From Deltaproteobacteria bacterium (lineage in GTDB: Bacteria > Myxococcota > SpSt-1050): a DNA stretch of 61,144 nt. The stretch spans positions 1 to 61,144 of the forward strand of contig JAOAFA010000076.1 of the NCBI GenBank assembly GCA_026416535.1. The letters run 5' to 3'. Made by a program: the position numbers and the translations under genes. Position 1 is the stretch's first letter. The number at the start of each line of letters is the position of its first letter. The notes beneath the pieces were generated by a model, which was given only the letters and a program-made list of their open reading frames with translations, ran no database searches and was not told the DNA's origin. Of the stretch, positions 1 through 61,144 are shown piece after piece.

Positions 1-651
1 GTGGAGAGGAGCAGATTTAAAAAGTAACTTTATATTATCTTGTGTCAAAATATCTTTGTAATAACCCTCTTCAACGAGATGTTCAGCTAAAATCTTTACA
101 TAATACTGTGTCCTCCTAATATGATTTCCAGTCTCATTATCCCTCATCTCTGCAAGAGAACCCATTGCCATAATTGTGACGTCCTGAATAATTGAGATCT
201 CCCTTGTTCTTTTTTCAACTTCTTCCTCAAGATATTTATTTTTACTAAGCAATTCATCTCGCATTTTTTTCAATGACAGATGGGTATCAACTCTTGCAAA
301 TAAAATAGCAGGATTAATCGGTTTTGTAATATAATCTACAGCTCCTAGATCAAATCCAGTTCTCTCATCCTCTACTTCGCCCTTTGATGTCAAAAATATA
401 ACTGGTATCTCCGCTGTATTTGGATTAGCCTTTAATTTTTTTATTGTTTCATATCCATTCATGCCTGGCATAATTATATCAAGCAAAATAAGGTCTGGTT
501 TCTCTTCAGAATTGGCAATCTCAATCGCCCTTTCACCGGATGTAGCAGCCTTTATTCTATAGATATCCTTAAAAACACTCTTTATAACATTAATATTTTC
601 GGGAGAATCGTCAACAACTAAAACAATACTCTTCCTATTGTTTTCTATCAT
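1..651 (-). CDS. HD-GYP domain response regulator, 3' end beyond window
   Basis: I translated this by hand; it starts at an ATG at 651 and is still open at base 1 (217 residues visible). The N-terminal 120 residues are a REC receiver with an acidic pair (VDDSPENI), the phosphoacceptor Asp in LLLDIIMPGMNGYE and a KP motif (YITKPINP). A coiled linker follows, then the opening of an HD-GYP domain (ETGNHIRRTQYYVK, ending in SAPLH where the metal-binding HD would follow). HD-GYP proteins hydrolyse cyclic di-GMP, so this is an RpfG-like output. The ribosome site GGAGG at 656-660 runs into the stop codon of the upstream hybrid kinase, so the two are surely co-transcribed. The catalytic HD and GYP motifs lie outside the window. 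Confidence 0.9.
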   Translation of the reverse strand, partial: MIENNRKSIVLVVDDSPENINVIKSVFKDIYRIKAATSGERAIEIANSEEKPDLILLDIIMPGMNGYETIKKLKANPNTAEIPVIFLTSKGEVEDERTGFDLGAVDYITKPINPAILFARVDTHLSLKKMRDELLSKNKYLEEEVEKRTREISIIQDVTIMAMGSLAEMRDNETGNHIRRTQYYVKILAEHLVEEGYYKDILTQDNIKLLFKSAPLH

Positions 652-659
652 AAAGCCTC

Positions 660-3600
660 CTATTTATTACCACCTAAAGTACTTTTGAGCAATTCAAGCG
701 CCTCATTATAAGCAAAATTCTCTATCATATCTCTCATCTTGTCAACATTATCTCTTCCCATTAGATCCACCAAATTCCCCTCAACAATATCAAATATTTT
801 AATTGCATCTACATCACCGCCTTTAAGGGCCATTTTAAGTTCATTTAGCCTTTCGTCAAAAACATCTTTACTTACATACTGAAGATCCTTTCTCTTATCT
901 CCTTGTAATTTAGCCATCTCTTCTATTGCGTTCTTCAACTCTCTTTGAAACAACTCAAATGCATCTTTAATTTCTCTCATAGAGGAATCAGTTTTCAAGA
1001 TATTATCAAGGTAGACACTCTTCTCATAAACACCCTTTATACCCAAATTCCCACTAACACCTTTTATCGTATGAACTATCATCTCTGCTTCCTTGAATTT
1101 CCCTTTGTTTATTAGCTCAAGAATTTCAACATCAGCTACTTTATATCGCTCCCTAAAGCTACACAACATCTTTATATACGTATCTACATCATTTGACGTC
1201 TTCCGGAGACCATCAACTAAATCAATACCTTTTATGGCCAACAAATAATCAGGCAATTGAATACTTCTATTTTCCACACAACATTCTGTTTGTGCTGACC
1301 TATTAAAATAAAACTTAGAGATCGTCTTGAGTGCCAACGATTCGTCAAATGGTTTTGGAATATGCGCCACCAACCCTATACTCAACATCTCCTCTATTTC
1401 ATCCTTAAATACATGGGCAGTCATTGCTATGATAGGTAAACTTTTATATGACTCTTTCTCATAGATAATTTTTGTAGCTGTCTTACCATCCATGATCGGC
1501 ATTTGAATATCCATAAGAACAAAATTATAATAATCCGGTGGTCTTGCAAATACCATATCCACCGCCTCTCTCCCATTAGAGGCAAATTCTACCTCTGCCC
1601 CATACTTTTTTAGCAAATTTGCGGTTAGTTCTTGATTCAAATCATTATCTTCTACCAATAATACCCTTGCCCCTTTCAACATCAGAGGAACAGGCACAAA
1701 TTTTTCTTCAATCTCGACTTGATCCTCTGTAATTACTTCAAACTCTGCAGTAAAATAAAATGTAGAACCTTTTCCGAACTCTGAATCGACCCATATATCT
1801 CCCCCCATTTTTTCGACAAAGTATTTAGATATAGCTAATCCTAACCCTGTTCCTCCGAACCTCCTACTTATAGACGAGTCAACTTGAGTAAATGGCGTAA
1901 AGATTCTTATTTTATCTTCATCTTTTATTCCAATACCCGTATCTTGCACTGAAAAGAGCAATACAACCTTTCCGTTAGATACGGCCTTATTACTTACATT
2001 CACATAGACTCCCCCTTTATATGTAAACTTGCATGCATTAGAGATAAGATTTATTAAGACTTGCTGAAGTCTCTTAGGATCGCCTCTTAAATATCTTGGG
2101 ATGTTTTCCTCAACCTCAAATTTAAACTCAAGTCCCTTTTCTTCAGCCTTAATAGAAGTAATAGATTTTACCTTTTCCAGAGAATCATATAAATCAAATC
2201 CAATATTTTCTATATCCATTCTTCCTGATTCGATCTTTGAGTAATCCAGTACATCATTGATTATAGACATCAGATGATCAGACGCTGTCTTTGCCTTCTT
2301 AAGAATCTGCCTCTGTCTATCACTTAGCTCCGTTTCACCAAACTCTTCTATAGACCTAACAATTCCTGCAAGTGGCGTCCTCATCTCATGTGACATAGTA
2401 GCTAAAAACGCACTCTTTGCCCTACTGGCCCTCTCCGCATCTTCTTTAGCTACTCTATGAGCCTCTTGAATCTCTATATGGCGTGTTATGTCCTCTTTAA
2501 TCACCACATAGTCACTTACTTCATCAAATGAATTGATAATAGGAGAAATTGTAACAGCTTCATAAACTTTACTCCCATCATGTCTCGTAAAACTATATTG
2601 CTTAAATATACTGGTACGTGGAGGGGCTTTTTTTATTAGATATGTTATCCCTCTATTCAACTCCTCGATATTCATATGAGTTAACTCTTCCCTGGATAAA
2701 CCAGTATGACTAACAAATGCCTCATTTACATATTTTATATCACCATTCCTATCAATAAAACCAATGGGAATCGGATACTGCCCAAGGGCTGTGGCAAGCC
2801 TATTTATTTCATCTTGCCTCCTCTTCTCATCTGTGATATCCCTAAAAACTACAACTATACCAACACATTTATTACCCTCGACTATTGGAGTTACTATATT
2901 ATGAACATGGATTTTATCTCCACCTGACCTGATGAATAGGACATTCTCTCCTTCTATTCTCTTCGAAAAAGATAAGGATAGTTTAAATGGACACTCGTTT
3001 TCGCTGTGCATTTCACCATTCTCATCTGTATGTAACAAGTTGTGTATATTTGAACCCAATACCTCACCTTCTCCATAACCAAGTATTTTTTGGGCTGACC
3101 TATTCACAAAGGTTATATTAAGTCTATCATCAGTTCCTATTATACCATCACCAGCAGAACTTAAAACAGATTCATACAATTTACTTATCTTTTCCCTTTT
3201 TAACTCTGATTTCTTCTGTTCTATTATCGTTCCAAGCTGAATAGATATCTGACTAAAGGAATCTAAAAGCTGCTCATCGACATACTTATCCCTTGTGATC
3301 AAAAACATAATAAGCCCTATATTAATTTTATTAAACACAATAGGAAGTAAAAGTAATGAGAGATTATTTTTATCAAACTCTCTTGCTAAATCTGGATAAA
3401 ATTCAAAGTATCCGCTATCTACTACTTTTGCCTCATTTAAACTTGCCCAATCCTTTGAGATCTTCTTAAGTAAACTATCATCAAAAACCTCAACATCAAA
3501 ACCACATCTATTGCTATTTTTACATAGGAAAAAGCCATGCTGGGAATTGTATTCCCCGTACAAATAGTATCCGAAGGCAAGATAATTCATAAACTCAACA

Positions 3601-6600
3601 ATATAAGAGGCTGATTCCTTCACAATCTCACTTATGTCATAAAGATTAGTGGCTATAATAATTATATTTTTGACTAAAATAGCCAAACTTTCACTTCTTC
3701 TAATCTGCTCTGTTTGTCGCTCGACCTCTTCCCTCAAATTTTCTGACAACCTTGCTAATTCCTTATTAGCCTTTATAATCTCATTCTGAAGTCTAACTCT
3801 ATCAGAAATATCAGTTACTATACCCAAAATGGTCTTTTTTCCCCCAATCTCTATGAATCTTACATATATCTGCAATGTCAATTTTTTACCATCTTTCCTT
3901 ACTACCTCTATCTCAAATGGCCCCGAGACATTTTCACATATACTTTTGCGAAAAAACTCCACTGCCTGTCCAACTTTATCTTCAGCTATAAGACCACACT
4001 CTATAAAGTTCTTTCCAATCAATTCCTCTTTTTTATATCCTATCAATGCCTCTAAAGTCGCATTACCATCAATAAATACCCCATCTTCGCTCTGTAAATA
4101 ATACCCAACCGGTGCCTCATCAAAAAGCTTTCGAAACCTCTCCTCACTCTCTTTTAGAGCTATTTCCTTTTCCCTTTTTTCTGTAATATCTACAAAATAT
4201 ATATTAGCATAGGCTGTATCCGGGAAAGGAACTATAAGTGCACTATAACATCTTTCATTAATTTTATATTCCCTCTCAACATTCTTTTCTATCTCAAAAG
4301 AATAATCTATATCATTTTTTATACTTGTGGGAACAACCGAACCAAGAGATGTCTTCCAGAAATTAACCAAATCAACAGATGCCGGATTTGCATACAAGAG
4401 TATTCCATTTCTATCAATCCTAACAAGGGGATTAGGATTCTCAGTAGGAAACCTCGCCAGATTCTTTATTCTATCTATAAATTCCTTATTCTGCTTTTGA
4501 AGAAAAATATTTTCAATCTTCATTGAAATATCTTTTGAAATTCCTTCAAAAATTTTAATAACCTCATCACTGATCAAAATCCCATTTTTTATATTCAAAA
4601 TCAAATTACCATAAAAGACATTTCCCTCTTTTATCGAAATAATGACAACCTTCTCATCATCTTTTAAAAAATTAAAATTGCCGCACTTTACACAATCTTC
4701 ATATCTAAAATCATATATTACCCTCTCCTTTCTACTTATAGACTCTGATACACAATAAGGTAATTTGTCGTTATCAACAGGTCTTACACCATTTACATCT
4801 ACAAAAACAAGCCTTCTGGAAATACCTTCCTCGAACGTATATGAGTAAACAAATTTAAATAGGTTGTATTTAAATAAAATCTCAATCACCTTCATAAACA
4901 CAGATTGCGCACTCCCAGCATCAGTTACCTCTCTATTTATATCTGTGTTAATTTTAAGCAAGGCATTAATAAAATCTATTCTCTTTTGCCTGATTCTGTC
5001 CTCTGTAATATCCTCAAGAATTATGATAATGTTTTTCCCAATATTTCTTTTATAAAATTTCACATAAAATAAGTTACCGTTTTTGCTCAGCATCTTGGCA
5101 ACAATATTATCATTTTCATCAATCCCCATTTGTTCTTCAAAAACAAGCCTTGAATAGGAAACAAGTTCCTCACTTGTAGCAAAAGGAAATGCCCTTTTCA
5201 CCCACTCATCAAAATCAACCATATCATCTTTTGAATATCCGTATAAAGATACAAAACTTTTATTCAAAAAGATAATATTCTTAAATTTATCCATTACTAC
5301 CACAGGAAGGGGCATATTTTCAATAATTAGTTTGATCTCCTCTTCTCTCTGTAAAATTTCCGTCTCATACTTTACTATACTTGATATATCAGAAATCATA
5401 CCATACTTAATCTTCTCACCACTCCTCTTGTCCTTAATCAAAAACCCTTTAATCTGAATATACATATAATCACCATCTTGTCTCTTAAACCTCACTTGGA
5501 ATTCCACATAATCTCTACTCTTATTAAAGAATTTTATAAACCTATCCCTATCATCAGGATGAATTAGATCTAGTATTCCTTCAATATTATCTGGCAACAC
5601 TTCTACTTCATAACCCATAACCCTTTTAGTATTCCCCTCAAACGATATCTTACCAGTGTCGATATTATATGAATACACAATCTGATTAGATATCTCAAGC
5701 GATATAGTAAATTTTTTCAAAATATCTTTCAATGAAGACTGATACCTAATTCTACTGAGGGCAAGATTATATAAATTAATAAGTCTATTCAGCGTAAAAA
5801 CATCATTCTCCGTGTAATCTCTTGAAGAATTAGCAACAGCTATCTGCCCAATTACCTTAGTATTATTTATAACTGGCAATGCCAAAAACTTTTTTATCTC
5901 AATATGTCCCTTTGGAATCCCTTGTGACCTCACATCATGTTTTACATCATTTGATAGAACAACCTTCTTATTCTTTATTGACCATCCCCAAAGTCCAGAA
6001 TACTCTTTGAATACTACATTTTTATTTCTTATTTTGCATTCATTCATTATCTCCCTTGAAAATCTTGGAATAAAAAAATATCCTGTATCCTCATCTATAT
6101 ACCCGGCATATCCATATTTGCTATCCGTAATCCTCTTGGCAGCTCTAACAACAATATCCGAAATCCTCTCAACATCATCTGTCTGGTTTAATTCAAAAGA
6201 GGTTTTTATTAATATCTCATTAACTTCCTTTAACCGTTTAAGCTCTTTATCAGCTTTTGCATACTCCGTAATATCGATTCCAACACTTAATACGCCTATT
6301 ATCCTTTTACCTTCTCTAACTAATGAATTTGTAAAACTTATTGTCTTAATTATCCCATTCTTACCGATTACATCATTTTCAAAAACCCTGAATTTCTTAA
6401 TCCTTCCTTTAATTATATTGGAAAATACAGCAAAAATCCTTTTCTTTAATTCATCCGGCACAAAATGATCAAACCAATTTTTACCAATAGCCTCTTCTAC
6501 TTTATATCCTAATAGCCTTGCACCAGCTTCATTCAAAAAGCGAACATCACCACCTTTGTCAAGGAAAAGGATTAAAAGACCATCCGAATTTAGCATCGCC

Positions 6601-6644
6601 CTCTGAAAAATAGGATTATTACACAGATCAATCATATTTTTCAT
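660..6644 (-). CDS. Giant soluble hybrid histidine kinase (PAS/GAF array, HisKA, HATPase, REC, Hpt)
   Basis: This 1994-residue protein has no membrane segment, so it should sense cytoplasmic signals. The order I read is PAS (about 10-130), GAF (145-300), PAS (320-425), PAS (435-555), GAF-like (565-720), PAS (730-835), PAS (843-960), GAF (985-1145), PAS (1150-1270) and PAS (1275-1400). The catalytic part follows: HisKA with phosphoacceptor His1419 (MSHEMRTPL), HATPase with DTGIGI and GGTGLGLAI, REC with Asp1712 (LMDIQMP), and Hpt with His1858 (IVHTIKG). A helical tail of about 80 residues closes it. Phosphate would pass His1419 to Asp1712 to His1858 and on to the HD-GYP receiver encoded 8 bases downstream. 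Boundaries of the weaker PAS and GAF domains are approximate. The ATG at 6644 has only a weak purine-rich site upstream. Confidence 0.95.
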   Translation of the reverse strand: MKNMIDLCNNPIFQRAMLNSDGLLILFLDKGGDVRFLNEAGARLLGYKVEEAIGKNWFDHFVPDELKKRIFAVFSNIIKGRIKKFRVFENDVIGKNGIIKTISFTNSLVREGKRIIGVLSVGIDITEYAKADKELKRLKEVNEILIKTSFELNQTDDVERISDIVVRAAKRITDSKYGYAGYIDEDTGYFFIPRFSREIMNECKIRNKNVVFKEYSGLWGWSIKNKKVVLSNDVKHDVRSQGIPKGHIEIKKFLALPVINNTKVIGQIAVANSSRDYTENDVFTLNRLINLYNLALSRIRYQSSLKDILKKFTISLEISNQIVYSYNIDTGKISFEGNTKRVMGYEVEVLPDNIEGILDLIHPDDRDRFIKFFNKSRDYVEFQVRFKRQDGDYMYIQIKGFLIKDKRSGEKIKYGMISDISSIVKYETEILQREEEIKLIIENMPLPVVVMDKFKNIIFLNKSFVSLYGYSKDDMVDFDEWVKRAFPFATSEELVSYSRLVFEEQMGIDENDNIVAKMLSKNGNLFYVKFYKRNIGKNIIIILEDITEDRIRQKRIDFINALLKINTDINREVTDAGSAQSVFMKVIEILFKYNLFKFVYSYTFEEGISRRLVFVDVNGVRPVDNDKLPYCVSESISRKERVIYDFRYEDCVKCGNFNFLKDDEKVVIISIKEGNVFYGNLILNIKNGILISDEVIKIFEGISKDISMKIENIFLQKQNKEFIDRIKNLARFPTENPNPLVRIDRNGILLYANPASVDLVNFWKTSLGSVVPTSIKNDIDYSFEIEKNVEREYKINERCYSALIVPFPDTAYANIYFVDITEKREKEIALKESEERFRKLFDEAPVGYYLQSEDGVFIDGNATLEALIGYKKEELIGKNFIECGLIAEDKVGQAVEFFRKSICENVSGPFEIEVVRKDGKKLTLQIYVRFIEIGGKKTILGIVTDISDRVRLQNEIIKANKELARLSENLREEVERQTEQIRRSESLAILVKNIIIIATNLYDISEIVKESASYIVEFMNYLAFGYYLYGEYNSQHGFFLCKNSNRCGFDVEVFDDSLLKKISKDWASLNEAKVVDSGYFEFYPDLAREFDKNNLSLLLLPIVFNKINIGLIMFLITRDKYVDEQLLDSFSQISIQLGTIIEQKKSELKREKISKLYESVLSSAGDGIIGTDDRLNITFVNRSAQKILGYGEGEVLGSNIHNLLHTDENGEMHSENECPFKLSLSFSKRIEGENVLFIRSGGDKIHVHNIVTPIVEGNKCVGIVVVFRDITDEKRRQDEINRLATALGQYPIPIGFIDRNGDIKYVNEAFVSHTGLSREELTHMNIEELNRGITYLIKKAPPRTSIFKQYSFTRHDGSKVYEAVTISPIINSFDEVSDYVVIKEDITRHIEIQEAHRVAKEDAERASRAKSAFLATMSHEMRTPLAGIVRSIEEFGETELSDRQRQILKKAKTASDHLMSIINDVLDYSKIESGRMDIENIGFDLYDSLEKVKSITSIKAEEKGLEFKFEVEENIPRYLRGDPKRLQQVLINLISNACKFTYKGGVYVNVSNKAVSNGKVVLLFSVQDTGIGIKDEDKIRIFTPFTQVDSSISRRFGGTGLGLAISKYFVEKMGGDIWVDSEFGKGSTFYFTAEFEVITEDQVEIEEKFVPVPLMLKGARVLLVEDNDLNQELTANLLKKYGAEVEFASNGREAVDMVFARPPDYYNFVLMDIQMPIMDGKTATKIIYEKESYKSLPIIAMTAHVFKDEIEEMLSIGLVAHIPKPFDESLALKTISKFYFNRSAQTECCVENRSIQLPDYLLAIKGIDLVDGLRKTSNDVDTYIKMLCSFRERYKVADVEILELINKGKFKEAEMIVHTIKGVSGNLGIKGVYEKSVYLDNILKTDSSMREIKDAFELFQRELKNAIEEMAKLQGDKRKDLQYVSKDVFDERLNELKMALKGGDVDAIKIFDIVEGNLVDLMGRDNVDKMRDMIENFAYNEALELLKSTLGGNK

Positions 6645-6826
6645 AGATTATAGCCCCTTCCTAATAAAGACTACATTTTACACAAAACAATTCTTTATTC
6701 AATATCATTTTAGAGTTTTGTATCCAACAAATATTTCAATCTCATCCATATCCAAGGCTATATAAGAAGAACACTTTGACAGAGATCAAACAAAATGCTA
6801 TATCCTAAACAAATTAAGGAGGCTAT
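6645..6826. other. Divergent intergenic region between the hybrid kinase and HDAC-like genes
   Basis: This 182-base AT-rich gap holds the promoters of two divergent genes. A clear sigma-70 promoter faces right (listed separately). I see no equally good match facing the kinase gene. Confidence 0.6.
6776..6804 (+). promoter_or_regulatory. Sigma-70 promoter for the HDAC-like gene
   Basis: A perfect -35 box TTGACA (6776-6781) and a 17-base spacer precede TATATC (6799-6804), a four-of-six -10 box. Transcription should begin near 6811. The ribosome site AAGGAGG lies at 6816-6822, just before the ATG at 6827, so the leader is very short. Confidence 0.65.
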
Positions 6827-7846
6827 ATGAATACAGCTATAATCAAGGACGAACTATTTATAAGACACTCCGCTGGCGAGTTTCATCCTGAATCCCCCAA
6901 AAGACTCATTGAGACATATAAAAATATTAATCCGCTAATGAACTCATTAAAAATAGTAAATCCCAAAGAGGCAACATCGGAGGAGTTATCACTCGTTCAC
7001 TCAGAAAAATACATTGACTTAATTAACAAATTGAGAGGGAAGGAATTTTCTCTGGACGCAGACACATCTGGGAACATCCACTCAGCAGAAACAGCCTTCT
7101 TAGCAGCCGGTACTTCATTAGACCTTGCCAGAAAGGTAGCAAGTAGAGAGTACGACAATGGATTTGCCCTTATTAGACCACCTGGTCATCATGCGGAAAA
7201 CTCAAGGGCAATGGGGTTTTGTATTTTCAACAACATCGCTGTAGCTGCTGCTAATCTTATTAATGATCACCTCGCAAAGAGAGTCTTAATTGTCGACTGG
7301 GATATCCATCATGGCAATGGGACTCAAAATATGTTTTATGACAGAGACGATGTAATATATTTTTCTACACACCTATATCCCTACTACCCAGGCACAGGCT
7401 ATTTTGATGAAATTGGAGAAGGAGATGGACTATATTACACAATAAATGTTCCACTTACATCCAACAAAACTGACAACGATTTTCTGTATATATTCAACGA
7501 AATTCTACACCCAATATGTGAAAAGTTTCATCCTGACATTATACTAATATCTGCAGGCTATGATATATATTACAAAGATCCCTTAGGATCAATGAAAGTT
7601 ACAGAAGAGGGATTTTACAAATTCACAGAGTATTTTAAATACTTAGCTCAAAAGTTCTGTAGTAACAAGCTCTGTCTATTCTTAGAAGGCGGATATAATA
7701 TAGAGGGATTATCAAAATCGGTATACAAATGCATAGAGAGTTTGCTTAGTGATAAAATTGAACCTCCAAAAATAGAAGAACCATCGGATGAGATTAAAGC
7801 AATTGTAAGCAAAGTTAAAGCCATAAACAAAAAATTCTTTTACTGA
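6827..7846 (+). CDS. Histone deacetylase family (AcuC/HdaH-like) zinc amidohydrolase
   Basis: The 339 residues match the arginase/deacetylase fold of bacterial class II HDAC-like enzymes. Visible active-site elements are RPPGHHAE with the His121-His122 dyad, the zinc-ligand motif DWDIHHGNGTQ, FNNIAVAA, SAGYDIYYKDPLG and the glycine-rich LEGGYNIEGL near the end. Family members remove acetyl or acyl groups from lysine side chains, acetylpolyamines or small amides in the cytoplasm; the substrate cannot be told from sequence. A fused spermidine-synthesis enzyme is encoded at 41157-42224, so acetylpolyamine deacetylation is a possible but untested role. The start follows AAGGAGG by 4 bases. The gene is transcribed alone and ends 5 bases before the convergent htrA stop. 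Confidence 0.93.
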   Translation: MNTAIIKDELFIRHSAGEFHPESPKRLIETYKNINPLMNSLKIVNPKEATSEELSLVHSEKYIDLINKLRGKEFSLDADTSGNIHSAETAFLAAGTSLDLARKVASREYDNGFALIRPPGHHAENSRAMGFCIFNNIAVAAANLINDHLAKRVLIVDWDIHHGNGTQNMFYDRDDVIYFSTHLYPYYPGTGYFDEIGEGDGLYYTINVPLTSNKTDNDFLYIFNEILHPICEKFHPDIILISAGYDIYYKDPLGSMKVTEEGFYKFTEYFKYLAQKFCSNKLCLFLEGGYNIEGLSKSVYKCIESLLSDKIEPPKIEEPSDEIKAIVSKVKAINKKFFY

Positions 7847-7851
7847 AAAAA

Positions 7852-9327
7852 TCACTTCTTAATGACTATATAGAAAAACGCACCATCTCTCAATATCATA
7901 AATCTAGCAGGTTTACCTCTTGGAATATTTTTATATATATTCATAAACTGATTTGCATTGTGAATCTTATTATTATTAAGTTCCAATATTATATCTCCCA
8001 CCCTTATATCTGCCTCATCAGCCAGAGAACCTTCAGAAACAGATTTAACTCTTACACCATAACTTAACCTTTCTCTCCTCATTACTTCGGGAGGTAAATT
8101 TTCAACTTCAATTCCCAGTTCACTACTCTTTTCTACCTGTCCCATGGATCTCTTCTCTAATTCTTCATCTGATGGCATTTTTGCAGGTTTAGCCTCCACT
8201 ACTATCTCCTTACCTTCCCTTAATAACTTTATCTTTACAGGCTTATTGATTGGAGAATTAGATACAAGCCACGGCAAATCATCTGATGTCTCTATCTTTT
8301 TCCCATTATACTCTACTATTATATCATCAGGCTTTATACCCGCTTTATCTGCTGGAGAATCTCGAAATACCGAGTATACGTAAGCACCCTTCTTACTCTT
8401 AAGATTGTAATTTTTGATTACTTCATCTGGAACAGGACCTAGTGAAATGCCAAGCCACGCCCTTTCAACCATACCTTTTTCTTTAAGCTGTGGCATTATC
8501 ACTTTAACCATATTTATAGGTACTGCAAACCCTATATTCTGGGCCGCTGCCGAGATTGATTCATTGATACCAATTACCTCACCTTTCATATTTAATAGAG
8601 GTCCACCTGAATTTCCCCTATTAATAGGAGCATCTGTCTGAATGAAATCAGCAAGCATATTTGGACCACCTGGTTTTACTTCCTTCCTACCTTTATATGA
8701 AACAATTCCCTTAGTAACTGTATGACTCAGACCTAAGGGATTACCAATAGCTATTACCCAATCCCCTATCTCAATGGCATCAGAATCCCCAAGAGGTAAA
8801 ACAGGAAGGGATCTATTGGCGTTAATCTTAATTAATGCAACATCAGTTCTCTCATCAGTCCCTATAATCTTTGCTTCATATTCATTCTCATCTTTATAAA
8901 GTTTAACTATAATCTTATCAACGTTGGCAACAACATGGTGATTAGTAAGAATATAGCCATCTTCACTAACAATGAAACCTGATCCCAATCCCGTCTGTTT
9001 ACCTTCTTTAGGAATATTTCTAAATCCAAAAAACCTTTCAAAAAAGTCATCAAAAGGATCATCATGAAATGGAGAACTTTTAAACTTTGGAAAATTATAC
9101 TTAATAACCTTTTCCACACTTATATTTACAACAGCCGGCATAGCCTTTTTTACAAGAGGGGCAAACGAAGCCGGTGTTTCAATTGTCGTTTTAGTCATAT
9201 TTTGAGAAATCGCATCTTGCAGTTTGCCTGTATTTGCTTGAAGGTATTTGTTACCATACTCAAAGCCAACAAAAAAGGTTCCTACCCCGACTACTACTAT
9301 TAAAGCGAAATATAATAACTTTTTCAT
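7852..9327 (-). CDS. degP: HtrA/DegP-type periplasmic serine protease
   Basis: This 491-residue protein has an N-terminal hydrophobic signal or anchor (about 4-23), a trypsin-like domain and two PDZ domains (roughly 285-375 and 400-490). The catalytic triad is visible as His131 (TNHHVV), Asp162 (ERTDVALI) and Ser240 (NRGNSGGPL). HtrA proteases degrade or refold damaged envelope proteins, using the PDZ domains to gate activity and bind exposed C-termini. Length and architecture match DegP/DegQ. An AGGAGG lies 10 bases before the ATG. It converges with the HDAC-like gene. Whether it behaves as DegP or DegQ cannot be settled from the sequence. Confidence 0.95.
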   Translation of the reverse strand: MKKLLYFALIVVVGVGTFFVGFEYGNKYLQANTGKLQDAISQNMTKTTIETPASFAPLVKKAMPAVVNISVEKVIKYNFPKFKSSPFHDDPFDDFFERFFGFRNIPKEGKQTGLGSGFIVSEDGYILTNHHVVANVDKIIVKLYKDENEYEAKIIGTDERTDVALIKINANRSLPVLPLGDSDAIEIGDWVIAIGNPLGLSHTVTKGIVSYKGRKEVKPGGPNMLADFIQTDAPINRGNSGGPLLNMKGEVIGINESISAAAQNIGFAVPINMVKVIMPQLKEKGMVERAWLGISLGPVPDEVIKNYNLKSKKGAYVYSVFRDSPADKAGIKPDDIIVEYNGKKIETSDDLPWLVSNSPINKPVKIKLLREGKEIVVEAKPAKMPSDEELEKRSMGQVEKSSELGIEVENLPPEVMRRERLSYGVRVKSVSEGSLADEADIRVGDIILELNNNKIHNANQFMNIYKNIPRGKPARFMILRDGAFFYIVIKK

Positions 9328-9519
9328 AAATCCATAACCTCCTATAAATTTATAACAACTACTGTCATAATTTATTCACTAAACTTCAAAATTTCAACCC
9401 CAAAAAATTAAGTTTATTCATTGAGCTCTTCGGCATACCATGCCTTAATACCCATCAAAACCATAATGTCACCCAATTTTATATGGACAAAACTTCATTA
9501 TTATTATAAATGGGAGCAT

Positions 9520-11751
9520 ATGGGTAGATCTACTGCTCTCAAAATAGGAATTTTAATATCAACGTCCTTTGCATTTATCAAATGGATTGCACCTGACATA
9601 GAAGACAATATATCAACTATTAATATATTAGAAAAAAGGTTCTTAGATCAAATGTTTATTTTAAGAGGTCCCAAAAAGGTATCTGACAATATTGTTATTG
9701 TTGATGTTGATGAAAAGAGCATAGCAGAACTAGGTAGATGGCCGTGGAATCGCTCTATTATGGCAGAGGCACTTAAAAGATTGCATAATGATTACAATGC
9801 TAGGACCATACTTTTCGATATAATATTTGCAGAACCAGACCCGTTTACCCAATTTTGCGAAGAACTTATTAGCAATATAAAGAACAATATTGGGATTGAA
9901 TCAGATTTACTTAAATGTGAGGATAATGACCATAATCTTGCTGATGCCATCAGAGAAGCAAAAAATGTGGTATTAGGTTATTATTTGAGTAATGTGGAAG
10001 AGGTTCCTGAGGAGATCGCTGAAAAAAATAAGCCATACTTCAAAAGCAGATCTCTTAGCACCTCTATAGTGGGAGACCCTTCAATTTGTAATATCCCTGA
10101 ATATACCTATGCTATCTCAAATAATGACACAATAAAAGACTCTTCAGAATACATAGGTTTCTTTACAATCGAACCAGACAATGATGGCATGTTTAGACGT
10201 GTCCCCTTAATATTAAAATACAAAGATGAATATTATCCCGCCCTATCACTTATCGGAGTTTCTGTCTTTCTTAACAGGCCAATAATAGTTCAAATGGGAG
10301 AAGACATCTTATATAGTGAAGGTAAATGTGTATCAATAAAAGTTGGAGAGGATGAGATTCCAATGAATCCATCTGAGGACAAAACAATGTACTTAGTAAA
10401 CTATTACGGTCCGAGTAGAACCTTTAGGTATATAAGTTTCTCTGATATATATTTTGGCCGTGCAGACAAAGTACAATTAAAAGATAAATTAATAATAATT
10501 GGTGTCAGTGCCCTTGGAGTATATGATCGCAGGCCTATCGCATTTGACTCTGAATTCCCGGGGGTTGAAATTCACGCTAATGTCATAGAAAACATACTCC
10601 AGAAAGACTATCTTGTAAGAATTCCATTTTATATGCATATTGAGGCCCTATCCATTCTTATTATTGGGCTTGTACTTTCATTACTTTTGTCAAAAACAAA
10701 GCTACAATATGGAATCTTGAGCTCATTCTTAATAATGGGATTATATATGTGTTTTATATACTTTATTTTTACAAAGGGCTACTATACAAAACTTACAATT
10801 AGCACCGTAGAGATGTTACTTCTAATCATAGTAATATCCACATTTAGATATATCACTGAGGAAAGGGAGAAGGGAAAGATTAGAAAGGCATTTTCTTACT
10901 ATGTCACAAAACAAGTGGTAGATGAGATAATGAAAGATATAAATAAACTAAAATTAGGTGGTGAGAAGAGGCTACTGACAGTCTTTTTCTCAGATATTAG
11001 AGGATTTACTACTATATCTGAGAAACTCCCACCTGAGATGCTTGTCAATCTACTACATGAATATCTCAACCCAATGACCGAGATCATATTCAAATATAAT
11101 GGAACATTAGATAAATATATGGGCGATGGGATAATGGCCATATTCGGAGCCCCACTCTATACACCAGACCACGCAATCAATTGCGCAAAGGCATCACTTG
11201 AAATGATAGAAGTCTTAAACAGACTCAAATCAGACTGGTTAAAGAGAGGGCTTCCAGAAATCAATATTGGAATTGGAATCAATACAGGCGAAATGGTAGT
11301 TGGGAACATGGGTTCTAAGGTCAAATTTGAATACACTGTTATTGGAGATCAGGTAAATCTCGCCTCACGGCTTGAAGGGACTAATAAAGAATACGGAACA
11401 AATATAATTATATCCGAGGGAACTGTCAAAAATTTGGATAATAAATTCATAGTTCGCGAACTTGACTTTATAAGAGTTAAAGGCAAAAAGGAACCTGTTA
11501 GAATATATGAATTGATCGGTGAAAAATCAGTGCTCCTCGGAGATATACCACTATGGATAAAAGTTTTTGAAGAAGGATTAGCTCTTTATAGAGCTCAAAA
11601 ATTTGAAGATGCCAAAATCAAATTTGAGGATGTAATAAAAATCAGAGGACAAGATAATCCCTCTGAAGTATTTTTAGAGAGAATTGAAATATTTAAGTCT
11701 GATCCCCCACCACCAGATTGGGATGGGGTATTTGTTATGAAGACTAAATAG
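9520..11751 (+). CDS. CHASE2-domain adenylate cyclase, class III
   Basis: Domains in order: an N-terminal transmembrane helix right after the chosen start, an extracytoplasmic CHASE2 sensor of about 330 residues (it opens with VDVDEKSIAELGRWPWNRS), three membrane helices, and a class III cyclase domain. The metal-binding Asp residues are in FFSDIRGF and DKYMGDGIMAIFG. The base-recognition Lys of LDKYMGD and Asp of VIGDQVNLASR favour ATP over GTP. A 60-residue tail follows. I chose ATG 9520 because GGGAG lies just upstream and the anchor follows at once. A TTG at 9421 and an ATG at 9466 are in frame but lack ribosome sites. It leads a run with a Crp-like receptor and a cAMP phosphodiesterase, so cAMP is the expected product. 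Confidence 0.92.
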   Translation: MGRSTALKIGILISTSFAFIKWIAPDIEDNISTINILEKRFLDQMFILRGPKKVSDNIVIVDVDEKSIAELGRWPWNRSIMAEALKRLHNDYNARTILFDIIFAEPDPFTQFCEELISNIKNNIGIESDLLKCEDNDHNLADAIREAKNVVLGYYLSNVEEVPEEIAEKNKPYFKSRSLSTSIVGDPSICNIPEYTYAISNNDTIKDSSEYIGFFTIEPDNDGMFRRVPLILKYKDEYYPALSLIGVSVFLNRPIIVQMGEDILYSEGKCVSIKVGEDEIPMNPSEDKTMYLVNYYGPSRTFRYISFSDIYFGRADKVQLKDKLIIIGVSALGVYDRRPIAFDSEFPGVEIHANVIENILQKDYLVRIPFYMHIEALSILIIGLVLSLLLSKTKLQYGILSSFLIMGLYMCFIYFIFTKGYYTKLTISTVEMLLLIIVISTFRYITEEREKGKIRKAFSYYVTKQVVDEIMKDINKLKLGGEKRLLTVFFSDIRGFTTISEKLPPEMLVNLLHEYLNPMTEIIFKYNGTLDKYMGDGIMAIFGAPLYTPDHAINCAKASLEMIEVLNRLKSDWLKRGLPEINIGIGINTGEMVVGNMGSKVKFEYTVIGDQVNLASRLEGTNKEYGTNIIISEGTVKNLDNKFIVRELDFIRVKGKKEPVRIYELIGEKSVLLGDIPLWIKVFEEGLALYRAQKFEDAKIKFEDVIKIRGQDNPSEVFLERIEIFKSDPPPPDWDGVFVMKTK

Positions 11752-11767
11752 AAAGGGAGAGTTTATT

Positions 11768-12406
11768 ATGTCAAACTACGATAATTCGTTACTCGAAAAA
11801 TATGGAAGAAAATTCCCGAAGAATAGCATAATATTCAAACAAGGAGATCTCTCACGAGAAATATTTATCTTGCAACAAGGAAAGGTTAAAATCTACCGAA
11901 ATATTCGAAACCAAAGCAAGACTTTAACCATACTTTCAAATGCAGGTGATTTTTTTGGTGAGATGTCATTCATAAACAACAAACCACGGTCTGCCACTGC
12001 CCAGACACTTGAGGAGACCACCCTAATTGTCCTCGAACCAGAGATATTCGAAAAAATGCTCTTCCAAAATCCGGAAATCTCTTTCAGATTCATAAAAAAG
12101 CTCGCGCAGAGGTTAGATGAGACTGACCTGCACATCGAGAACATACTCCTCAAGGACCCGGAAAGTAGATTTATACACTTTCTTATAAACCAGTCTCAAG
12201 ATAATTCTTATGAACTACCACTAACACTAAATGACATTGCTGAGTGGTTAGATGAACCCTATGAAACACTTACTCAAAAATTAGATAAATTTATCAAAAA
12301 AGGTTTTATTCAAATTACAAACGACGGTCTAAAAGTATTAAACCGTCCACTATTGTCAGAATATCTCGAATTTATTGAGATGAAGAAGAAATTCGGGGAG
12401 GAATAG
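11768..12406 (+). CDS. Crp/Fnr-family cyclic nucleotide-binding transcription regulator
   Basis: The 212 residues begin with a cyclic nucleotide-binding beta-roll (FKQGDLSREIFILQQGKVKIYR, then GDFFGEMSFINNKPRSATA, the phosphate-binding cassette). A long dimerisation helix and a C-terminal winged helix follow (LTLNDIAEWLDEPYETLTQKLDKF). The Glu and Arg in GEMSF and PRSATA are the residues that hold cAMP in Crp, so a true cAMP receptor is plausible. I see no Fnr-type iron-sulfur cysteine cluster. The HTH is more degenerate than in E. coli Crp. The ribosome site AAAGGGAG lies before the ATG, 16 bases after the cyclase stop, and the phosphodiesterase gene follows after 4 bases. Confidence 0.92.
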   Translation: MSNYDNSLLEKYGRKFPKNSIIFKQGDLSREIFILQQGKVKIYRNIRNQSKTLTILSNAGDFFGEMSFINNKPRSATAQTLEETTLIVLEPEIFEKMLFQNPEISFRFIKKLAQRLDETDLHIENILLKDPESRFIHFLINQSQDNSYELPLTLNDIAEWLDEPYETLTQKLDKFIKKGFIQITNDGLKVLNRPLLSEYLEFIEMKKKFGEE

Positions 12407-12410
12407 CAAT

Positions 12411-13178
12411 ATGGATATAGAGATATTAGGATCAGCCGGAGGAGATTACAAAAGATATAGATCTACATCTCTTCTTATTAATCGCAAGACATTGATTGAT
12501 GCTGGAGCTGTCGTATCACTTCTTAAAATTGACGAGATCCTTGAAATCGACAACATAATCTTGACACATCCACATATAGACCATGTAAAAGACATTGCCA
12601 TGATATCGGACCTAATCATTAAGAAAAGACGAACACCACTCAATATCTGGGGCACAAGACATACAATCTCAGTACTAAAAAACCACCTATTCAACGACCT
12701 CCTATGGCCAGATTTTACAAAAATACCAAACAAGAAAAATCCCACTATTAAATACATGACTTTTACAACTGAAAAACACATTAAAATTGATGAGCTAAAA
12801 ATATTTCCCATACCTGTAAACCATACAATAGAGACTATGGGCTTTATAATAAGTCAAAAGATGAGTGCCTTCGCCATAAGTGGAGACACGGGCCCTACCG
12901 ATAAATTATGGGAGTATATCAACAACGAAAAGAATATAAAATGCATCTTCGTTGAACTCTCTTTTCCAAACAGCAAAAGTGATATTGCTAAAGATTCAAA
13001 ACACCTGACACCAAACACATTGAAGACTGAGCTATCAAAACTAAAAAGACATAAAAATATTCCTATTTTTCTTTATCATCTAAAACCTTTATTTCATGAC
13101 ACTTTAATGAAAGAAATAAAGGAGCACTTTAATTCAAATATAATTCCACTCAACTCCAATGACCGCTTTAAATTCTGA
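12411..13178 (+). CDS. cpdP: Class II 3',5'-cyclic-nucleotide phosphodiesterase (metallo-beta-lactamase fold)
   Basis: The 255 residues carry the metal-binding signature HPHIDH (53-58), followed by NHTIETMGF, SGDTGPTDKLW, VELSFPN, KHLTP and a C-terminal YHLKP. This combination is typical of class II cAMP phosphodiesterases rather than generic beta-lactamase-fold hydrolases. The enzyme hydrolyses cAMP to AMP in the cytoplasm, or in the periplasm in some species; no signal peptide is visible here. It follows the Crp-like gene by 4 bases and its TGA overlaps the folC ATG by one base. The symbol is assigned by family resemblance. Confidence 0.85.
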   Translation: MDIEILGSAGGDYKRYRSTSLLINRKTLIDAGAVVSLLKIDEILEIDNIILTHPHIDHVKDIAMISDLIIKKRRTPLNIWGTRHTISVLKNHLFNDLLWPDFTKIPNKKNPTIKYMTFTTEKHIKIDELKIFPIPVNHTIETMGFIISQKMSAFAISGDTGPTDKLWEYINNEKNIKCIFVELSFPNSKSDIAKDSKHLTPNTLKTELSKLKRHKNIPIFLYHLKPLFHDTLMKEIKEHFNSNIIPLNSNDRFKF

Positions 13179-14467
13179 TGAAATCGCACCCTTTTCTTGA
13201 TAAACTAAAAAACAAAGGTATCACATTAGGTCTCGATAGGATTTATAATGCCCTTGCAGAGATTGATAATCCTCACAATTTTCAAAAGGGTGCCTTGATC
13301 GGAGGAACAAATGGAAAGGGTTCTACTTCTTATATGCTATATACACTCCTGGCTAAATCCGGATTTTCAACCTCCTTATATACCTCGCCTCACATCAATG
13401 AGATCAACGACAGATACCTCATAAACAACCAAAATATAACTGATGAGAAACTTAATTTCTATATTAATAATTTAAAATGGTTAGCCGATAAATACAACCT
13501 TACCCTATTTGAATTTGAAACTCTAATAGCATTTAAATATTTTAATGACGCAAAAGTAGATTTTGCAATATATGAAGTCGGCATGGGAGGTAGATTGGAC
13601 GCAACAAACTGTTTTAACCCATTTATAAAAATAATAACTTCTATCTCTAAAGACCATGTGGAGTTTCTTGGAGATACATTAGAAAAGATACTATACGAAA
13701 AGGCAGGAATAGTTAAAGAAGGAAATTTACTAATAACCGGCATAGAAGACAAGTCCTTAATTTCATTATTAAAGAGATATTGCCAGGAAAAAAAGTCAGA
13801 GATCCTTGTAATACATGAAGACTTTTTCATTAGCAATATACGAGAATATGACATCTACGAAATTTTTGATTTTTCATATAAAGATATAAAATTGAGCAAT
13901 ATAAAATTATCAATGTATGGGAGACATCAAGTAAATAATTGTGCGCTCTCAATAGTTGCATTTCTTGAATTGACTAAAAAATATGGATACAAAATAGACA
14001 GAAACATAATATACGACTCGCTCTCCACAATAAAATTTTCAGGGAGATTTGAGGTTTATTCCAGAGACCCTCTAATAATCATTGATGGTGCTCACAACAC
14101 CGATGGTATTCAAAAATTGAAAGAGTCTGTAAGTTCTTTTAACAGAAAAGAGAAAAAAATTCTGACAATCTTTTCCACATTGAGAAACAAAGACCCGATT
14201 GGGAAAATAAATATACTCAAAGACATCACAGAGAGATTTATTTTTGTAGAAAATGATCATCCTCTCACCTTAAAAAACCATGAATTCTATATACTTGCAA
14301 AACAGGCAAATCTAAGATATTTTGAATTAATGAACATAGATACAGCTATTAAAAAAATCTTTGAAGAGTATAAGGATTTTTTAATATTAATAACAGGATC
14401 TCTATACTCGTTACCAGAAATATATAAGCAGTTGGAGAAATACAGATACTATGGAGGACAGAGATAA
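13178..14467 (+). CDS. folC: Folylpolyglutamate synthase / dihydrofolate synthase
   Basis: The 429 residues have the Mur-ligase-like architecture of FolC: an ATP-binding P-loop GTNGKGST (43-50), the folate-proximal EVGMGGRLDATN, SKDHVEFLGDTLEKI, and DGAHNTDGI at the start of the C-terminal domain. The enzyme adds glutamate to dihydropteroate and to folates in the cytoplasm. Its start codon overlaps the phosphodiesterase stop, and its last 17 bases overlap the M50 protease gene, so translation of the three is probably coupled. It is one of the more AT-rich genes of the run. Dual activity is assumed from the family. Confidence 0.92.
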   Translation: MKSHPFLDKLKNKGITLGLDRIYNALAEIDNPHNFQKGALIGGTNGKGSTSYMLYTLLAKSGFSTSLYTSPHINEINDRYLINNQNITDEKLNFYINNLKWLADKYNLTLFEFETLIAFKYFNDAKVDFAIYEVGMGGRLDATNCFNPFIKIITSISKDHVEFLGDTLEKILYEKAGIVKEGNLLITGIEDKSLISLLKRYCQEKKSEILVIHEDFFISNIREYDIYEIFDFSYKDIKLSNIKLSMYGRHQVNNCALSIVAFLELTKKYGYKIDRNIIYDSLSTIKFSGRFEVYSRDPLIIIDGAHNTDGIQKLKESVSSFNRKEKKILTIFSTLRNKDPIGKINILKDITERFIFVENDHPLTLKNHEFYILAKQANLRYFELMNIDTAIKKIFEEYKDFLILITGSLYSLPEIYKQLEKYRYYGGQR

Positions 14468-15389
14468 GATCTACATCCCTGATATAATAACAAGAGATGG
14501 AAGGATATTTAATCAATACACAACTCCCAAAAAGAAGTTTCCTTATATTAACATAATTTTATTTATTATAACCCTCATAACAACCACATTAGCCGGTGCG
14601 GGGCTTGAGGGAATTACTTTGATAGATTTCATAATAGATCCGATTAAATCTTCTATGAAGGGGCTTCCATTCTCTATCACACTTATATGCATACTTCTTA
14701 CTCACGAGATGGGACATTTTTTTACTGCCAAAAAACATAGAGTAGAGGCATCCCTACCTTATTTCATACCAGCTCCCTTCGGCGTAGGAACATTCGGAGC
14801 AATAATAAAAATGAAATCACCTCTCAACAGTAGAAAGTCACTAATAGATATCGGTGCAGCTGGTCCCATCTCAGGATTTATTGTAGCCACTATTGCCACA
14901 ATATATGGGATCCAAACATCTAACCTAATCAGGATATCTGATCTACCCGACGGTGGGATAAGATTTCAAGATCCACTGATAGTAAAAATCCTTCAATATC
15001 TCCTAATTGGACCAATACCACATGGCTATGATATGCTACTTAATTCCGTGGGATTTGCTGGATGGCTTGGAATGCTCGTTACCTCACTAAACCTCCTCCC
15101 AATAGGACAATTAGATGGAGGACATATAGCGTATGCCCTCTTTGGAAATTTCTCAATATGGATATCGAGGTTAATATTTTTTATACTTATCTTCTTAGGA
15201 ATTTTTCTATGGCAGGGCTGGCTATTATGGGGATTTATAAGTTATTTTATTATTGGTCTAAGACATCCGCCATTAAGACCAGATGCAGATATTAATCTTG
15301 ACACAAAGCATAAAATTGTAGCATATATATGTATCATGATTTTCATCCTTACATTTATGCCCTCACCTATACTGGAGATAAAGAAATGA
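14451..15389 (+). CDS. Site-2 protease-type (M50) membrane metalloprotease
   Basis: The 312-residue polytopic protein has five to six hydrophobic segments. The zinc-binding motif HEMGH (His85, His89) and the third-ligand motif QLDGGH (Asp222) both lie within or next to membrane helices, as in site-2 proteases. There is no PDZ domain, unlike RseP, so it belongs to the compact group seen in plants and many bacteria. The substrate is unknown. Such proteases often release membrane-anchored regulators; the upstream cAMP genes and downstream small membrane protein offer no clear client. It overlaps folC by 17 bases, and its stop overlaps the next start as ATGA. Confidence 0.88.
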   Translation: MEDRDKIYIPDIITRDGRIFNQYTTPKKKFPYINIILFIITLITTTLAGAGLEGITLIDFIIDPIKSSMKGLPFSITLICILLTHEMGHFFTAKKHRVEASLPYFIPAPFGVGTFGAIIKMKSPLNSRKSLIDIGAAGPISGFIVATIATIYGIQTSNLIRISDLPDGGIRFQDPLIVKILQYLLIGPIPHGYDMLLNSVGFAGWLGMLVTSLNLLPIGQLDGGHIAYALFGNFSIWISRLIFFILIFLGIFLWQGWLLWGFISYFIIGLRHPPLRPDADINLDTKHKIVAYICIMIFILTFMPSPILEIKK

Positions 15390-15748
15390 ATTCTGACAAA
15401 TCAGAAAAATTTAATCTCCTCAAGGAGACACTAAAAAATGATTTTTCAAATGAAAATCTACATAATGTTATTATTGATTATTGTTTAGAAAATGATATAG
15501 AAATTGATTTGATAAACTTCTACAAAGAAAATATGGCTAACTACCCAGAGATATGCAAACAGATGCTCGAAAAGCTTTCAGACAGATCTGTTCAAAGGCT
15601 ATACAACACTAAGATAAAAACAAAGAGTCAACAAGAGAGTAAAAAGACCCTAATTAAACTCATTTTAATCCTTCTTGCCGCAATAACCGCAATGTTTTTT
15701 ATTTGGAAGGGCTTACTCTCATCATTTAAGACTCAGTTATTGCAATAG
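15386..15748 (+). CDS. Small tail-anchored membrane protein, unknown function
   Basis: This 120-residue protein has a charged helical N-terminal region, one transmembrane helix near residues 90-108 (LIKLILILLAAITAMFFIWK) and a short tail. I recognise no family. The start at 15386 overlaps the protease stop as ATGA, a common coupling arrangement; an upstream in-frame ATG at 15329 would read through the end of the protease gene and is less likely. It is tightly packed between the M50 protease and the FAD oxidase, so it may serve either. A membrane partner of the protease is a guess. Confidence 0.7.
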   Translation: MNSDKSEKFNLLKETLKNDFSNENLHNVIIDYCLENDIEIDLINFYKENMANYPEICKQMLEKLSDRSVQRLYNTKIKTKSQQESKKTLIKLILILLAAITAMFFIWKGLLSSFKTQLLQ

Positions 15749-15750
15749 AA

Positions 15751-17280
15751 ATGGAAAGAGACTTTTACAAAATAAAAAAATATTTTATATCTCTATTGGG
15801 AGAGAGATGGGTCTCTGACAATACAAAAGATACAATGTATTATAACAGAGATCTGTGGCCCAGAGAAATAATAGCATCAAAGTTTGGTGTGTTTAAGAAC
15901 AAGCCAGATTTAATTTTATGGCCCAAAAACGAAGAAGAGATCGTGAATATAATAAAAATTGCCAATGAACACAAACTAAATATTATACCGTTTGGCGCTG
16001 GTAGTGGTGTATGCGGGGCAACACTTCCTCTATCTCAAGGGCATAACATCATTGTTGACACTAAGAGGATGAATAAAATACTTAACGTCGACTACCAAAG
16101 CCTAATCTTAAATGTAGAGGCAGGGGCAATAGGATATCCACTAGAAATACAATTAAACAACAAGGGTTTTACAATAGGGCACTTCCCCTCTTCCATATAC
16201 TGCTCAACTGTGGGAGGATGGCTAGCCTCGAGATCGGCAGGCCAGGAATCATCAAGATACGGCAAGATAGAAGATATGGTAGTATCGCTCAGAGTTATTA
16301 CAGGTCATGGAGAGATCATAGACACATCAGAGATTGTATCATCAGAGATAAGTGGAGATCTAAATCAGCTGTTTATTGGAAGCGAAGGCACTCTTGGAAT
16401 AATATGTTCTGCAGGCTTGAGTATCAACTATCTCCCGAAATTCAAGACATATTCCTCCTTCATTTTCAAGAATATAGAGCAAGGATTAAGTGCTATCAGA
16501 GAGATGATGCAAAACGATGTGGGAGGAAGTGTTATAAGGCTATATGACGAATTAGATTCTTATATTGCGCTCGGGCACACAAAAGAAAAAAAAGAAGGCC
16601 TATTTAAAAAGTATGTTGAAAATTTAAACGGCGACTTCTCTGACATATTCTTGAAAAGAATATTATCATTTCCTCAATTACTAAATTCTTTGTCGCAATT
16701 AATTACACAAGGATGTTTATTGATAGTTTTACACACTGGAAATGAGAGTGAGTTTGTAAAATACTGTCAAGTCAAATCACATAAAATAGCTGAAAAATAC
16801 AGTGGTAAAAATATGGGAGAGGAGCCTGCAAAAAAGTGGGAGAGAAATAGATATTCTATATCCTACAAGCAATCAAAAATCTTTTATGCTGGTGGTTTCG
16901 TAGATACTATGGAAGTAGCAACAACGTGGGATAAGGTAGCTGAGCTATACCACGAAGTTAAAAGGGTTATACAAGATAAGGCATTTTTAATGGCACATTT
17001 CAGTCATGCATATCAAGACGGATGTTCCATATATTTTACCTTTGCAGCAAAGGCCAATAATTATAACGATGCCATTAAAAGATACGAGAGAATATGGAAA
17101 AATATCCTTGATGTTGTTTTAGGCTTAAAAGCAACAATTAGCCACCACCATGGTATAGGGGTTTCAAAGCTCGAACATCTAAGAAAACAACTGGGAGAAG
17201 GCACTGAACTCTTCAAGATCTTGAAAAGGGCATTTGACCCCAATAATATCATGAATAAGGGAAAGTTCTTCTCGGAGTAA
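15751..17280 (+). CDS. FAD-linked oxidase resembling alkyldihydroxyacetonephosphate synthase
   Basis: The 509 residues form a PCMH-type FAD enzyme. The FAD pyrophosphate loop is FGAGSGVCGATLP, followed by GGWLASRSAGQESSRYGK and VITGHGEIIDT. In the C-terminal domain SHAYQDGCSIYFTF and ATISHHHGIG (His465-467) are the hallmarks that separate alkylglycerone-phosphate synthases from plain D-lactate or glycolate dehydrogenases. Such enzymes swap an acyl for an alkyl chain in ether-lipid synthesis, but bacterial homologues often have untested substrates. It starts 2 bases after the small membrane protein, and a second FAD-binding protein follows after 2 bases, which suggests a two-protein unit. Confidence 0.85.
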   Translation: MERDFYKIKKYFISLLGERWVSDNTKDTMYYNRDLWPREIIASKFGVFKNKPDLILWPKNEEEIVNIIKIANEHKLNIIPFGAGSGVCGATLPLSQGHNIIVDTKRMNKILNVDYQSLILNVEAGAIGYPLEIQLNNKGFTIGHFPSSIYCSTVGGWLASRSAGQESSRYGKIEDMVVSLRVITGHGEIIDTSEIVSSEISGDLNQLFIGSEGTLGIICSAGLSINYLPKFKTYSSFIFKNIEQGLSAIREMMQNDVGGSVIRLYDELDSYIALGHTKEKKEGLFKKYVENLNGDFSDIFLKRILSFPQLLNSLSQLITQGCLLIVLHTGNESEFVKYCQVKSHKIAEKYSGKNMGEEPAKKWERNRYSISYKQSKIFYAGGFVDTMEVATTWDKVAELYHEVKRVIQDKAFLMAHFSHAYQDGCSIYFTFAAKANNYNDAIKRYERIWKNILDVVLGLKATISHHHGIGVSKLEHLRKQLGEGTELFKILKRAFDPNNIMNKGKFFSE

Positions 17281-17282
17281 TA

Positions 17283-18437
17283 ATGGATAGGGTATTAAAC
17301 GAAGTATTTAAAAGACTCTTAGATGTAGGTATCCAATCTCATTACTCGGCCACTTCACAAAAAATACATATAAGTGTGACCAAAAACGATGAGATAGAGA
17401 AGGTTAGATCTATCATAAAAAAATTTAAACTAAGACTGTCTTTTATTGATACGGCAAATTCTAACATAATTCTTGAAAACAAAATTAATGAAAGTAAAAT
17501 TTTATTAAATAAGGAATCATCACTTTTAACCGTTGGTGTTTTATACAACATTATTGAGGCAGAAAAATTTCTAAATGCACATGGGTTTTCAATTGGATAT
17601 TATTTTCCACCTGTTCTTTCCTCTACTGAGATGACGTTTGCAGATTGGATAAAAAATTTTCATATTCCATCCCTTAATTACTATGATAAAGATCTCTCAG
17701 GGAATATTAGAGGAATCAAAGGGATATTGCCTAATGGGAATACATTTGAAACCATAAATGCACCAAGAATGGCAACGGGTTCTGATATAGTAAGGCTGCT
17801 TCTGCTCGCTGGACAAAATCTCTTCTCTCCGTTTGAGATCACCCTAAGGATTCGACCACTCAAACATAATATAAAAATACTCTCATTTTCATCTAAAAGA
17901 ATTAAAAATCTGCTCTCAGCTCTTGCCTCTCTTGCATTAAAGAATATAAAAATAGAATTTGCAACCCTATATACAAGAGAGGATCAACACAATGACCCTA
18001 TGTTGGAGATTGGATACAACCAGGATGATATCTTTGACTTCATGAATTGGATAGTAAGAACCGTAAATAATGAAGGTGTATCACTAATAAATACTTTGTC
18101 AGAATATGACGAAATAAAAATGCGTCTCAATAATTTAATCAAACATGAATACCAAATAGAGATCTATGCTAAATATAAGGGAATTGGAAAGCTAGATGAG
18201 ATACTAAAATCTCTTTTTCAAAACATAAGATTTAATGGTTATCTTTATCGTTATGAAAAAAACTCATTCTCTTTTAGAGTAATTTTACCTCCAAACCTAT
18301 ATCAGCAACTGAAAGATAACCTTATTTCAGAATGCTCAAAATACAAAGAAGATATTAGAATCAGTGAATGTACAGAAGGGTCTAAAGATCAGATACCCCT
18401 CTCTATCTACTCAAAGATAATACACTCATGCTTATAA
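17283..18437 (+). CDS. Divergent FAD-binding (GlcE-like) oxidase subunit
   Basis: The 384-residue protein looks like the FAD-binding half of a PCMH/GlcE-type protein. The recognisable block is TFADWIKNF through GNIRGIKGILPNGNTFE and ATGSDIVRLLLLAGQNLFSPFEITLRIRPL, matching the substrate-side FAD-binding region. The usual glycine-rich FAD loop near residue 90 is poor, so it may not bind FAD in the usual way. It follows the alkyldihydroxyacetonephosphate-synthase-like gene by 2 bases, an arrangement like the GlcD-GlcE subunits of glycolate oxidase. A role as partner subunit is inferred. It converges on glycogen phosphorylase with a 4-base gap. Confidence 0.72.
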   Translation: MDRVLNEVFKRLLDVGIQSHYSATSQKIHISVTKNDEIEKVRSIIKKFKLRLSFIDTANSNIILENKINESKILLNKESSLLTVGVLYNIIEAEKFLNAHGFSIGYYFPPVLSSTEMTFADWIKNFHIPSLNYYDKDLSGNIRGIKGILPNGNTFETINAPRMATGSDIVRLLLLAGQNLFSPFEITLRIRPLKHNIKILSFSSKRIKNLLSALASLALKNIKIEFATLYTREDQHNDPMLEIGYNQDDIFDFMNWIVRTVNNEGVSLINTLSEYDEIKMRLNNLIKHEYQIEIYAKYKGIGKLDEILKSLFQNIRFNGYLYRYEKNSFSFRVILPPNLYQQLKDNLISECSKYKEDIRISECTEGSKDQIPLSIYSKIIHSCL

Positions 18438-18441
18438 GGAG

Positions 18442-20934
18442 TTAATCATCTAATCTAACTTCTATAATAGGTGCCTTCCATATATCACTATTATACTCAA
18501 GAATAGCTCTATCAGAACTAAATCTGCCCATCCTTGCGATATTAAAAATGGATTTTTTATACCATGTCGCACTGTCTTTAAAATTTTCATCGACAATTCC
18601 CTCCGTTTCAAAGTATGAATCGAAATCAGCAAATAACATATACTCATCCCTGTTTAGTAAAGAATTAACTAATGGCGTAAATATATTTCCATTTTTACCA
18701 TTTACATCATTTGACATTATAAAATCAATCACTGTTCGCAAACGAATATTCTTATTAAATATCTCTCTTGGGTTATACCCTTCCTTTTTTAGCGCTATAA
18801 CCTCTGTGGCAGTCAAACCAAACAAAAAGAAATTCTCTGCCCCAACTGCCTCCCTAATCTCAACATTAGCTCCATCAAGTGTACCGATTGTGAGTGCCCC
18901 ATTAAATGCGAACTTCATATTCCCTGTACCTGACGCCTCTTTGCCAGCAGTACTTATCTGTTCCGAAAGATCCGCGGCAGGATACACTGGCTGAGCATTC
19001 TTTACATTGAAATCTGGCAAAAATACAATCTTTATAAGCCCTTTTACTGACGAATCATGATTTATTACCTCAGCCACGCTGTTGATCAACTTAATAATTA
19101 GTTTTGCCATAAAATACCCTGGTGCTGCCTTCCCCGCAAAGATAAATGTTCTTGGGACATATCTGAAATTCTTATTATATTTTATATCAAGATATCTTGC
19201 TATAATATGCATTACATTCAAATGCTGACGTTTATATTCATGAATCCTCTTTGCCTGTATCGCAAATAATGATTCAGGATCTACTGCTATTCCAGTCTTT
19301 TGCCTAATTATTTCGCTCAGCCTCCTTTTGTTGTTTACTTTTATCTTTTTTATCCTCTCATGAAATGTAAGATCTTCCACATACTTCTCTAAAATTCTCA
19401 GTTCACTTGTATCAACTAGCCACCTGTCTCCCACAACCTCAGTAAGAAGTGTAGCAAGCTCAGGATTACAAACTGCGATAAACCGTCTAGGTGTAACTCC
19501 ATTTGTTTTATTATTGAACTTTTCAGGAGATATTCTGTAAAAACCATTTAAAACAGTCTTTTTTAGGAGTTCGGTATGTAACTTGGCAACTCCATTAATT
19601 GAAAAACTTCCAAGCGACGCTAAATTTGCCATCCTAATATATTTCTCATTACTACCTTCTTCAAATAATGACACCTCTCTTACAAGTTCTTCATCCCCGG
19701 GAAACTTCAACCTAACCTCCTCCAAAAACCGTCTGTTTAGTTCATAAATTATCTCCAAATGTCTCGGAAGAAGCCTTCCGAACAATGACACAGGCCATTT
19801 CTCAAGAGCCTCGGGCATAAGTGTATGATTAGTATAAGCAAACGTCCTCCGTGTAGTTTCCCACGCATCCTCCCAGCTAAAATTATGCTCATCCAACAAA
19901 ATCCTCATAAGCTCTGGTATGGCTATTGCTGGATGAGTATCATTCAACTGAATCACATATTTTTTGTAAAAATTCCTTAGATCTTTATCTCTCTGTAAAA
20001 AAATTCTTATCATATCCTGTAATGAACAAGAAACAAAGAAATATTGTTGTTCCAACCTCAATTGCTTGCCAGCCGCTGGCTCATCATTTGGATAAAGAAC
20101 CTTAGTTATGTTTTCAGAAATCACCTTCTCATGAACGGCTCCATAATAATCTCCAACATTGAAACTCGCAAAATCAAACGATTCACATGCCTCTGCCTTC
20201 CACAACCTAAGCATGATGGCATTATTTGTCCTATAGCCTGGGATACAAGTATCGAAAGGTGTTCCCACAACCATCCTATCAGGAATCCATCTGACTCTAA
20301 ATTTCCCCTCGTCATCTATATAACACTCCGTATGACCTCCAAATTTAACATAAAAATTAATGTCAGGTCTTGGAATCTCCCATGGGTTCCCCAAATGCAA
20401 CCATTTATCTGTAATCTCAACCTGCCATCCGTCTCTAATCTCCTGATCGAAAATCCCAAATTCATATCGAATTCCATAACCTATCGCTGGAATTCTCATT
20501 GTAGCAAGTGAATCTAGAAAACATGCCGCTAGCCTACCAAGTCCTCCATTCCCCAATCCTGGTTCTTCCTCTGCATTTATTATCGATTCATAGTCCAACC
20601 TAAGAAGCATGAGTGCCTCTCTAACTTGCTCGGTTATACCAAGAGACAACATGTTATTCTCTAGCTGAGGTCCAATGAGAAATTCAGCAGATAAATAAAC
20701 TACTGTCCTACTATGCTTTTCAAAATAGGCGTGTGAGCTACTAATCCATCTTTTCATCATCCTATCCCTAACAGTCTGCGCCACAGCAAGATACCAATCA
20801 TTTAACGTTGCAACCTCTGGGAATTTCCCCTGATGGCAGAAAAGATTTGTCAAAATATCTTTTTTGATTTCAGCAGCAGAACAATTCTCCACTATCATAT
20901 TCTCTTTAACCTTAAAATTATCCTTTTTTGTCAT
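18442..20934 (-). CDS. glgP: Glycogen/maltodextrin phosphorylase
   Basis: The 830 residues match GT35 phosphorylases over full length. The pyridoxal phosphate lysine is Lys674 in GTGNMKFAFNGALTIGTLDG. Other family landmarks are NDTHPAIAIPELMR, TNHTLMPEALEKW, NGVTPRRF and KRIHEYKRQHLN. The enzyme releases glucose-1-phosphate from alpha-1,4-glucans with inorganic phosphate in the cytoplasm. The N-terminus lacks a regulatory phosphorylation segment, as is usual in bacteria. GGAGAC precedes the ATG. It is transcribed alone, away from a 418-base intergenic region that contains a 10-bp inverted repeat. Confidence 0.97.
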   Translation of the reverse strand: MTKKDNFKVKENMIVENCSAAEIKKDILTNLFCHQGKFPEVATLNDWYLAVAQTVRDRMMKRWISSSHAYFEKHSRTVVYLSAEFLIGPQLENNMLSLGITEQVREALMLLRLDYESIINAEEEPGLGNGGLGRLAACFLDSLATMRIPAIGYGIRYEFGIFDQEIRDGWQVEITDKWLHLGNPWEIPRPDINFYVKFGGHTECYIDDEGKFRVRWIPDRMVVGTPFDTCIPGYRTNNAIMLRLWKAEACESFDFASFNVGDYYGAVHEKVISENITKVLYPNDEPAAGKQLRLEQQYFFVSCSLQDMIRIFLQRDKDLRNFYKKYVIQLNDTHPAIAIPELMRILLDEHNFSWEDAWETTRRTFAYTNHTLMPEALEKWPVSLFGRLLPRHLEIIYELNRRFLEEVRLKFPGDEELVREVSLFEEGSNEKYIRMANLASLGSFSINGVAKLHTELLKKTVLNGFYRISPEKFNNKTNGVTPRRFIAVCNPELATLLTEVVGDRWLVDTSELRILEKYVEDLTFHERIKKIKVNNKRRLSEIIRQKTGIAVDPESLFAIQAKRIHEYKRQHLNVMHIIARYLDIKYNKNFRYVPRTFIFAGKAAPGYFMAKLIIKLINSVAEVINHDSSVKGLIKIVFLPDFNVKNAQPVYPAADLSEQISTAGKEASGTGNMKFAFNGALTIGTLDGANVEIREAVGAENFFLFGLTATEVIALKKEGYNPREIFNKNIRLRTVIDFIMSNDVNGKNGNIFTPLVNSLLNRDEYMLFADFDSYFETEGIVDENFKDSATWYKKSIFNIARMGRFSSDRAILEYNSDIWKAPIIEVRLDD

Positions 20935-21020
20935 AGTTAGTCTCCTTAATAACCTAATTTTACATTACAATAACTACAAATTTCAAACAAAATAATAATT
21001 ACTAAAACACCTACATTATA

Positions 21021-21057
21021 TTTTTGGATAAGATTCCTCGGTAGCCCTATCCAAAAA
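21021..21057. repeat. 10-bp inverted repeat with 17-base loop
   Basis: TTTTTGGATA (21021-21030) is exactly complementary to TATCCAAAAA (21048-21057). It lies about 90 bases upstream of glgP. On either strand the hairpin would carry a run of T after the stem, as in a bidirectional terminator, although no gene ends here. A leader or regulatory hairpin is an alternative. Confidence 0.5.
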
Positions 21058-21325
21058 AATTCCGCCTATATTTTAAACGTGAAGCACAATTTCTTAAATT
21101 ATTCAGTTCACGAATTTGCATTACAAAATCTAATTTTTTGATGCTATACAATCTCACATTTACTATGATATAAACGCAAATCTATTTATCAAATTGCCCT
21201 CTTTCATTTTAGGATCCAACACTTTCGCATAGCAAAACTGCATATTAGCACTTAGGAAGGATTTTTCTTTTGACAAAAAGAACTAAAAATACTATTTACT
21301 TGCTCAATTAAATATTACAAGCAAT

Positions 21326-21341
21326 GTTACTCAAAAGTAAC
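21326..21341. repeat. Palindrome GTTACT-CAAA-AGTAAC before kinase start
   Basis: A perfect 6-bp inverted repeat with a 4-base loop lies 11 bases before the ATG at 21353. It occupies the place where a ribosome site should be, so it could be an operator or a small hairpin near the translation start. Confidence 0.4.
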
Positions 21342-21352
21342 TAAATAAGATT

Positions 21353-24145
21353 ATGAATTTACTCTCGTTATTGACATATACATCTTCCATTATTTATCTC
21401 TTTTTTGGTTTTTACATCTTATATCTTAACAAGAGCGAAATAATTAACAAAATATTCTTTCTACTAAGTGTATCCTTGAGCATCTGGTCATTTGCAGATG
21501 CATTTTACTTTACCGCCTCAGACAAAGAGTCTGCAATGACATTTTGGAGAATATCCTCAATCGGTTGGATATTCTCTCCATCTATAATGCTACATCTAAT
21601 GTTACTTATTGGAAAGTTTAGAAAATTCATAGATAATTGGATGAAGATCACTATAATTTATATACCAGCTGTAATTCTTCAGGTACTTGCTCTCACCACA
21701 AACTTCTATTTAAAAGATATAATTCTTACACCCTATGGGTGGGCAGACTATGTAGATAACAAATCACCTATAACAATCTCCTTCCTAATTTATTTCATCA
21801 CTTATTCTTTACTCTCACTTTTAGCCACATTTACTTGGGGTAAAAATACTAAGATCCAGCATGAAAAGAAACAAGCAGCAACAATATTTATTGCATCAAT
21901 TCTATCACTAATACCTATCTTTTTTGCAAACACAATGCAAATTGCTTTTGGGACAAAATTATTGATCCCTACTTTTGCTGAGATATTTATATTGATTTGG
22001 GTAGCAGGCATCATGATCGCTATCAAAAAATACAATTTTCTTAGAAGAGAGGAAGAGATAACTATATTAAATGAGAAAATCCTATTAGAAAGTAAAATTG
22101 TCTCAATCCAAAGTGAATATATAAAAAATCAAAATTATGTACTTGAAACCCTCCTCGACTACTTTAAGAAAAATTCTCAAATAGATATCTACGATTTTAT
22201 CGCTGAAAAAATTTATCAAACAGGAAATATTAAGATCTTAATGATAACTACTTATGATAGCTCGAGCTCTAAATTTATATTGAAATCAATCAAATGTGAT
22301 AAAGAAATAAAACACGAATTCGAAAGATTAATACGTTCTTATATTGGCTCTCCAGAGGCTAAGATACCGGAAGCAGACAAAGATTTTATAATTGAAAAGT
22401 TATTTCAATCTCACCTAATAAAATTAGACGGTGGTCTTTATGAAGCTATACTCAAAAAGATAGATAAAAGCAAAATAGACGAATTTGCAAATAAATATGC
22501 TTTAGGGGAGGCTTATTCCATAGGCTTTAGTTCTGGTAATACTCTTTATGGGGCTGCAACAATTATATGTGAAAAGAACAAGGATATAGAAAACAAGGAG
22601 TTTTTAGAGGTATTAATAAATATATTGTCACTAATACTACAAAAATGGGATACTGATATAAAGTTAAAAAAGTCGGAAGAACTTCACAGAGCAATATTTG
22701 AATATTCAGACGATTGTATATATATACTTAACAAAGATGGTCATCTTCTCTCCATAAATCCATCATTCGAAAGAATTACAGGATATAAGGTAGAAGATTT
22801 CATAAATAAATCAATGGTAGAATTATTACACCCAGAGGATGTAAAAGAAGCATTCAAAATGCTAAAAATGGTAATTAGCGGTTTTAATCCACTGAGAAAG
22901 ATATTAAGAGTTATTGATTCAAAAAACAATGTCCTTTATGGTGAATTTTCTGCAACAAAATTTATCCTCGATAATGGGGAGATAGCACTCTTAGGAATAG
23001 GTAGAGATATTACCGAGAGAATTAGAAATGAAGAACTAATCAAAACATATCAAAAAGAGCTTGAGCTGAAAACTACAAGAATAGAAACTATTGGAATAAT
23101 GGCCATAGGCGTCCTTCACGATCTGAACAATATATTAATGAATATATCTACCAAAATCGATAAAATGAAAAAAATTGATCTGCAGCATAATGATATAACA
23201 GAATATCTTAATGAGATCTACAAAACAATAGATGTAGCTAAAAGATTGTCCAAAGGTTTATTCCATATTAGCAGTGGGAGAATATCAGAATTCGAAGACG
23301 GCACACTAATTGACATTATTAAAGAAAACCTAAACTTACTAGTAAAAGACTCAAAGTATACCCTAAAAACAGAATTTCCAGAAGATATCGAGGACATTCA
23401 AAATCTCCCAATCGATAATCCAAAGATCACACAAATACTGAACAATCTCGTAATAAACGCCATACAGGCAATGCCAAATGGCGGAACAATTAAAGTGTCA
23501 CTTGCTCATCATCAAATAAATGAGAGGAATTTTATTGTTTTGTCGGTATCAGATACAGGTCCCGGAATACCCAATGAGATCCGCGAGAGAATCTTTGACC
23601 CATTTTTTACTACAAAACCCAATGGCACTGGTCTAGGATTATACACCGTTAAATCAATAATAAAAGCAGCGGGTGGTGAAATCGAATTCTTCTCAGAGTA
23701 CGGCAAAGGAACAACATTCAAAATATATCTACCTGTCAATAAAGATAAGAAATCAATCCCTCATCAACAGGACAAAAAAGAAAAAAAGGAAAGAGTAGCA
23801 AAAAATGTGTTAATTGTAGACGATGATAAAAATATCAGAGAATTAACAGTTGATATGCTAACCTACCTAGGACATAGACCATTTACTGCGCATAATTCAG
23901 AAACGGCATTATATTGTATAAAAAACAATACCATAGATGCTGTCATTTTAGATGTTCATCTTGGTAGTAATTCAGATGCACTATGGATGCTTAAAAAGAT
24001 CAAGGAATTAAAGAAGGATACTAAAGTCATTGTTTGCTCTGGCTCTCCAAAAGATTCATACCTAATCCACTTCGATTCTTATGGATTTGAAGGAGTACTT
24101 ACAAAACCATTTACTCTTAATGATCTCGAAAATATTTTAAAATAA
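21353..24145 (+). CDS. Membrane hybrid histidine kinase with 7TM sensor, PAS and C-terminal receiver
   Basis: The 930 residues begin with about seven membrane helices (1-225) of the histidine-kinase N-terminal 7TM type. A GAF-like linker (about 260-430) and a PAS domain (about 445-565; FEYSDDCIYILNKDGHLLSINPSFERITGY) follow. The phosphoacceptor is His589 in GVLHDLNNIL. The ATPase has NNLVINAIQAMPNGG, DTGPGI and GTGLGLYTVKSI. A receiver with Asp867 (VILDVHLG) completes it. It is the first of three signalling genes; the next two are a soluble kinase and a sigma-54 activator. There is no recognisable Shine-Dalgarno before the ATG, as for its neighbour at 24352. Confidence 0.93.
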   Translation: MNLLSLLTYTSSIIYLFFGFYILYLNKSEIINKIFFLLSVSLSIWSFADAFYFTASDKESAMTFWRISSIGWIFSPSIMLHLMLLIGKFRKFIDNWMKITIIYIPAVILQVLALTTNFYLKDIILTPYGWADYVDNKSPITISFLIYFITYSLLSLLATFTWGKNTKIQHEKKQAATIFIASILSLIPIFFANTMQIAFGTKLLIPTFAEIFILIWVAGIMIAIKKYNFLRREEEITILNEKILLESKIVSIQSEYIKNQNYVLETLLDYFKKNSQIDIYDFIAEKIYQTGNIKILMITTYDSSSSKFILKSIKCDKEIKHEFERLIRSYIGSPEAKIPEADKDFIIEKLFQSHLIKLDGGLYEAILKKIDKSKIDEFANKYALGEAYSIGFSSGNTLYGAATIICEKNKDIENKEFLEVLINILSLILQKWDTDIKLKKSEELHRAIFEYSDDCIYILNKDGHLLSINPSFERITGYKVEDFINKSMVELLHPEDVKEAFKMLKMVISGFNPLRKILRVIDSKNNVLYGEFSATKFILDNGEIALLGIGRDITERIRNEELIKTYQKELELKTTRIETIGIMAIGVLHDLNNILMNISTKIDKMKKIDLQHNDITEYLNEIYKTIDVAKRLSKGLFHISSGRISEFEDGTLIDIIKENLNLLVKDSKYTLKTEFPEDIEDIQNLPIDNPKITQILNNLVINAIQAMPNGGTIKVSLAHHQINERNFIVLSVSDTGPGIPNEIRERIFDPFFTTKPNGTGLGLYTVKSIIKAAGGEIEFFSEYGKGTTFKIYLPVNKDKKSIPHQQDKKEKKERVAKNVLIVDDDKNIRELTVDMLTYLGHRPFTAHNSETALYCIKNNTIDAVILDVHLGSNSDALWMLKKIKELKKDTKVIVCSGSPKDSYLIHFDSYGFEGVLTKPFTLNDLENILK

Positions 24146-24149
24146 AAAA

Positions 24150-24171
24150 GGGATACCACTCCAGGTATCCT
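24150..24171 (+). terminator. Hairpin after hybrid kinase gene
   Basis: GGATACC (24151-24157) and GGTATCC (24164-24170) form a perfect 7-bp stem with a 6-base loop, starting 5 bases after the kinase stop. Only a short T run follows, so termination may be partial. Confidence 0.55.
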
Positions 24172-24351
24172 TATAAAAGCGGAATAAAATTAAACAATTT
24201 CACTCCCAAAACCCAATCCCTTTAACCTTCGTATATATAAATGTTTCCAAATTATTATCCCATTGTTAAGCGTTTATGATTTTTTGTCACCTTTTCAATG
24301 TAAAGTATTTTTTCTTTACTTTTACCAAGTTAGTTTCTAAAAAAGTGTATT

Positions 24352-26073
24352 ATGAAGATTCGCTATAAACTTACACCGGAAGGATCAAACAAGAGCGCAT
24401 GGGATTTCTGCTCACTCTCTAAACAAATATTGAGATATGCAAACATGGGAGTATCCAGGACGGAATTTATAAAATTAATATTAAAAATGTTCATAGATTT
24501 TTCCAGATGTGACGCCACAGAATTTTTGTCAAAGGAAGATGATAAGTATTACAGAGGGGTATTATTAAAGAACAAAAATTATACATTTATTTTTGAGGTA
24601 ATAAATGCGGTCAAGCAGAATAACTATATAATTCCAGCATTCAAAAACATGACACAAGAAGAAGAACTTTATTCACTTATTCTCTCAGAACAAATAAAAA
24701 AGACACAAAAGTTTTTTACAAAAAATGGCAGTATGTGGATACCTGACACTAATATAGAAATCTCATTGTCCTTAATCGACATAGATAATACCTATACGCA
24801 AAAAAGTTTTAATTTGGCTGGGAGATTTAATTCAATGATAATTTTACCATTTCAAACAAACAACTTTGACAATGGTCTAATAGTCTTAAAATCGCTTAAA
24901 AAGCACTTTTTTACTCGTGGAGAGACAGAGTTTTATGAAACGGTTAGCCAAACAATTGGTATTTCTATATCAGATAGAAGAGCCCAATTTAACCTAAGAG
25001 AGAGAATAAAGGAATTAACCTGTCTTTACAATGTAAATAAAATACTGCAAAACAAACAATATTCCTTTGATGAAATACTACAAAATATTGCTGATATACT
25101 CCCATCTGCTTTTTTATTACCCCAATATTCATCAGCTAGGATTGTTTTGAATTCTAAAGAATACAAAAGTAAAGGATATAAGGAATCAAAAATAAATGTA
25201 AAAAGACCTATAAATATCTGGGGTGAAGAAAGAGGTTTCATTGAAATCTGTTACTTTTTTGACAAAAACCCAATTACCACAGATATAGTATTCTTAAAAG
25301 AGGAGATATCCCTTATTGAGAATATATCCTTAGAGATAGCAAAATTTGCAGAACAACAACAATTGGAGGAAGAAAAGCAGAGAATTTCCACACAACTCAG
25401 ACATGCAGATAAGCTCGCTACAATCGGGCAACTTTCCGCTGGCATTGCACACGAACTAAACGAACCATTAACAATAATCCTTGGATTTGCACAACTCATC
25501 AAAAAAAATCCAATTCTTCCAGAACAAATAGAAAAAGACATAGATAAAATTATTAATGCCGCAATTTATGGAAGAGAGATTATCAGAAAATTACTTACCT
25601 TTGCCCGTCAGATGCCTACAAAAAAAATCAATCTTAATATCAACACTCTACTACAAGATATATCTCAGTTTTTTGACATTAGACTCAAAAAAGAAAATAT
25701 TAGTGTTAAATTAGAATTACAACAAGATCTCCCACACATCGAAGCAGATCAATCCCAAATAACTCAGGTTCTAATGAACATAATAGTAAATGCTATTCAG
25801 GCAATGCCAAACGGTGGCACTCTCACATTAAAAACTCAATTGATAGATAATTATATAATGGTCAGCATAAGTGATACAGGCATAGGTATGACAGAAGAAG
25901 TCAAAAAGCAGATATTCATTCCTTTTTTCACAACGAAAGAGGTAGGCAAAGGCACTGGTCTAGGTCTCTCAGTTGCTCTTGGCATAATAGAATCTCATGG
26001 AGGAAAGATCGATTTCGAAACGGAAGAAGGCAAAGGCTCAACATTTTATATAAAAATACCAATAAAAAATTAA
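24352..26073 (+). CDS. Soluble GAF-domain histidine kinase
   Basis: This 573-residue cytoplasmic kinase has a GAF-like sensor region (about 30-210), a second sensor segment (about 220-325), a helical linker and then the kinase core. The phosphoacceptor is His367 in GIAHELNEPLTIILGFAQ. The ATPase has NIIVNAIQAMPNGG, DTGIGM and GTGLGLSVALGI. The kinase core resembles that of the upstream hybrid kinase, which suggests duplication. Nineteen bases after its stop comes an NtrC-type activator, the natural receiver partner. A 206-base gap with a hairpin separates it from the hybrid kinase, so it may have its own promoter. No ribosome site is evident. Confidence 0.92.
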   Translation: MKIRYKLTPEGSNKSAWDFCSLSKQILRYANMGVSRTEFIKLILKMFIDFSRCDATEFLSKEDDKYYRGVLLKNKNYTFIFEVINAVKQNNYIIPAFKNMTQEEELYSLILSEQIKKTQKFFTKNGSMWIPDTNIEISLSLIDIDNTYTQKSFNLAGRFNSMIILPFQTNNFDNGLIVLKSLKKHFFTRGETEFYETVSQTIGISISDRRAQFNLRERIKELTCLYNVNKILQNKQYSFDEILQNIADILPSAFLLPQYSSARIVLNSKEYKSKGYKESKINVKRPINIWGEERGFIEICYFFDKNPITTDIVFLKEEISLIENISLEIAKFAEQQQLEEEKQRISTQLRHADKLATIGQLSAGIAHELNEPLTIILGFAQLIKKNPILPEQIEKDIDKIINAAIYGREIIRKLLTFARQMPTKKINLNINTLLQDISQFFDIRLKKENISVKLELQQDLPHIEADQSQITQVLMNIIVNAIQAMPNGGTLTLKTQLIDNYIMVSISDTGIGMTEEVKKQIFIPFFTTKEVGKGTGLGLSVALGIIESHGGKIDFETEEGKGSTFYIKIPIKN

Positions 26074-26091
26074 AAATAATGGATTCGACCC

Positions 26092-27438
26092 ATGACTGAG
26101 AATATTAAAATCCTTGTAATTGATGATTCCCCTGAGACCCTAGAGATGATTGAAAGAATACTTAAACCCAAAGGATACAAGATATTACTTACAACAAATG
26201 GCGAAGACGGAATCAAGATCCTAAGATCGGAGCCAATTGATCTAGTAATAACGGACTTAAAAATGCCGGGTATAACCGGCCTCGACCTACTCAGATTTAT
26301 TTCAGAGAATTTTAAGGATATTCAATCAATAGTAATAACTGGTTATCCATCAATTGACACAGCTGTTCTGTCAATAAAAAGCGGGGCTGAAGAATTCCTA
26401 CCCAAACCATTTACTGACGAAGAATTGCTAGATGCTATAAATAAATCTATTGAAAAAATTAAACTAAAATACTCAATATATAAAAACAAATCGGTTATCA
26501 ATGAGTTCGGTATAATAGGGGAATCAATGGGTATAAAGAAAGTAATAACCTCAATTAAAAAGGCTGCTCAGACAAATGCTACAGTACTTATTTATGGGGA
26601 AAGTGGAACAGGTAAGGAACTTGTGGCAAGGGCCATTCACTATAATAGCCTGAGGGCAACCTCTCCATTTGTTGCAGTCAATTGCGGCGGCATTCCAGAA
26701 AGCCTCTTAGAAAGTCAGCTCTTTGGTCATCTAAAAGGGGCATTTACTGGTGCGACCGAAACTAGAGCAGGTTTTTTCCAAACGGCAGACAAAGGTACAA
26801 TCTTTCTTGATGAGATTACAGAGACTTCACCCTCAACTCAGGTAAAGCTATTAAGAGTATTACAAGAAAAAGAAATATATATGGTAGGATCGAACAAAAG
26901 TATTAAAATAGATACAAGAATTATAGCAGCCACCAACAGAGATATAATGTCACTTGTGAGACAGGGAAAATTTCGGGAGGACCTTTATTTTAGACTAAAT
27001 GTAATTCCAATAGATATACCACCATTGAGAGAAAGGGGTAATGATATAATAATGTTGACCAACTATTTTTTGGACTTGTATAAAAAAGAATACAATAAAC
27101 CTGAACTAACAATTTCTGATGATGTACTTAAAATTTTCGTTAATTATTCTTGGCCAGGAAATGTAAGGGAACTCCAAAATTTGATCCAACGAATAGTTGT
27201 AATGTCAGATAATAACTTTGTGGATATTCCAGATCTTCCAGAGATAATGAGGTTCTCTATCTCACCGGGTTATAAAACAAATATGAGCCTAGAAGATGTC
27301 GAAAGAGAACACATATCCAACGTGTTAAAATATACAAACTACAACAAAACTAGGGCAGCTGAAATACTAAAGGTAGATAGAAAAACCCTTAGGGATAAGA
27401 TTAAAAAGTACAAGATAATAGAAAAAAATGGGGAATAA
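26092..27438 (+). CDS. NtrC-family sigma-54-dependent response regulator
   Basis: The 448 residues comprise a receiver with Asp55 (VITDLKMPG), an AAA+ sigma-54 interaction domain and a Fis-type HTH. The Walker A is GESGTGKE (169-176), the sigma-54 contact loop GAFTGA is at 216-221, and the Walker B is GTIFLDEI. The HTH is near the end (NKTRAAEILKVDRKTLRDKI). It should activate sigma-54 promoters when phosphorylated, probably by the kinase encoded 19 bases upstream. A sigma-54 promoter lies 120 bases downstream of its stop, in front of the cysteine-rich protein and glutamate dehydrogenase genes, and is an obvious candidate target. Confidence 0.95.
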   Translation: MTENIKILVIDDSPETLEMIERILKPKGYKILLTTNGEDGIKILRSEPIDLVITDLKMPGITGLDLLRFISENFKDIQSIVITGYPSIDTAVLSIKSGAEEFLPKPFTDEELLDAINKSIEKIKLKYSIYKNKSVINEFGIIGESMGIKKVITSIKKAAQTNATVLIYGESGTGKELVARAIHYNSLRATSPFVAVNCGGIPESLLESQLFGHLKGAFTGATETRAGFFQTADKGTIFLDEITETSPSTQVKLLRVLQEKEIYMVGSNKSIKIDTRIIAATNRDIMSLVRQGKFREDLYFRLNVIPIDIPPLRERGNDIIMLTNYFLDLYKKEYNKPELTISDDVLKIFVNYSWPGNVRELQNLIQRIVVMSDNNFVDIPDLPEIMRFSISPGYKTNMSLEDVEREHISNVLKYTNYNKTRAAEILKVDRKTLRDKIKKYKIIEKNGE

Positions 27439-27462
27439 TTCCTCAGTGATGAATAATTCCCC
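27430..27462. repeat. Imperfect inverted repeat at end of NtrC-type gene
   Basis: GGGGAATAATT (27430-27440) pairs with AATAATTCCCC (27452-27462) in 10 of 11 positions and spans the stop codon. No T run follows. It could be a weak terminator or, at about 100 bases upstream of the sigma-54 promoter, an activator-binding site. Confidence 0.45.
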
Positions 27463-27558
27463 ACCCATTAAGAACAAGTAGAAAAAACACCCAGAAAAAA
27501 ATTGTATTTATTTCAACCAGTTAAAATTTAAATAGCATACCACCAATGTTTTCAAAAA

Positions 27559-27574
27559 TGGAATAACAATTGCA
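27559..27574 (+). promoter_or_regulatory. Sigma-54 (RpoN) promoter for the cysteine-rich protein and gdhA
   Basis: TGG at 27559-27561, eight bases, then TTGCA at 27570-27574. The GG-N10-GC spacing is exactly that of -24/-12 promoters. Transcription would start near 27586, about 43 bases before the ATG at 27629. An NtrC-type activator gene ends 120 bases upstream. This short motif can occur by chance in a genome of this composition, but the context supports it. Confidence 0.6.
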
Positions 27575-27628
27575 GAACATTTACCATCCCTATCTGGGAT
27601 TTGAGAAAACTTCATAGGAGGTGTTATC

Positions 27629-27889
27629 ATGAATAAAAAGAAGGGTTTATGCTCTACGTGCATAAGACAGGAGGATTGCTCCTATATAAAGTACACTTCT
27701 GAGGCAATCCATTTCTGTGAAGAATTTTCATCTGGCTGCAAGGGAATCGATGGTTTCTCTACAAAATCTGCTTCTAATGACTACGCAGACGAGGAATATG
27801 AAGGACTTTGTAGAAACTGTGAATATAAATCAAGTTGCAACATAAACAAAAATGGAATGCCGATCTGGCATTGTGAAGAATATATTTAA
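27629..27889 (+). CDS. Small cysteine-rich protein with two tandem C-x2-C-x5-C...CEE motifs
   Basis: The 86-residue protein is made of two copies of a short unit: LCSTCIRQEDC ending in FCEEF, and LCRNCEYKSSC ending in HCEEY. Each unit has four cysteines in a C-x2-C-x5-C-x(10-12)-C pattern, so each could hold one metal ion or a cluster. One extra cysteine lies in the linker. No enzyme signature is seen; a metal-binding or redox-sensing accessory protein is the most one can say. GGAGGTG lies before the ATG. It is followed 22 bases later by glutamate dehydrogenase and shares its sigma-54 promoter, so it may act with that enzyme. Confidence 0.82.
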   Translation: MNKKKGLCSTCIRQEDCSYIKYTSEAIHFCEEFSSGCKGIDGFSTKSASNDYADEEYEGLCRNCEYKSSCNINKNGMPIWHCEEYI

Positions 27890-27911
27890 TATAAGAAAAG
27901 GAGGTAAAAGT

Positions 27912-29204
27912 ATGGTCAAGGCCGAAAAGGAGATTAGCTCACGAACCAAAAAAAGATCAGTATATGATTCTGTCAGGTTGCAGTTTGATAAAGCAGCAGA
28001 CTTAATGAATCTTGATTCGAACATCAGAAAAATTTTGTCTCACACACAAAATGAGATCGTAGTACACTTTCCCGTAAAAATGGATAACGGAAAAATTGAG
28101 ATGTTTACTGGTTATAGGGTTCAACACAATAACGTTTTAGGTCCTTACAAAGGTGGTTTAAGATTTCATCCAGACGTAGATATTGATGAAATAAGAGCAC
28201 TTGCTACATGGATGACTTGGAAATCTGCCATAGTTGACATACCTTTTGGGGGAGCAAAAGGCGGAATTCAAATTGATCCTTCAAAATATTCTATCTCAGA
28301 ACTCGAAAGAATATCAAGAAGATTTGCATTCGCCCTCGGAAATAATATAGGACCTGAATACGACATTCCAGCACCCGATGTAAATACAAATGCACAAATA
28401 ATGGCATGGATTCTAGATACATATCTCTCAATGGTACCAGCTAATGAAAGGCAAAGATGTATACATGTTGTCACAGGCAAACCCATCGAATCGGGTGGTT
28501 CACAAGGGAGAGAAAAGGCAACCGGACAGGGGGTTGTTTACTGTATAGAAGAATGGGCAAAGGATAAAAATTTCGATTTATCAAAGGCTACATATATTGT
28601 TCAAGGATTTGGTAATGTAGGAAGCTGGGCCTCAAAATTACTAAAGCTTAAAGGCTCAAGACTAATAGCTGTTCAAGATGTTACAGGAGCCATATTTAAT
28701 GAGCATGGTATAGATCCAGATGACTTAGCAATATTTGTGCAAAAGAATGGTGGCGTCAAGGGCTACCCAAATTCCAAAGTAATTGATTTTGAAACATTTA
28801 TCTCAACAAAAGCTGATATCTTTATACCTGCTGCATTAGAAAATCAAATTACAGATGAGACAGCTCCATTACTCAATGTTAAAATGGTTGCTGAGGGAGC
28901 CAATGGACCAACCACACCGGAAGGAGATTTAATACTAGCAAAAAGAGGAATTGACGTAATACCAGATATCCTATGCAATGCCGGTGGAGTTATTGTAAGC
29001 TACTTTGAATGGTTACAAAACAAACGATCAGAGTACTGGGAACTCGAAGAAGTAGATTGCAAATTAAGAAAAAAGATAATACCTGCATACAAAAAAGTTC
29101 GAGAGACAGCAAATGAATATAATACAGATTGGAGAACAGCTGCTTATATTGTTGCCTTAAGGCGCCTCGAAAAGGTATACCAAGAAAGAGGCATCTTCCC
29201 ATAA
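27912..29204 (+). CDS. gdhA: Glutamate dehydrogenase (Glu/Leu/Phe/Val family)
   Basis: The 430-residue enzyme has the substrate-binding block GPYKGGLRFHP, the catalytic region PFGGAKGGI, and a Rossmann domain opening with VQGFGNVGSWAS. It interconverts glutamate and 2-oxoglutarate plus ammonia in the cytoplasm. Length and motifs fit the hexameric catabolic or dual-cofactor branch (GudB/RocG-like) rather than the longer NADPH-specific enterobacterial form. I moved the start to 27912 because AAAGGAGG lies 7 bases before it; an in-frame ATG at 27852 would overlap the cysteine-rich gene. A strong terminator follows. The sigma-54 promoter upstream suggests nitrogen or carbon control. Confidence 0.95.
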   Translation: MVKAEKEISSRTKKRSVYDSVRLQFDKAADLMNLDSNIRKILSHTQNEIVVHFPVKMDNGKIEMFTGYRVQHNNVLGPYKGGLRFHPDVDIDEIRALATWMTWKSAIVDIPFGGAKGGIQIDPSKYSISELERISRRFAFALGNNIGPEYDIPAPDVNTNAQIMAWILDTYLSMVPANERQRCIHVVTGKPIESGGSQGREKATGQGVVYCIEEWAKDKNFDLSKATYIVQGFGNVGSWASKLLKLKGSRLIAVQDVTGAIFNEHGIDPDDLAIFVQKNGGVKGYPNSKVIDFETFISTKADIFIPAALENQITDETAPLLNVKMVAEGANGPTTPEGDLILAKRGIDVIPDILCNAGGVIVSYFEWLQNKRSEYWELEEVDCKLRKKIIPAYKKVRETANEYNTDWRTAAYIVALRRLEKVYQERGIFP

Positions 29205-29228
29205 GTTTTGGTAAACTAGCCTATCTAC

Positions 29229-29288
29229 TGCCCGGAGTTTAGCTATAAAACCCACAGCCTTTCCCTTTACTAAACCCGGGCATTTTTT
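29229..29288 (+). terminator. Rho-independent terminator after gdhA
   Basis: TGCCCGG (29229-29235) followed by AGTTTAG pairs with CTAAAC and CCGGGCA (29270-29282), giving a stem of about 13 bp with one bulged base, followed directly by TTTTTT. It is the clearest intrinsic terminator in the window. Confidence 0.85.
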
Positions 29289-29464
29289 ATGGTCCAAAAA
29301 TTAAATCCTAACCAAAACAAGAAAAATACGTATTAAACAAAAGTAATCATATACTAGTTCATACCTATGAAATCAAATCTTTTACCACCCATCATCCCCA
29401 AAACCCATACTTAATATAATGTAATGTTTGATAGACAAAAAATTTTATGTTATTTAAAGGGTTA

Positions 29465-30247
29465 ATGAGGATGTTATTATTTTTTACACTCTTGATTCTA
29501 CCAATAAAACTTGAGACATCAAAATTAGATCTTGATATCATAATAGATGGAGTAGAATACAAAAAATACGACCTAAAAAATTTCTCAAAATACGAGGGTG
29601 AGTTACACATCTTCAGGATTAACCCAATTAAAGTAAAGCCTGAAGTATACACAAGTAAAGAATACAATATCCAACCCCTAACTGCAGCCGAATGGTGTAA
29701 AAGGTTTAACCTAAATATTGCAACTAATCTAGGAATGTATCACAAAGATTTTTCTACACATGTTGGTTATTTAAGAAAAGAAAATTACATCAACAATCCC
29801 ACATTCAACACCTATAAATCTCTTTTACTAATGGATCCTACGGATAAGGATCTTCCTTATACAACAATTGCAGACATAGATAAGGAAAGTGAAAAAGAAC
29901 TTATGAACAAGTACAAAACTGTTGTCCAGAATTTAAGACTTATAAAAGGTAAAAGAATAAATGTGTGGAAAAAAACTAATCAATTATGGCCAGAGGCAGG
30001 CATAGGCATTGACAGTAAAAACAATATAATAATCTTCTTTACAGCAACTCCCATAACCATATTTGAACTTAATGAGATTCTCCTTAAGATACCAATGGAT
30101 ATAATCAAGGCTTTCCACACTGAAGGTGGTCCCCCAGCCAGCCTTTCAGTTCACATAAAAGATTTCCATCTTGACCTTTCCGGAAACATAACATCCAACA
30201 CACAAGAGCCAATACCAAACATCTTAGGATTTAGGATCCAAAGATAA
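29465..30247 (+). CDS. Exported phosphodiester glycosidase (NAGPA/DUF2233-like) domain protein
   Basis: The protein has about 260 residues with an N-terminal hydrophobic signal sequence (MRMLLFFTLLILP). The rest matches the phosphodiester glycosidase fold: TNLGMYHKDFSTHVGYL near residue 100, EAGIGID near 180, the strand NNIIIFFTATPITIFELNEIL, and AFHTEGGPPASL, the family's conserved GG-x-SA-like active-site region. Such proteins cleave N-acetylglucosamine-type phosphodiesters or sit in envelope glycan modules; the substrate is unknown. The ATG at 29465 follows AAAGGG; another in-frame ATG at 29447 adds six residues. Its last 24 bases overlap the decayed gene on the other strand. Confidence 0.8.
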   Translation: MRMLLFFTLLILPIKLETSKLDLDIIIDGVEYKKYDLKNFSKYEGELHIFRINPIKVKPEVYTSKEYNIQPLTAAEWCKRFNLNIATNLGMYHKDFSTHVGYLRKENYINNPTFNTYKSLLLMDPTDKDLPYTTIADIDKESEKELMNKYKTVVQNLRLIKGKRINVWKKTNQLWPEAGIGIDSKNNIIIFFTATPITIFELNEILLKIPMDIIKAFHTEGGPPASLSVHIKDFHLDLSGNITSNTQEPIPNILGFRIQR

Positions 30248-30731
30248 TTCATTTCTAATATATGTAATTTCGTCTTTTAATGCTAATAAAGTTTTAATCT
30301 CCTCATCAACTTTTTCCTCACTCTCTCCTATCATTCTTTCTGAATATTCTATTGCCGCATTTATACGGTCTATAAAGCCAAACACCATATTTTTAAAATT
30401 AGCTTCTATCCTTCTTCTGCTCTCAAGAACCCTAAGATTTATGTCTCCGTTATATCTGGAACAATTAGCATATATCAACCATTCCAAATAATCTTTCAAT
30501 TCGCCTTTCATTCTTTTTAACTTCACTTTCTTAGGCAAAAAAATTCCATAATTATACCTATGGGAGATGTTGATGTATACCTCATAAAATGGTGAAAATA
30601 AAAGTCACTCCTACTAATCATTGACACATCAATACCTTCAACTATCTGACCATACTCCTCTTTAATTGCTGAGCTATTTCTAAGACTCGCTTAACCCTTT
30701 TTTCCCTTATATTGTCTACTGATGTATGCAT
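30224..30731 (-). pseudogene. Decayed gene for a helical protein (possible dynamin-like C-terminal remnant)
   Basis: An open frame of 104 codons (30224-30538, TTG start, no ribosome site) encodes an all-helical, charged sequence. Reading further upstream, the same helical character continues in two other frames: DVSMISRSDFYFHHF up to MEFF, and before that REKRVKRVLEIAQ from an ATG at 30731. The frame changes fall at an A7 run (30537-30543) and near 30668-30672. Repairing both gives one continuous helical protein of about 170 residues. The pattern loosely recalls the C-terminal stalk of bacterial dynamin-like GTPases, but no GTPase domain is present. The visible ORF may still be translated as a small protein. 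Confidence 0.5.
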
Positions 30732-30734
30732 ATA

Positions 30735-30767
30735 ATGACCTCCTGCCTCATGTAAAGCAGGAGTCAT
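30735..30767. repeat. Strong hairpin, possible mobile-element end
   Basis: ATGACCTCCTGC (30735-30746) pairs with GCAGGAGTCAT (30757-30767), 11 bp with one bulged C and a 10-base loop. A more GC-rich stretch follows to about 30830, with a second small hairpin (CATCT/AGATG). Subterminal palindromes of this type mark IS200/IS605-type ends, but no transposase lies nearby. Confidence 0.4.
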
Positions 30768-31093
30768 CAGCCCGTATGGCGGTTATTGGAGGACCCCATC
30801 TCCGAAGATGAATTCAAAATATACTAATAATAAATTCATGTCAATATATAAAAATTAGCTAATACAAAATCTACACTTCGCCCACGAAATACCCAACTTT
30901 AATCCTAACCACAAAAAACATATAACTGTCTCAAAGTATTATTATTTATTCCAACTCAAAACACCATTATAAGAGAGAGAATAAAACATCCCTTTTGTTT
31001 AAATTGAAGAAGCAAGTCCACAGACCGGGATCAAAGACCAAACCCTCTAAAATTTTATTGGAAAATTATATAAAACCCACATGTTAACACAAA
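30768..31093. other. Intergenic region without a recognisable gene
   Basis: The first 60 bases are relatively GC-rich and lie beside the hairpin. The remainder, up to the end of the peroxiredoxin gene, is AT-rich with no ORF, RNA gene or clear promoter that I can support. Confidence 0.5.
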
Positions 31094-31705
31094 TTAAAAT
31101 TTACCTTTTCGTATAACATCCCCTACCCTACCCACAATATCTGGTGACGGTTTTAAGGTCTTATCACCCTCGCTCCATTTGGCCGGACATGCCTCATCTG
31201 GATGTTTAGAGAGATAGATATGAGCTTTAATCTTCCTTAAAAGTTCATCGGCATTTCTCCCAACATTATCATATGAAATTTCAATGCTTACAAGCTGCCC
31301 TTCAGGATTAAAGATAAAAGTTCCTCTTTTAGGAAGTCCTGTCTCTTCATCATACACTCCCAATAACTTAGCAATCTTTCCATTAGGATCGGCTCCCATA
31401 AGAAATTTCACGCCTTCCAATAGTGGTTCTGCATCCTTCCATGCAAGATGAACATATTTTGTATCAGCAGAAAATGACACGACCTCCACTCCATATCTTT
31501 TAAATTCCTCATACTTATCTGATAAATCTTTTAATTCCGTAGGACAGACAAAGGTAAAGTCTGCCGGATAAAAGAAGAAGACAAACCACTTCCCAGATTT
31601 TCGAAATTCAGATACGTCCTTCAAAACGAATTCCCTCTTATCAGGGTCATAAGCCTCAAACGAAAGATCAGGTAACTTTTGACCAATCCTTAAAATCTCA
31701 CTCAT
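31094..31705 (-). CDS. ahpC: 2-Cys peroxiredoxin (AhpC/Prx1 type)
   Basis: The 203 residues have the peroxidatic Cys54 in FTFVCPTEL and the resolving Cys173 in DEACPAKW, the typical 2-Cys arrangement. The enzyme reduces hydrogen peroxide and organic hydroperoxides using a thiol donor in the cytoplasm. Residues lining the active site (YPADFTFVCPTE, and an Arg after FMGADPNGKIAKLLGVY) are present. AAGGAGG precedes the ATG. No AhpF or thioredoxin gene is adjacent, so the electron donor is not shown here. It is transcribed alone and is divergent from radC across 185 bases. Confidence 0.95.
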   Translation of the reverse strand: MSEILRIGQKLPDLSFEAYDPDKREFVLKDVSEFRKSGKWFVFFFYPADFTFVCPTELKDLSDKYEEFKRYGVEVVSFSADTKYVHLAWKDAEPLLEGVKFLMGADPNGKIAKLLGVYDEETGLPKRGTFIFNPEGQLVSIEISYDNVGRNADELLRKIKAHIYLSKHPDEACPAKWSEGDKTLKPSPDIVGRVGDVIRKGKF

Positions 31706-31859
31706 AGTTAACCTCCTTTACTCCTTAATATAAGATTCCTATATACAAAAAACGTTTCAAAAAATCCCTCCATTTATTGGATATAAATCTAGCCTAATTT
31801 AAATTTCTGCTACCTCATTAACTCTCCCACCCTCTTTATAAAGAAAACACACTCTAAAA

Positions 31860-31875
31860 TGGAACAAAAATTGCT
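31860..31875 (+). promoter_or_regulatory. Candidate sigma-54 promoter overlapping an inverted repeat, before radC
   Basis: TGG (31860-31862), eight bases and TTGCT (31871-31875) have the correct -24/-12 spacing. The -12 part also lies in a small inverted repeat (ATTGCT/AGCAAT, 31870-31887). The predicted start of transcription would be only about 5 bases before the ATG. It may be coincidence. Confidence 0.3.
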
Positions 31876-31890
31876 AAAAGAAAGCAATTT

Positions 31891-32571
31891 ATGTTAGGTG
31901 ATTATTACTTTCATGAGGACATGCCCCGCGAGAGATTGTTAAAATACGGGGCAGATTACCTCAGCGATACTGAACTACTGGCAATCATCCTTAGAACTGG
32001 AAGCAAAAAATATGGCAACGTAATAGAATTATCTGGAAAGCTACTCAAAAGATTTGGTGGTTTAAATGGACTTGACAGGGCCAGCATAGCAGAAATATGC
32101 TCCATTAAAGGAATAGGTCGCACCAAAGCCATAGAAATCAAAGCTGCCATACAAATTGGAAAAAGGTTAAGTAGCAGTAAATTATTGGGCAAACCACTGA
32201 ATCAAAGCAGTAAAGTATTCGAATATCTAAAAGGAAAGTTTATCAATGAGACAAAAGAGATATTTATAGCCATTATATTAAATAATCAACTCAAACCTGT
32301 AAAAGAATTAACACTAACAATAGGCAATAATTCCTATTGTCCAATTGACCAAATATACATTATAAAAGAGACCATAAGAGAAGGTTTTACAAATCTAATA
32401 ATTGCTCATAATCATCCCTCGAATGAACCAGAACCAAGCTTAGACGATATTGAATTTACGCAGAAACTCGATAAATCTTGCAAATTAATAGGGATCAAAT
32501 TACTCGATCATATCATAATAGGGGGGAATTCTTATTACAGTTTTGCCGAGAAGAAATTACTCACTAGTTGA
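31891..32571 (+). CDS. radC: RadC family JAB-domain protein
   Basis: The 226 residues consist of an N-terminal helix-hairpin-helix region (SDTELLAIILRTGSK, SIKGIGRTKAIEIKAAIQIGKR) and a C-terminal MPN/JAB domain. The zinc-binding signature is HNHPS (His173, His175) with Asp186 following. RadC was named as a repair protein, but its biochemical role is unsettled; the JAB fold suggests a metal-dependent peptidase or nuclease-like activity. No good ribosome site precedes the ATG. Its last 15 bases overlap the convergent IHF-type gene. Confidence 0.93.
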   Translation: MLGDYYFHEDMPRERLLKYGADYLSDTELLAIILRTGSKKYGNVIELSGKLLKRFGGLNGLDRASIAEICSIKGIGRTKAIEIKAAIQIGKRLSSSKLLGKPLNQSSKVFEYLKGKFINETKEIFIAIILNNQLKPVKELTLTIGNNSYCPIDQIYIIKETIREGFTNLIIAHNHPSNEPEPSLDDIEFTQKLDKSCKLIGIKLLDHIIIGGNSYYSFAEKKLLTS

Positions 32572-32847
32572 TTTTTCATTTATTTTTTTCTTCAGTTCTC
32601 TGCCTGCCCTAAATACAGGCAACTTTTTGGGAGCCACAACAATCTTTTCACCAGTATTCGGATTGCGCCCCATATATGATTTATAAGATTTCGTAAAAAA
32701 TGAACCAAATCCCCTTATTTCTATTCTTTTCCCAACTTTGAGCGACTGAATAATAAAGTCAAAAAATGACTCAACAAGCAACTCTGCTTTTCTATATGGA
32801 ATATTATTCGTTTCACTCAAAATCTGAATCAAATCTGATTTGTTCAT
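32557..32847 (-). CDS. HU/IHF-family DNA-binding protein
   Basis: The 96 residues match HU/IHF subunits: an N-terminal dimerisation helix pair (MNKSDLIQILSE), the core IEIRGFGSFF, the DNA-inserting arm GRNPNTGEKI and the C-terminal FRAGRELKKKI. The arm and spacing are closer to IHF alpha than to HU, but the assignment is by eye. It bends DNA and assists sigma-54 promoters, phage integration or nucleoid structure. Many sigma-54 activators are encoded in this window, so an IHF role would fit. A consensus-like promoter precedes it, and GAGGTGA lies before the ATG. Confidence 0.9.
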   Translation of the reverse strand: MNKSDLIQILSETNNIPYRKAELLVESFFDFIIQSLKVGKRIEIRGFGSFFTKSYKSYMGRNPNTGEKIVVAPKKLPVFRAGRELKKKINEKSTSE

Positions 32848-32870
32848 CTCATTTCACCTCTGATAAATTT

Positions 32871-32899
32871 ATAATGTAAATAAAATAATGCATTGTCAA
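32871..32899 (-). promoter_or_regulatory. Sigma-70 promoter for the IHF/HU gene
   Basis: On the minus strand, TTGACA (32899-32894), a 17-base spacer, then CATTAT (32876-32871). Transcription would start near 32864, about 17 bases ahead of the ATG at 32847. Confidence 0.6.
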
Positions 32900-33123
32900 G
32901 TTAAAATTCTTCCACTTATAATTCAGTTTTTCAAGGTGCCAAATATTTAACTAGAAAAAGCAAATATTTTGACTCCTATTAAGACTAAACAAATGATAAC
33001 TAAGTCTATTACATCACACAACCTATAAATAAGATTAACTATAAGCCATGTGCATTTTATGAATGAAAATTCGCCTAACTCAAAATTCCCAAATAATCAA
33101 CCAATTTCAACGATTCATTAAAG
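32900..33123. other. AT-rich intergenic stretch before the tRNA genes
   Basis: It is bounded by the IHF promoter on one side and the tRNA promoter on the other. A 61-codon open frame beginning at 33063 overlaps tRNA-Arg and is not credible. I see nothing else. Confidence 0.5.
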
Positions 33124-33152
33124 TTGACAATGTTAAAATTTATATTTATTTA
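33124..33152 (+). promoter_or_regulatory. Probable promoter of the tRNA pair
   Basis: A perfect TTGACA (33124-33129) and a 17-base spacer lead to a TATTTA sequence (33147-33152), a weak -10 match in an AT-rich run. It sits 15 bases before tRNA-Arg, the usual distance for tRNA promoters. Confidence 0.5.
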
Positions 33153-33167
33153 TCAATGTTTGATGTT

Positions 33168-33241
33168 GCGCCCGTAGCTCAACTGGATAGAGCGTTGGAC
33201 TTCGAATCCGAAGGTCGCCCGTTCGAGTCGGGCCGGGCGCG
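33168..33241 (+). tRNA. trnR-UCG: tRNA-Arg(UCG)
   Basis: The cloverleaf is complete: acceptor GCGCCCG with CGGGCGC, D-arm GCTC/GAGC, anticodon stem TTGGA/TCCGA with loop CTTCGAA (anticodon TCG at 33202-33204), and T-arm GCCCG/CGGGC with loop TTCGAGT. It is 74 bases long, and CCA is not encoded. It reads CGA codons, which are rare in this AGA-rich sequence. Confidence 0.95.
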
Positions 33242-33257
33242 TATATAATTAGGGATT

Positions 33258-33337
33258 GCGAGAGTGGCGGAACTGGCAGACGCACCAGACTTAGGATCTG
33301 GCGGGAAACCGTGGGGGTTCAACTCCCCCCTCTCGCA
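33258..33337 (+). tRNA. trnL-UAG: tRNA-Leu(UAG)
   Basis: Acceptor GCGAGAG pairs with CTCTCGC; the anticodon stem CCAGA/TCTGG carries loop CTTAGGA (anticodon TAG at 33292-33294). A class II variable arm is present, and the T-arm is GGGGG/CCCCC with loop TTCAACT. CCA is not encoded. It follows tRNA-Arg by 16 bases and precedes the trigger factor gene by 31 bases, a tRNA-tig linkage. Confidence 0.95.
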
Positions 33338-33368
33338 CTTCACTAAAATTTACGAGGAGTCTTAATAT

Positions 33369-34601
33369 ATGAAAGTAAAAACAAAAGATATCAAACTCGA
33401 AGAGATTAGCCAAATAGAAAGAAGGCTTATAGTTGAAATTGACCCGGAATATTATAAAGAGGAACTAGAAAAGACGTACAAGGAGTTAATGAAAAATGTT
33501 GCCATAAAAGGCTTTAGGCCTGGGAAAGCACCAAGGTCCATTATAGAAAAATTATATGGCTCTGCAATAAAAGAAGAGGTCATACACAGAATTGAAAAAG
33601 AATTTATTCAAGAATATGTTGAAGAAAATAAAATTGAAATAGTTTCTCCAATAACACCTCATTATATTCATAATGACAACGATCTTAGATTCGAATTCAA
33701 ATTCGAGGTCAAACCTCTCATTGTTCCAACAAATTATCGAGGAATCGAAGTAAAAGGTAAAAAAATAACTATAAATGATGAAGAGGTAGATTCAGTTTTA
33801 AACGACATTGTTGACAGATATTCCAATCTAGTTCCTAAAGAAAGCGACACTATACAACCCGGCGATTTTGTCAAATTTACAATTATCTCTCATAAAGATA
33901 AAAAGATGAATAACAAACCAATTTATGTTGAATTAAATGAGAAAAAGACGAAGAAATTTATAATAGATGCCTTAATAGGAAAGAAACTTAATGAAGAAAT
34001 AGAAGTTAACACAAATGAAGACTCAGAAGAAAAAATGAAAATTAGAATAGATGAGATAAAAAAAGTGGAGAGACCGGAGCTAAATGACGAGTTTGTAAAG
34101 AAATATCTGCAAATGGAGTCATTAGATCTCCTTAAAAAGGATGTAGCTGAAAGAATAAAACAAAGAAAGGAGAATGAAGAGAAAGTTGAGAGATTCGAAA
34201 ACATAATAAAAGAAATTATTGCCAGAAATCCATTTCCGGTGCCCCCTTCCATGATTTCAAGGGCAATCGACAAACATATACATGATTTGGAAAACTCCTC
34301 AAATCGTAAATTTTCAAGGGAAGAATATGAAGCAATTGCAAATTCAATTAGAGATAACATAACTTATGAAATTCAAAAACTCCTAATCATGGAGTCAATA
34401 GGGAAGCTTGAAGGTATTGATATAAACGATGATGATTTGGAGGCACACTTCAAAAGGATCGCTGATGAATCCGGCGAAAACGTTATAAAAGTAAAGGCCT
34501 ATTACGAAAAAAATAACCTCATAGAAGATTTAAAATCAGATCTTCGATTCAACAAGATAAAGGAATTTTTAATAAACGAAGCAAACATTACTGTTGAATA
34601 G
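33369..34601 (+). CDS. tig: Trigger factor, ribosome-associated chaperone and prolyl isomerase
   Basis: The 410 residues have the ribosome-binding N-domain with the signature GFRPGKAPRSIIEKLYG (about 48-64; the GFRxGxxP motif), an FKBP-type PPIase segment (about 155-250) and a helical C-terminal cradle rich in Lys and Glu. Trigger factor binds nascent chains at the exit tunnel. The PPIase segment is short and lacks part of the usual FKBP active-site sequence (there is no clear GxxIPGFE), so isomerase activity is doubtful. GAGGAG lies before the ATG. It is directly followed by clpP, clpX and lon, the conserved protein-quality-control order. Confidence 0.94.
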   Translation: MKVKTKDIKLEEISQIERRLIVEIDPEYYKEELEKTYKELMKNVAIKGFRPGKAPRSIIEKLYGSAIKEEVIHRIEKEFIQEYVEENKIEIVSPITPHYIHNDNDLRFEFKFEVKPLIVPTNYRGIEVKGKKITINDEEVDSVLNDIVDRYSNLVPKESDTIQPGDFVKFTIISHKDKKMNNKPIYVELNEKKTKKFIIDALIGKKLNEEIEVNTNEDSEEKMKIRIDEIKKVERPELNDEFVKKYLQMESLDLLKKDVAERIKQRKENEEKVERFENIIKEIIARNPFPVPPSMISRAIDKHIHDLENSSNRKFSREEYEAIANSIRDNITYEIQKLLIMESIGKLEGIDINDDDLEAHFKRIADESGENVIKVKAYYEKNNLIEDLKSDLRFNKIKEFLINEANITVE

Positions 34602-34612
34602 ATGGAGGATAA

Positions 34613-35209
34613 ATGAATTCATTGATACCTTTTGTTATTGAACAGACGAGTAAAGGAGAAAGATCCTTTGACATATTCTCCAGATTACTTAAAGATAGAG
34701 TAATCTTTTTGGGTGGACATATTGATGATGATATGGCTAATGTTGTTATAGCCCAAATACTATTTTTGGAATCAGAGGATCCCGACAAAGACATATATCT
34801 ATATATCAACAGCCCCGGAGGGTCAGTTACTGCAGGACTTGCTATATATGACACAATGCAGTACGTAAAGCCTGATATTAGCACAATATGTATTGGGCAG
34901 GCAGCAAGTATGGCAGCAGTACTACTCTGTGCCGGCACTAAAGGCAAGCGATTATCTCTACCACATAGCAGGATACTAATCCATCAACCGATGGGAGGTA
35001 TTCAAGGACAGGCAACAGATATTGAGATACACGCACGAGAAATTGTAAAGATCAAACATACAATCAACAAAATAATAGCCAAACATACCGGGATGGATAT
35101 TTCAAAAGTTGAAAAAGACACAGAACGTGATTATTTTATGGATGCTGAGGAGGCGTTGGCATATAGGATAATTGACAATATTTATACAACAAGAAAGTCT
35201 CCCAAATAG
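34613..35209 (+). CDS. clpP: ATP-dependent Clp protease proteolytic subunit
   Basis: The 198 residues include the catalytic Ser99 ([11 protein letters not shown]), His124 (ILIHQPMGG) and an Asp in the [16 protein letters not shown] segment. [19 protein letters not shown] is the conserved substrate-channel region. ClpP forms a 14-subunit chamber that degrades proteins fed by ClpX, whose gene follows after 11 bases. Only a short propeptide precedes [11 protein letters not shown]. The ribosome site GGAGG lies before the ATG. Confidence 0.98.
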
Positions 35210-35220
35210 AATGAGGTATT

Positions 35221-36480
35221 ATGGTGGCAGATAAAAGAAATAACAGAATTGAGTATTGTTCGTTTTGTGGCAGAAGTGATAGAGAGGTAAAGAAGCTTAT
35301 CGCTGGACCCGGTGTAAGTATTTGTAGCGATTGCGTAATGCAATGCGAATCAATAATTGATGACTACGATCCATATGCCTCTATCGATGATGGGATAATG
35401 GATATTCCAACACCGGCAGAGATAAAATCCATCCTTGATGAATATGTAATAGGGCAGGAACGAGCAAAAAAGATCTTATCTGTTGCGGTACATAATCATT
35501 ATAGAAGAATCACTCAGTCCGAATACGATAAGGACTCAGATGTTGAATTTCAAAAAAGTAATATACTTCTTGTTGGACCAACTGGCTGTGGTAAAACACT
35601 CCTAGCTGAGACACTAGCCAAAATACTAAAGGTCCCTTTCGCCATTGCTGATGCCACAACACTTACAGAGGCAGGTTATGTCGGAGATGATGTTGAAAAT
35701 ATTATTCACGCACTTCTAATTAAAGCCAATGATGATGTAGCAAAGGCACAGAAGGGAATTGTATATATAGATGAGATTGACAAGATTGCCAAAAAGGCTG
35801 ACTCACCATCCATAACACGTGATGTATCGGGAGAAGGCGTTCAGCAGGCTTTACTCAGAATGCTTGAAGGAACAATAACAAATGTACCACCTAAAGGTGG
35901 TCGTAAACACCCACAACATGATTACATCCAAGTTGATACTACAAACATCCTATTCATCTGTGGAGGAGCATTTGCTGGCATCGAAAATATAATATCCCGA
36001 AGACTTACAAGTAGTGCTGCAGGCTTTGGTGCAAAGATTATATCCAAAAAAAATACCAGATTAGGCGAGATACTTAGAAATATTACTACAGATGACCTAA
36101 TCAAATTTGGAATGATACCAGAGCTTATAGGTAGATTACCCATAATCGCGACAGTCGATGACCTGGATGAGAACGACCTAATAAATGTTTTGACTAAACC
36201 CAAAGATGCAATAATTAAACAATACATCAAGCTCTTCGAAGCTGAAAAGATAACCTTAAGATTTACTGAGAAAGCCCTTAAAGAGATTGCGAGAATAGCT
36301 ATTAGCAAAAGGACAGGGGCCCGCGGACTCAGATCAATAATAGAAAAGGCTCTTTTGGAAACCATGTTTTGTCTACCTTCGTTAAAAGGCATAAATTCAA
36401 TCACCATAGATGAAGAAATAATTAAAAGTGGGGGTTATCCAATTGAAATTTTAAGCAGGAGAGATGTAAAAAGTGGCTGA
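35221..36480 (+). CDS. clpX: ATP-dependent Clp protease ATP-binding subunit ClpX
   Basis: The 419 residues start with the ClpX zinc finger (Cys13, Cys16, Cys35, Cys38), then an AAA+ module with Walker A GPTGCGKT (119-126), Walker [10 protein letters not shown], and the IGF-type loop region that docks onto ClpP (the [13 protein letters not shown] block precedes it). It unfolds tagged proteins and passes them to ClpP. The start is an ATG directly after a GAGGT element. Its last 8 bases overlap lon. Confidence 0.97.
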
Positions 36481-38941
36481 AAAAGTAATAAAAAATCCAT
36501 ACAATGTCCCCTTCATACCTCTGCGAGATTTGGTCATATTCCCATACACCACTGTCTCAATTTTAGTCGGGAGAAGATTATCCATTGAATCATTAGAAGT
36601 CAGCAGATCAAGTATTGTAGATAAAAACAAAATTATCCTAACCCTACAAAAAAACCCAGATGAATACGAACCTACAATAGATACCATACACACAGTAGGA
36701 GTCATTGGAAATATAATAAATATTACGAAGACACCAGAACAAAATAACAAAATCGTAGTTGAGGTTTTAAAAAGGTGTAAGATAAACTCTATATATCAAG
36801 ATTCATACTGGTCTGCTGATATTGAAGAGATTCCTATAACATACAATCTAACGTCTGAAAATGAGATAGCCTTAGTGGACTTAATTCGCAAGGCCTATGC
36901 TGAATATGTTACCCTATTAGAAAAGCCAAAATCTGACATACCTCCATATAGTTTATTTGAATCAGAGCCAGAACGAGCCTTATATCTTGTAGCACATTCA
37001 ATGAATATAAAAAGCCTAAAAGATAAGCAATTTCTTATAGAAGAAATAACACTAGAAAAGCGATTGGAAAAACTATATGAGATAATTGAGGCAGAGATTG
37101 ATATTATAAACATAGAAAAAAAGATTAAACAACAGGTAAAAAAACAGATAGAAAAAAATCAAAGGGAATACTACTTAAGAGAGCAGATAGACGTTATAAA
37201 CAAAGAACTTGGCATTCAAGATGACTATAAGGCTGATCTGCAAGAACTTGAACAGATTATAAAAAATAAATCCTTTACCCCAGAAGCAAGAGAACGGGCA
37301 GAAAAGGAACTTGCAAAGCTTAAGATGATGCCTCCTTCTTCGGCAGAAGCAACTGTAGTGAGAAACTACTTGGACTTAATCATATCACTACCATTTACCG
37401 AAATGTCCGAAGAAAAAAAGGACATAAAGGAGGCCAAAAGAATCCTCGACGAAGATCACTATGGCTTAGACATTGTAAAAGAGAAAATTCTCGACTATCT
37501 TGCTGTCAGGCAATTGAGTGAAAATCCCAAAATGCCTATACTTTGTCTTATTGGACCACCAGGAGTTGGAAAGACCTCTTTAGGTAAATCTATAGCAAGG
37601 GCGACTGGGAGAAATTTTGTAAGAATATCGCTTGGTGGTGTCAGAGATGAAGCGGAAATTAGAGGACATAGGAGGACGTACATAGGTGCACTACCGGGTA
37701 AAATCATTGCCGCCATGAAAAAGGCAAAGACAATAAATCCTGTATTCATGATCGATGAGATAGACAAATTGGCACAAGACTACAAAGGAGATCCTGCTGC
37801 TGCCCTCCTTGAAGTATTGGATCCGGAACAAAACAACTCCTTCCATGATCATTACCTTGACTTCGGATATGACCTCTCCAAAATCTTGTTTATAACCACA
37901 GCTAACAACATAGAGACAATACCATTACCACTCCTTGACAGGATGGAGGTAGTAAGGATACCAGGTTATACTGATTACGAAAAACTCCATATTGCAAAGC
38001 AATTTCTAATTCCTAGGCAAAAGAAGTTTAATGGACTTGAAGACTTCAACATAATCATCTCAGATGAAACAATATACGACATTATCCACCTTTATACAAG
38101 GGAGGCCGGGGTAAGGAATTTAGAGAGGGAGATCGGTAATATCATGCACAAGCTTGCACGTCAGATTGTGGAAAATGGAGTAGATAATTCTAAAAAAGAG
38201 CGATTCGAAATAACTATAGACAACCTAAAGAACTATCTAGGTATTCCAAAATTTACTAAAGAAGATAAACCACCAATATTGCCAATAGGGGTAGCAACAG
38301 GACTTGCCTGGACAAGTAGTGGTGGCGAGGTTCTCTTCATAGAAGTAATCTCTTACCCCGGAAAAGGTAATATAGCAATAACAGGAAAACTTGGCGATGT
38401 AATGAAAGAATCAGCCCAGGCTGCCTTTAGCTATGTAAAAGCAATATCTGAACACTTCGGGATAAGCATAACAGAGATAAATAACAGAGATTATCACATT
38501 CACATACCGGAGGGAGCAACACCCAAAGACGGTCCATCGGCTGGGATCACAATAGCCTGTGCATTATTATCAAATATCCTGGGCGTCCCTCTAAGAAATG
38601 ATACTGCATTAACTGGCGAGATTACACTGAGTGGAAGAATACTACCAATAGGGGGATTAAAGGAAAAAGCGCTTGCTGCTTATAGAAACAACATCTTTAG
38701 AATAATAATACCTCTGAAAAACAAAAAAGATATCGAAGAGATTCCTGAAGAAATAAAAAAGGCAATCAAATTCATTACAACAACGACCATGGAAGAGGTT
38801 ATCTTGGAGGCATTTGATAGAAAGGCCATACTCGAGATCGCAACTAAAAATTCCGGAGATTTCTTTCACCTGAAAGATGTTGAAGCAACCCTCAACAGAG
38901 AAAAAACACAGGAAGGTCAATGGGAGAACATATCCTCATAG
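36473..38941 (+). CDS. lon: ATP-dependent protease Lon
   Basis: The 822 residues comprise the N-terminal LAN substrate domain ([15 protein letters not shown]), a coiled linker, an AAA+ domain with Walker A GPPGVGKT, and a C-terminal protease domain. The catalytic dyad is Ser689 (DGPSAGIT) and Lys730 ([10 protein letters not shown]). Lon degrades damaged and regulatory proteins in the cytoplasm. The length is typical of LonA. Its start overlaps clpX by 8 bases, and its end overlaps the next regulator gene by 22 bases, so the four protease-related genes and the regulator are very likely co-transcribed. Confidence 0.97.
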
Positions 38942-40257
38942 TTGAAGACGATCCCAACCTCTTATCCACATTAGAAGAGCTATTTAAAAGGGAAGGATAC
39001 AAGGTATCTATAGCTAAGACCGGAACAGAGGCGATTAAGATTATCAACAACTCTGAAATAGACTTAGTTGTCTCTGATCTTATGATACCTGGTATATCAG
39101 GAATGGAACTCTTACAGGCCATAAGTGACTTAAAAGCTAACTGCCAATTCATAATGATTACAGCTTATGGCACCATAGAAACAGCAATAGAAGCAATAAA
39201 AAAGGGCGCCTATGATTTTATCACTAAACCTGTAAACAAAAATCAATTACTAAAGACCGTGAGGTTGGCGCTTGAAAGACAACAACTGATAAATGAAAAC
39301 AAAAAGTTGAAGGAGAAGATAAAATCCCTTGAGAGCTCAGACCTAATTGGTAACTCGTTGCCATTTAGAGAAATGATGGAGAAGGTCAAAAATGTTGCTC
39401 AAAGTGAGGCAACAGTTTTATTGACAGGAGAATCCGGGACTGGAAAAGATGTAATAGCAAGATATATTCATAATCAAAGTCCGAGAAGCAATAAAAGCTA
39501 TATACCCATTAACTGTGCTGCCATTCCAGAAAACCTGCTCGAAAGTGAACTTTTCGGTCATACCAAGGGTGCATTTACAGGGGCAGATAGAGATAAAAAA
39601 GGTAGATTCGAATTAGCTGATGGTGGCACAATCTTACTAGATGAGATCTCTGAGATGCCATTATCACTTCAAGCAAAATTGCTAAGAGTGATTGAAGATA
39701 AAGTAATAGATATCATAGGAGGTCACTCCAAAAGAGTAGATATAAGATTTATTGCTGCAACAAACAAAGATCTACAACAACTAGTAAAAGATGGTCGATT
39801 TAGAGAAGACCTGTTCTACAGATTAAATGTAATAAACATAAGAATCCCCCCGCTTAGAGAAAGGATGGAGGATATACCTCTATTAGCAATGCATTTTGTT
39901 AACATATTTTCTGCTAAATACAAAAAGGAAATAAAATCTATGTCACCAGAGACATTAACATTATTACAATCATATCAATGGCCGGGAAATATTAGAGAAC
40001 TCCAAAACCAAATCGAAAAGGCAATTGTCTTATGTAAGGGTGATGAACTCAAACCATCAGATTTTACTGACATAAGAGTTGATGGAATACCTAAGAAAGA
40101 AATCAACATACCTATAGGAATGCCTCTTGATGAGATAGAAAAAATTATTATATCTGAAACTTTAAAACTCACAAAAGGCGACAAGAATTTAGCGGCAAAA
40201 CTCTTAGGTATAGCTACAAGGACCATATACAGAAAAATTAATCCGGAAGAACAATAA
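38920..40257 (+). CDS. NtrC-family sigma-54-dependent response regulator, orphan
   Basis: The 445 residues include a receiver with Asp53 (VVSDLMIPG), the AAA+ core with Walker A GESGTGKD, the GAFTGA loop (KGAFTGADRDKKGRFELADGG) and a C-terminal Fis-type HTH (GDKNLAAKLLGIATRTIYRKI). It should activate sigma-54 promoters. No kinase gene is adjacent, so its partner is not identified; it sits at the end of the tig-clpP-clpX-lon run. The overlap with lon is 22 bases and no separate ribosome site is evident beyond GAAGG in lon. The location suggests a link to stress proteolysis, but that is inference. Confidence 0.93.
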   Translation: MGEHILIVEDDPNLLSTLEELFKREGYKVSIAKTGTEAIKIINNSEIDLVVSDLMIPGISGMELLQAISDLKANCQFIMITAYGTIETAIEAIKKGAYDFITKPVNKNQLLKTVRLALERQQLINENKKLKEKIKSLESSDLIGNSLPFREMMEKVKNVAQSEATVLLTGESGTGKDVIARYIHNQSPRSNKSYIPINCAAIPENLLESELFGHTKGAFTGADRDKKGRFELADGGTILLDEISEMPLSLQAKLLRVIEDKVIDIIGGHSKRVDIRFIAATNKDLQQLVKDGRFREDLFYRLNVINIRIPPLRERMEDIPLLAMHFVNIFSAKYKKEIKSMSPETLTLLQSYQWPGNIRELQNQIEKAIVLCKGDELKPSDFTDIRVDGIPKKEINIPIGMPLDEIEKIIISETLKLTKGDKNLAAKLLGIATRTIYRKINPEEQ

Positions 40258-40261
40258 TACC

Positions 40262-41143
40262 TCAAACCAATTTCGAACCACAGGCCGGGCAGAATCTCGC
40301 CGTTGAAACAAGTTCCTTACTACAATTAGGGCAGACAACTTTAAGAGGCGCACCACATTCTACACAAAAAGATCCTTGAGTTGCCTTTTTACCACAATTC
40401 AAACAGAGAAGGACCACAGATTTTCGCTCTGAAGCCTCACGATCAGCTTGTGTTTGCACAGGCGGTGACGCAACAACTGGTGACATATCCACATTTTTAT
40501 GTTTATCAGATTGATGAATACTAAACTCGACTTCGGATCTAATGTTATTCTGCACCTTCACCTCAAAGACGCCGGCACTCGGCTTATCCACAAGTAGATA
40601 TTCTTCATTGTTAGATAGAAAATACATTACGCATATAATCACAATTATAAAAGTTCCAGCAACAAACCCACCAATATACGTCATTCCAAGAATCCCCAAA
40701 ATAACACCACAAACAATTACCATTACTAAATGCATACCAAACCCTACCTGAGATACTAATGCCTTGCTTCTTGACATAGCCTCCCCCATCGAGACCCTTT
40801 TATCCACGATATAAACCAATACATACATCCAGATCGTAGCGAGCAACACTCCAGGAACAATACAGAGAAACAACCCAAGCCCGATAAGTAATACCAAGAC
40901 TAGTGTAGTAATAAATAAAATAATGAACTGATCCATCGCTGAGAATATATCCCCTATCTCCGGAGCCTTTTTATCACGAACCCTTTTTATAACCATCTTT
41001 GTTAATCCACCATATAAAGGACCCGCTAAAATCCCAAGAGAAACTACAGTCAAAATCGAAGCTATTAAACCACCAACAAGCAGAGGAACAATATCTCTCA
41101 CAAACAAATCCCATGAATACTTAAAAATCTTATTAAAATCCAT
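40262..41143 (-). CDS. Membrane protein with C-terminal double zinc ribbon
   Basis: The 293 residues have four to five hydrophobic segments in the first 190 residues, resembling the DUF975-type or glycerophosphodiesterase-membrane-domain fold (FKYSWDLFVRDIVPLLVGG; IVPGVLLATIWMYVLVYIVD). A polar linker and two zinc ribbons follow (CLNCGKKATQGSFCVECGA and CPNCSKELVSTARFCPACGS; CxxC pairs). Zinc ribbons at the C-terminus of membrane proteins usually serve as small docking modules. The start at 41143 follows AAAGGAG; an upstream in-frame ATG at 41194 would run into the speDE stop. It is the last gene of the minus-strand run and converges with the NtrC-type gene 4 bases away. Confidence 0.85.
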   Translation of the reverse strand: MDFNKIFKYSWDLFVRDIVPLLVGGLIASILTVVSLGILAGPLYGGLTKMVIKRVRDKKAPEIGDIFSAMDQFIILFITTLVLVLLIGLGLFLCIVPGVLLATIWMYVLVYIVDKRVSMGEAMSRSKALVSQVGFGMHLVMVIVCGVILGILGMTYIGGFVAGTFIIVIICVMYFLSNNEEYLLVDKPSAGVFEVKVQNNIRSEVEFSIHQSDKHKNVDMSPVVASPPVQTQADREASERKSVVLLCLNCGKKATQGSFCVECGAPLKVVCPNCSKELVSTARFCPACGSKLV

Positions 41144-41156
41144 TTCTACTCCTTTC

Positions 41157-42224
41157 TCACTTTTTGGTTGCATAAGCAAACATCCACTCCACACAAAATG
41201 GCCTTACGAAAACTGGAACAAATGTTATCTTGGTAAATGACCTACGTAATATATCCTTTAACATATTTATTGTCTCTGTGTCGTAAACATCACAACATTG
41301 AATGGATACAATGCCATCTTTATTAAGATTTTTAGCAATCTTTCCAAAAATATCCTTTAAAAATTTTTCACGATCTTTAACTGTTAACCACTCTGGATGA
41401 AGTGTAAGATCATATACAATGGCATCAAACCCTTCATAGTGTTCCAAAAAGTTATTAGCATCATCTATTATTACCTTCACCTTCTTGTTTTCAAAGGCAT
41501 CCCCACAGATCTTAGGTAAATGTTCCTTACAAGCTGCAACTACCATCTCATCAATATCAATTAGGTAAATATCTCTTGCACCTCTTCTCAAAAGCTCTTT
41601 TGCCACACCTCCATCACCACCACCAAGTATAGCCACCTTCCTCAAAAGTCCTCTTTCAGCAATTGGACTAACTAATGCATCATTGTATTCCTCATCGCCC
41701 ACCTCAGCTATCTGGACATCGTCATCCAGAAATAGCATTCTACCAAAACTATCATTAAGTATGATATCAATCTTCTGATATTTAGAATGCCCAGAAAATA
41801 TCCTGTCCTTAATATGATATCTCGTCTCGGTCCCGATAGAACCATATGATATCATCCAATTCGTATCATTTATCTCCAACTCATCTCCACGTTTAATCCT
41901 TATTGTTCTAGTTGACTTAGGTTTTAAGATACTCCTAAAATACTCAAGCAATGAATTTGTTGGTTCAGGTGTCTTAGAACAGGTATAAATATCTATAGAT
42001 GCATGTTTTGCCTCTGGGAATGTATGAACTGATACATGTGACTCACTTATTATTGCAATTACAGTAACTCCAATGGGAGTAAATCTATGACTGACTACCT
42101 TGATAAACCCAAGGCGACACTTGTTGATACCCACTCTCACCATCTCAGTTAAGTTTTTCTCATCATTTAAATCATATTTACAATTTAAAAATTCACACAC
42201 AATATGATTACCATAAGGCCTCAT
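41157..42224 (-). CDS. speDE: Fused S-adenosylmethionine decarboxylase / spermidine synthase
   Basis: The 355 residues fuse two consecutive enzymes of polyamine synthesis. Residues 1-115 are prokaryotic SpeD with the self-processing site Glu61-Ser62 (ESHVSVHTFPE), His67 and Cys82, matching the pyruvoyl-forming serine and its helpers. Residues 120-355 are a spermidine synthase-type methyltransferase fold with GYSIGT-like SYGSIGTETRYH, the nucleotide loop ILGGGDGGVAKELLRR and VYDLTLHPEW for the catalytic Asp. The protein would decarboxylate SAM and pass the aminopropyl donor straight to putrescine or another diamine. GGAGGAG precedes the ATG. Such fusions are known but uncommon. Confidence 0.93.
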   Translation of the reverse strand: MRPYGNHIVCEFLNCKYDLNDEKNLTEMVRVGINKCRLGFIKVVSHRFTPIGVTVIAIISESHVSVHTFPEAKHASIDIYTCSKTPEPTNSLLEYFRSILKPKSTRTIRIKRGDELEINDTNWMISYGSIGTETRYHIKDRIFSGHSKYQKIDIILNDSFGRMLFLDDDVQIAEVGDEEYNDALVSPIAERGLLRKVAILGGGDGGVAKELLRRGARDIYLIDIDEMVVAACKEHLPKICGDAFENKKVKVIIDDANNFLEHYEGFDAIVYDLTLHPEWLTVKDREKFLKDIFGKIAKNLNKDGIVSIQCCDVYDTETINMLKDILRRSFTKITFVPVFVRPFCVEWMFAYATKK

Positions 42225-42247
42225 AAACTCTCCTCCTTTAAAAGATT

Positions 42248-43333
42248 TTATCTTTTCAACGGATAAAGCCAGAGGTCTACTGGATATTTATATTTATACG
42301 GAACCTTAAGAGGAAATTCAATCTTTTTGCCTGTTGCAGCACTGAGATACGCCGCAATCATTATCTCAAGCACTACTTTTCCATCCTTAGCAGATTCCAT
42401 CGGCTCTTTGTTATGAAGAATACAATCTATAAAATGTTGCATCTCCTGAGGATAACCATTTTGGTAATTCCAATCATATTCGGGGAAGGTCCAACCCCTA
42501 CTCTCTTCTGGATTTGGTGTAAAACCTCTCTCAGAATAACACTTAATACCTCCACCTCTTAGCAAATCGGCATAAATAACTCCTTCAGTTCCATAACATT
42601 CCATTACACTATCCATACCACCTTTCAGTGCCCAGCTAGCCTCCAGATTTGCAACTACTCCATTTTCGAATTCTATCAAGATAATAACATTGTCATCAAG
42701 TTTTGTAATCTTCTTGTGCAATACAAGATTAACCTGAGCGTAGACGCTCTTCACCTTAGGCTTATTTAAAAACCATCTTGCAAACTCAATAGCATGACAT
42801 CCCATATCCATCATAATACCGCCACCAGCAGTCTCTCTCTTAAAGAACCAAGGGGAATATGGCCCTGCATGTTTCTCCCACTCCTTAATCATATAGGGTC
42901 TGCCTATACCTCCAGCATCTACGATCTCCTTCGCCCTGACAAATTTTGGTATAAAGCATAATTCCTCTGCATAAAAGGCATACCTATTGCTCTTCTTCGA
43001 GACCTCTATTATTTCATCGGCCTCGTCGAGAGTCAGACAGAGGGGTTTCTCAATTATTACATGCTTTCCGTTCTTCATACAAGTAACTGCAAATTCCTTA
43101 TGTAAATAATTAGGTACCCCCAGCGTTATAACATCTACCTCATCTGATTCTGCCATCTGTTTTAAACTGTCAAACTTAAGTCTTATATTATTTCTCTTTG
43201 CGAATTGGTCCCTCCTCTTCTTGTCTACGTCGGCTATAGCTACTACTTCAGCCCCTATTACTTTAGAAAACGCATCATAATGAACTTGTCCTATAAATCC
43301 TGCCCCTGTTATTCCTACTCTTAACTTCTCCAT
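42248..43333 (-). CDS. Gfo/Idh/MocA family oxidoreductase
   Basis: The 361 residues begin with a Rossmann fold (VGITGAGFIGQVHYDAF) and contain the catalytic-lysine motif EKPLCL (HVIIEKPLCLTLDEAD), followed by the C-terminal alpha/beta domain with GGGIMMDMGCHAIEFARW. The enzyme uses NAD(P) to oxidise or reduce a sugar or inositol substrate in the cytoplasm; the substrate is unknown. The start at 43333 follows GGAGG within an upstream in-frame ATG, so the four extra residues at 43345 are unlikely. It lies between the speDE gene and a lipoprotein in the minus-strand run, with 23- and 32-base gaps. Confidence 0.9.
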   Translation of the reverse strand: MEKLRVGITGAGFIGQVHYDAFSKVIGAEVVAIADVDKKRRDQFAKRNNIRLKFDSLKQMAESDEVDVITLGVPNYLHKEFAVTCMKNGKHVIIEKPLCLTLDEADEIIEVSKKSNRYAFYAEELCFIPKFVRAKEIVDAGGIGRPYMIKEWEKHAGPYSPWFFKRETAGGGIMMDMGCHAIEFARWFLNKPKVKSVYAQVNLVLHKKITKLDDNVIILIEFENGVVANLEASWALKGGMDSVMECYGTEGVIYADLLRGGGIKCYSERGFTPNPEESRGWTFPEYDWNYQNGYPQEMQHFIDCILHNKEPMESAKDGKVVLEIMIAAYLSAATGKKIEFPLKVPYKYKYPVDLWLYPLKR

Positions 43334-43365
43334 AAAATCCTCCATTTTTAACGTTTATTATAAAT

Positions 43366-44715
43366 TTATTGAACATCCTGCACCCCTGCATCTAACGGCT
43401 TTGAACTAACTTTTAAGATATTATACCTAATTTTTGCCTCGTTGGTCCTAAAACTCTTCCCATCGGAAGTCAAAAACTCCATCCAAACAGTAATCTCACC
43501 ACTGGTTTTTGCTGGAAGATTACCATCAAAATTAGGAAGAAAAATATTTTTGAAGCCCATATACACCTCATCTTCAATATCTTTGAGCCTACCTATATCA
43601 TATACCTCGTTAGGAAATGGTTCTTCTCCATCCTCAGGATCAGTACTGAATATAATCTCCTTCTCACTAAAGTCCATCTTCAAGGCAAGCCTTAAAGTCT
43701 TTACAAACGACTCAGAGAATCCATGGATGTAAGACACATATCCATACAGCCAGTCCCAATTTCCATGCCCCACATCCTCATAATATGTATAGTTAATCTG
43801 AGAAGGTGTAACAGCTGTTAACACAGGATTTTGTTTAATTTTTTCTCTCAGGGCAGCATACATAGTCATCTCATATTCCTTACCCGGCTCCAACCCGACT
43901 CCAATAGACTCAGCCAACCCAGGAACAACAAATGATATAATATTGTTCTCTCCCCTGTAATAACCAAAGAGAGACGGATAAACATAACTTTTCATGCTCT
44001 GAGCATCATATTCTAAATATTCACCAGAATAGTTAAATTCCAAATCTGCCTTTTTGTCCTTAGATACCTCATGTTCACCCAGGAGTATAGCATAGTTTCT
44101 CCTCTCCCCATTAATCAATTTCCCCCTCTCAAAATAATATGCCCTTAAAATTCCAGTATTCGCAAGTTCGTATCTTGATTTTTCTACATCTGTTATCTCA
44201 AAGACAGAGAAAAATATTTTAGCAATTGGATTAATTTCAATATTTACTTCCGTATCTTTATCTACGGTCAAATCACTAACAGATCCTCTAAACGTCACAT
44301 TACCTTTCTTACCAATTGTCTCTACAACAATTGACCTACTAGAACCAACAGGGACATTTAGCGGTAGCTTGACCCTGGCCAATTGTCTCTCCTGACTTTC
44401 ACACTGTGGTAATAAATAGGCATCCCCTCCCCAAGAACCACTACTATCAGGTTCATAATATCCTCCATCACGATAACACACCCATTCTGGACTTGATGGA
44501 AAATCTATACTCTTCCTCACTGGAGTCATATTGTTTCCATATACAGAAACAACAATTTTATTTGCATAACTTTCTATAAAATTACTTAATCCTTGCCCAC
44601 TATGGTATTGGAATGAAATAACAACTCTCAGATTTCCTTCCTCTTGTAAACATGAAAAATATAAAACCAATAACAAAATTAGAATTCCTAAAAAGGACAA
44701 ATAATTTTTTTTCAT
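43366..44715 (-). CDS. Predicted lipoprotein, unknown function
   Basis: The 449 residues start with a signal peptide ending in the lipobox LYFSC (Cys at residue 22), so the mature protein should be lipid-anchored. The body is rich in beta strand with a regular mix of charged and aromatic residues and shows no family I recognise. It has many tyrosines. It lies 8 bases downstream of the FecR gene, so it is probably one of a set of envelope proteins with the TPR/beta-barrel and FecR proteins. An extracellular or periplasmic structural role is a guess. Confidence 0.78.
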   Translation of the reverse strand: MKKNYLSFLGILILLLVLYFSCLQEEGNLRVVISFQYHSGQGLSNFIESYANKIVVSVYGNNMTPVRKSIDFPSSPEWVCYRDGGYYEPDSSGSWGGDAYLLPQCESQERQLARVKLPLNVPVGSSRSIVVETIGKKGNVTFRGSVSDLTVDKDTEVNIEINPIAKIFFSVFEITDVEKSRYELANTGILRAYYFERGKLINGERRNYAILLGEHEVSKDKKADLEFNYSGEYLEYDAQSMKSYVYPSLFGYYRGENNIISFVVPGLAESIGVGLEPGKEYEMTMYAALREKIKQNPVLTAVTPSQINYTYYEDVGHGNWDWLYGYVSYIHGFSESFVKTLRLALKMDFSEKEIIFSTDPEDGEEPFPNEVYDIGRLKDIEDEVYMGFKNIFLPNFDGNLPAKTSGEITVWMEFLTSDGKSFRTNEAKIRYNILKVSSKPLDAGVQDVQ

Positions 44716-44723
44716 AGACTACC

Positions 44724-45629
44724 TCAATAATTATTTGTATTGACATGAATATTCAAATTAACCTTTCTCTCGTGTACCCCACCCGAAAAATCCATAGGTG
44801 CAACAACTCCTTGAACCTCTTGTTCCCTTAAAGGTTCTGTAAGACTTTGCGAATATGATGTTTGATCATGTAAATCATCCCTTGCACTATCTCTAATAGC
44901 AACAACAAGTTTCTCCTCGAGAGTTGTAGAGATTGTTTTCGTTTCTGGTAAAATCTCTGCCTTACTCACAATTGCTCTATTCAACTCACTTTTTAACATA
45001 GCCAAAATTGAGGTATCTTGATATATCTCCCTTAAAACCTCTGGGGGTATAAATTGTGGTGGAGAAGGTGCTTCACCTTCTTTTACCTCTGTGAATGTCC
45101 CTTCTGAAAGCATAATCTCTGGAAGATCCATCTTATCTCTATTATACACACCAACAAAACCATTAATTAAGTAGATTTTTGTAGTCCCATCTGATGCGAC
45201 ATCAATTGCCAGATGAGTTCCCCTAACACCTGCTATTGCAGTTTTGGATTTAAATTCAAATTTACTCTTATTACCCATCTGCTTTTTAATAAATGCTCTA
45301 ATCCTACCCACAAAAGTTAAAATAGATGCCTCTCTTATATCTTGAGATTTAACAAGAGTCTCTATTAGTATCCTTGTCTTAGGGGCAATGCTAACAATAC
45401 TCTGGTCAATAAGTCTTATTACAACTTTTGACTTCTCACCTGTTGAAATTGTAGCATTTGCTGTAATGCCCATTCCAATCTTTATATCCTCTGGACTCTT
45501 TGCTGGATAACTAATCTGGGCAGTACCTTCAACCCATGTTATCTCACCAATCAAATTATCCTGAGCAGATAAATTTACACTTAACATTAAAAAAATAACA
45601 CTTAAAATCACTATACCTTTTTTATACAT
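44724..45629 (-). CDS. FecR-domain exported protein
   Basis: The 301 residues have a signal peptide (MYKKGIVILSVIFLMLSVNLSAQ) and then a FecR domain (about 30-180): GEITWVEGTAQI, KIGMGITANATISTGEKSKVVIRLID, and the family core FKSKTAIAGVRGTHLAIDV. FecR in iron uptake is an anti-sigma or signal protein; here the signal peptide and lack of a sigma factor indicate an exported stand-alone FecR domain of unknown function. The tail is variable. It lies 22 bases after the TPR/beta-barrel gene and 8 bases before the lipoprotein gene. Confidence 0.88.
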   Translation of the reverse strand: MYKKGIVILSVIFLMLSVNLSAQDNLIGEITWVEGTAQISYPAKSPEDIKIGMGITANATISTGEKSKVVIRLIDQSIVSIAPKTRILIETLVKSQDIREASILTFVGRIRAFIKKQMGNKSKFEFKSKTAIAGVRGTHLAIDVASDGTTKIYLINGFVGVYNRDKMDLPEIMLSEGTFTEVKEGEAPSPPQFIPPEVLREIYQDTSILAMLKSELNRAIVSKAEILPETKTISTTLEEKLVVAIRDSARDDLHDQTSYSQSLTEPLREQEVQGVVAPMDFSGGVHERKVNLNIHVNTNNY

Positions 45630-45651
45630 AGATTTAATCTCCTAACTCAAC

Positions 45652-47319
45652 TCAGAATCTTACTTCCCAAAAAAGCATACCTAAATGCCTCTGGTAGTCA
45701 TATATATCGGTAATATTTGATTTATTAAAAACAGAACTATATTTTAAGCCCAAACGTCCACTTTTCCCAAGTATAAATTCCGGTCCAACACTAATAGAAA
45801 GTCTTTTATCATTCCTTGACCTCTCACTCCCATCATCCAAAACAAATCTTGAATCAGAAAAATCCCTTATAAAATAATCAATTAAAAATCGCAGATCGAC
45901 AACAGAGAGAGCAATAATTGATAATCCTAGTCCAAGCCTATAACCTGCATATCTCCATTGGGTCCCTTCTGCATTATTTTTATCATATTCTGCTTTAACA
46001 AATAGAGTATCTTCACCTAAAAAATAGAGCATACCCTCAAGTCCAATGCTATGTCCAAAACCACTCATCGAGTTTTCTGCTGGCTCCTCGACCTTGCGAT
46101 GATAATTATCTGATCTTAGCCGATAATAAGGTTTCAATACCATAATATCCCTAAAGGAGTATGCTATATTAGGAACAATCGCAATAGAAGTTAGATAAAA
46201 GTTTGGTCCGCTCTTTGCACCTTCATCATGAACAAATGACCCAAATTGATCATTAAACAGATTTAATGTGCCAATCTCAAGTCCAAAAGATAATCTATCT
46301 TTATCGAAAACAATCTCGTAGCTATATCTTGCACCTACATATAAAAACATTATATCATAAAAATTTGCATCAAATTCACTCCTTTTCACCATAGAATTCA
46401 CCGGAAGAAAGTGGAAATTGTTGAAATACATCAATGTGCCGGATGCCTTATGTTGATTCTTCTTAAAATTTACCCCACCAGACAACTCAAGATCCAATCT
46501 TGCACCCCATCTCATAGAGACACTACCCACATTAGTTATATACCTAAGATTTTCATCCTCATTTTCCGCCATTTCTGGCACATTAGAATCAATTACATAG
46601 GCATTTTTAATTTTAAAAAATGGTTTAAATAAACCCTTTGATTTTAATCTCTCTCTGTCAACTGCTATATTATTCATGATCCGAGCCGCTTCTCTACCCT
46701 CCTCTGAGTCATTATCTTTTGAGGCAAATTCAAGATATTTTATTGCATCATCCAATCTCTTTTCCTCACTACAGATTACAGAGAGATAATAAGCGGACTT
46801 ATACTTATAGACAGAAGACTTCTCAAACAATTCTTTAAATAATGGTTTTGCATCCTTGTAATTCTGCATTGCAAAACTCACTGTGGCAAGCAAATATTTT
46901 ACAGCTTCTTTATTAGCAGATGAATCTCTCACAGAATTCAGATAGTCAATGGCATCTTTATATCTCTTATCCTGAATATAGCACTGAACTATATCAACCA
47001 AGATCTTATCTTTATCACTTACATCCAAAGATATTTCCACACCTCTATATATATTCAATGCCTCACCACAGTCCTTTGAATAAACGAAGGCTTTAATAAG
47101 CAATACTTTTAAATTTTTATCCGTAGGATTTTTCTCAGAATACCTTTTCAAAATTGGAATCACTTCGGCATACTTTTTTTGCGAAAACAACTCTAGCGTC
47201 TTTATAAACTCCTCTTCTGCCTGAAAATTGTCTCCAACTAAAACCGATGAATTATCAGGCTGCGCTAATACATGCAAACTATAAAACACAAAAAAAAGCA
47301 AAGTACCAAATATTCTCAT
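45652..47319 (-). CDS. TPR protein with C-terminal outer-membrane beta-barrel
   Basis: The 555 residues start with a signal peptide (MRIFGTLLFFVFYSLHVLAQ), then about five TPR-like helical repeats (residues 30-215; a typical unit is LKRYSEKNPTDKNLKVLLIKAFV). The second half (about 215-555) is a strand-rich domain of alternating hydrophobic residues ending in EVRF, with the terminal aromatic expected of outer membrane barrels. The N-terminal TPR plus barrel layout is that of the surface-lipoprotein assembly modifier family and of some glycan exporters. I chose the ATG at 47319 because GGAGAA precedes it. The partner FecR protein and lipoprotein are encoded directly downstream. Confidence 0.82.
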   Translation of the reverse strand: MRIFGTLLFFVFYSLHVLAQPDNSSVLVGDNFQAEEEFIKTLELFSQKKYAEVIPILKRYSEKNPTDKNLKVLLIKAFVYSKDCGEALNIYRGVEISLDVSDKDKILVDIVQCYIQDKRYKDAIDYLNSVRDSSANKEAVKYLLATVSFAMQNYKDAKPLFKELFEKSSVYKYKSAYYLSVICSEEKRLDDAIKYLEFASKDNDSEEGREAARIMNNIAVDRERLKSKGLFKPFFKIKNAYVIDSNVPEMAENEDENLRYITNVGSVSMRWGARLDLELSGGVNFKKNQHKASGTLMYFNNFHFLPVNSMVKRSEFDANFYDIMFLYVGARYSYEIVFDKDRLSFGLEIGTLNLFNDQFGSFVHDEGAKSGPNFYLTSIAIVPNIAYSFRDIMVLKPYYRLRSDNYHRKVEEPAENSMSGFGHSIGLEGMLYFLGEDTLFVKAEYDKNNAEGTQWRYAGYRLGLGLSIIALSVVDLRFLIDYFIRDFSDSRFVLDDGSERSRNDKRLSISVGPEFILGKSGRLGLKYSSVFNKSNITDIYDYQRHLGMLFWEVRF

Positions 47320-47332
47320 ACCATTCTCCACA

Positions 47333-47740
47333 TCAAGCTCTACACTGATTATATAATTTATCTAACTCATCAGAAAGCTTTTTCATTCTTTTTACTATTG
47401 TCTCAAGCCGTTTTGCAATCTTCTCGGATAGATTGAAACTCTCCCTAATCCATTCAACAGCCTCACGTTCAAGTTTTGAAATTTTTTGCTTTGAGTGCAA
47501 AACCTTATACAACTCCTGCATTACAAAGAGCTTTTCATCGAAATTATTGATACCCTTTAAGATATCCTTAGCATCCTTTATTGCATCAATATAAGAGATG
47601 ACCTGTTTAAACTTCTTGTCATCTATTTGTAATATAATTGCCTCTTTCTCAACTTCTTCAATCTCATCATCTGTCAATTTACCATCTACACCTAAAACTT
47701 GTAATATAATTGCCATAAGTTGAACATTGTTGATCTTCAT
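47333..47740 (-). CDS. TerB-like helical protein
   Basis: The 135-residue cytoplasmic protein is all helix: KINNVQLMAIILQVLGVDGKLTDDEIEEVEKEA looks like the acidic, metal-binding turn (DGKLTDDE) of the TerB family, followed by amphipathic helices. No signal peptide is visible. TerB-type proteins bind metals and take part in tellurite or stress responses; the assignment rests on pattern only. The start follows AAGGAGAG, and the in-frame ATG at 47755 is less well placed. It is the first gene of the run that includes TPR/barrel, FecR and lipoprotein genes. Confidence 0.65.
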   Translation of the reverse strand: MKINNVQLMAIILQVLGVDGKLTDDEIEEVEKEAIILQIDDKKFKQVISYIDAIKDAKDILKGINNFDEKLFVMQELYKVLHSKQKISKLEREAVEWIRESFNLSEKIAKRLETIVKRMKKLSDELDKLYNQCRA

Positions 47741-47999
47741 AAACTCTCCTTGCAAAAATATTTTTAATTATATTATGCATAATTAAAAAAGCAAACATTT
47801 ATTAATCTCTAACATTAAAAAAATCGGAAGCTTAGGGTATTGCTCGAATTTGTCCAGAACTATTTATCGCTTTGTAATACAAAGGGAGTTCATAAATCAC
47901 TTGGTAAAAAAGACCGATGCAGTTTATAATCGAGAAAGGAGAAATGTCGCAAACGTACTTATCTTATACACTCCCCAACTACCCCTCCCATCTTCTCAA
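47741..47999. other. Intergenic region upstream of the TerB-like gene
   Basis: Likely contains the promoter for the seven-gene minus-strand run, but I find no well-matched pair of boxes. The sequence is AT-rich without repeats. Confidence 0.4.
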
Positions 48000-48104
48000 C
48001 TAATAATTCCTCTTTTTTCCGCCTTCTCTCAAATAAAAATAATAAATCCCCACAATCAGCCCAGAAATTAGAAGTATCAAACCATATATAATCTTCTCTT
48101 TCAT
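48000..48104 (-). CDS. Tiny single-span membrane protein (34 residues)
   Basis: An ORF too short for normal searches: MKEKIIYGLILLISGLIV continues with GIYYFYLREGGKKRNY and a stop. It is a textbook single transmembrane helix with a basic tail. The start has only a weak purine-rich site, and a longer frame (start at 48138) overlaps it in another phase. It may be a real small protein or the tail of a broken gene, together with the ORF at 48122-48205. Confidence 0.4.
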   Translation of the reverse strand: MKEKIIYGLILLISGLIVGIYYFYLREGGKKRNY

Positions 48105-48121
48105 CCAGAATCCCAGTTATC

Positions 48122-48205
48122 TTATCTATAAAACTCATCCTTACCCACACCATCTATACCCAAAAAACACAACATGAAAAATGTTATTATCATCCCTCTC
48201 CCCAT
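48122..48205 (-). CDS. Tiny ORF with signal-like sequence (27 residues)
   Basis: MGRGMIITFFMLCFLGIDGV... begins 5 bases after a strong AAGGGGAG ribosome site and has a short hydrophobic core, then stops. The next membrane ORF starts 18 bases upstream of this stop in another frame. Together they could be a frameshifted small gene or two overlapping small genes. Confidence 0.35.
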   Translation of the reverse strand: MGRGMIITFFMLCFLGIDGVGKDEFYR

Positions 48206-48406
48206 ATTTAACTCCCCTTATATTAAATTACTGCTTCTTCTTTTTCCACTACTTTTTCCCTTCAATCCTAAATTACCACAAACTACACCCCACTTGTTCA
48301 CACTATACATCAAACCCCCTAGGCTCACTATAATAACTGATACAAATCTTATAACATATCCCAACGTCTATGTTTATGTTATATAAAGAGCTAAGTAATA
48401 AGTCTC
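48206..48406. other. AT-rich non-coding stretch
   Basis: No ORF with a credible ribosome site, no terminator and no promoter that I can support. A 70-codon frame on the plus strand is a reversed shadow of the small minus-strand ORFs. Confidence 0.4.
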
Positions 48407-51142
48407 TTACCTCCCCTTCTTAATCTTATCATATTTTACAACGGCTTGTGCTGCAGCAAGTCTTGCTATTGGAACTCTGTATGGAGAACAAGAGACATAA
48501 TCCATACCTACTCTATGACAGAATTCGACACTTGATGGTTCACCACCATGTTCACCACATATTCCAACTTTCAATTGTGGTTTTATCTTTCTACCCCTCT
48601 CAATCCCAATCTTAATTAACTCACCTACTGCCTCCTGATCAAGAACTGCAAATGGATCACTCTGAAGGATTCTCTTCTCGATATATTCTGGAACGAATGC
48701 GCCTATATCATCTCTCGAAAAACCGAACGTCATCTGTGTTAGATCATTTGTACCATATGAAAAAAATTCTGCAACTTCCGCAATCTTATCGGCTGTAAGT
48801 GCTGCCCTAGGAATTTCAATCATCGTTCCAAACATATATGGAATCTTCTTCAAATTATATTTCGACAAAACCTCTTTATAGACTCTCTCTATAATCTCTT
48901 TCTGGTGTCTCAGTTCAGTTACAATAGACACAACTGGAATCATTATCTCTGGAAAAACCCTTTTACCATCTTTTAAAAGTTCGGCAGCTGCCTCAAATAT
49001 AGCTCTGACCCAGATCTCTGTAATCTCACAATAGGTAATGCCAAGTCTTACACCCCTATGCCCCATCATAGGATTAGATTCATGGAGCTCCTCTGCTCTT
49101 CTGTTAAATTCCTCAATAGTAATCCCAAGACTATCTGCCAATTTTTTCCTCTCATCATCCCTATTCGGGATAAACTCATGAAGAGGAGGATCCAATAATC
49201 TTATAGTTACAGGTCTATTTTCCATAACCTCCAATGTAGATTTAATGTTTTGCTTGATATAGGGATAAAGTTTGTTTAATGCCTCTTCTCTCTCCTCTTT
49301 TGTTTTAGAGACAATCATCTTCCTAAGGTAAAACAACGGCTCCTCAGAGCCCTTCCCATAAAACATATGTTCTGTCCTAAAAAGTCCAATACCTTCGGCA
49401 CCAAATTCAATAGCCTTTGCAGCGTCCTCTGGTGTATCTGCATTTGTCCTTACTTTTAGTCTTCTTATCGAATCTACTATTTTCATAAAGCCTACAAAAT
49501 TCGGATTCTCCGTATCTCTTACCATATTCAGTTTGCCAGGATATACATGACCTTTACTTCCATTTAATGTAATAAAATCCCCTTCACTAAACTTATGTCC
49601 TCCAACTAAGAGTTTCTTTGATTCCAAATTTATTTCTAATGCACTACAGCCTACCACACAGCACTTACCCCAACCCCTAGCAACAAGGGCAGCATGACTC
49701 GTCATACCACCTCTGGCTGTAAGTATTCCAACGGCTGCCCTCATACCTTCTACATCTTCAGGATTTGTCTCTTCTCTAACAAGTATAACTTGCTTACCCT
49801 GCTTGGTCCATTCAACGGCATCCTGTGCGGTAAATACAATCTGACCGGTGGCACCACCTGGACCCGCTGGCAACCCTTTTGCTATGGGTTTTACTCTCTT
49901 TTCATCCTCAGGATCTACAACCGGATGTAGTAATTCATCCAACTGTGCTGGGGAGACGCGGGTTACAACAGTATACTTATCGATTAACTTTTCTCTATAC
50001 ATATCCATTGCAATATTCAGAGCAGCCTTTCCTGTTCTCTTACCAACCCTAACCTGAAGCATCCAGAGTTTCCCTTCTTGAATAGTAAACTCAATATCCA
50101 ACATATCCTTGTAATATTTTTCCAGCTTCTTTCTAATATCACAAAGCTCCTTATATACTTCTGGCATATATTCTTCAAGAGTAGGTAAATCTTTATTGTA
50201 CTCACTTGATGATTCTTTATTCAAAGGATTTGGTGTCCTTATACCGGCTACCACATCTTCCCCCTGAGCATTTGGTAACCACTCGCCATAAAAGTGATTT
50301 TCACCAGTTGCAGCATTACGCGTAAATGCAACTCCTGTCGCTGAATTCTCTCCCATATTTCCAAAAGCCATTGCCTGAACATTTACTGCTGTTCCCCAAT
50401 CATCTGGGATACCCTCTATCCTCCTATAAGCGACAGCCCTCTTACCATTCCAACTTGCAAAGACAGCTCCAATTGCTCCGTTGAGTTGTTCCATTGCACT
50501 ATCTGGAAAATCTTCACCAAGCACCTCCTTCACCTTTACCTTAAACCTTTCACACAATTCCTTTAGGTCCTCAGCTGGGATCTCAGCATCAGATTTATAC
50601 CCTTTTTTCTCCTTTAGGTCGTGAAGCATTCTATCCAGCTGAACTCTAATACCCTGTCCATCTTTAGGCTCAATACCTTTAGCCTTCTCCATAACCACGT
50701 CAGAATACATCATTATTAACCTTCTATATGCATCATATACGAATCGCTCATTTTTGGTCTTTTCTATCATACCGGGTATAGTCTTACTACATAACCCTAC
50801 ATTTAATACCGTCTCCATCATGCCGGGCATCGACCTTCTTGCACCTGATCTAACAGAGACAAGAAGTGGATTCTTAGGATCCCCGAATCTCGCCCCCATT
50901 GTCTCCTCAATATGCTTAATACCCATCTCCACCTGAGGCTTAAGCTCTTTAGGAAATTTTCTTCCCAGCTTATAGTAAAGTGTACAAACCTCCGTGGTTA
51001 TTGTAAACCCCGCAGGCACAGGAATTTTCAGTTTTGCCATTTCTGCAAGACCGGCTCCCTTACCACCAAGAAGATTCCTCATCTTCTCGGAACCTTCAGT
51101 CTTCTTCCCTCCAAAAAGGTAAACCATCTTCATCTTTGGCAT
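48407..51142 (-). CDS. ppdK: Pyruvate, phosphate dikinase
   Basis: The 911 residues have the N-terminal ATP-binding domain (LLGGKGAGLAEMAKLKIPVPAGFTI), the phosphohistidine domain with His483 in GGMTSHAALVARGWGKCCVVGC, and the C-terminal PEP/pyruvate barrel with the conserved GEHGGEPSSVEFC near the end. It interconverts pyruvate, ATP and Pi with PEP, AMP and PPi. Length is normal for bacterial PPDK. AGGAGG lies before the ATG. It is the third gene of glyQ-glyS-ppdK, 19 bases after the glyS stop, an arrangement seen in several bacterial groups. Confidence 0.97.
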   Translation of the reverse strand: MPKMKMVYLFGGKKTEGSEKMRNLLGGKGAGLAEMAKLKIPVPAGFTITTEVCTLYYKLGRKFPKELKPQVEMGIKHIEETMGARFGDPKNPLLVSVRSGARRSMPGMMETVLNVGLCSKTIPGMIEKTKNERFVYDAYRRLIMMYSDVVMEKAKGIEPKDGQGIRVQLDRMLHDLKEKKGYKSDAEIPAEDLKELCERFKVKVKEVLGEDFPDSAMEQLNGAIGAVFASWNGKRAVAYRRIEGIPDDWGTAVNVQAMAFGNMGENSATGVAFTRNAATGENHFYGEWLPNAQGEDVVAGIRTPNPLNKESSSEYNKDLPTLEEYMPEVYKELCDIRKKLEKYYKDMLDIEFTIQEGKLWMLQVRVGKRTGKAALNIAMDMYREKLIDKYTVVTRVSPAQLDELLHPVVDPEDEKRVKPIAKGLPAGPGGATGQIVFTAQDAVEWTKQGKQVILVREETNPEDVEGMRAAVGILTARGGMTSHAALVARGWGKCCVVGCSALEINLESKKLLVGGHKFSEGDFITLNGSKGHVYPGKLNMVRDTENPNFVGFMKIVDSIRRLKVRTNADTPEDAAKAIEFGAEGIGLFRTEHMFYGKGSEEPLFYLRKMIVSKTKEEREEALNKLYPYIKQNIKSTLEVMENRPVTIRLLDPPLHEFIPNRDDERKKLADSLGITIEEFNRRAEELHESNPMMGHRGVRLGITYCEITEIWVRAIFEAAAELLKDGKRVFPEIMIPVVSIVTELRHQKEIIERVYKEVLSKYNLKKIPYMFGTMIEIPRAALTADKIAEVAEFFSYGTNDLTQMTFGFSRDDIGAFVPEYIEKRILQSDPFAVLDQEAVGELIKIGIERGRKIKPQLKVGICGEHGGEPSSVEFCHRVGMDYVSCSPYRVPIARLAAAQAVVKYDKIKKGR

Positions 51143-51161
51143 ATCTTCACCTCCTCATGTC

Positions 51162-53267
51162 TTACATAGATGAAACATACGAAAGATCAATTATTTTCCT
51201 AAAAAAAACAACTACATTCTTCAACAGTGCGAGTCTATTGCTTCTTATATTTTCGTCATCAACCATCACAAACACCTTATCAAAAAATTTGAAGATAGGA
51301 TTATAAAGATTCTCTCTTAAAAGCCTCATAGCATTAAAGTAATCCCGCACGGAGATATATCTATTGAATTCACTTCTAATATACTCAATTGATTTATACA
51401 ACTCCCTTTCTTCTTCAAACTCGAAAAGTAAGGGATTTACTACCACATTGTTAAACCCGTTAGTAATATTACTTGCTCTCTTATATACAACAGCAAACTT
51501 CTCAAAATCTGCCTCTTTAATATATTCCCTCAAAGCCTCTTTTCTTTCAAATATAGAAGAGATATCATCAATCCCTGATTCTGCATTCAATATAGCCTCT
51601 GCAACATCAGGCTTTATTTCTTCAACTAACATTGTTTTAATTCTTGTGCGCAAAAATTCTAAAATCTCTTCTTTAGCATTTGGATTTATGGATATTTTAC
51701 CATCTGAGGCCCTCATCTCCTCTATGTTATAACCTTGTATTGATTTGTCCACTAGTTCACAAATCGATAAATTTTTGAATTTTGAGGCTTTAAAGATCTC
51801 TACTATACCAGACGCGGCCCTTCTTGCACCATATGGATCAGAAGAGGCAGTAGGTTTTTGATCTATTATAAACAATCCTGCTAAATGATCTATTTTATCG
51901 GCTATCGCTACGACTTGTCCTATTAGAGTCTGAGGCAACACACCCCCAGAATTAACGGGTCTATAATGTTCTTCAATGGCAACAGCAACTTTCTCTGACA
52001 ATCCAGAATTAAGGGCAAAATACTTTCCCATTATTCCTTGAAGTTCAGGGAATTCACCTACTGTTTGAGAAACGAGATCTGCCTTAGCAAGTTCCGAAGC
52101 AAGAATGACATCTAGAAGATCCTCACCATTAATTCCCAATTTCAAGCATATGTACTCTGCAAGACTCTTGACCCTTAAACTCTTTTTATCATATCCCCCT
52201 AGTCCTCTCAGATAGAGCACCATATTCAGAGACTTTGCCAGTTCTCTTATATCCTTCTTCTTATCCTCGTTGTAAAAAAAGACAGCGTCATTCAAACGCG
52301 CCTTCAAAACCTTCTCCATTCCCTCTCTTATAATATCCTTATCACCGACAGGATTATTAGCAAATGCCACAAAATAAGGAAGGATAGCACCTCCTTTTTT
52401 AAGGGGGAAATACCTCTGATGGCGAATCTGAACTATTTCAAGAAGCTCTGGGGGAAGAGTCAGATAAGAATTATCAAAGTTCCCTACAATAGTAACTGGA
52501 TATTCCAATAAATTCACAACTTCCTCAAGAAGATTTTCATCAACCACATCATCAGCTTTATATTCAGAGAAAATTCTCCTCAACTCCGTCCTCATGAAAT
52601 CCCTTCTCTCCTCTGGATTATATATGACATATCTCTCCTTCAAATTTTGGAGAAAACCTTCTTTACTATCACAAATAAAACCCTCTCTATCCACATTGAA
52701 GTTACCATAAGATCTCCTACCTGACTTGACACCGGCAAACTCAAAAGAGATAACATCACTACCCAAAAGAGCCAAAATCCATCTGATAGGTCTCACAAAG
52801 CTAACGCCACTGCTCTCCCATCTCATCGACTTTTTGAATTTTATCGACATTAATATTTCAGGGATCGCTACATTTAAAATTTCGAATGCGCTCTTCCCTT
52901 GAACTTTGACCTTCGCGGCAATAACTTCACCTTTCTCGGAGCTAATTTTATAAAAATCATTCCCTGTGATACCATATTTTTGCAGAAATGAATTCAATGC
53001 CTTCAACGGATTACCGTTTTCGTCAAAACATACCCTAACAGGAGGACCTAATACTTCTCTGGTCTCATCTTCTTGCTTGATCTTCACGTCCTCCTTGATA
53101 AATACGACTCTTCTCGGAGTATAATAAACTTCACATTCAGCCGTAGAGCTTAATCTACTCTCAGCTAAAAAAGAGACAAGCTTACTCTTCAACTCTTCAG
53201 CATAACCCTTTATAAAACGGGCAGGAACCTCCTCTGTCCCAATCTCTATAATTAAGGTCTTCTCCAT
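51162..53267 (-). CDS. glyS: Glycyl-tRNA synthetase beta subunit
   Basis: The 701 residues match the bacterial two-subunit enzyme: [12 protein letters not shown] at the N-terminus, YTPRRVVF, the MRW region [34 protein letters not shown] and [13 protein letters not shown], with a C-terminal anticodon-binding domain (DALR-like). With GlyQ it charges tRNA-Gly with glycine. It overlaps glyQ by 16 bases and is followed by ppdK. The two-subunit type distinguishes this organism from those with a single-chain enzyme. Confidence 0.97.
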
Positions 53268-54163
53268 CGGTTTATTCCTTTATCCATATTCAATATTGGG
53301 AAACCCATATTCTCTCGAAGCCTCAAATACGCTTGTGCACACAAATTAGCAATCTTTCTCACTCTCAAAATATATCTTGCCCTCTCTGTAGTCGATATCA
53401 CACCTCTAGCATTTAAAAGGTTAAATGTATGAGATGCCTTCATACAAAAATCATAAGCTGGCAACACAAGTCCCTTTTCAATTAGCCTCATAGCCTCATC
53501 TTCAAACTCATCAAAATGTCTAAAGAGTTTATTTGTATCTGCCTCTTCAAAATTAAATTTTGAAAACTCCTTCTCATCTTCGTGATGGATCTCCCCATAA
53601 TAAAAACCATTACCCCAATATATATCATATACGTTATCTACTCCTTGCAGGTACATACAGATCCTCTCAAGTCCATAAGTAATCTCGACTGTTATAGGTC
53701 TGAGCTCTATACCTCCACACTGCTGGAAATATGTAAATTGAGTTATTTCCATACCATCAACCCACACCTCCCAGCCAAGCCCCCATGCACCAAGTGTTGG
53801 AGACTCCCAATCATCTTCAACAAATCTAATATCATGCCTAGAAGTATCTATACCAATAGAGTTCAGGCTTTCAATATAGGTCATTTGAATATCATCAGGA
53901 GAAGGCTTTATTATTACTTGATATTGATAATACTTCTGTAGTCTATTTGGATTCTCACCGTATCTACCATCGGTAGGTCTACGAGATGGTTGGACATAGG
54001 CAGCAGCAAATGGCTCAGGACCAAGAGCTCTAAGAAATGTAGCCGGGTGAAATGTCCCAGCCCCTACCTCGAGATCATATGGAAAAATTCTAAGGCACCC
54101 TCTTGACACCCAAAATTGTTCCAAGTTTAATATGAGATTTTGAAAACTATATTTTTCATCCAT
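53252..54163 (-). CDS. glyQ: Glycyl-tRNA synthetase alpha subunit
   Basis: The 304 residues include [57 protein letters not shown] and [19 protein letters not shown], the class II catalytic core of the alpha subunit that activates glycine. I chose the ATG at 54163 because AAGG lies upstream and the family begins about four residues before the SFQNLI block; a TTG at 54187 in frame is unlikely. The promoter listed upstream probably drives glyQ-glyS-ppdK. Confidence 0.96.
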
Positions 54164-54551
54164 ATAAAGACCAACCTTAATAGGCAATTTTTGTATTATA
54201 TAAATTGGTATTCTGTCAAGACATAAAATCAGCCCACGTGGTCTCAGTAATAGCCTCCCATGTAGCTTTCAAATCCATGTAATCCCTTCACCACCTCACC
54301 TATGGAACTTACTCCTTTTTATTTAAGCTAAAACTTCTTCACCACCTCTAGCATACTCTACTCATCTTTATACTATCCAAATATGCAGCAGTATTATTTA
54401 AATTGTACCCAAGAGAGATTAGTCCACCATTCCCAGTTTATTTTCAACATGATGTATAAACTAATGCTTAGTTGTAAATTTTGATTGTATTTTGTTAGAA
54501 CGGTTTATTTAGGAGATAGATAATGAGGATCTGGGTTGTGAAATATGGGAT
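54164..54551. other. Gene-poor region upstream of glyQ
   Basis: No gene is convincing. It contains the candidate glyQ promoter and two direct copies of CTTCACCACCTC (54286-54297 and 54337-54348). Short ORFs on the minus strand have no family resemblance. Confidence 0.5.
54197..54219 (-). promoter_or_regulatory. Candidate promoter for glyQ-glyS-ppdK
   Basis: On the minus strand TTGACA (54219-54214) is followed by a TATAAT-like run (TATATAATAC). The spacing is short (13-15 bases) compared with the ideal 17, so activity is uncertain. Confidence 0.45.
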
Positions 54552-54611
54552 ATGCGTATTACAAAAAGAGGAAACAAGCATTTGAGAGACAATTCAATTA
54601 TAATTGGATAA
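54552..54611 (+). pseudogene. Remnant of IS110-type transposase
   Basis: The short frame MRITKRGNKHLR resembles the conserved C-terminal block of IS110/IS1111 (Transposase_20) enzymes, where R(I/L)TKRGN-x-x-LR recurs. It is followed by a stop after 7 more residues. No ends or other transposase blocks are visible, so this is a small fragment, and its identification is tentative. Confidence 0.4.
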
Positions 54612-54815
54612 ATCGTTTTAAGAAAAGATGAACATATATTGAGATTACTTGGTAGATTACTTTGCTTTGCAACAAAACACCAATCATCCAGAGATTCTAA
54701 CTCTTGAGAGAGGCTGTTGTGATAAAAACATTTAAGTTTGTTTTTATATGGAATGAAAGTTTTGTGGGCTTAATTACGTTTACTTAAACACTGGAATATG
54801 GTATAAACATAATTA
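54612..54815. other. AT-rich sequence between the transposase remnant and the unknown lipoprotein
   Basis: Probably contains more decayed sequence; no reading frame is conserved to my eye. The last 40 bases hold the promoter of the next gene. Confidence 0.4.
54779..54807 (+). promoter_or_regulatory. Promoter of the unknown lipoprotein gene
   Basis: TTTACT (54779-54784), a 17-base spacer, then TATAAA (54802-54807), four and five of six matches. The expected transcription start is near 54814, only one or two bases before the GTG at 54816. Confidence 0.55.
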
Positions 54816-56357
54816 GTGAGAATCATAATTTTAAACATATTTTTTACTCTTCTTCTTGTCTTCTGCACAAGACAATACGATCTAGAAGACGCTGGAATAA
54901 TTGATTATAACTCAAATGAGGATATAGGCTTAGTTACAGACACCAATATAATTGATTTGGATGACAGGGGATCTCTCAATAAATTTAGGCCAGTTTATTG
55001 CAACAAGGATATAAAAATTACTTCAAAAAAACTGAGGGAAAAAGCAGAATATTTTGACAAGATAGCAAGAGAGCTACATATACCAAAAGGACAAGAATTG
55101 CTATTTTCTGTCTTTGTTAGAGAAGATAGTATGACTTTTGACAAAGTAGTTATGAGTGATAATGTTGGAACATGGACAGCTCTGTATACAGCATCACAGG
55201 CATTCAGATATGCTACAACCAAAGAAAAAGAGGCATTAGAAAATTTAAAGACAACTCTAAAAGGGCAACATAATTTGCTAAAGATTACAGGAGTCAGAGG
55301 GCTCTTTACAAGAATCTATGTTAACCCAAAGCTACCAGGATTTCCATCGGCAGAACAATTAAACAATTGGTATCCTGATTGTGACCTCTCTGTGAAACAT
55401 TGTAAAAGATTTGTCGAGGTAGAAGACGGGGAATTTAAGGGTTACTTCTTTAAGACCGATGTAAGTAAAGATGAATATGCACATCACATGTTTTCAATGT
55501 CAGTTTTGTGGAACCTAATTGATGATACTGAGGTTAAATCAATTGTCAGAGATATCGTTCAACAGGTAGCTGATCACTTGATGGAAAACAATCTAAGAAT
55601 AATTGATATTGATGGCAAGGTAACAACCTTTGGGAGGATGTATGCTACTGCATTCGATGACTTCCCTGGTTTTAATGCATTGCTAACTTTATCCTGGTTT
55701 AAACTTGCATCTGTGGTGGGTGGTGAAAAATATTTATCATACTACAAAAACTGTCTTCTTCAAAAAAGGGGAAGATATAAATGCATAAAAGATGAAGAAC
55801 CGACTCCTTATACAGATTACCTCAACAACATCGGACTCAATCTCGATTGCAAAACAAATTGGAATAACCATAATATGGCACAGATATCAATGTTTCATCT
55901 GATTCAAAATGAAGATGATAGGGAGCTCAATAAATACTACAAAGAGATACTTTATTCTCAATTGTGGAATGCGAATGACCCAAGACCCATGAGGGCTCAA
56001 CAAAACACCCTTTATACATTTTTCTTCGCTATAAACAAACCTGAAAACCAGAGATTACCCACAGAGGAACTCTCTGATGCAATATGCGTCATGCAGATGT
56101 TCCCTGAGAGAAAACATCAATATGCTGTAGACACCCTAAACCGATATAAAACTGTATGTTATGACAGAAGTAATGAGCCTTTAACTGATATAGTTATCCC
56201 CATAAACGAATATGGGATGGATAACTTTCTATGGATAAGGAATCCTTATAAACTAAAGATAGAACCTGAAAATTTATTCTTGATTGAATCCCCTGAGGAT
56301 TATCTCCTTGCCTACTGGATAGGAAGATACTACGGATTCATAGATGAAAACATGTAG
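54816..56357 (+). CDS. Predicted lipoprotein, helical, unknown function
   Basis: The 513 residues start with GTG and a short signal peptide ending in a lipobox (LLVFC, Cys17). The body is largely helical. A conserved-looking block, VTTFGRMYATAFDDFPGFNALLTLSWFKLA, recalls helical-barrel glycan-active proteins or their relatives, but I cannot assign a family. Tryptophan, histidine and acidic residues are common in the centre (YAHHMFSMSVLWNLIDD; NWNNHNMAQISMFHLIQNE), consistent with an enzyme. There is no ribosome site, and the promoter sits so close that the transcript is probably leaderless. It is a single gene between a remnant region and the prfB gene. Confidence 0.75.
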   Translation: MRIIILNIFFTLLLVFCTRQYDLEDAGIIDYNSNEDIGLVTDTNIIDLDDRGSLNKFRPVYCNKDIKITSKKLREKAEYFDKIARELHIPKGQELLFSVFVREDSMTFDKVVMSDNVGTWTALYTASQAFRYATTKEKEALENLKTTLKGQHNLLKITGVRGLFTRIYVNPKLPGFPSAEQLNNWYPDCDLSVKHCKRFVEVEDGEFKGYFFKTDVSKDEYAHHMFSMSVLWNLIDDTEVKSIVRDIVQQVADHLMENNLRIIDIDGKVTTFGRMYATAFDDFPGFNALLTLSWFKLASVVGGEKYLSYYKNCLLQKRGRYKCIKDEEPTPYTDYLNNIGLNLDCKTNWNNHNMAQISMFHLIQNEDDRELNKYYKEILYSQLWNANDPRPMRAQQNTLYTFFFAINKPENQRLPTEELSDAICVMQMFPERKHQYAVDTLNRYKTVCYDRSNEPLTDIVIPINEYGMDNFLWIRNPYKLKIEPENLFLIESPEDYLLAYWIGRYYGFIDENM

Positions 56358-56398
56358 GTTATGTTCAAAACATATTTACTTACTCCTACCTAATAAAG

Positions 56399-57515
56399 TC
56401 AACCTGATTTATCTGATCTCCTTGCCATTAAAAGCAAATATTGTTTTATAAACTCATCTATGTCTCCATCCAAAACTGCATCAGCATTCCCTGTTTCATA
56501 ACCTGTTCTATGATCTTTTACAAGTCTATAGGGTTGCAACACGTAAGATCTTATCTGCGAGCCCCACTCTATCTTCTTTTTCTCTTTATGAAGCTTTTCC
56601 ATCTCCTCTTCTCTCTTTTTTAATTCAATCTCATACAATCTCGCTTTTAATATTTTCATAGCTGTAGCCTTATTCTGATGCTGACTTCTCTCATTTTGAC
56701 ATTGCACTACTATACCGGTTGGCAGATGTGTGATCCTTACCGCTGAATCAGTTGTGTTCACACCTTGTCCACCATGCCCACTTGCTCTAAAAACATCTAT
56801 TCTTAGGTCGGATTCCTTTATATCAATAACGATCTCATCAGGTACATCTGGTATTACGGAAACTGACGCAAAGGATGTATGTCTCCTTGCATTTGCATCG
56901 AATGGAGAAATTCTAACCAACCTATGCACCCCTACCTCAGCCTTCATATAACCATAGGCATAAGGTCCTTTGACCATAAACAGGACATTTTTTAACCCTG
57001 CCTCTTCCCCGGGCAACTGATCAACTAACTCCGTTGAAAAACCCTTTTTCTCAGCCCACCTAAGATACATCCTAAGCAACATCTGAACCCAGTCTTGAGA
57101 TTCAGTTCCTCCTGCCCCAGAATTTATCGAGACAATTGCATCATTCTTATCTACTGGGTCTGAAAGCATCAAATTAAATTCCATCTCATTAAGCTTTTTT
57201 TCTACTACTTCAACGTCCACTTTAATTGACTCAATTACATCTTCCTCCCCACTCTCTATAGCTAGTTTTAATAATTCACTCGAATTCGCTATATGTGTCT
57301 CACAAAACTCATCTTCACTAATAATCGCCTCAAGCACCTTCCTCTCTTGCTGAATCTTTGATGCTTTATTAACGTCCAACCAAAAATCCTGCGACACCAT
57401 TAAAGAATCAATCTCCGCTATTCTCTTCTTCTTTCCCTCTATGTCAAAGATAACCTCTAATCTCACTTAACTTCACTCTAAGTAAATCGATCTTTTCCTT
57501 TAATTCCCTCGACAT
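56399..57515 (-). CDS. prfB: Peptide chain release factor 2, programmed +1 frameshift
   Basis: The gene starts at the ATG at 57515, 2 bases after the lnt stop, after AGAGG. Frame 0 runs 23 codons to an in-frame TGA (57446-57444) in the sequence CTT TGA C, preceded by an AGAGG-like site. Ribosomes slip +1 at CTT to read GAC and continue in the main frame, giving about 371 residues. This is the classical RF2 autoregulation: when RF2 is scarce, TGA is read slowly and the shift occurs. The main frame carries SPFDAN (tripeptide anticodon SPF) and GGQ in HGGQGVNTTDSAV. A plain ORF call would start at a false GTG (57466). Confidence 0.93.
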
Positions 57516-57517
57516 AA

Positions 57518-59110
57518 CTACCTCTCAAGCCTTCTTACTACTATTACTCTGGCTAAAATTAACATAGCCATAACAAATATCGTGCTTAGTATCGCGAATA
57601 AGTCCCCTAATTTCACATAAATAGTCTTCTCCTCAATCAATGCCACCTCTCCACTAAGAACTGTTCGTTCAAAGATATTTGTCTCAGATACAATCTTACC
57701 ATAAGGATTTATAACAGCTGTAATACCGGTATTAGCTACACGAGCAAGAAATCTTCCATTTTCAACCGCCCTAAATACATACATTGAGAGATGTTGATAA
57801 GGGGCAGATGAGATACCATACCATGCATCATTAGTTAGATTTACAAGAAGATTTGCGCCCTTTTCTACGTGTTCTCGGCTAATCTCAGGAAAAATTCCCT
57901 CATAACATATCAAAATACCTGACCTTATTACCTTCCCATTATGCTCGATTTCTACCGGTCTAATCTCCTTTCCGGGAACAAACGTCCCTATACCACTGAC
58001 AAATTTTTCCACCGGTATTCCCAGTGGCACATATTCACCAAAAGGCACTAGATGAGATTTGTTATACTTTGCAACAATATTAAGGTTTTTATCAACAACA
58101 AAGGCACCATTATGTAAATAGCGTTTTTGCCCTTCATAAAAATACGTTGATACCCCTATTATTTGGGCAAAGGGATATAGTTTTTTTCCTAACAACCCCT
58201 CAGGTTTCGCAAATGATTGCATCTCATCTGGAAGTGTAAGAGGATAGGCGGCCTCAGGCCATATTACAAGCTCAGGTGAACTCTCTCCTGCCCTTTCGAG
58301 CAAATCAAGGTAGTTAGAGAGAATTGACCCCCTATATTCTTGAGATTTCTTCTTTATTCCCTGATCTATGTTCCCTTGTAACATGGCCACCTTTAGCTTC
58401 GGAGACTTAGATGCTACACCCTCGATATATCCCGCCCTAAATATCCCAAACAAATACACGAAGATCATCAAGCCTGCTAAGAAGAGTGAATACCTTATTG
58501 GCTTCTTTTCATTTCGCACCAATAAATATCTCACCCAACCTTCGACTGTGGCATTTATCACAAGAATAACATACTGCACTAAGTATATACCACCTATTAC
58601 CGAAATTTGAATAAATATAATATTTTTATACTGGGAATATGCTATGTTACCCCATGGAAAACCTGTAAACAGATAATTCCTCAAGTATTCGAGCACCACA
58701 AAGATAAACGGTGATATAACAGATATATCAAATCCCAGACCCTTAAATATATAAACCGAAATATATGCCCATATCCCCCAATACATAGAACAATAAGCTA
58801 CTAGTAATAATAATGCTGGGATAGCCAAATATTGTGGCATATTACCGAAGACAGTCATAGCTATATCCAACCAATACAAGACTATTCCAAAATAGAAAAG
58901 GCCACCAAATAATCCAGCAACAAACGCCTTTTTTGGCTCCAGTCTTCTAATAACAAACATCAAAGGAACAAAAGAGACCCACGAGATAAATCCGGCATAA
59001 AATGTATTAAAAATCTCTTTCTCCGAAAAGTAAGAGATTACAAGAGGTTGCGACAAAGCTGTTAGAATACCAGAAAGTATGCCTAAAAAATATGGAAGAA
59101 TTCTATTCAT
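57518..59110 (-). CDS. lnt: Apolipoprotein N-acyltransferase
   Basis: The 530 residues have about seven membrane segments and a nitrilase-type periplasmic domain. The catalytic Glu is in VIWPEAAYPL, Lys in NKSHLVPFGEYVP, and Cys in ILICYEGIFPE. Lnt adds the third acyl chain to the N-terminal cysteine of lipoproteins in the inner membrane. The presence of Lnt supports a diderm with lipoproteins trafficked to the outer membrane, consistent with the lipoproteins seen in this window. It is directly followed by prfB. Confidence 0.95.
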   Translation of the reverse strand: MNRILPYFLGILSGILTALSQPLVISYFSEKEIFNTFYAGFISWVSFVPLMFVIRRLEPKKAFVAGLFGGLFYFGIVLYWLDIAMTVFGNMPQYLAIPALLLLVAYCSMYWGIWAYISVYIFKGLGFDISVISPFIFVVLEYLRNYLFTGFPWGNIAYSQYKNIIFIQISVIGGIYLVQYVILVINATVEGWVRYLLVRNEKKPIRYSLFLAGLMIFVYLFGIFRAGYIEGVASKSPKLKVAMLQGNIDQGIKKKSQEYRGSILSNYLDLLERAGESSPELVIWPEAAYPLTLPDEMQSFAKPEGLLGKKLYPFAQIIGVSTYFYEGQKRYLHNGAFVVDKNLNIVAKYNKSHLVPFGEYVPLGIPVEKFVSGIGTFVPGKEIRPVEIEHNGKVIRSGILICYEGIFPEISREHVEKGANLLVNLTNDAWYGISSAPYQHLSMYVFRAVENGRFLARVANTGITAVINPYGKIVSETNIFERTVLSGEVALIEEKTIYVKLGDLFAILSTIFVMAMLILARVIVVRRLER

Positions 59111-59238
59111 TATAAGACGTAAATGTTATTTTAATTAATTACAACTGTCAATATGCTTTAATTAAGGAAAGACACTCCACTTCTTATGACAAAGTTATTA
59201 CAAGTTGAAAATAAAAATTTTACTATTGGGTTCCTAAA

Positions 59239-59712
59239 TTACTTAACGTCTACTTTTTTAAAATACAAAATATCTTCAATACAACCTTCTCTTTGCTTCG
59301 GCGGCTTAAACACGGCCTCAACCTTCAATCCAATCTTAAGATCCTGCTTTTCAACATTTAATCTGTGAATTAATCCACCCTCACAGTCTTTAAATTTTAT
59401 AAGCCCAAGTATATGAGGTTCCTCATATCTATTACCCCTATAATCGTAGTAGCATTCTGTGTAGGAATACACTTCTCCCTCTATTCCAACTTTAACATAT
59501 TCCTTGCACTCACCAAAACATTCATCACAGTACATCTGGGCTGGGATATACTTCTTGCCACATGAGCATTTACTAGCAATAAAATATCCTTTTTCTTTGA
59601 TTGTCCTAAAAAACTCATCACCAGCTATACCTAATGTATAAACATAGTTTACAGGGATTTGTCCTGAAAAGTAACCGCATTCAATATTTTTCTCTACCTT
59701 CTCCTTGTACAT
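59239..59712 (-). CDS. DUF35 OB-fold/zinc-ribbon protein, thiolase partner type
   Basis: The 157 residues contain a rubredoxin-like zinc ribbon (KCSCGKKYIPAQMYCDECFG) followed by an OB fold (VGIEGEVYSYTECYYDYRG, FKDCEGGLIHRL, VEAVFKP). The first ligand pair is C-x-C rather than the usual C-x2-C. DUF35 proteins are known to bridge thiolase-like enzymes and ketoacyl-forming partners and to carry acyl chains; benzylsuccinate-type thiolases have such a partner. It is the second of two DUF35 genes next to a thiolase, with a 5-base gap to the first. Confidence 0.88.
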   Translation of the reverse strand: MYKEKVEKNIECGYFSGQIPVNYVYTLGIAGDEFFRTIKEKGYFIASKCSCGKKYIPAQMYCDECFGECKEYVKVGIEGEVYSYTECYYDYRGNRYEEPHILGLIKFKDCEGGLIHRLNVEKQDLKIGLKVEAVFKPPKQREGCIEDILYFKKVDVK

Positions 59713-59717
59713 AATCC

Positions 59718-60266
59718 TTACCTCCTCTTAGTCACAGGTCTCATCTTGGTCTCTGACACCTCTTTAATAGGCTCAAAATAGAGTATATCAGTAATTGAAC
59801 CTATCCTCTCATTTTCCGGTCTCCACACAGCTTTGACTCTCATACCTATCTTAATATCTTGAGGCTCAACATTGCCGAGCAAATGTAAAATTCCCATCCC
59901 TTCACTGGCACCATCTATCTCAATAACAGCCGGTATTATAGGTGGTTCCCCTTCGGGGATTCTCTGTGCATTCCAATAAATCCTACATACGGCATAGGTG
60001 TTTACTTTACCCGTATCTTTTACATACTGCCATCTATCGGTCGGTCTAAAACAGAGTTCACAAAACATCCTGGGAGGTATCATGATACGATCACATTTAT
60101 CACATACCCTTGCTATTATCCTACCATTCTTTAGCTCGTGCAAATACCGCCCAATGGCTTTACCATTATCCCAGTTGTACTTAATAATTGGATCCCAACT
60201 AATCTTTAAAGCCTCTTCATACTCTTTGCTAGACAAACCCTTTACTGGAACTTTATCAATTCTCAT
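59718..60266 (-). CDS. DUF35 OB-fold/zinc-ribbon protein
   Basis: The 182 residues have a longer N-terminus than the neighbour, a standard zinc ribbon (CDKCDRIMIPPRMFCELC, C-x2-C twice) and an OB fold (DTGKVNTYAVCRIYWN, VIEIDGASEGMGILHLL, MRVKAVWRP). It is 10 bases after the thiolase gene. Having two unequal DUF35 genes beside one thiolase suggests a hetero-oligomeric complex, as in other DUF35-thiolase pairs. GGAGGC lies before the ATG. Confidence 0.9.
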   Translation of the reverse strand: MRIDKVPVKGLSSKEYEEALKISWDPIIKYNWDNGKAIGRYLHELKNGRIIARVCDKCDRIMIPPRMFCELCFRPTDRWQYVKDTGKVNTYAVCRIYWNAQRIPEGEPPIIPAVIEIDGASEGMGILHLLGNVEPQDIKIGMRVKAVWRPENERIGSITDILYFEPIKEVSETKMRPVTKRR

Positions 60267-60276
60267 AATTTGCCTC

Positions 60277-61144
60277 CTATCGCTTTAAAACGATTACGGT
60301 TCCTATCTGCATTAAATCTCCCCAGGCTTGTGCCAGACCTACCCTTGGATTACCTGGGACTTGGCGCTTCCCGGCCTCACCTCTGAGCTGTAGAAATATT
60401 TCAATTACCTTCATCAGACCAGCAGCAGAAATCGGATTGCCCACACCTAATAGACCACCTGAAGGACATATTGGTAAGTTTCCATCCCTAGCCGTATAGC
60501 CTTCTGCGGTCAGCCTTGCTGCCTCACCTCTTTCGCAGAGAAGAAGACCTTCCATATGATGGAGTTCTTTATAATCAAAAGGATCATAAGGCTCAGCAAC
60601 CTGAATCTCTTTATGAGGCTCCTTGATACCCGCCATATCATAAGCCATCCTTGCAGCCTTTTCTACATACCTTGGATAATACAGATCCCTAGTTGTCCAA
60701 TAGGCCGTATCCAGATTCCACCCTACACCTTCTATCCAAACAGGCTTATCAGTAATCCTTTTTGCAACATGTTCAGACGCGAGGATTATTGCAGCGGCCC
60801 CATCCGACGCAGGACTTATGTCCAATCTATGAACTGGCTCGGCCAAAACCTCTGAATTTATCACATCCTCCACTGTTATCTCTTCTGCCACTTGAGCTGA
60901 GGGATGATCCAGCGCATTCTTTTTATTTTTTACGGCTACCCTCGCGACATCTTCGGGTTTTAAACCATAGGTCTCCATATATCTTCTCATTTCAAGGGCA
61001 AATATCCATATAAGAGTAGGTTTTATTGGTTGCTCTGTAGTATGATCAAAAATCGTCAGAAAGGCACCCTGTGGATGTGGATGACAACTAGACATCTTTT
61101 CTTCACACACAACCATGCAAATATCACACATACCCGATGCTACG
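60277..61144 (-). CDS. Thiolase-superfamily enzyme (SCP2-type), 5' end beyond window
   Basis: The frame is open to the right edge, with 289 codons visible. The start of the visible part (SGMCDICMVVCEEKM) matches the block before the thiolase loop domain; EVAEPYDPFDYKELHHMEGLLLCERGE-like sequence and GLLGVGNPISAAGLMKVIEIF follow. The GHP motif histidine of normal thiolases is replaced by Asn (GNPISAAG), and the C-terminal Cys motif is also absent. These features are typical of the thiolases encoded with DUF35 partners (SCP2-like or benzoylsuccinyl-CoA thiolase-like), where acyl chemistry differs. The nucleophilic Cys is outside the window. Confidence 0.9.
   Translation of the reverse strand, partial: VASGMCDICMVVCEEKMSSCHPHPQGAFLTIFDHTTEQPIKPTLIWIFALEMRRYMETYGLKPEDVARVAVKNKKNALDHPSAQVAEEITVEDVINSEVLAEPVHRLDISPASDGAAAIILASEHVAKRITDKPVWIEGVGWNLDTAYWTTRDLYYPRYVEKAARMAYDMAGIKEPHKEIQVAEPYDPFDYKELHHMEGLLLCERGEAARLTAEGYTARDGNLPICPSGGLLGVGNPISAAGLMKVIEIFLQLRGEAGKRQVPGNPRVGLAQAWGDLMQIGTVIVLKR

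Follow-up and report, generated by a model that had tools for sequence, protein, structure and literature searches.

Bacterial cAMP control is usually viewed as the combined work of an adenylate cyclase and a cAMP receptor protein (CRP) that acts at promoters, with the phosphodiesterases being encoded elsewhere and poorly known. Among the described loci, the closest to the one that we present here is the cyaD1 locus of Sinorhizobium meliloti (cyaD1, clr, smc02178, spdA), where the gene of a CHASE2 adenylate cyclase lies together with those of a Crp-like cAMP receptor and of a predicted phosphodiesterase (PMC4222275, PMC13001267). Here, we have analysed a related trio of genes from a bacterium of the Myxococcota, located in a window of 61,144 nucleotides (contig JAOAFA010000076.1); no published description of this trio in Myxococcota has been found among open-licence papers.

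The three open reading frames are located on the plus strand and are separated by 16 and 4 bases (Table 1). An earlier, sequence-only reading of this DNA had proposed a CHASE2 cyclase, a Crp/Fnr-type receptor and a class II phosphodiesterase with these spacings, which is borne out by the reading frames and by the Pfam matches, all three proteins exceeding the gathering cut-offs; the residues that it had pointed out, i.e. the metal and base-recognition residues of the cyclase, the phosphate cassette of the receptor (GEMSFINNKPRSA) and the HPHIDH motif of the hydrolase, are likewise all seen in the sequence. The residues of the cyclase are numbered from the ATG at position 9520; a TTG at position 9421 is in frame and also open. 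Missing from that reading was folC, the start of which shares one base with the stop of the hydrolase gene (TGATG at position 13178): because of this overlap, the trio is seen as the head of a longer operon. The scan of the co-directional run up to position 18437 has revealed no terminator-like site on the plus strand, and the transcript probably runs past the trio into folC and the genes downstream. The same reading had proposed a self-limiting module on one transcript; the module is not sealed, since the transcript probably continues into folC and since, in addition to the products of the trio, the same genome encodes three cyclase-domain proteins and eleven cyclic-nucleotide-binding (CNB) proteins, a canonical CRP among them. 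Upstream, an htrA/degP-like gene (positions 7852-9327, minus strand) is divergent from the operon.

Table 1. Positions of the genes and sequence elements of the locus within the window.
Feature	Positions	Strand	Evidence
CHASE2-domain class III (IIIb-type) adenylate cyclase, predicted, 743 aa	9520-11751	+	PF05226 (CHASE2) 191.5 bits, PF00211 (Guanylate_cyc) 96.3 bits; hydropathy, catalytic residues, PDB matches
Substrate-specificity Lys532 codon	11113-11115	+	K in 23/23 relatives
Thr606 codon, partner of Lys532	11335-11337	+	T in 23/23 relatives
CRP-like cyclic-nucleotide receptor, 212 aa, non-canonical wHTH, conserved C-terminal tail	11768-12406	+	PF00027 (cNMP_binding) 81.6 bits, PF13545 (HTH_Crp_2) 31.5 bits
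Receptor phosphate-binding cassette, residues 60-78, GDFFGEMSFINNKPRSATA	11945-12001	+	E72 and R82 equivalents
Receptor recognition-helix position, residues 164-177, PYETLTQKLDKFIK	12257-12298	+	Entropy against matched control
Receptor C-terminal tail, residues 196-212, LSEYLEFIEMKKKFGEE	12353-12403	+	Family consensus FLEFLEMKxKFGD
Hydrolase of the metallo-beta-lactamase (MBL) fold, 255 aa, predicted class II cyclic-nucleotide phosphodiesterase	12411-13178	+	PDEase_II 60.6 bits, Lactamase_B_2 58.6 bits
Hydrolase HPHIDH metal motif, residues 53-58	12567-12584	+	Conservation in relatives
Hydrolase FNDLLWPDF motif, residues 94-102	12690-12716	+	Alignment to 4ojv (yeast PDE1: FNDLIWPDL)
folC (folylpolyglutamate/dihydrofolate synthase)	13178-14467	+	TIGR01499 313 bits
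M50-type membrane protease, 139-aa ORF, FAD-linked oxidase (GlcD-like), 384-aa ORF	14451-18437	+	ORF list, Pfam
Intergenic region separating the operon from the divergent htrA/degP-like gene	9328-9519		Upstream comparison

The cyclase is composed of the CHASE2 domain, three predicted transmembrane helices (about residues 372-445), the catalytic domain and a C-terminal DWDGV tail, and its matches in the PDB include PaCyaB and CyaC. The metal-binding residues Asp492 and Asp536, the substrate-binding residues Lys532 and Thr606 and the transition-state residues Asn613 and Arg617 are invariant (23 of 23 sequences). The base-recognition pair is of the class IIIb type, Lys/Thr and not Lys/Asp, and aligns with the same residues in structures 3r5g and 1wc1 (P. 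aeruginosa CyaB and Spirulina CyaC, respectively). This pair, being that of bona fide adenylate cyclases, supports the name that the enzyme had already been given, and we predict that it is an ATP-specific adenylate cyclase; specificity for GTP has also been considered, and is argued against by the occurrence of Lys/Thr in place of the Glu and Cys that go with GTP.

The receptor has been modelled with AF2 (pLDDT 84.8, pTM 0.56) and matches CRP-fold structures of the PDB. The equivalents of CRP residues E72 and R82, i.e. the phosphate-binding glutamate and arginine of the CNB domain, are invariant in 61 receptor relatives, while the positions of the adenine contacts T127/S128 are occupied by T/D in the window, mostly by A/D in the relatives, and by A/D also in our matched control, the canonical CRPs from the same genomes; the entropy of the pocket is 0.55 in both families. 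We infer from the retained pocket residues that the ligand is some cyclic nucleotide, with cAMP not being singled out by the adenine-contact residues.

At the positions of R180, E181 and R185, with which CRP reads DNA, the window receptor has Tyr, Glu and Gln; R180 and R185 are not retained in the trio family, whereas all three residues are kept in 30 of the 30 control CRPs, so that the loss is specific to the trio receptor. No part of the receptor is less conserved than its recognition helix (2.04 bits of entropy versus 0.49 bits in the control), with acidic residues often taking the place of R185, and the protein can no longer be described as the standard Crp/Fnr-type regulator that it had been taken for: with its canonical DNA-recognition residues lost, it is probably not an ordinary gene switch. 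The C-terminal tail, on the other hand, has a mean entropy of 1.03 bits, versus 2.00 bits for the HTH, although in some lineages the C-terminal end differs from the consensus. In the window, the GGGGAGG Shine-Dalgarno sequence of the hydrolase falls within the last codons of the receptor; we have rejected the explanation that the tail is conserved merely for this purpose, because the tail is no less conserved at loci where the following gene begins only after another 94-147 bases.

A less likely alternative is that of an ordinary cAMP-CRP operon, in which the receptor binds DNA, its specificity having diverged in each lineage because its targets are few (perhaps its own promoter), and exerts transcriptional feedback on the operon. 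The wHTH domain is indeed present (HTH_Crp_2 at 31.5 bits against a cut-off of 27, with 24 of 28 relatives matching), the model places helices at residues 154-161 and 165-177, and the recognition helix is fairly uniform within the Myxococcaceae; DNA binding that is specific to single lineages is possible, and autoregulation is common among CRP-family regulators. Nevertheless, the divergence of the recognition helix relative to the intact same-genome control speaks against such an operon, as does the upstream comparison of the window genome with a relative of the same genus, where no convincing long conserved operator palindrome occurs; E. coli-type CRP sites are found in the window at the level of chance (27 versus 28 expected).

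The hydrolase exceeds the curated cut-off of PDEase_II (PF02112), which is 23.7 bits, as do 31 of 31 relatives, and its structure model has a pLDDT of 95.7. In 43 hydrolase relatives, residues H53, H55 and H58 of the metal motif are invariant and D57 is conserved in at least 90%; compared with the HxHLDH motif, the metal residues are present, with Ile at the Leu position in the window and Leu in many relatives. Residues F94, N95, W99, P100, D101 and F102 of the second motif are also invariant, and the yeast enzyme PDE1 (4ojv) is the best PDB match, both by profile (4.3e-15) and by Foldseek (rank 1, E 1.7e-18, TMq 0.80). The class II identity that had been read from the sequence can, by profile and fold, be kept as a prediction; typical class II enzymes (PF02112) have been set apart from atypical ones (PF12706) (PMC9293780), and the present family matches both profiles about equally. 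Assignment to RNase Z or PhnP has been rejected, the scores being far below the NCBIfam equivalog cut-offs.

It is also conceivable, though we consider it doubtful, that the substrate is another phosphodiester (a 2',3'-cNMP, a tRNA or nucleotide metabolite, or a folate-linked compound) and that function explains only in part why the gene lies beside those of the cyclase and the receptor. In Smithella-type genomes the gene adjoins folC at a locus with neither receptor nor cyclase, in some Polyangiaceae it is located behind a groEL-like gene, the profiles or structures of RNase Z, YhfI and PhnP match as well, and SpdA of S. meliloti, which a similar context had suggested to be a phosphodiesterase, proved to be 2',3'-specific (PMC4222275). 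Cleavage of a cyclic nucleotide such as cAMP is favoured, however, by the pre-eminence of yeast PDE1 among the matches and the FNDxxWPD stretch common to both proteins, by the receptor being the commonest neighbour of the hydrolase, often overlapping or 0-5 bases apart, and by Rv1339, an atypical class II relative that hydrolyses cAMP (PMC9293780).

The search of other genomes for the same trio covered 101 loci with a neighbourhood that could be labelled: 37 of them have the trio and 43 more have the receptor-hydrolase pair alone. The sequence-only reading had counted absence from close relatives against itself, an objection that does not hold: the trio is found in the same genus, in the same order and in many families of the Myxococcota. 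In the tree of the hydrolase, its loci are spread over several deep clades, and a reordered version (receptor-cyclase-hydrolase) occurs in another phylum, in a Mcinerneyibacteriota MAG (L163/L202). By the strict criteria of our script, receptor and hydrolase genes lie side by side in 76 of 108 independent loci, with a median spacing of 2, which indicates clustering beyond chance; of the three genes, that of the cyclase is the one most readily missing, and many genomes have receptor and hydrolase only. That the three genes are mere neighbours in a conserved folC region is highly improbable: folC-like genes are frequent near the hydrolase and the genome has the further cyclase-domain and CNB proteins mentioned above, but the trio recurs without folC (8 loci) and reordered in another phylum, and the chemistries of its products are complementary. 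Judged by gene neighbourhoods, the trio is a real unit, kept together across many myxobacteria-related species.

On balance, we favour the view that the three genes, the first of a longer operon, would constitute a cAMP signalling unit, the receptor of which would most likely act through a protein contact of its tail and not through CRP-type promoter activation, given that the DNA-recognition residues are lost while the ligand pocket and the conserved tail are kept. In such a unit, an envelope signal would cause the membrane-bound cyclase to make cAMP, possibly also in response to CO2/bicarbonate, as is known for class IIIb; the receptor would bind the cyclic nucleotide and the class II-type phosphodiesterase would degrade it, resetting the signal. 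The tail may contact the co-encoded phosphodiesterase or cyclase, or another conserved partner, and the transcriptional arm would more likely be the canonical CRP encoded elsewhere in the genome. A CRP-like protein that touches a cyclase has a precedent in CyaC-Clr-CycR of S. meliloti (PMC10463352). More tentatively, we propose a module widespread in Myxococcota, in which the CRP homologue would have abandoned CRP-type DNA binding and would be a cAMP-dependent protein-protein regulator, its tail binding a partner (possibly the phosphodiesterase or the cyclase) in a post-translational cAMP feedback. With a class II phosphodiesterase in a compact unit that extends across the phylum, myxobacteria-like organisms would have an enzyme that switches cAMP off, and the receptor would be a clean example of a CRP fold that still serves to sense a ligand but, apparently, no longer to read DNA in the canonical manner.

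Compared with known proteins, the cyclase has the Lys/Thr pair, the two metal-binding Asp residues and the Asn/Arg pair in common with the class IIIb enzymes P. aeruginosa CyaB and Spirulina CyaC, which have input domains other than the CHASE2 domain found here. The receptor shares the CNB domain, the phosphate cassette, the C-helix and the wHTH fold with E. coli CRP, GlxR and M. tuberculosis CRP, but lacks the conserved R180/E181/R185 set and has the additional conserved tail. The hydrolase shares the MBL fold, HxHxDH and FNDxxWPD with yeast PDE1, from which it differs in being prokaryotic and shorter (255 versus 369 aa, 21% identity in the structural alignment), its activity being a prediction; the atypical class II phosphodiesterases Rv1339, YhfI and C. 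glutamicum CpdA, with the MBL fold and [T/S]HxHxDH in common, are the next best fold matches (6kns), but do not align across the FNDxxWPD stretch. With respect to the S. meliloti locus as a whole, Clr is a proven DNA-binding activator, whereas the present receptor is without the canonical recognition residues, and SpdA, a class III metallophosphoesterase, is transcribed from a promoter of its own, whereas the present phosphodiesterase is class II-like and packed with the other two genes in one operon.

The cyclase, receptor and hydrolase ORFs have been confirmed at the positions, in the shared direction and with the gaps (16 and 4 bases) that the sequence-only reading had reported, and its assignment of a cyclase, a Crp-type receptor and a class II phosphodiesterase agrees with the Pfam domains, all above curated cut-offs: CHASE2 and a class III cyclase domain in the first ORF, cyclic-nucleotide-binding (CNB) and Crp-type wHTH domains in the second, and class II cAMP phosphodiesterase/metallo-beta-lactamase in the third. 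The trio is the front part of a longer operon. Beyond what the sequence-only reading mentioned, the start of folC falls within the hydrolase stop codon (TGATG at 13178), and more co-directional genes, among them one for an M50 protease, come after it; a DegP/HtrA-like gene is oriented divergently to the operon. The window belongs to a 2.96-Mb draft genome.

Coordinates of the trio and of other features discussed in the text
Feature	Location	Strand	Remark
CHASE2 class III cyclase	window 9520-11751	+	
CRP-like receptor	window 11768-12406	+	212 aa
MBL-fold hydrolase	window 12411-13178	+	
Large protein near the operon	window 660-6644	-	1994 aa; by eye, hybrid histidine kinase with multiple PAS/GAF, receiver and Hpt-like parts
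Canonical CRP-type regulator (control)	G000:C25:38213-38890 (L035), same genome		recognition helix TRETVTR
Site where the hydrolase family stands almost gapless behind GAF/HD-GYP-type genes, other lineages	L148 5468-6004		
Same arrangement	L114 2655-3874		
Same arrangement	L162 4324-5988		

Most named relatives from the hydrolase profile search belong to Myxococcota (Myxococcus, Archangium, Corallococcus, Polyangium, Sorangium and many MAGs). In a set of 58 relatives, a hydrolase match is present in 40. Neighbourhoods were read at 108 independent loci and the window; 101 loci, the window included, received a simple label, the trio being scored as all three genes on one strand (labels were set by hand at L163, whose receptor gene precedes the cyclase, and at L070 and L085, whose receptor was masked by an overlong ORF call). 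The complete trio occurs at 37 of the 101, receptor and hydrolase only at 43 (9 of them at contig ends), cyclase and hydrolase at 1, and the hydrolase with neither at 20; occurrences of the trio include the same genus (hydrolase identity 75%) and order as well as several deep clades. Mapped on the hydrolase tree, presence switches at least 13 times for the cyclase and at least 11 times for the receptor. From these locus and change counts, the receptor-hydrolase pair is the stable core, and the cyclase is the less constant member; the spacing within the pair has a median of 2 and is at most 5 in 52/76.

Outside Myxococcota, a Mcinerneyibacteriota MAG carries the trio reordered as receptor-cyclase-hydrolase, and Smithella-type genomes keep hydrolase and folC together, with a close cyclase relative located elsewhere, among other genes and without a receptor. 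One group of relatives (L053, L061, L074, L078) has one or two extra genes between cyclase and receptor, their products measuring about 553-587 aa and, in L061 and L074 also, 410-455 aa, the latter protein matching the receptor weakly; at L075 the hydrolase directly follows the cyclase, with no receptor between. The GAF/HD-GYP-type neighbours in other lineages hint that the hydrolase family is tied to another nucleotide-signalling pathway.

The two metal Asp residues, the substrate Lys and Thr, the Asn and the Arg are identical across 23 cyclase sequences, and P. aeruginosa CyaB and Spirulina CyaC have the same Lys/Thr pair; in 2w01, a cyanobacterial cyclase structure known as a guanylyl cyclase, Glu takes the place of the Lys. 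A bicarbonate response is a property of class IIIb cyclases.

Of the solved structures, yeast PDE1 was the best match (4.3e-15) to a profile built from 31 hydrolase relatives; next came YhfI with its B. anthracis homologue, and other MBL proteins. A fold search with the AlphaFold2 model (mean pLDDT 95.7) again placed the PDE1 structure, 4ojv, first (E 1.7e-18, TMq 0.80). Class II enzymes are split into typical and atypical (PMC9293780); despite near-equal matches of both Pfam profiles to the hydrolase family, the family has the yeast PDE1 motif, FN-D-x-[IL]-W-P-D. The substrate is predicted to be a cyclic nucleotide, probably cAMP.

In 61 receptor sequences, the equivalents of E. coli CRP Glu72 and Arg82 are invariant; position Ser83 holds Ser, Asn or Thr, and at Thr127/Ser128 the window has Thr/Asp where most sequences have Ala/Asp. 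The control was a second CRP-type protein encoded in the window's genome, taken together with its orthologues in the same set of relatives; overall, the two families diverge to a similar degree (mean pairwise identity 0.52 in the control and 0.56 in the trio receptor), and their phosphate cassettes are conserved equally (entropy 0.55 in both). The control retains R180, E181, T182 and R185 in 30/30, whereas the trio receptor has Glu, Ser, Asp or Gln at position 185, and recognition-helix entropy is 0.49 bits in the control versus 2.04 bits in the trio receptor; the sense element is probably not acting as a classical promoter-binding CRP.

The receptor model, only moderate (pLDDT 84.8, pTM 0.56), has a CRP fold extended by an extra C-terminal helix at 193-209, and GlxR, M. 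tuberculosis CRP and Thermus CAP are its fold matches. The 17 C-terminal residues are conserved (FLEFLEMKxKFGD), and a ribosome-binding constraint of the next gene does not account for this, the tail being kept even where that gene is too distant. The tail is not universal, since in one side branch, to which L091, L093 and L105 belong among others, it ends differently (FLDFIRNSG), and the Polyangia-side receptors L098, L099 and L104 lack the motif.

The account with the best support is a unit that would make, sense and destroy a cyclic nucleotide, in all likelihood cAMP, with a receptor that has kept its pocket residues, has lost its recognition residues and is probably not a promoter-binding CRP of the classical kind. 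Gene order, conservation, catalytic and pocket residues, recognition-residue loss and the tail are read directly from the sequences; from them we infer the activities, the ligand, an envelope signal and a tail partner. The same cell encodes three further cyclase-domain and eleven further CNB proteins, and the module could therefore be insulated only by contact at close range; S. meliloti offers a documented case of a CRP-like protein binding its cyclase (PMC10463352). By eye, from translations, CNB domains in this genome are apparently fused to an acetate kinase-like protein (C70, L045), a PP2C-type phosphatase (C22, L040) and a GspE/PilB-type ATPase (C121, L041).

The trio is real and conserved, and its unusual part is the receptor. 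The sequence-only reading knew of no description of this exact trio, and the papers searched contained no description of such a trio, in one operon and including a class II-type enzyme, across Myxococcota. SpdA, the predicted phosphodiesterase of S. meliloti, had no detectable 3',5'-cAMP activity (PMC4222275), which is a warning when the hydrolase is read as a cAMP phosphodiesterase from its neighbours. The nearest described arrangement is the S. meliloti cyaD1 locus, where SpdA accompanies a CHASE2 cyclase and the Crp-like Clr (PMC4222275, PMC13001267).
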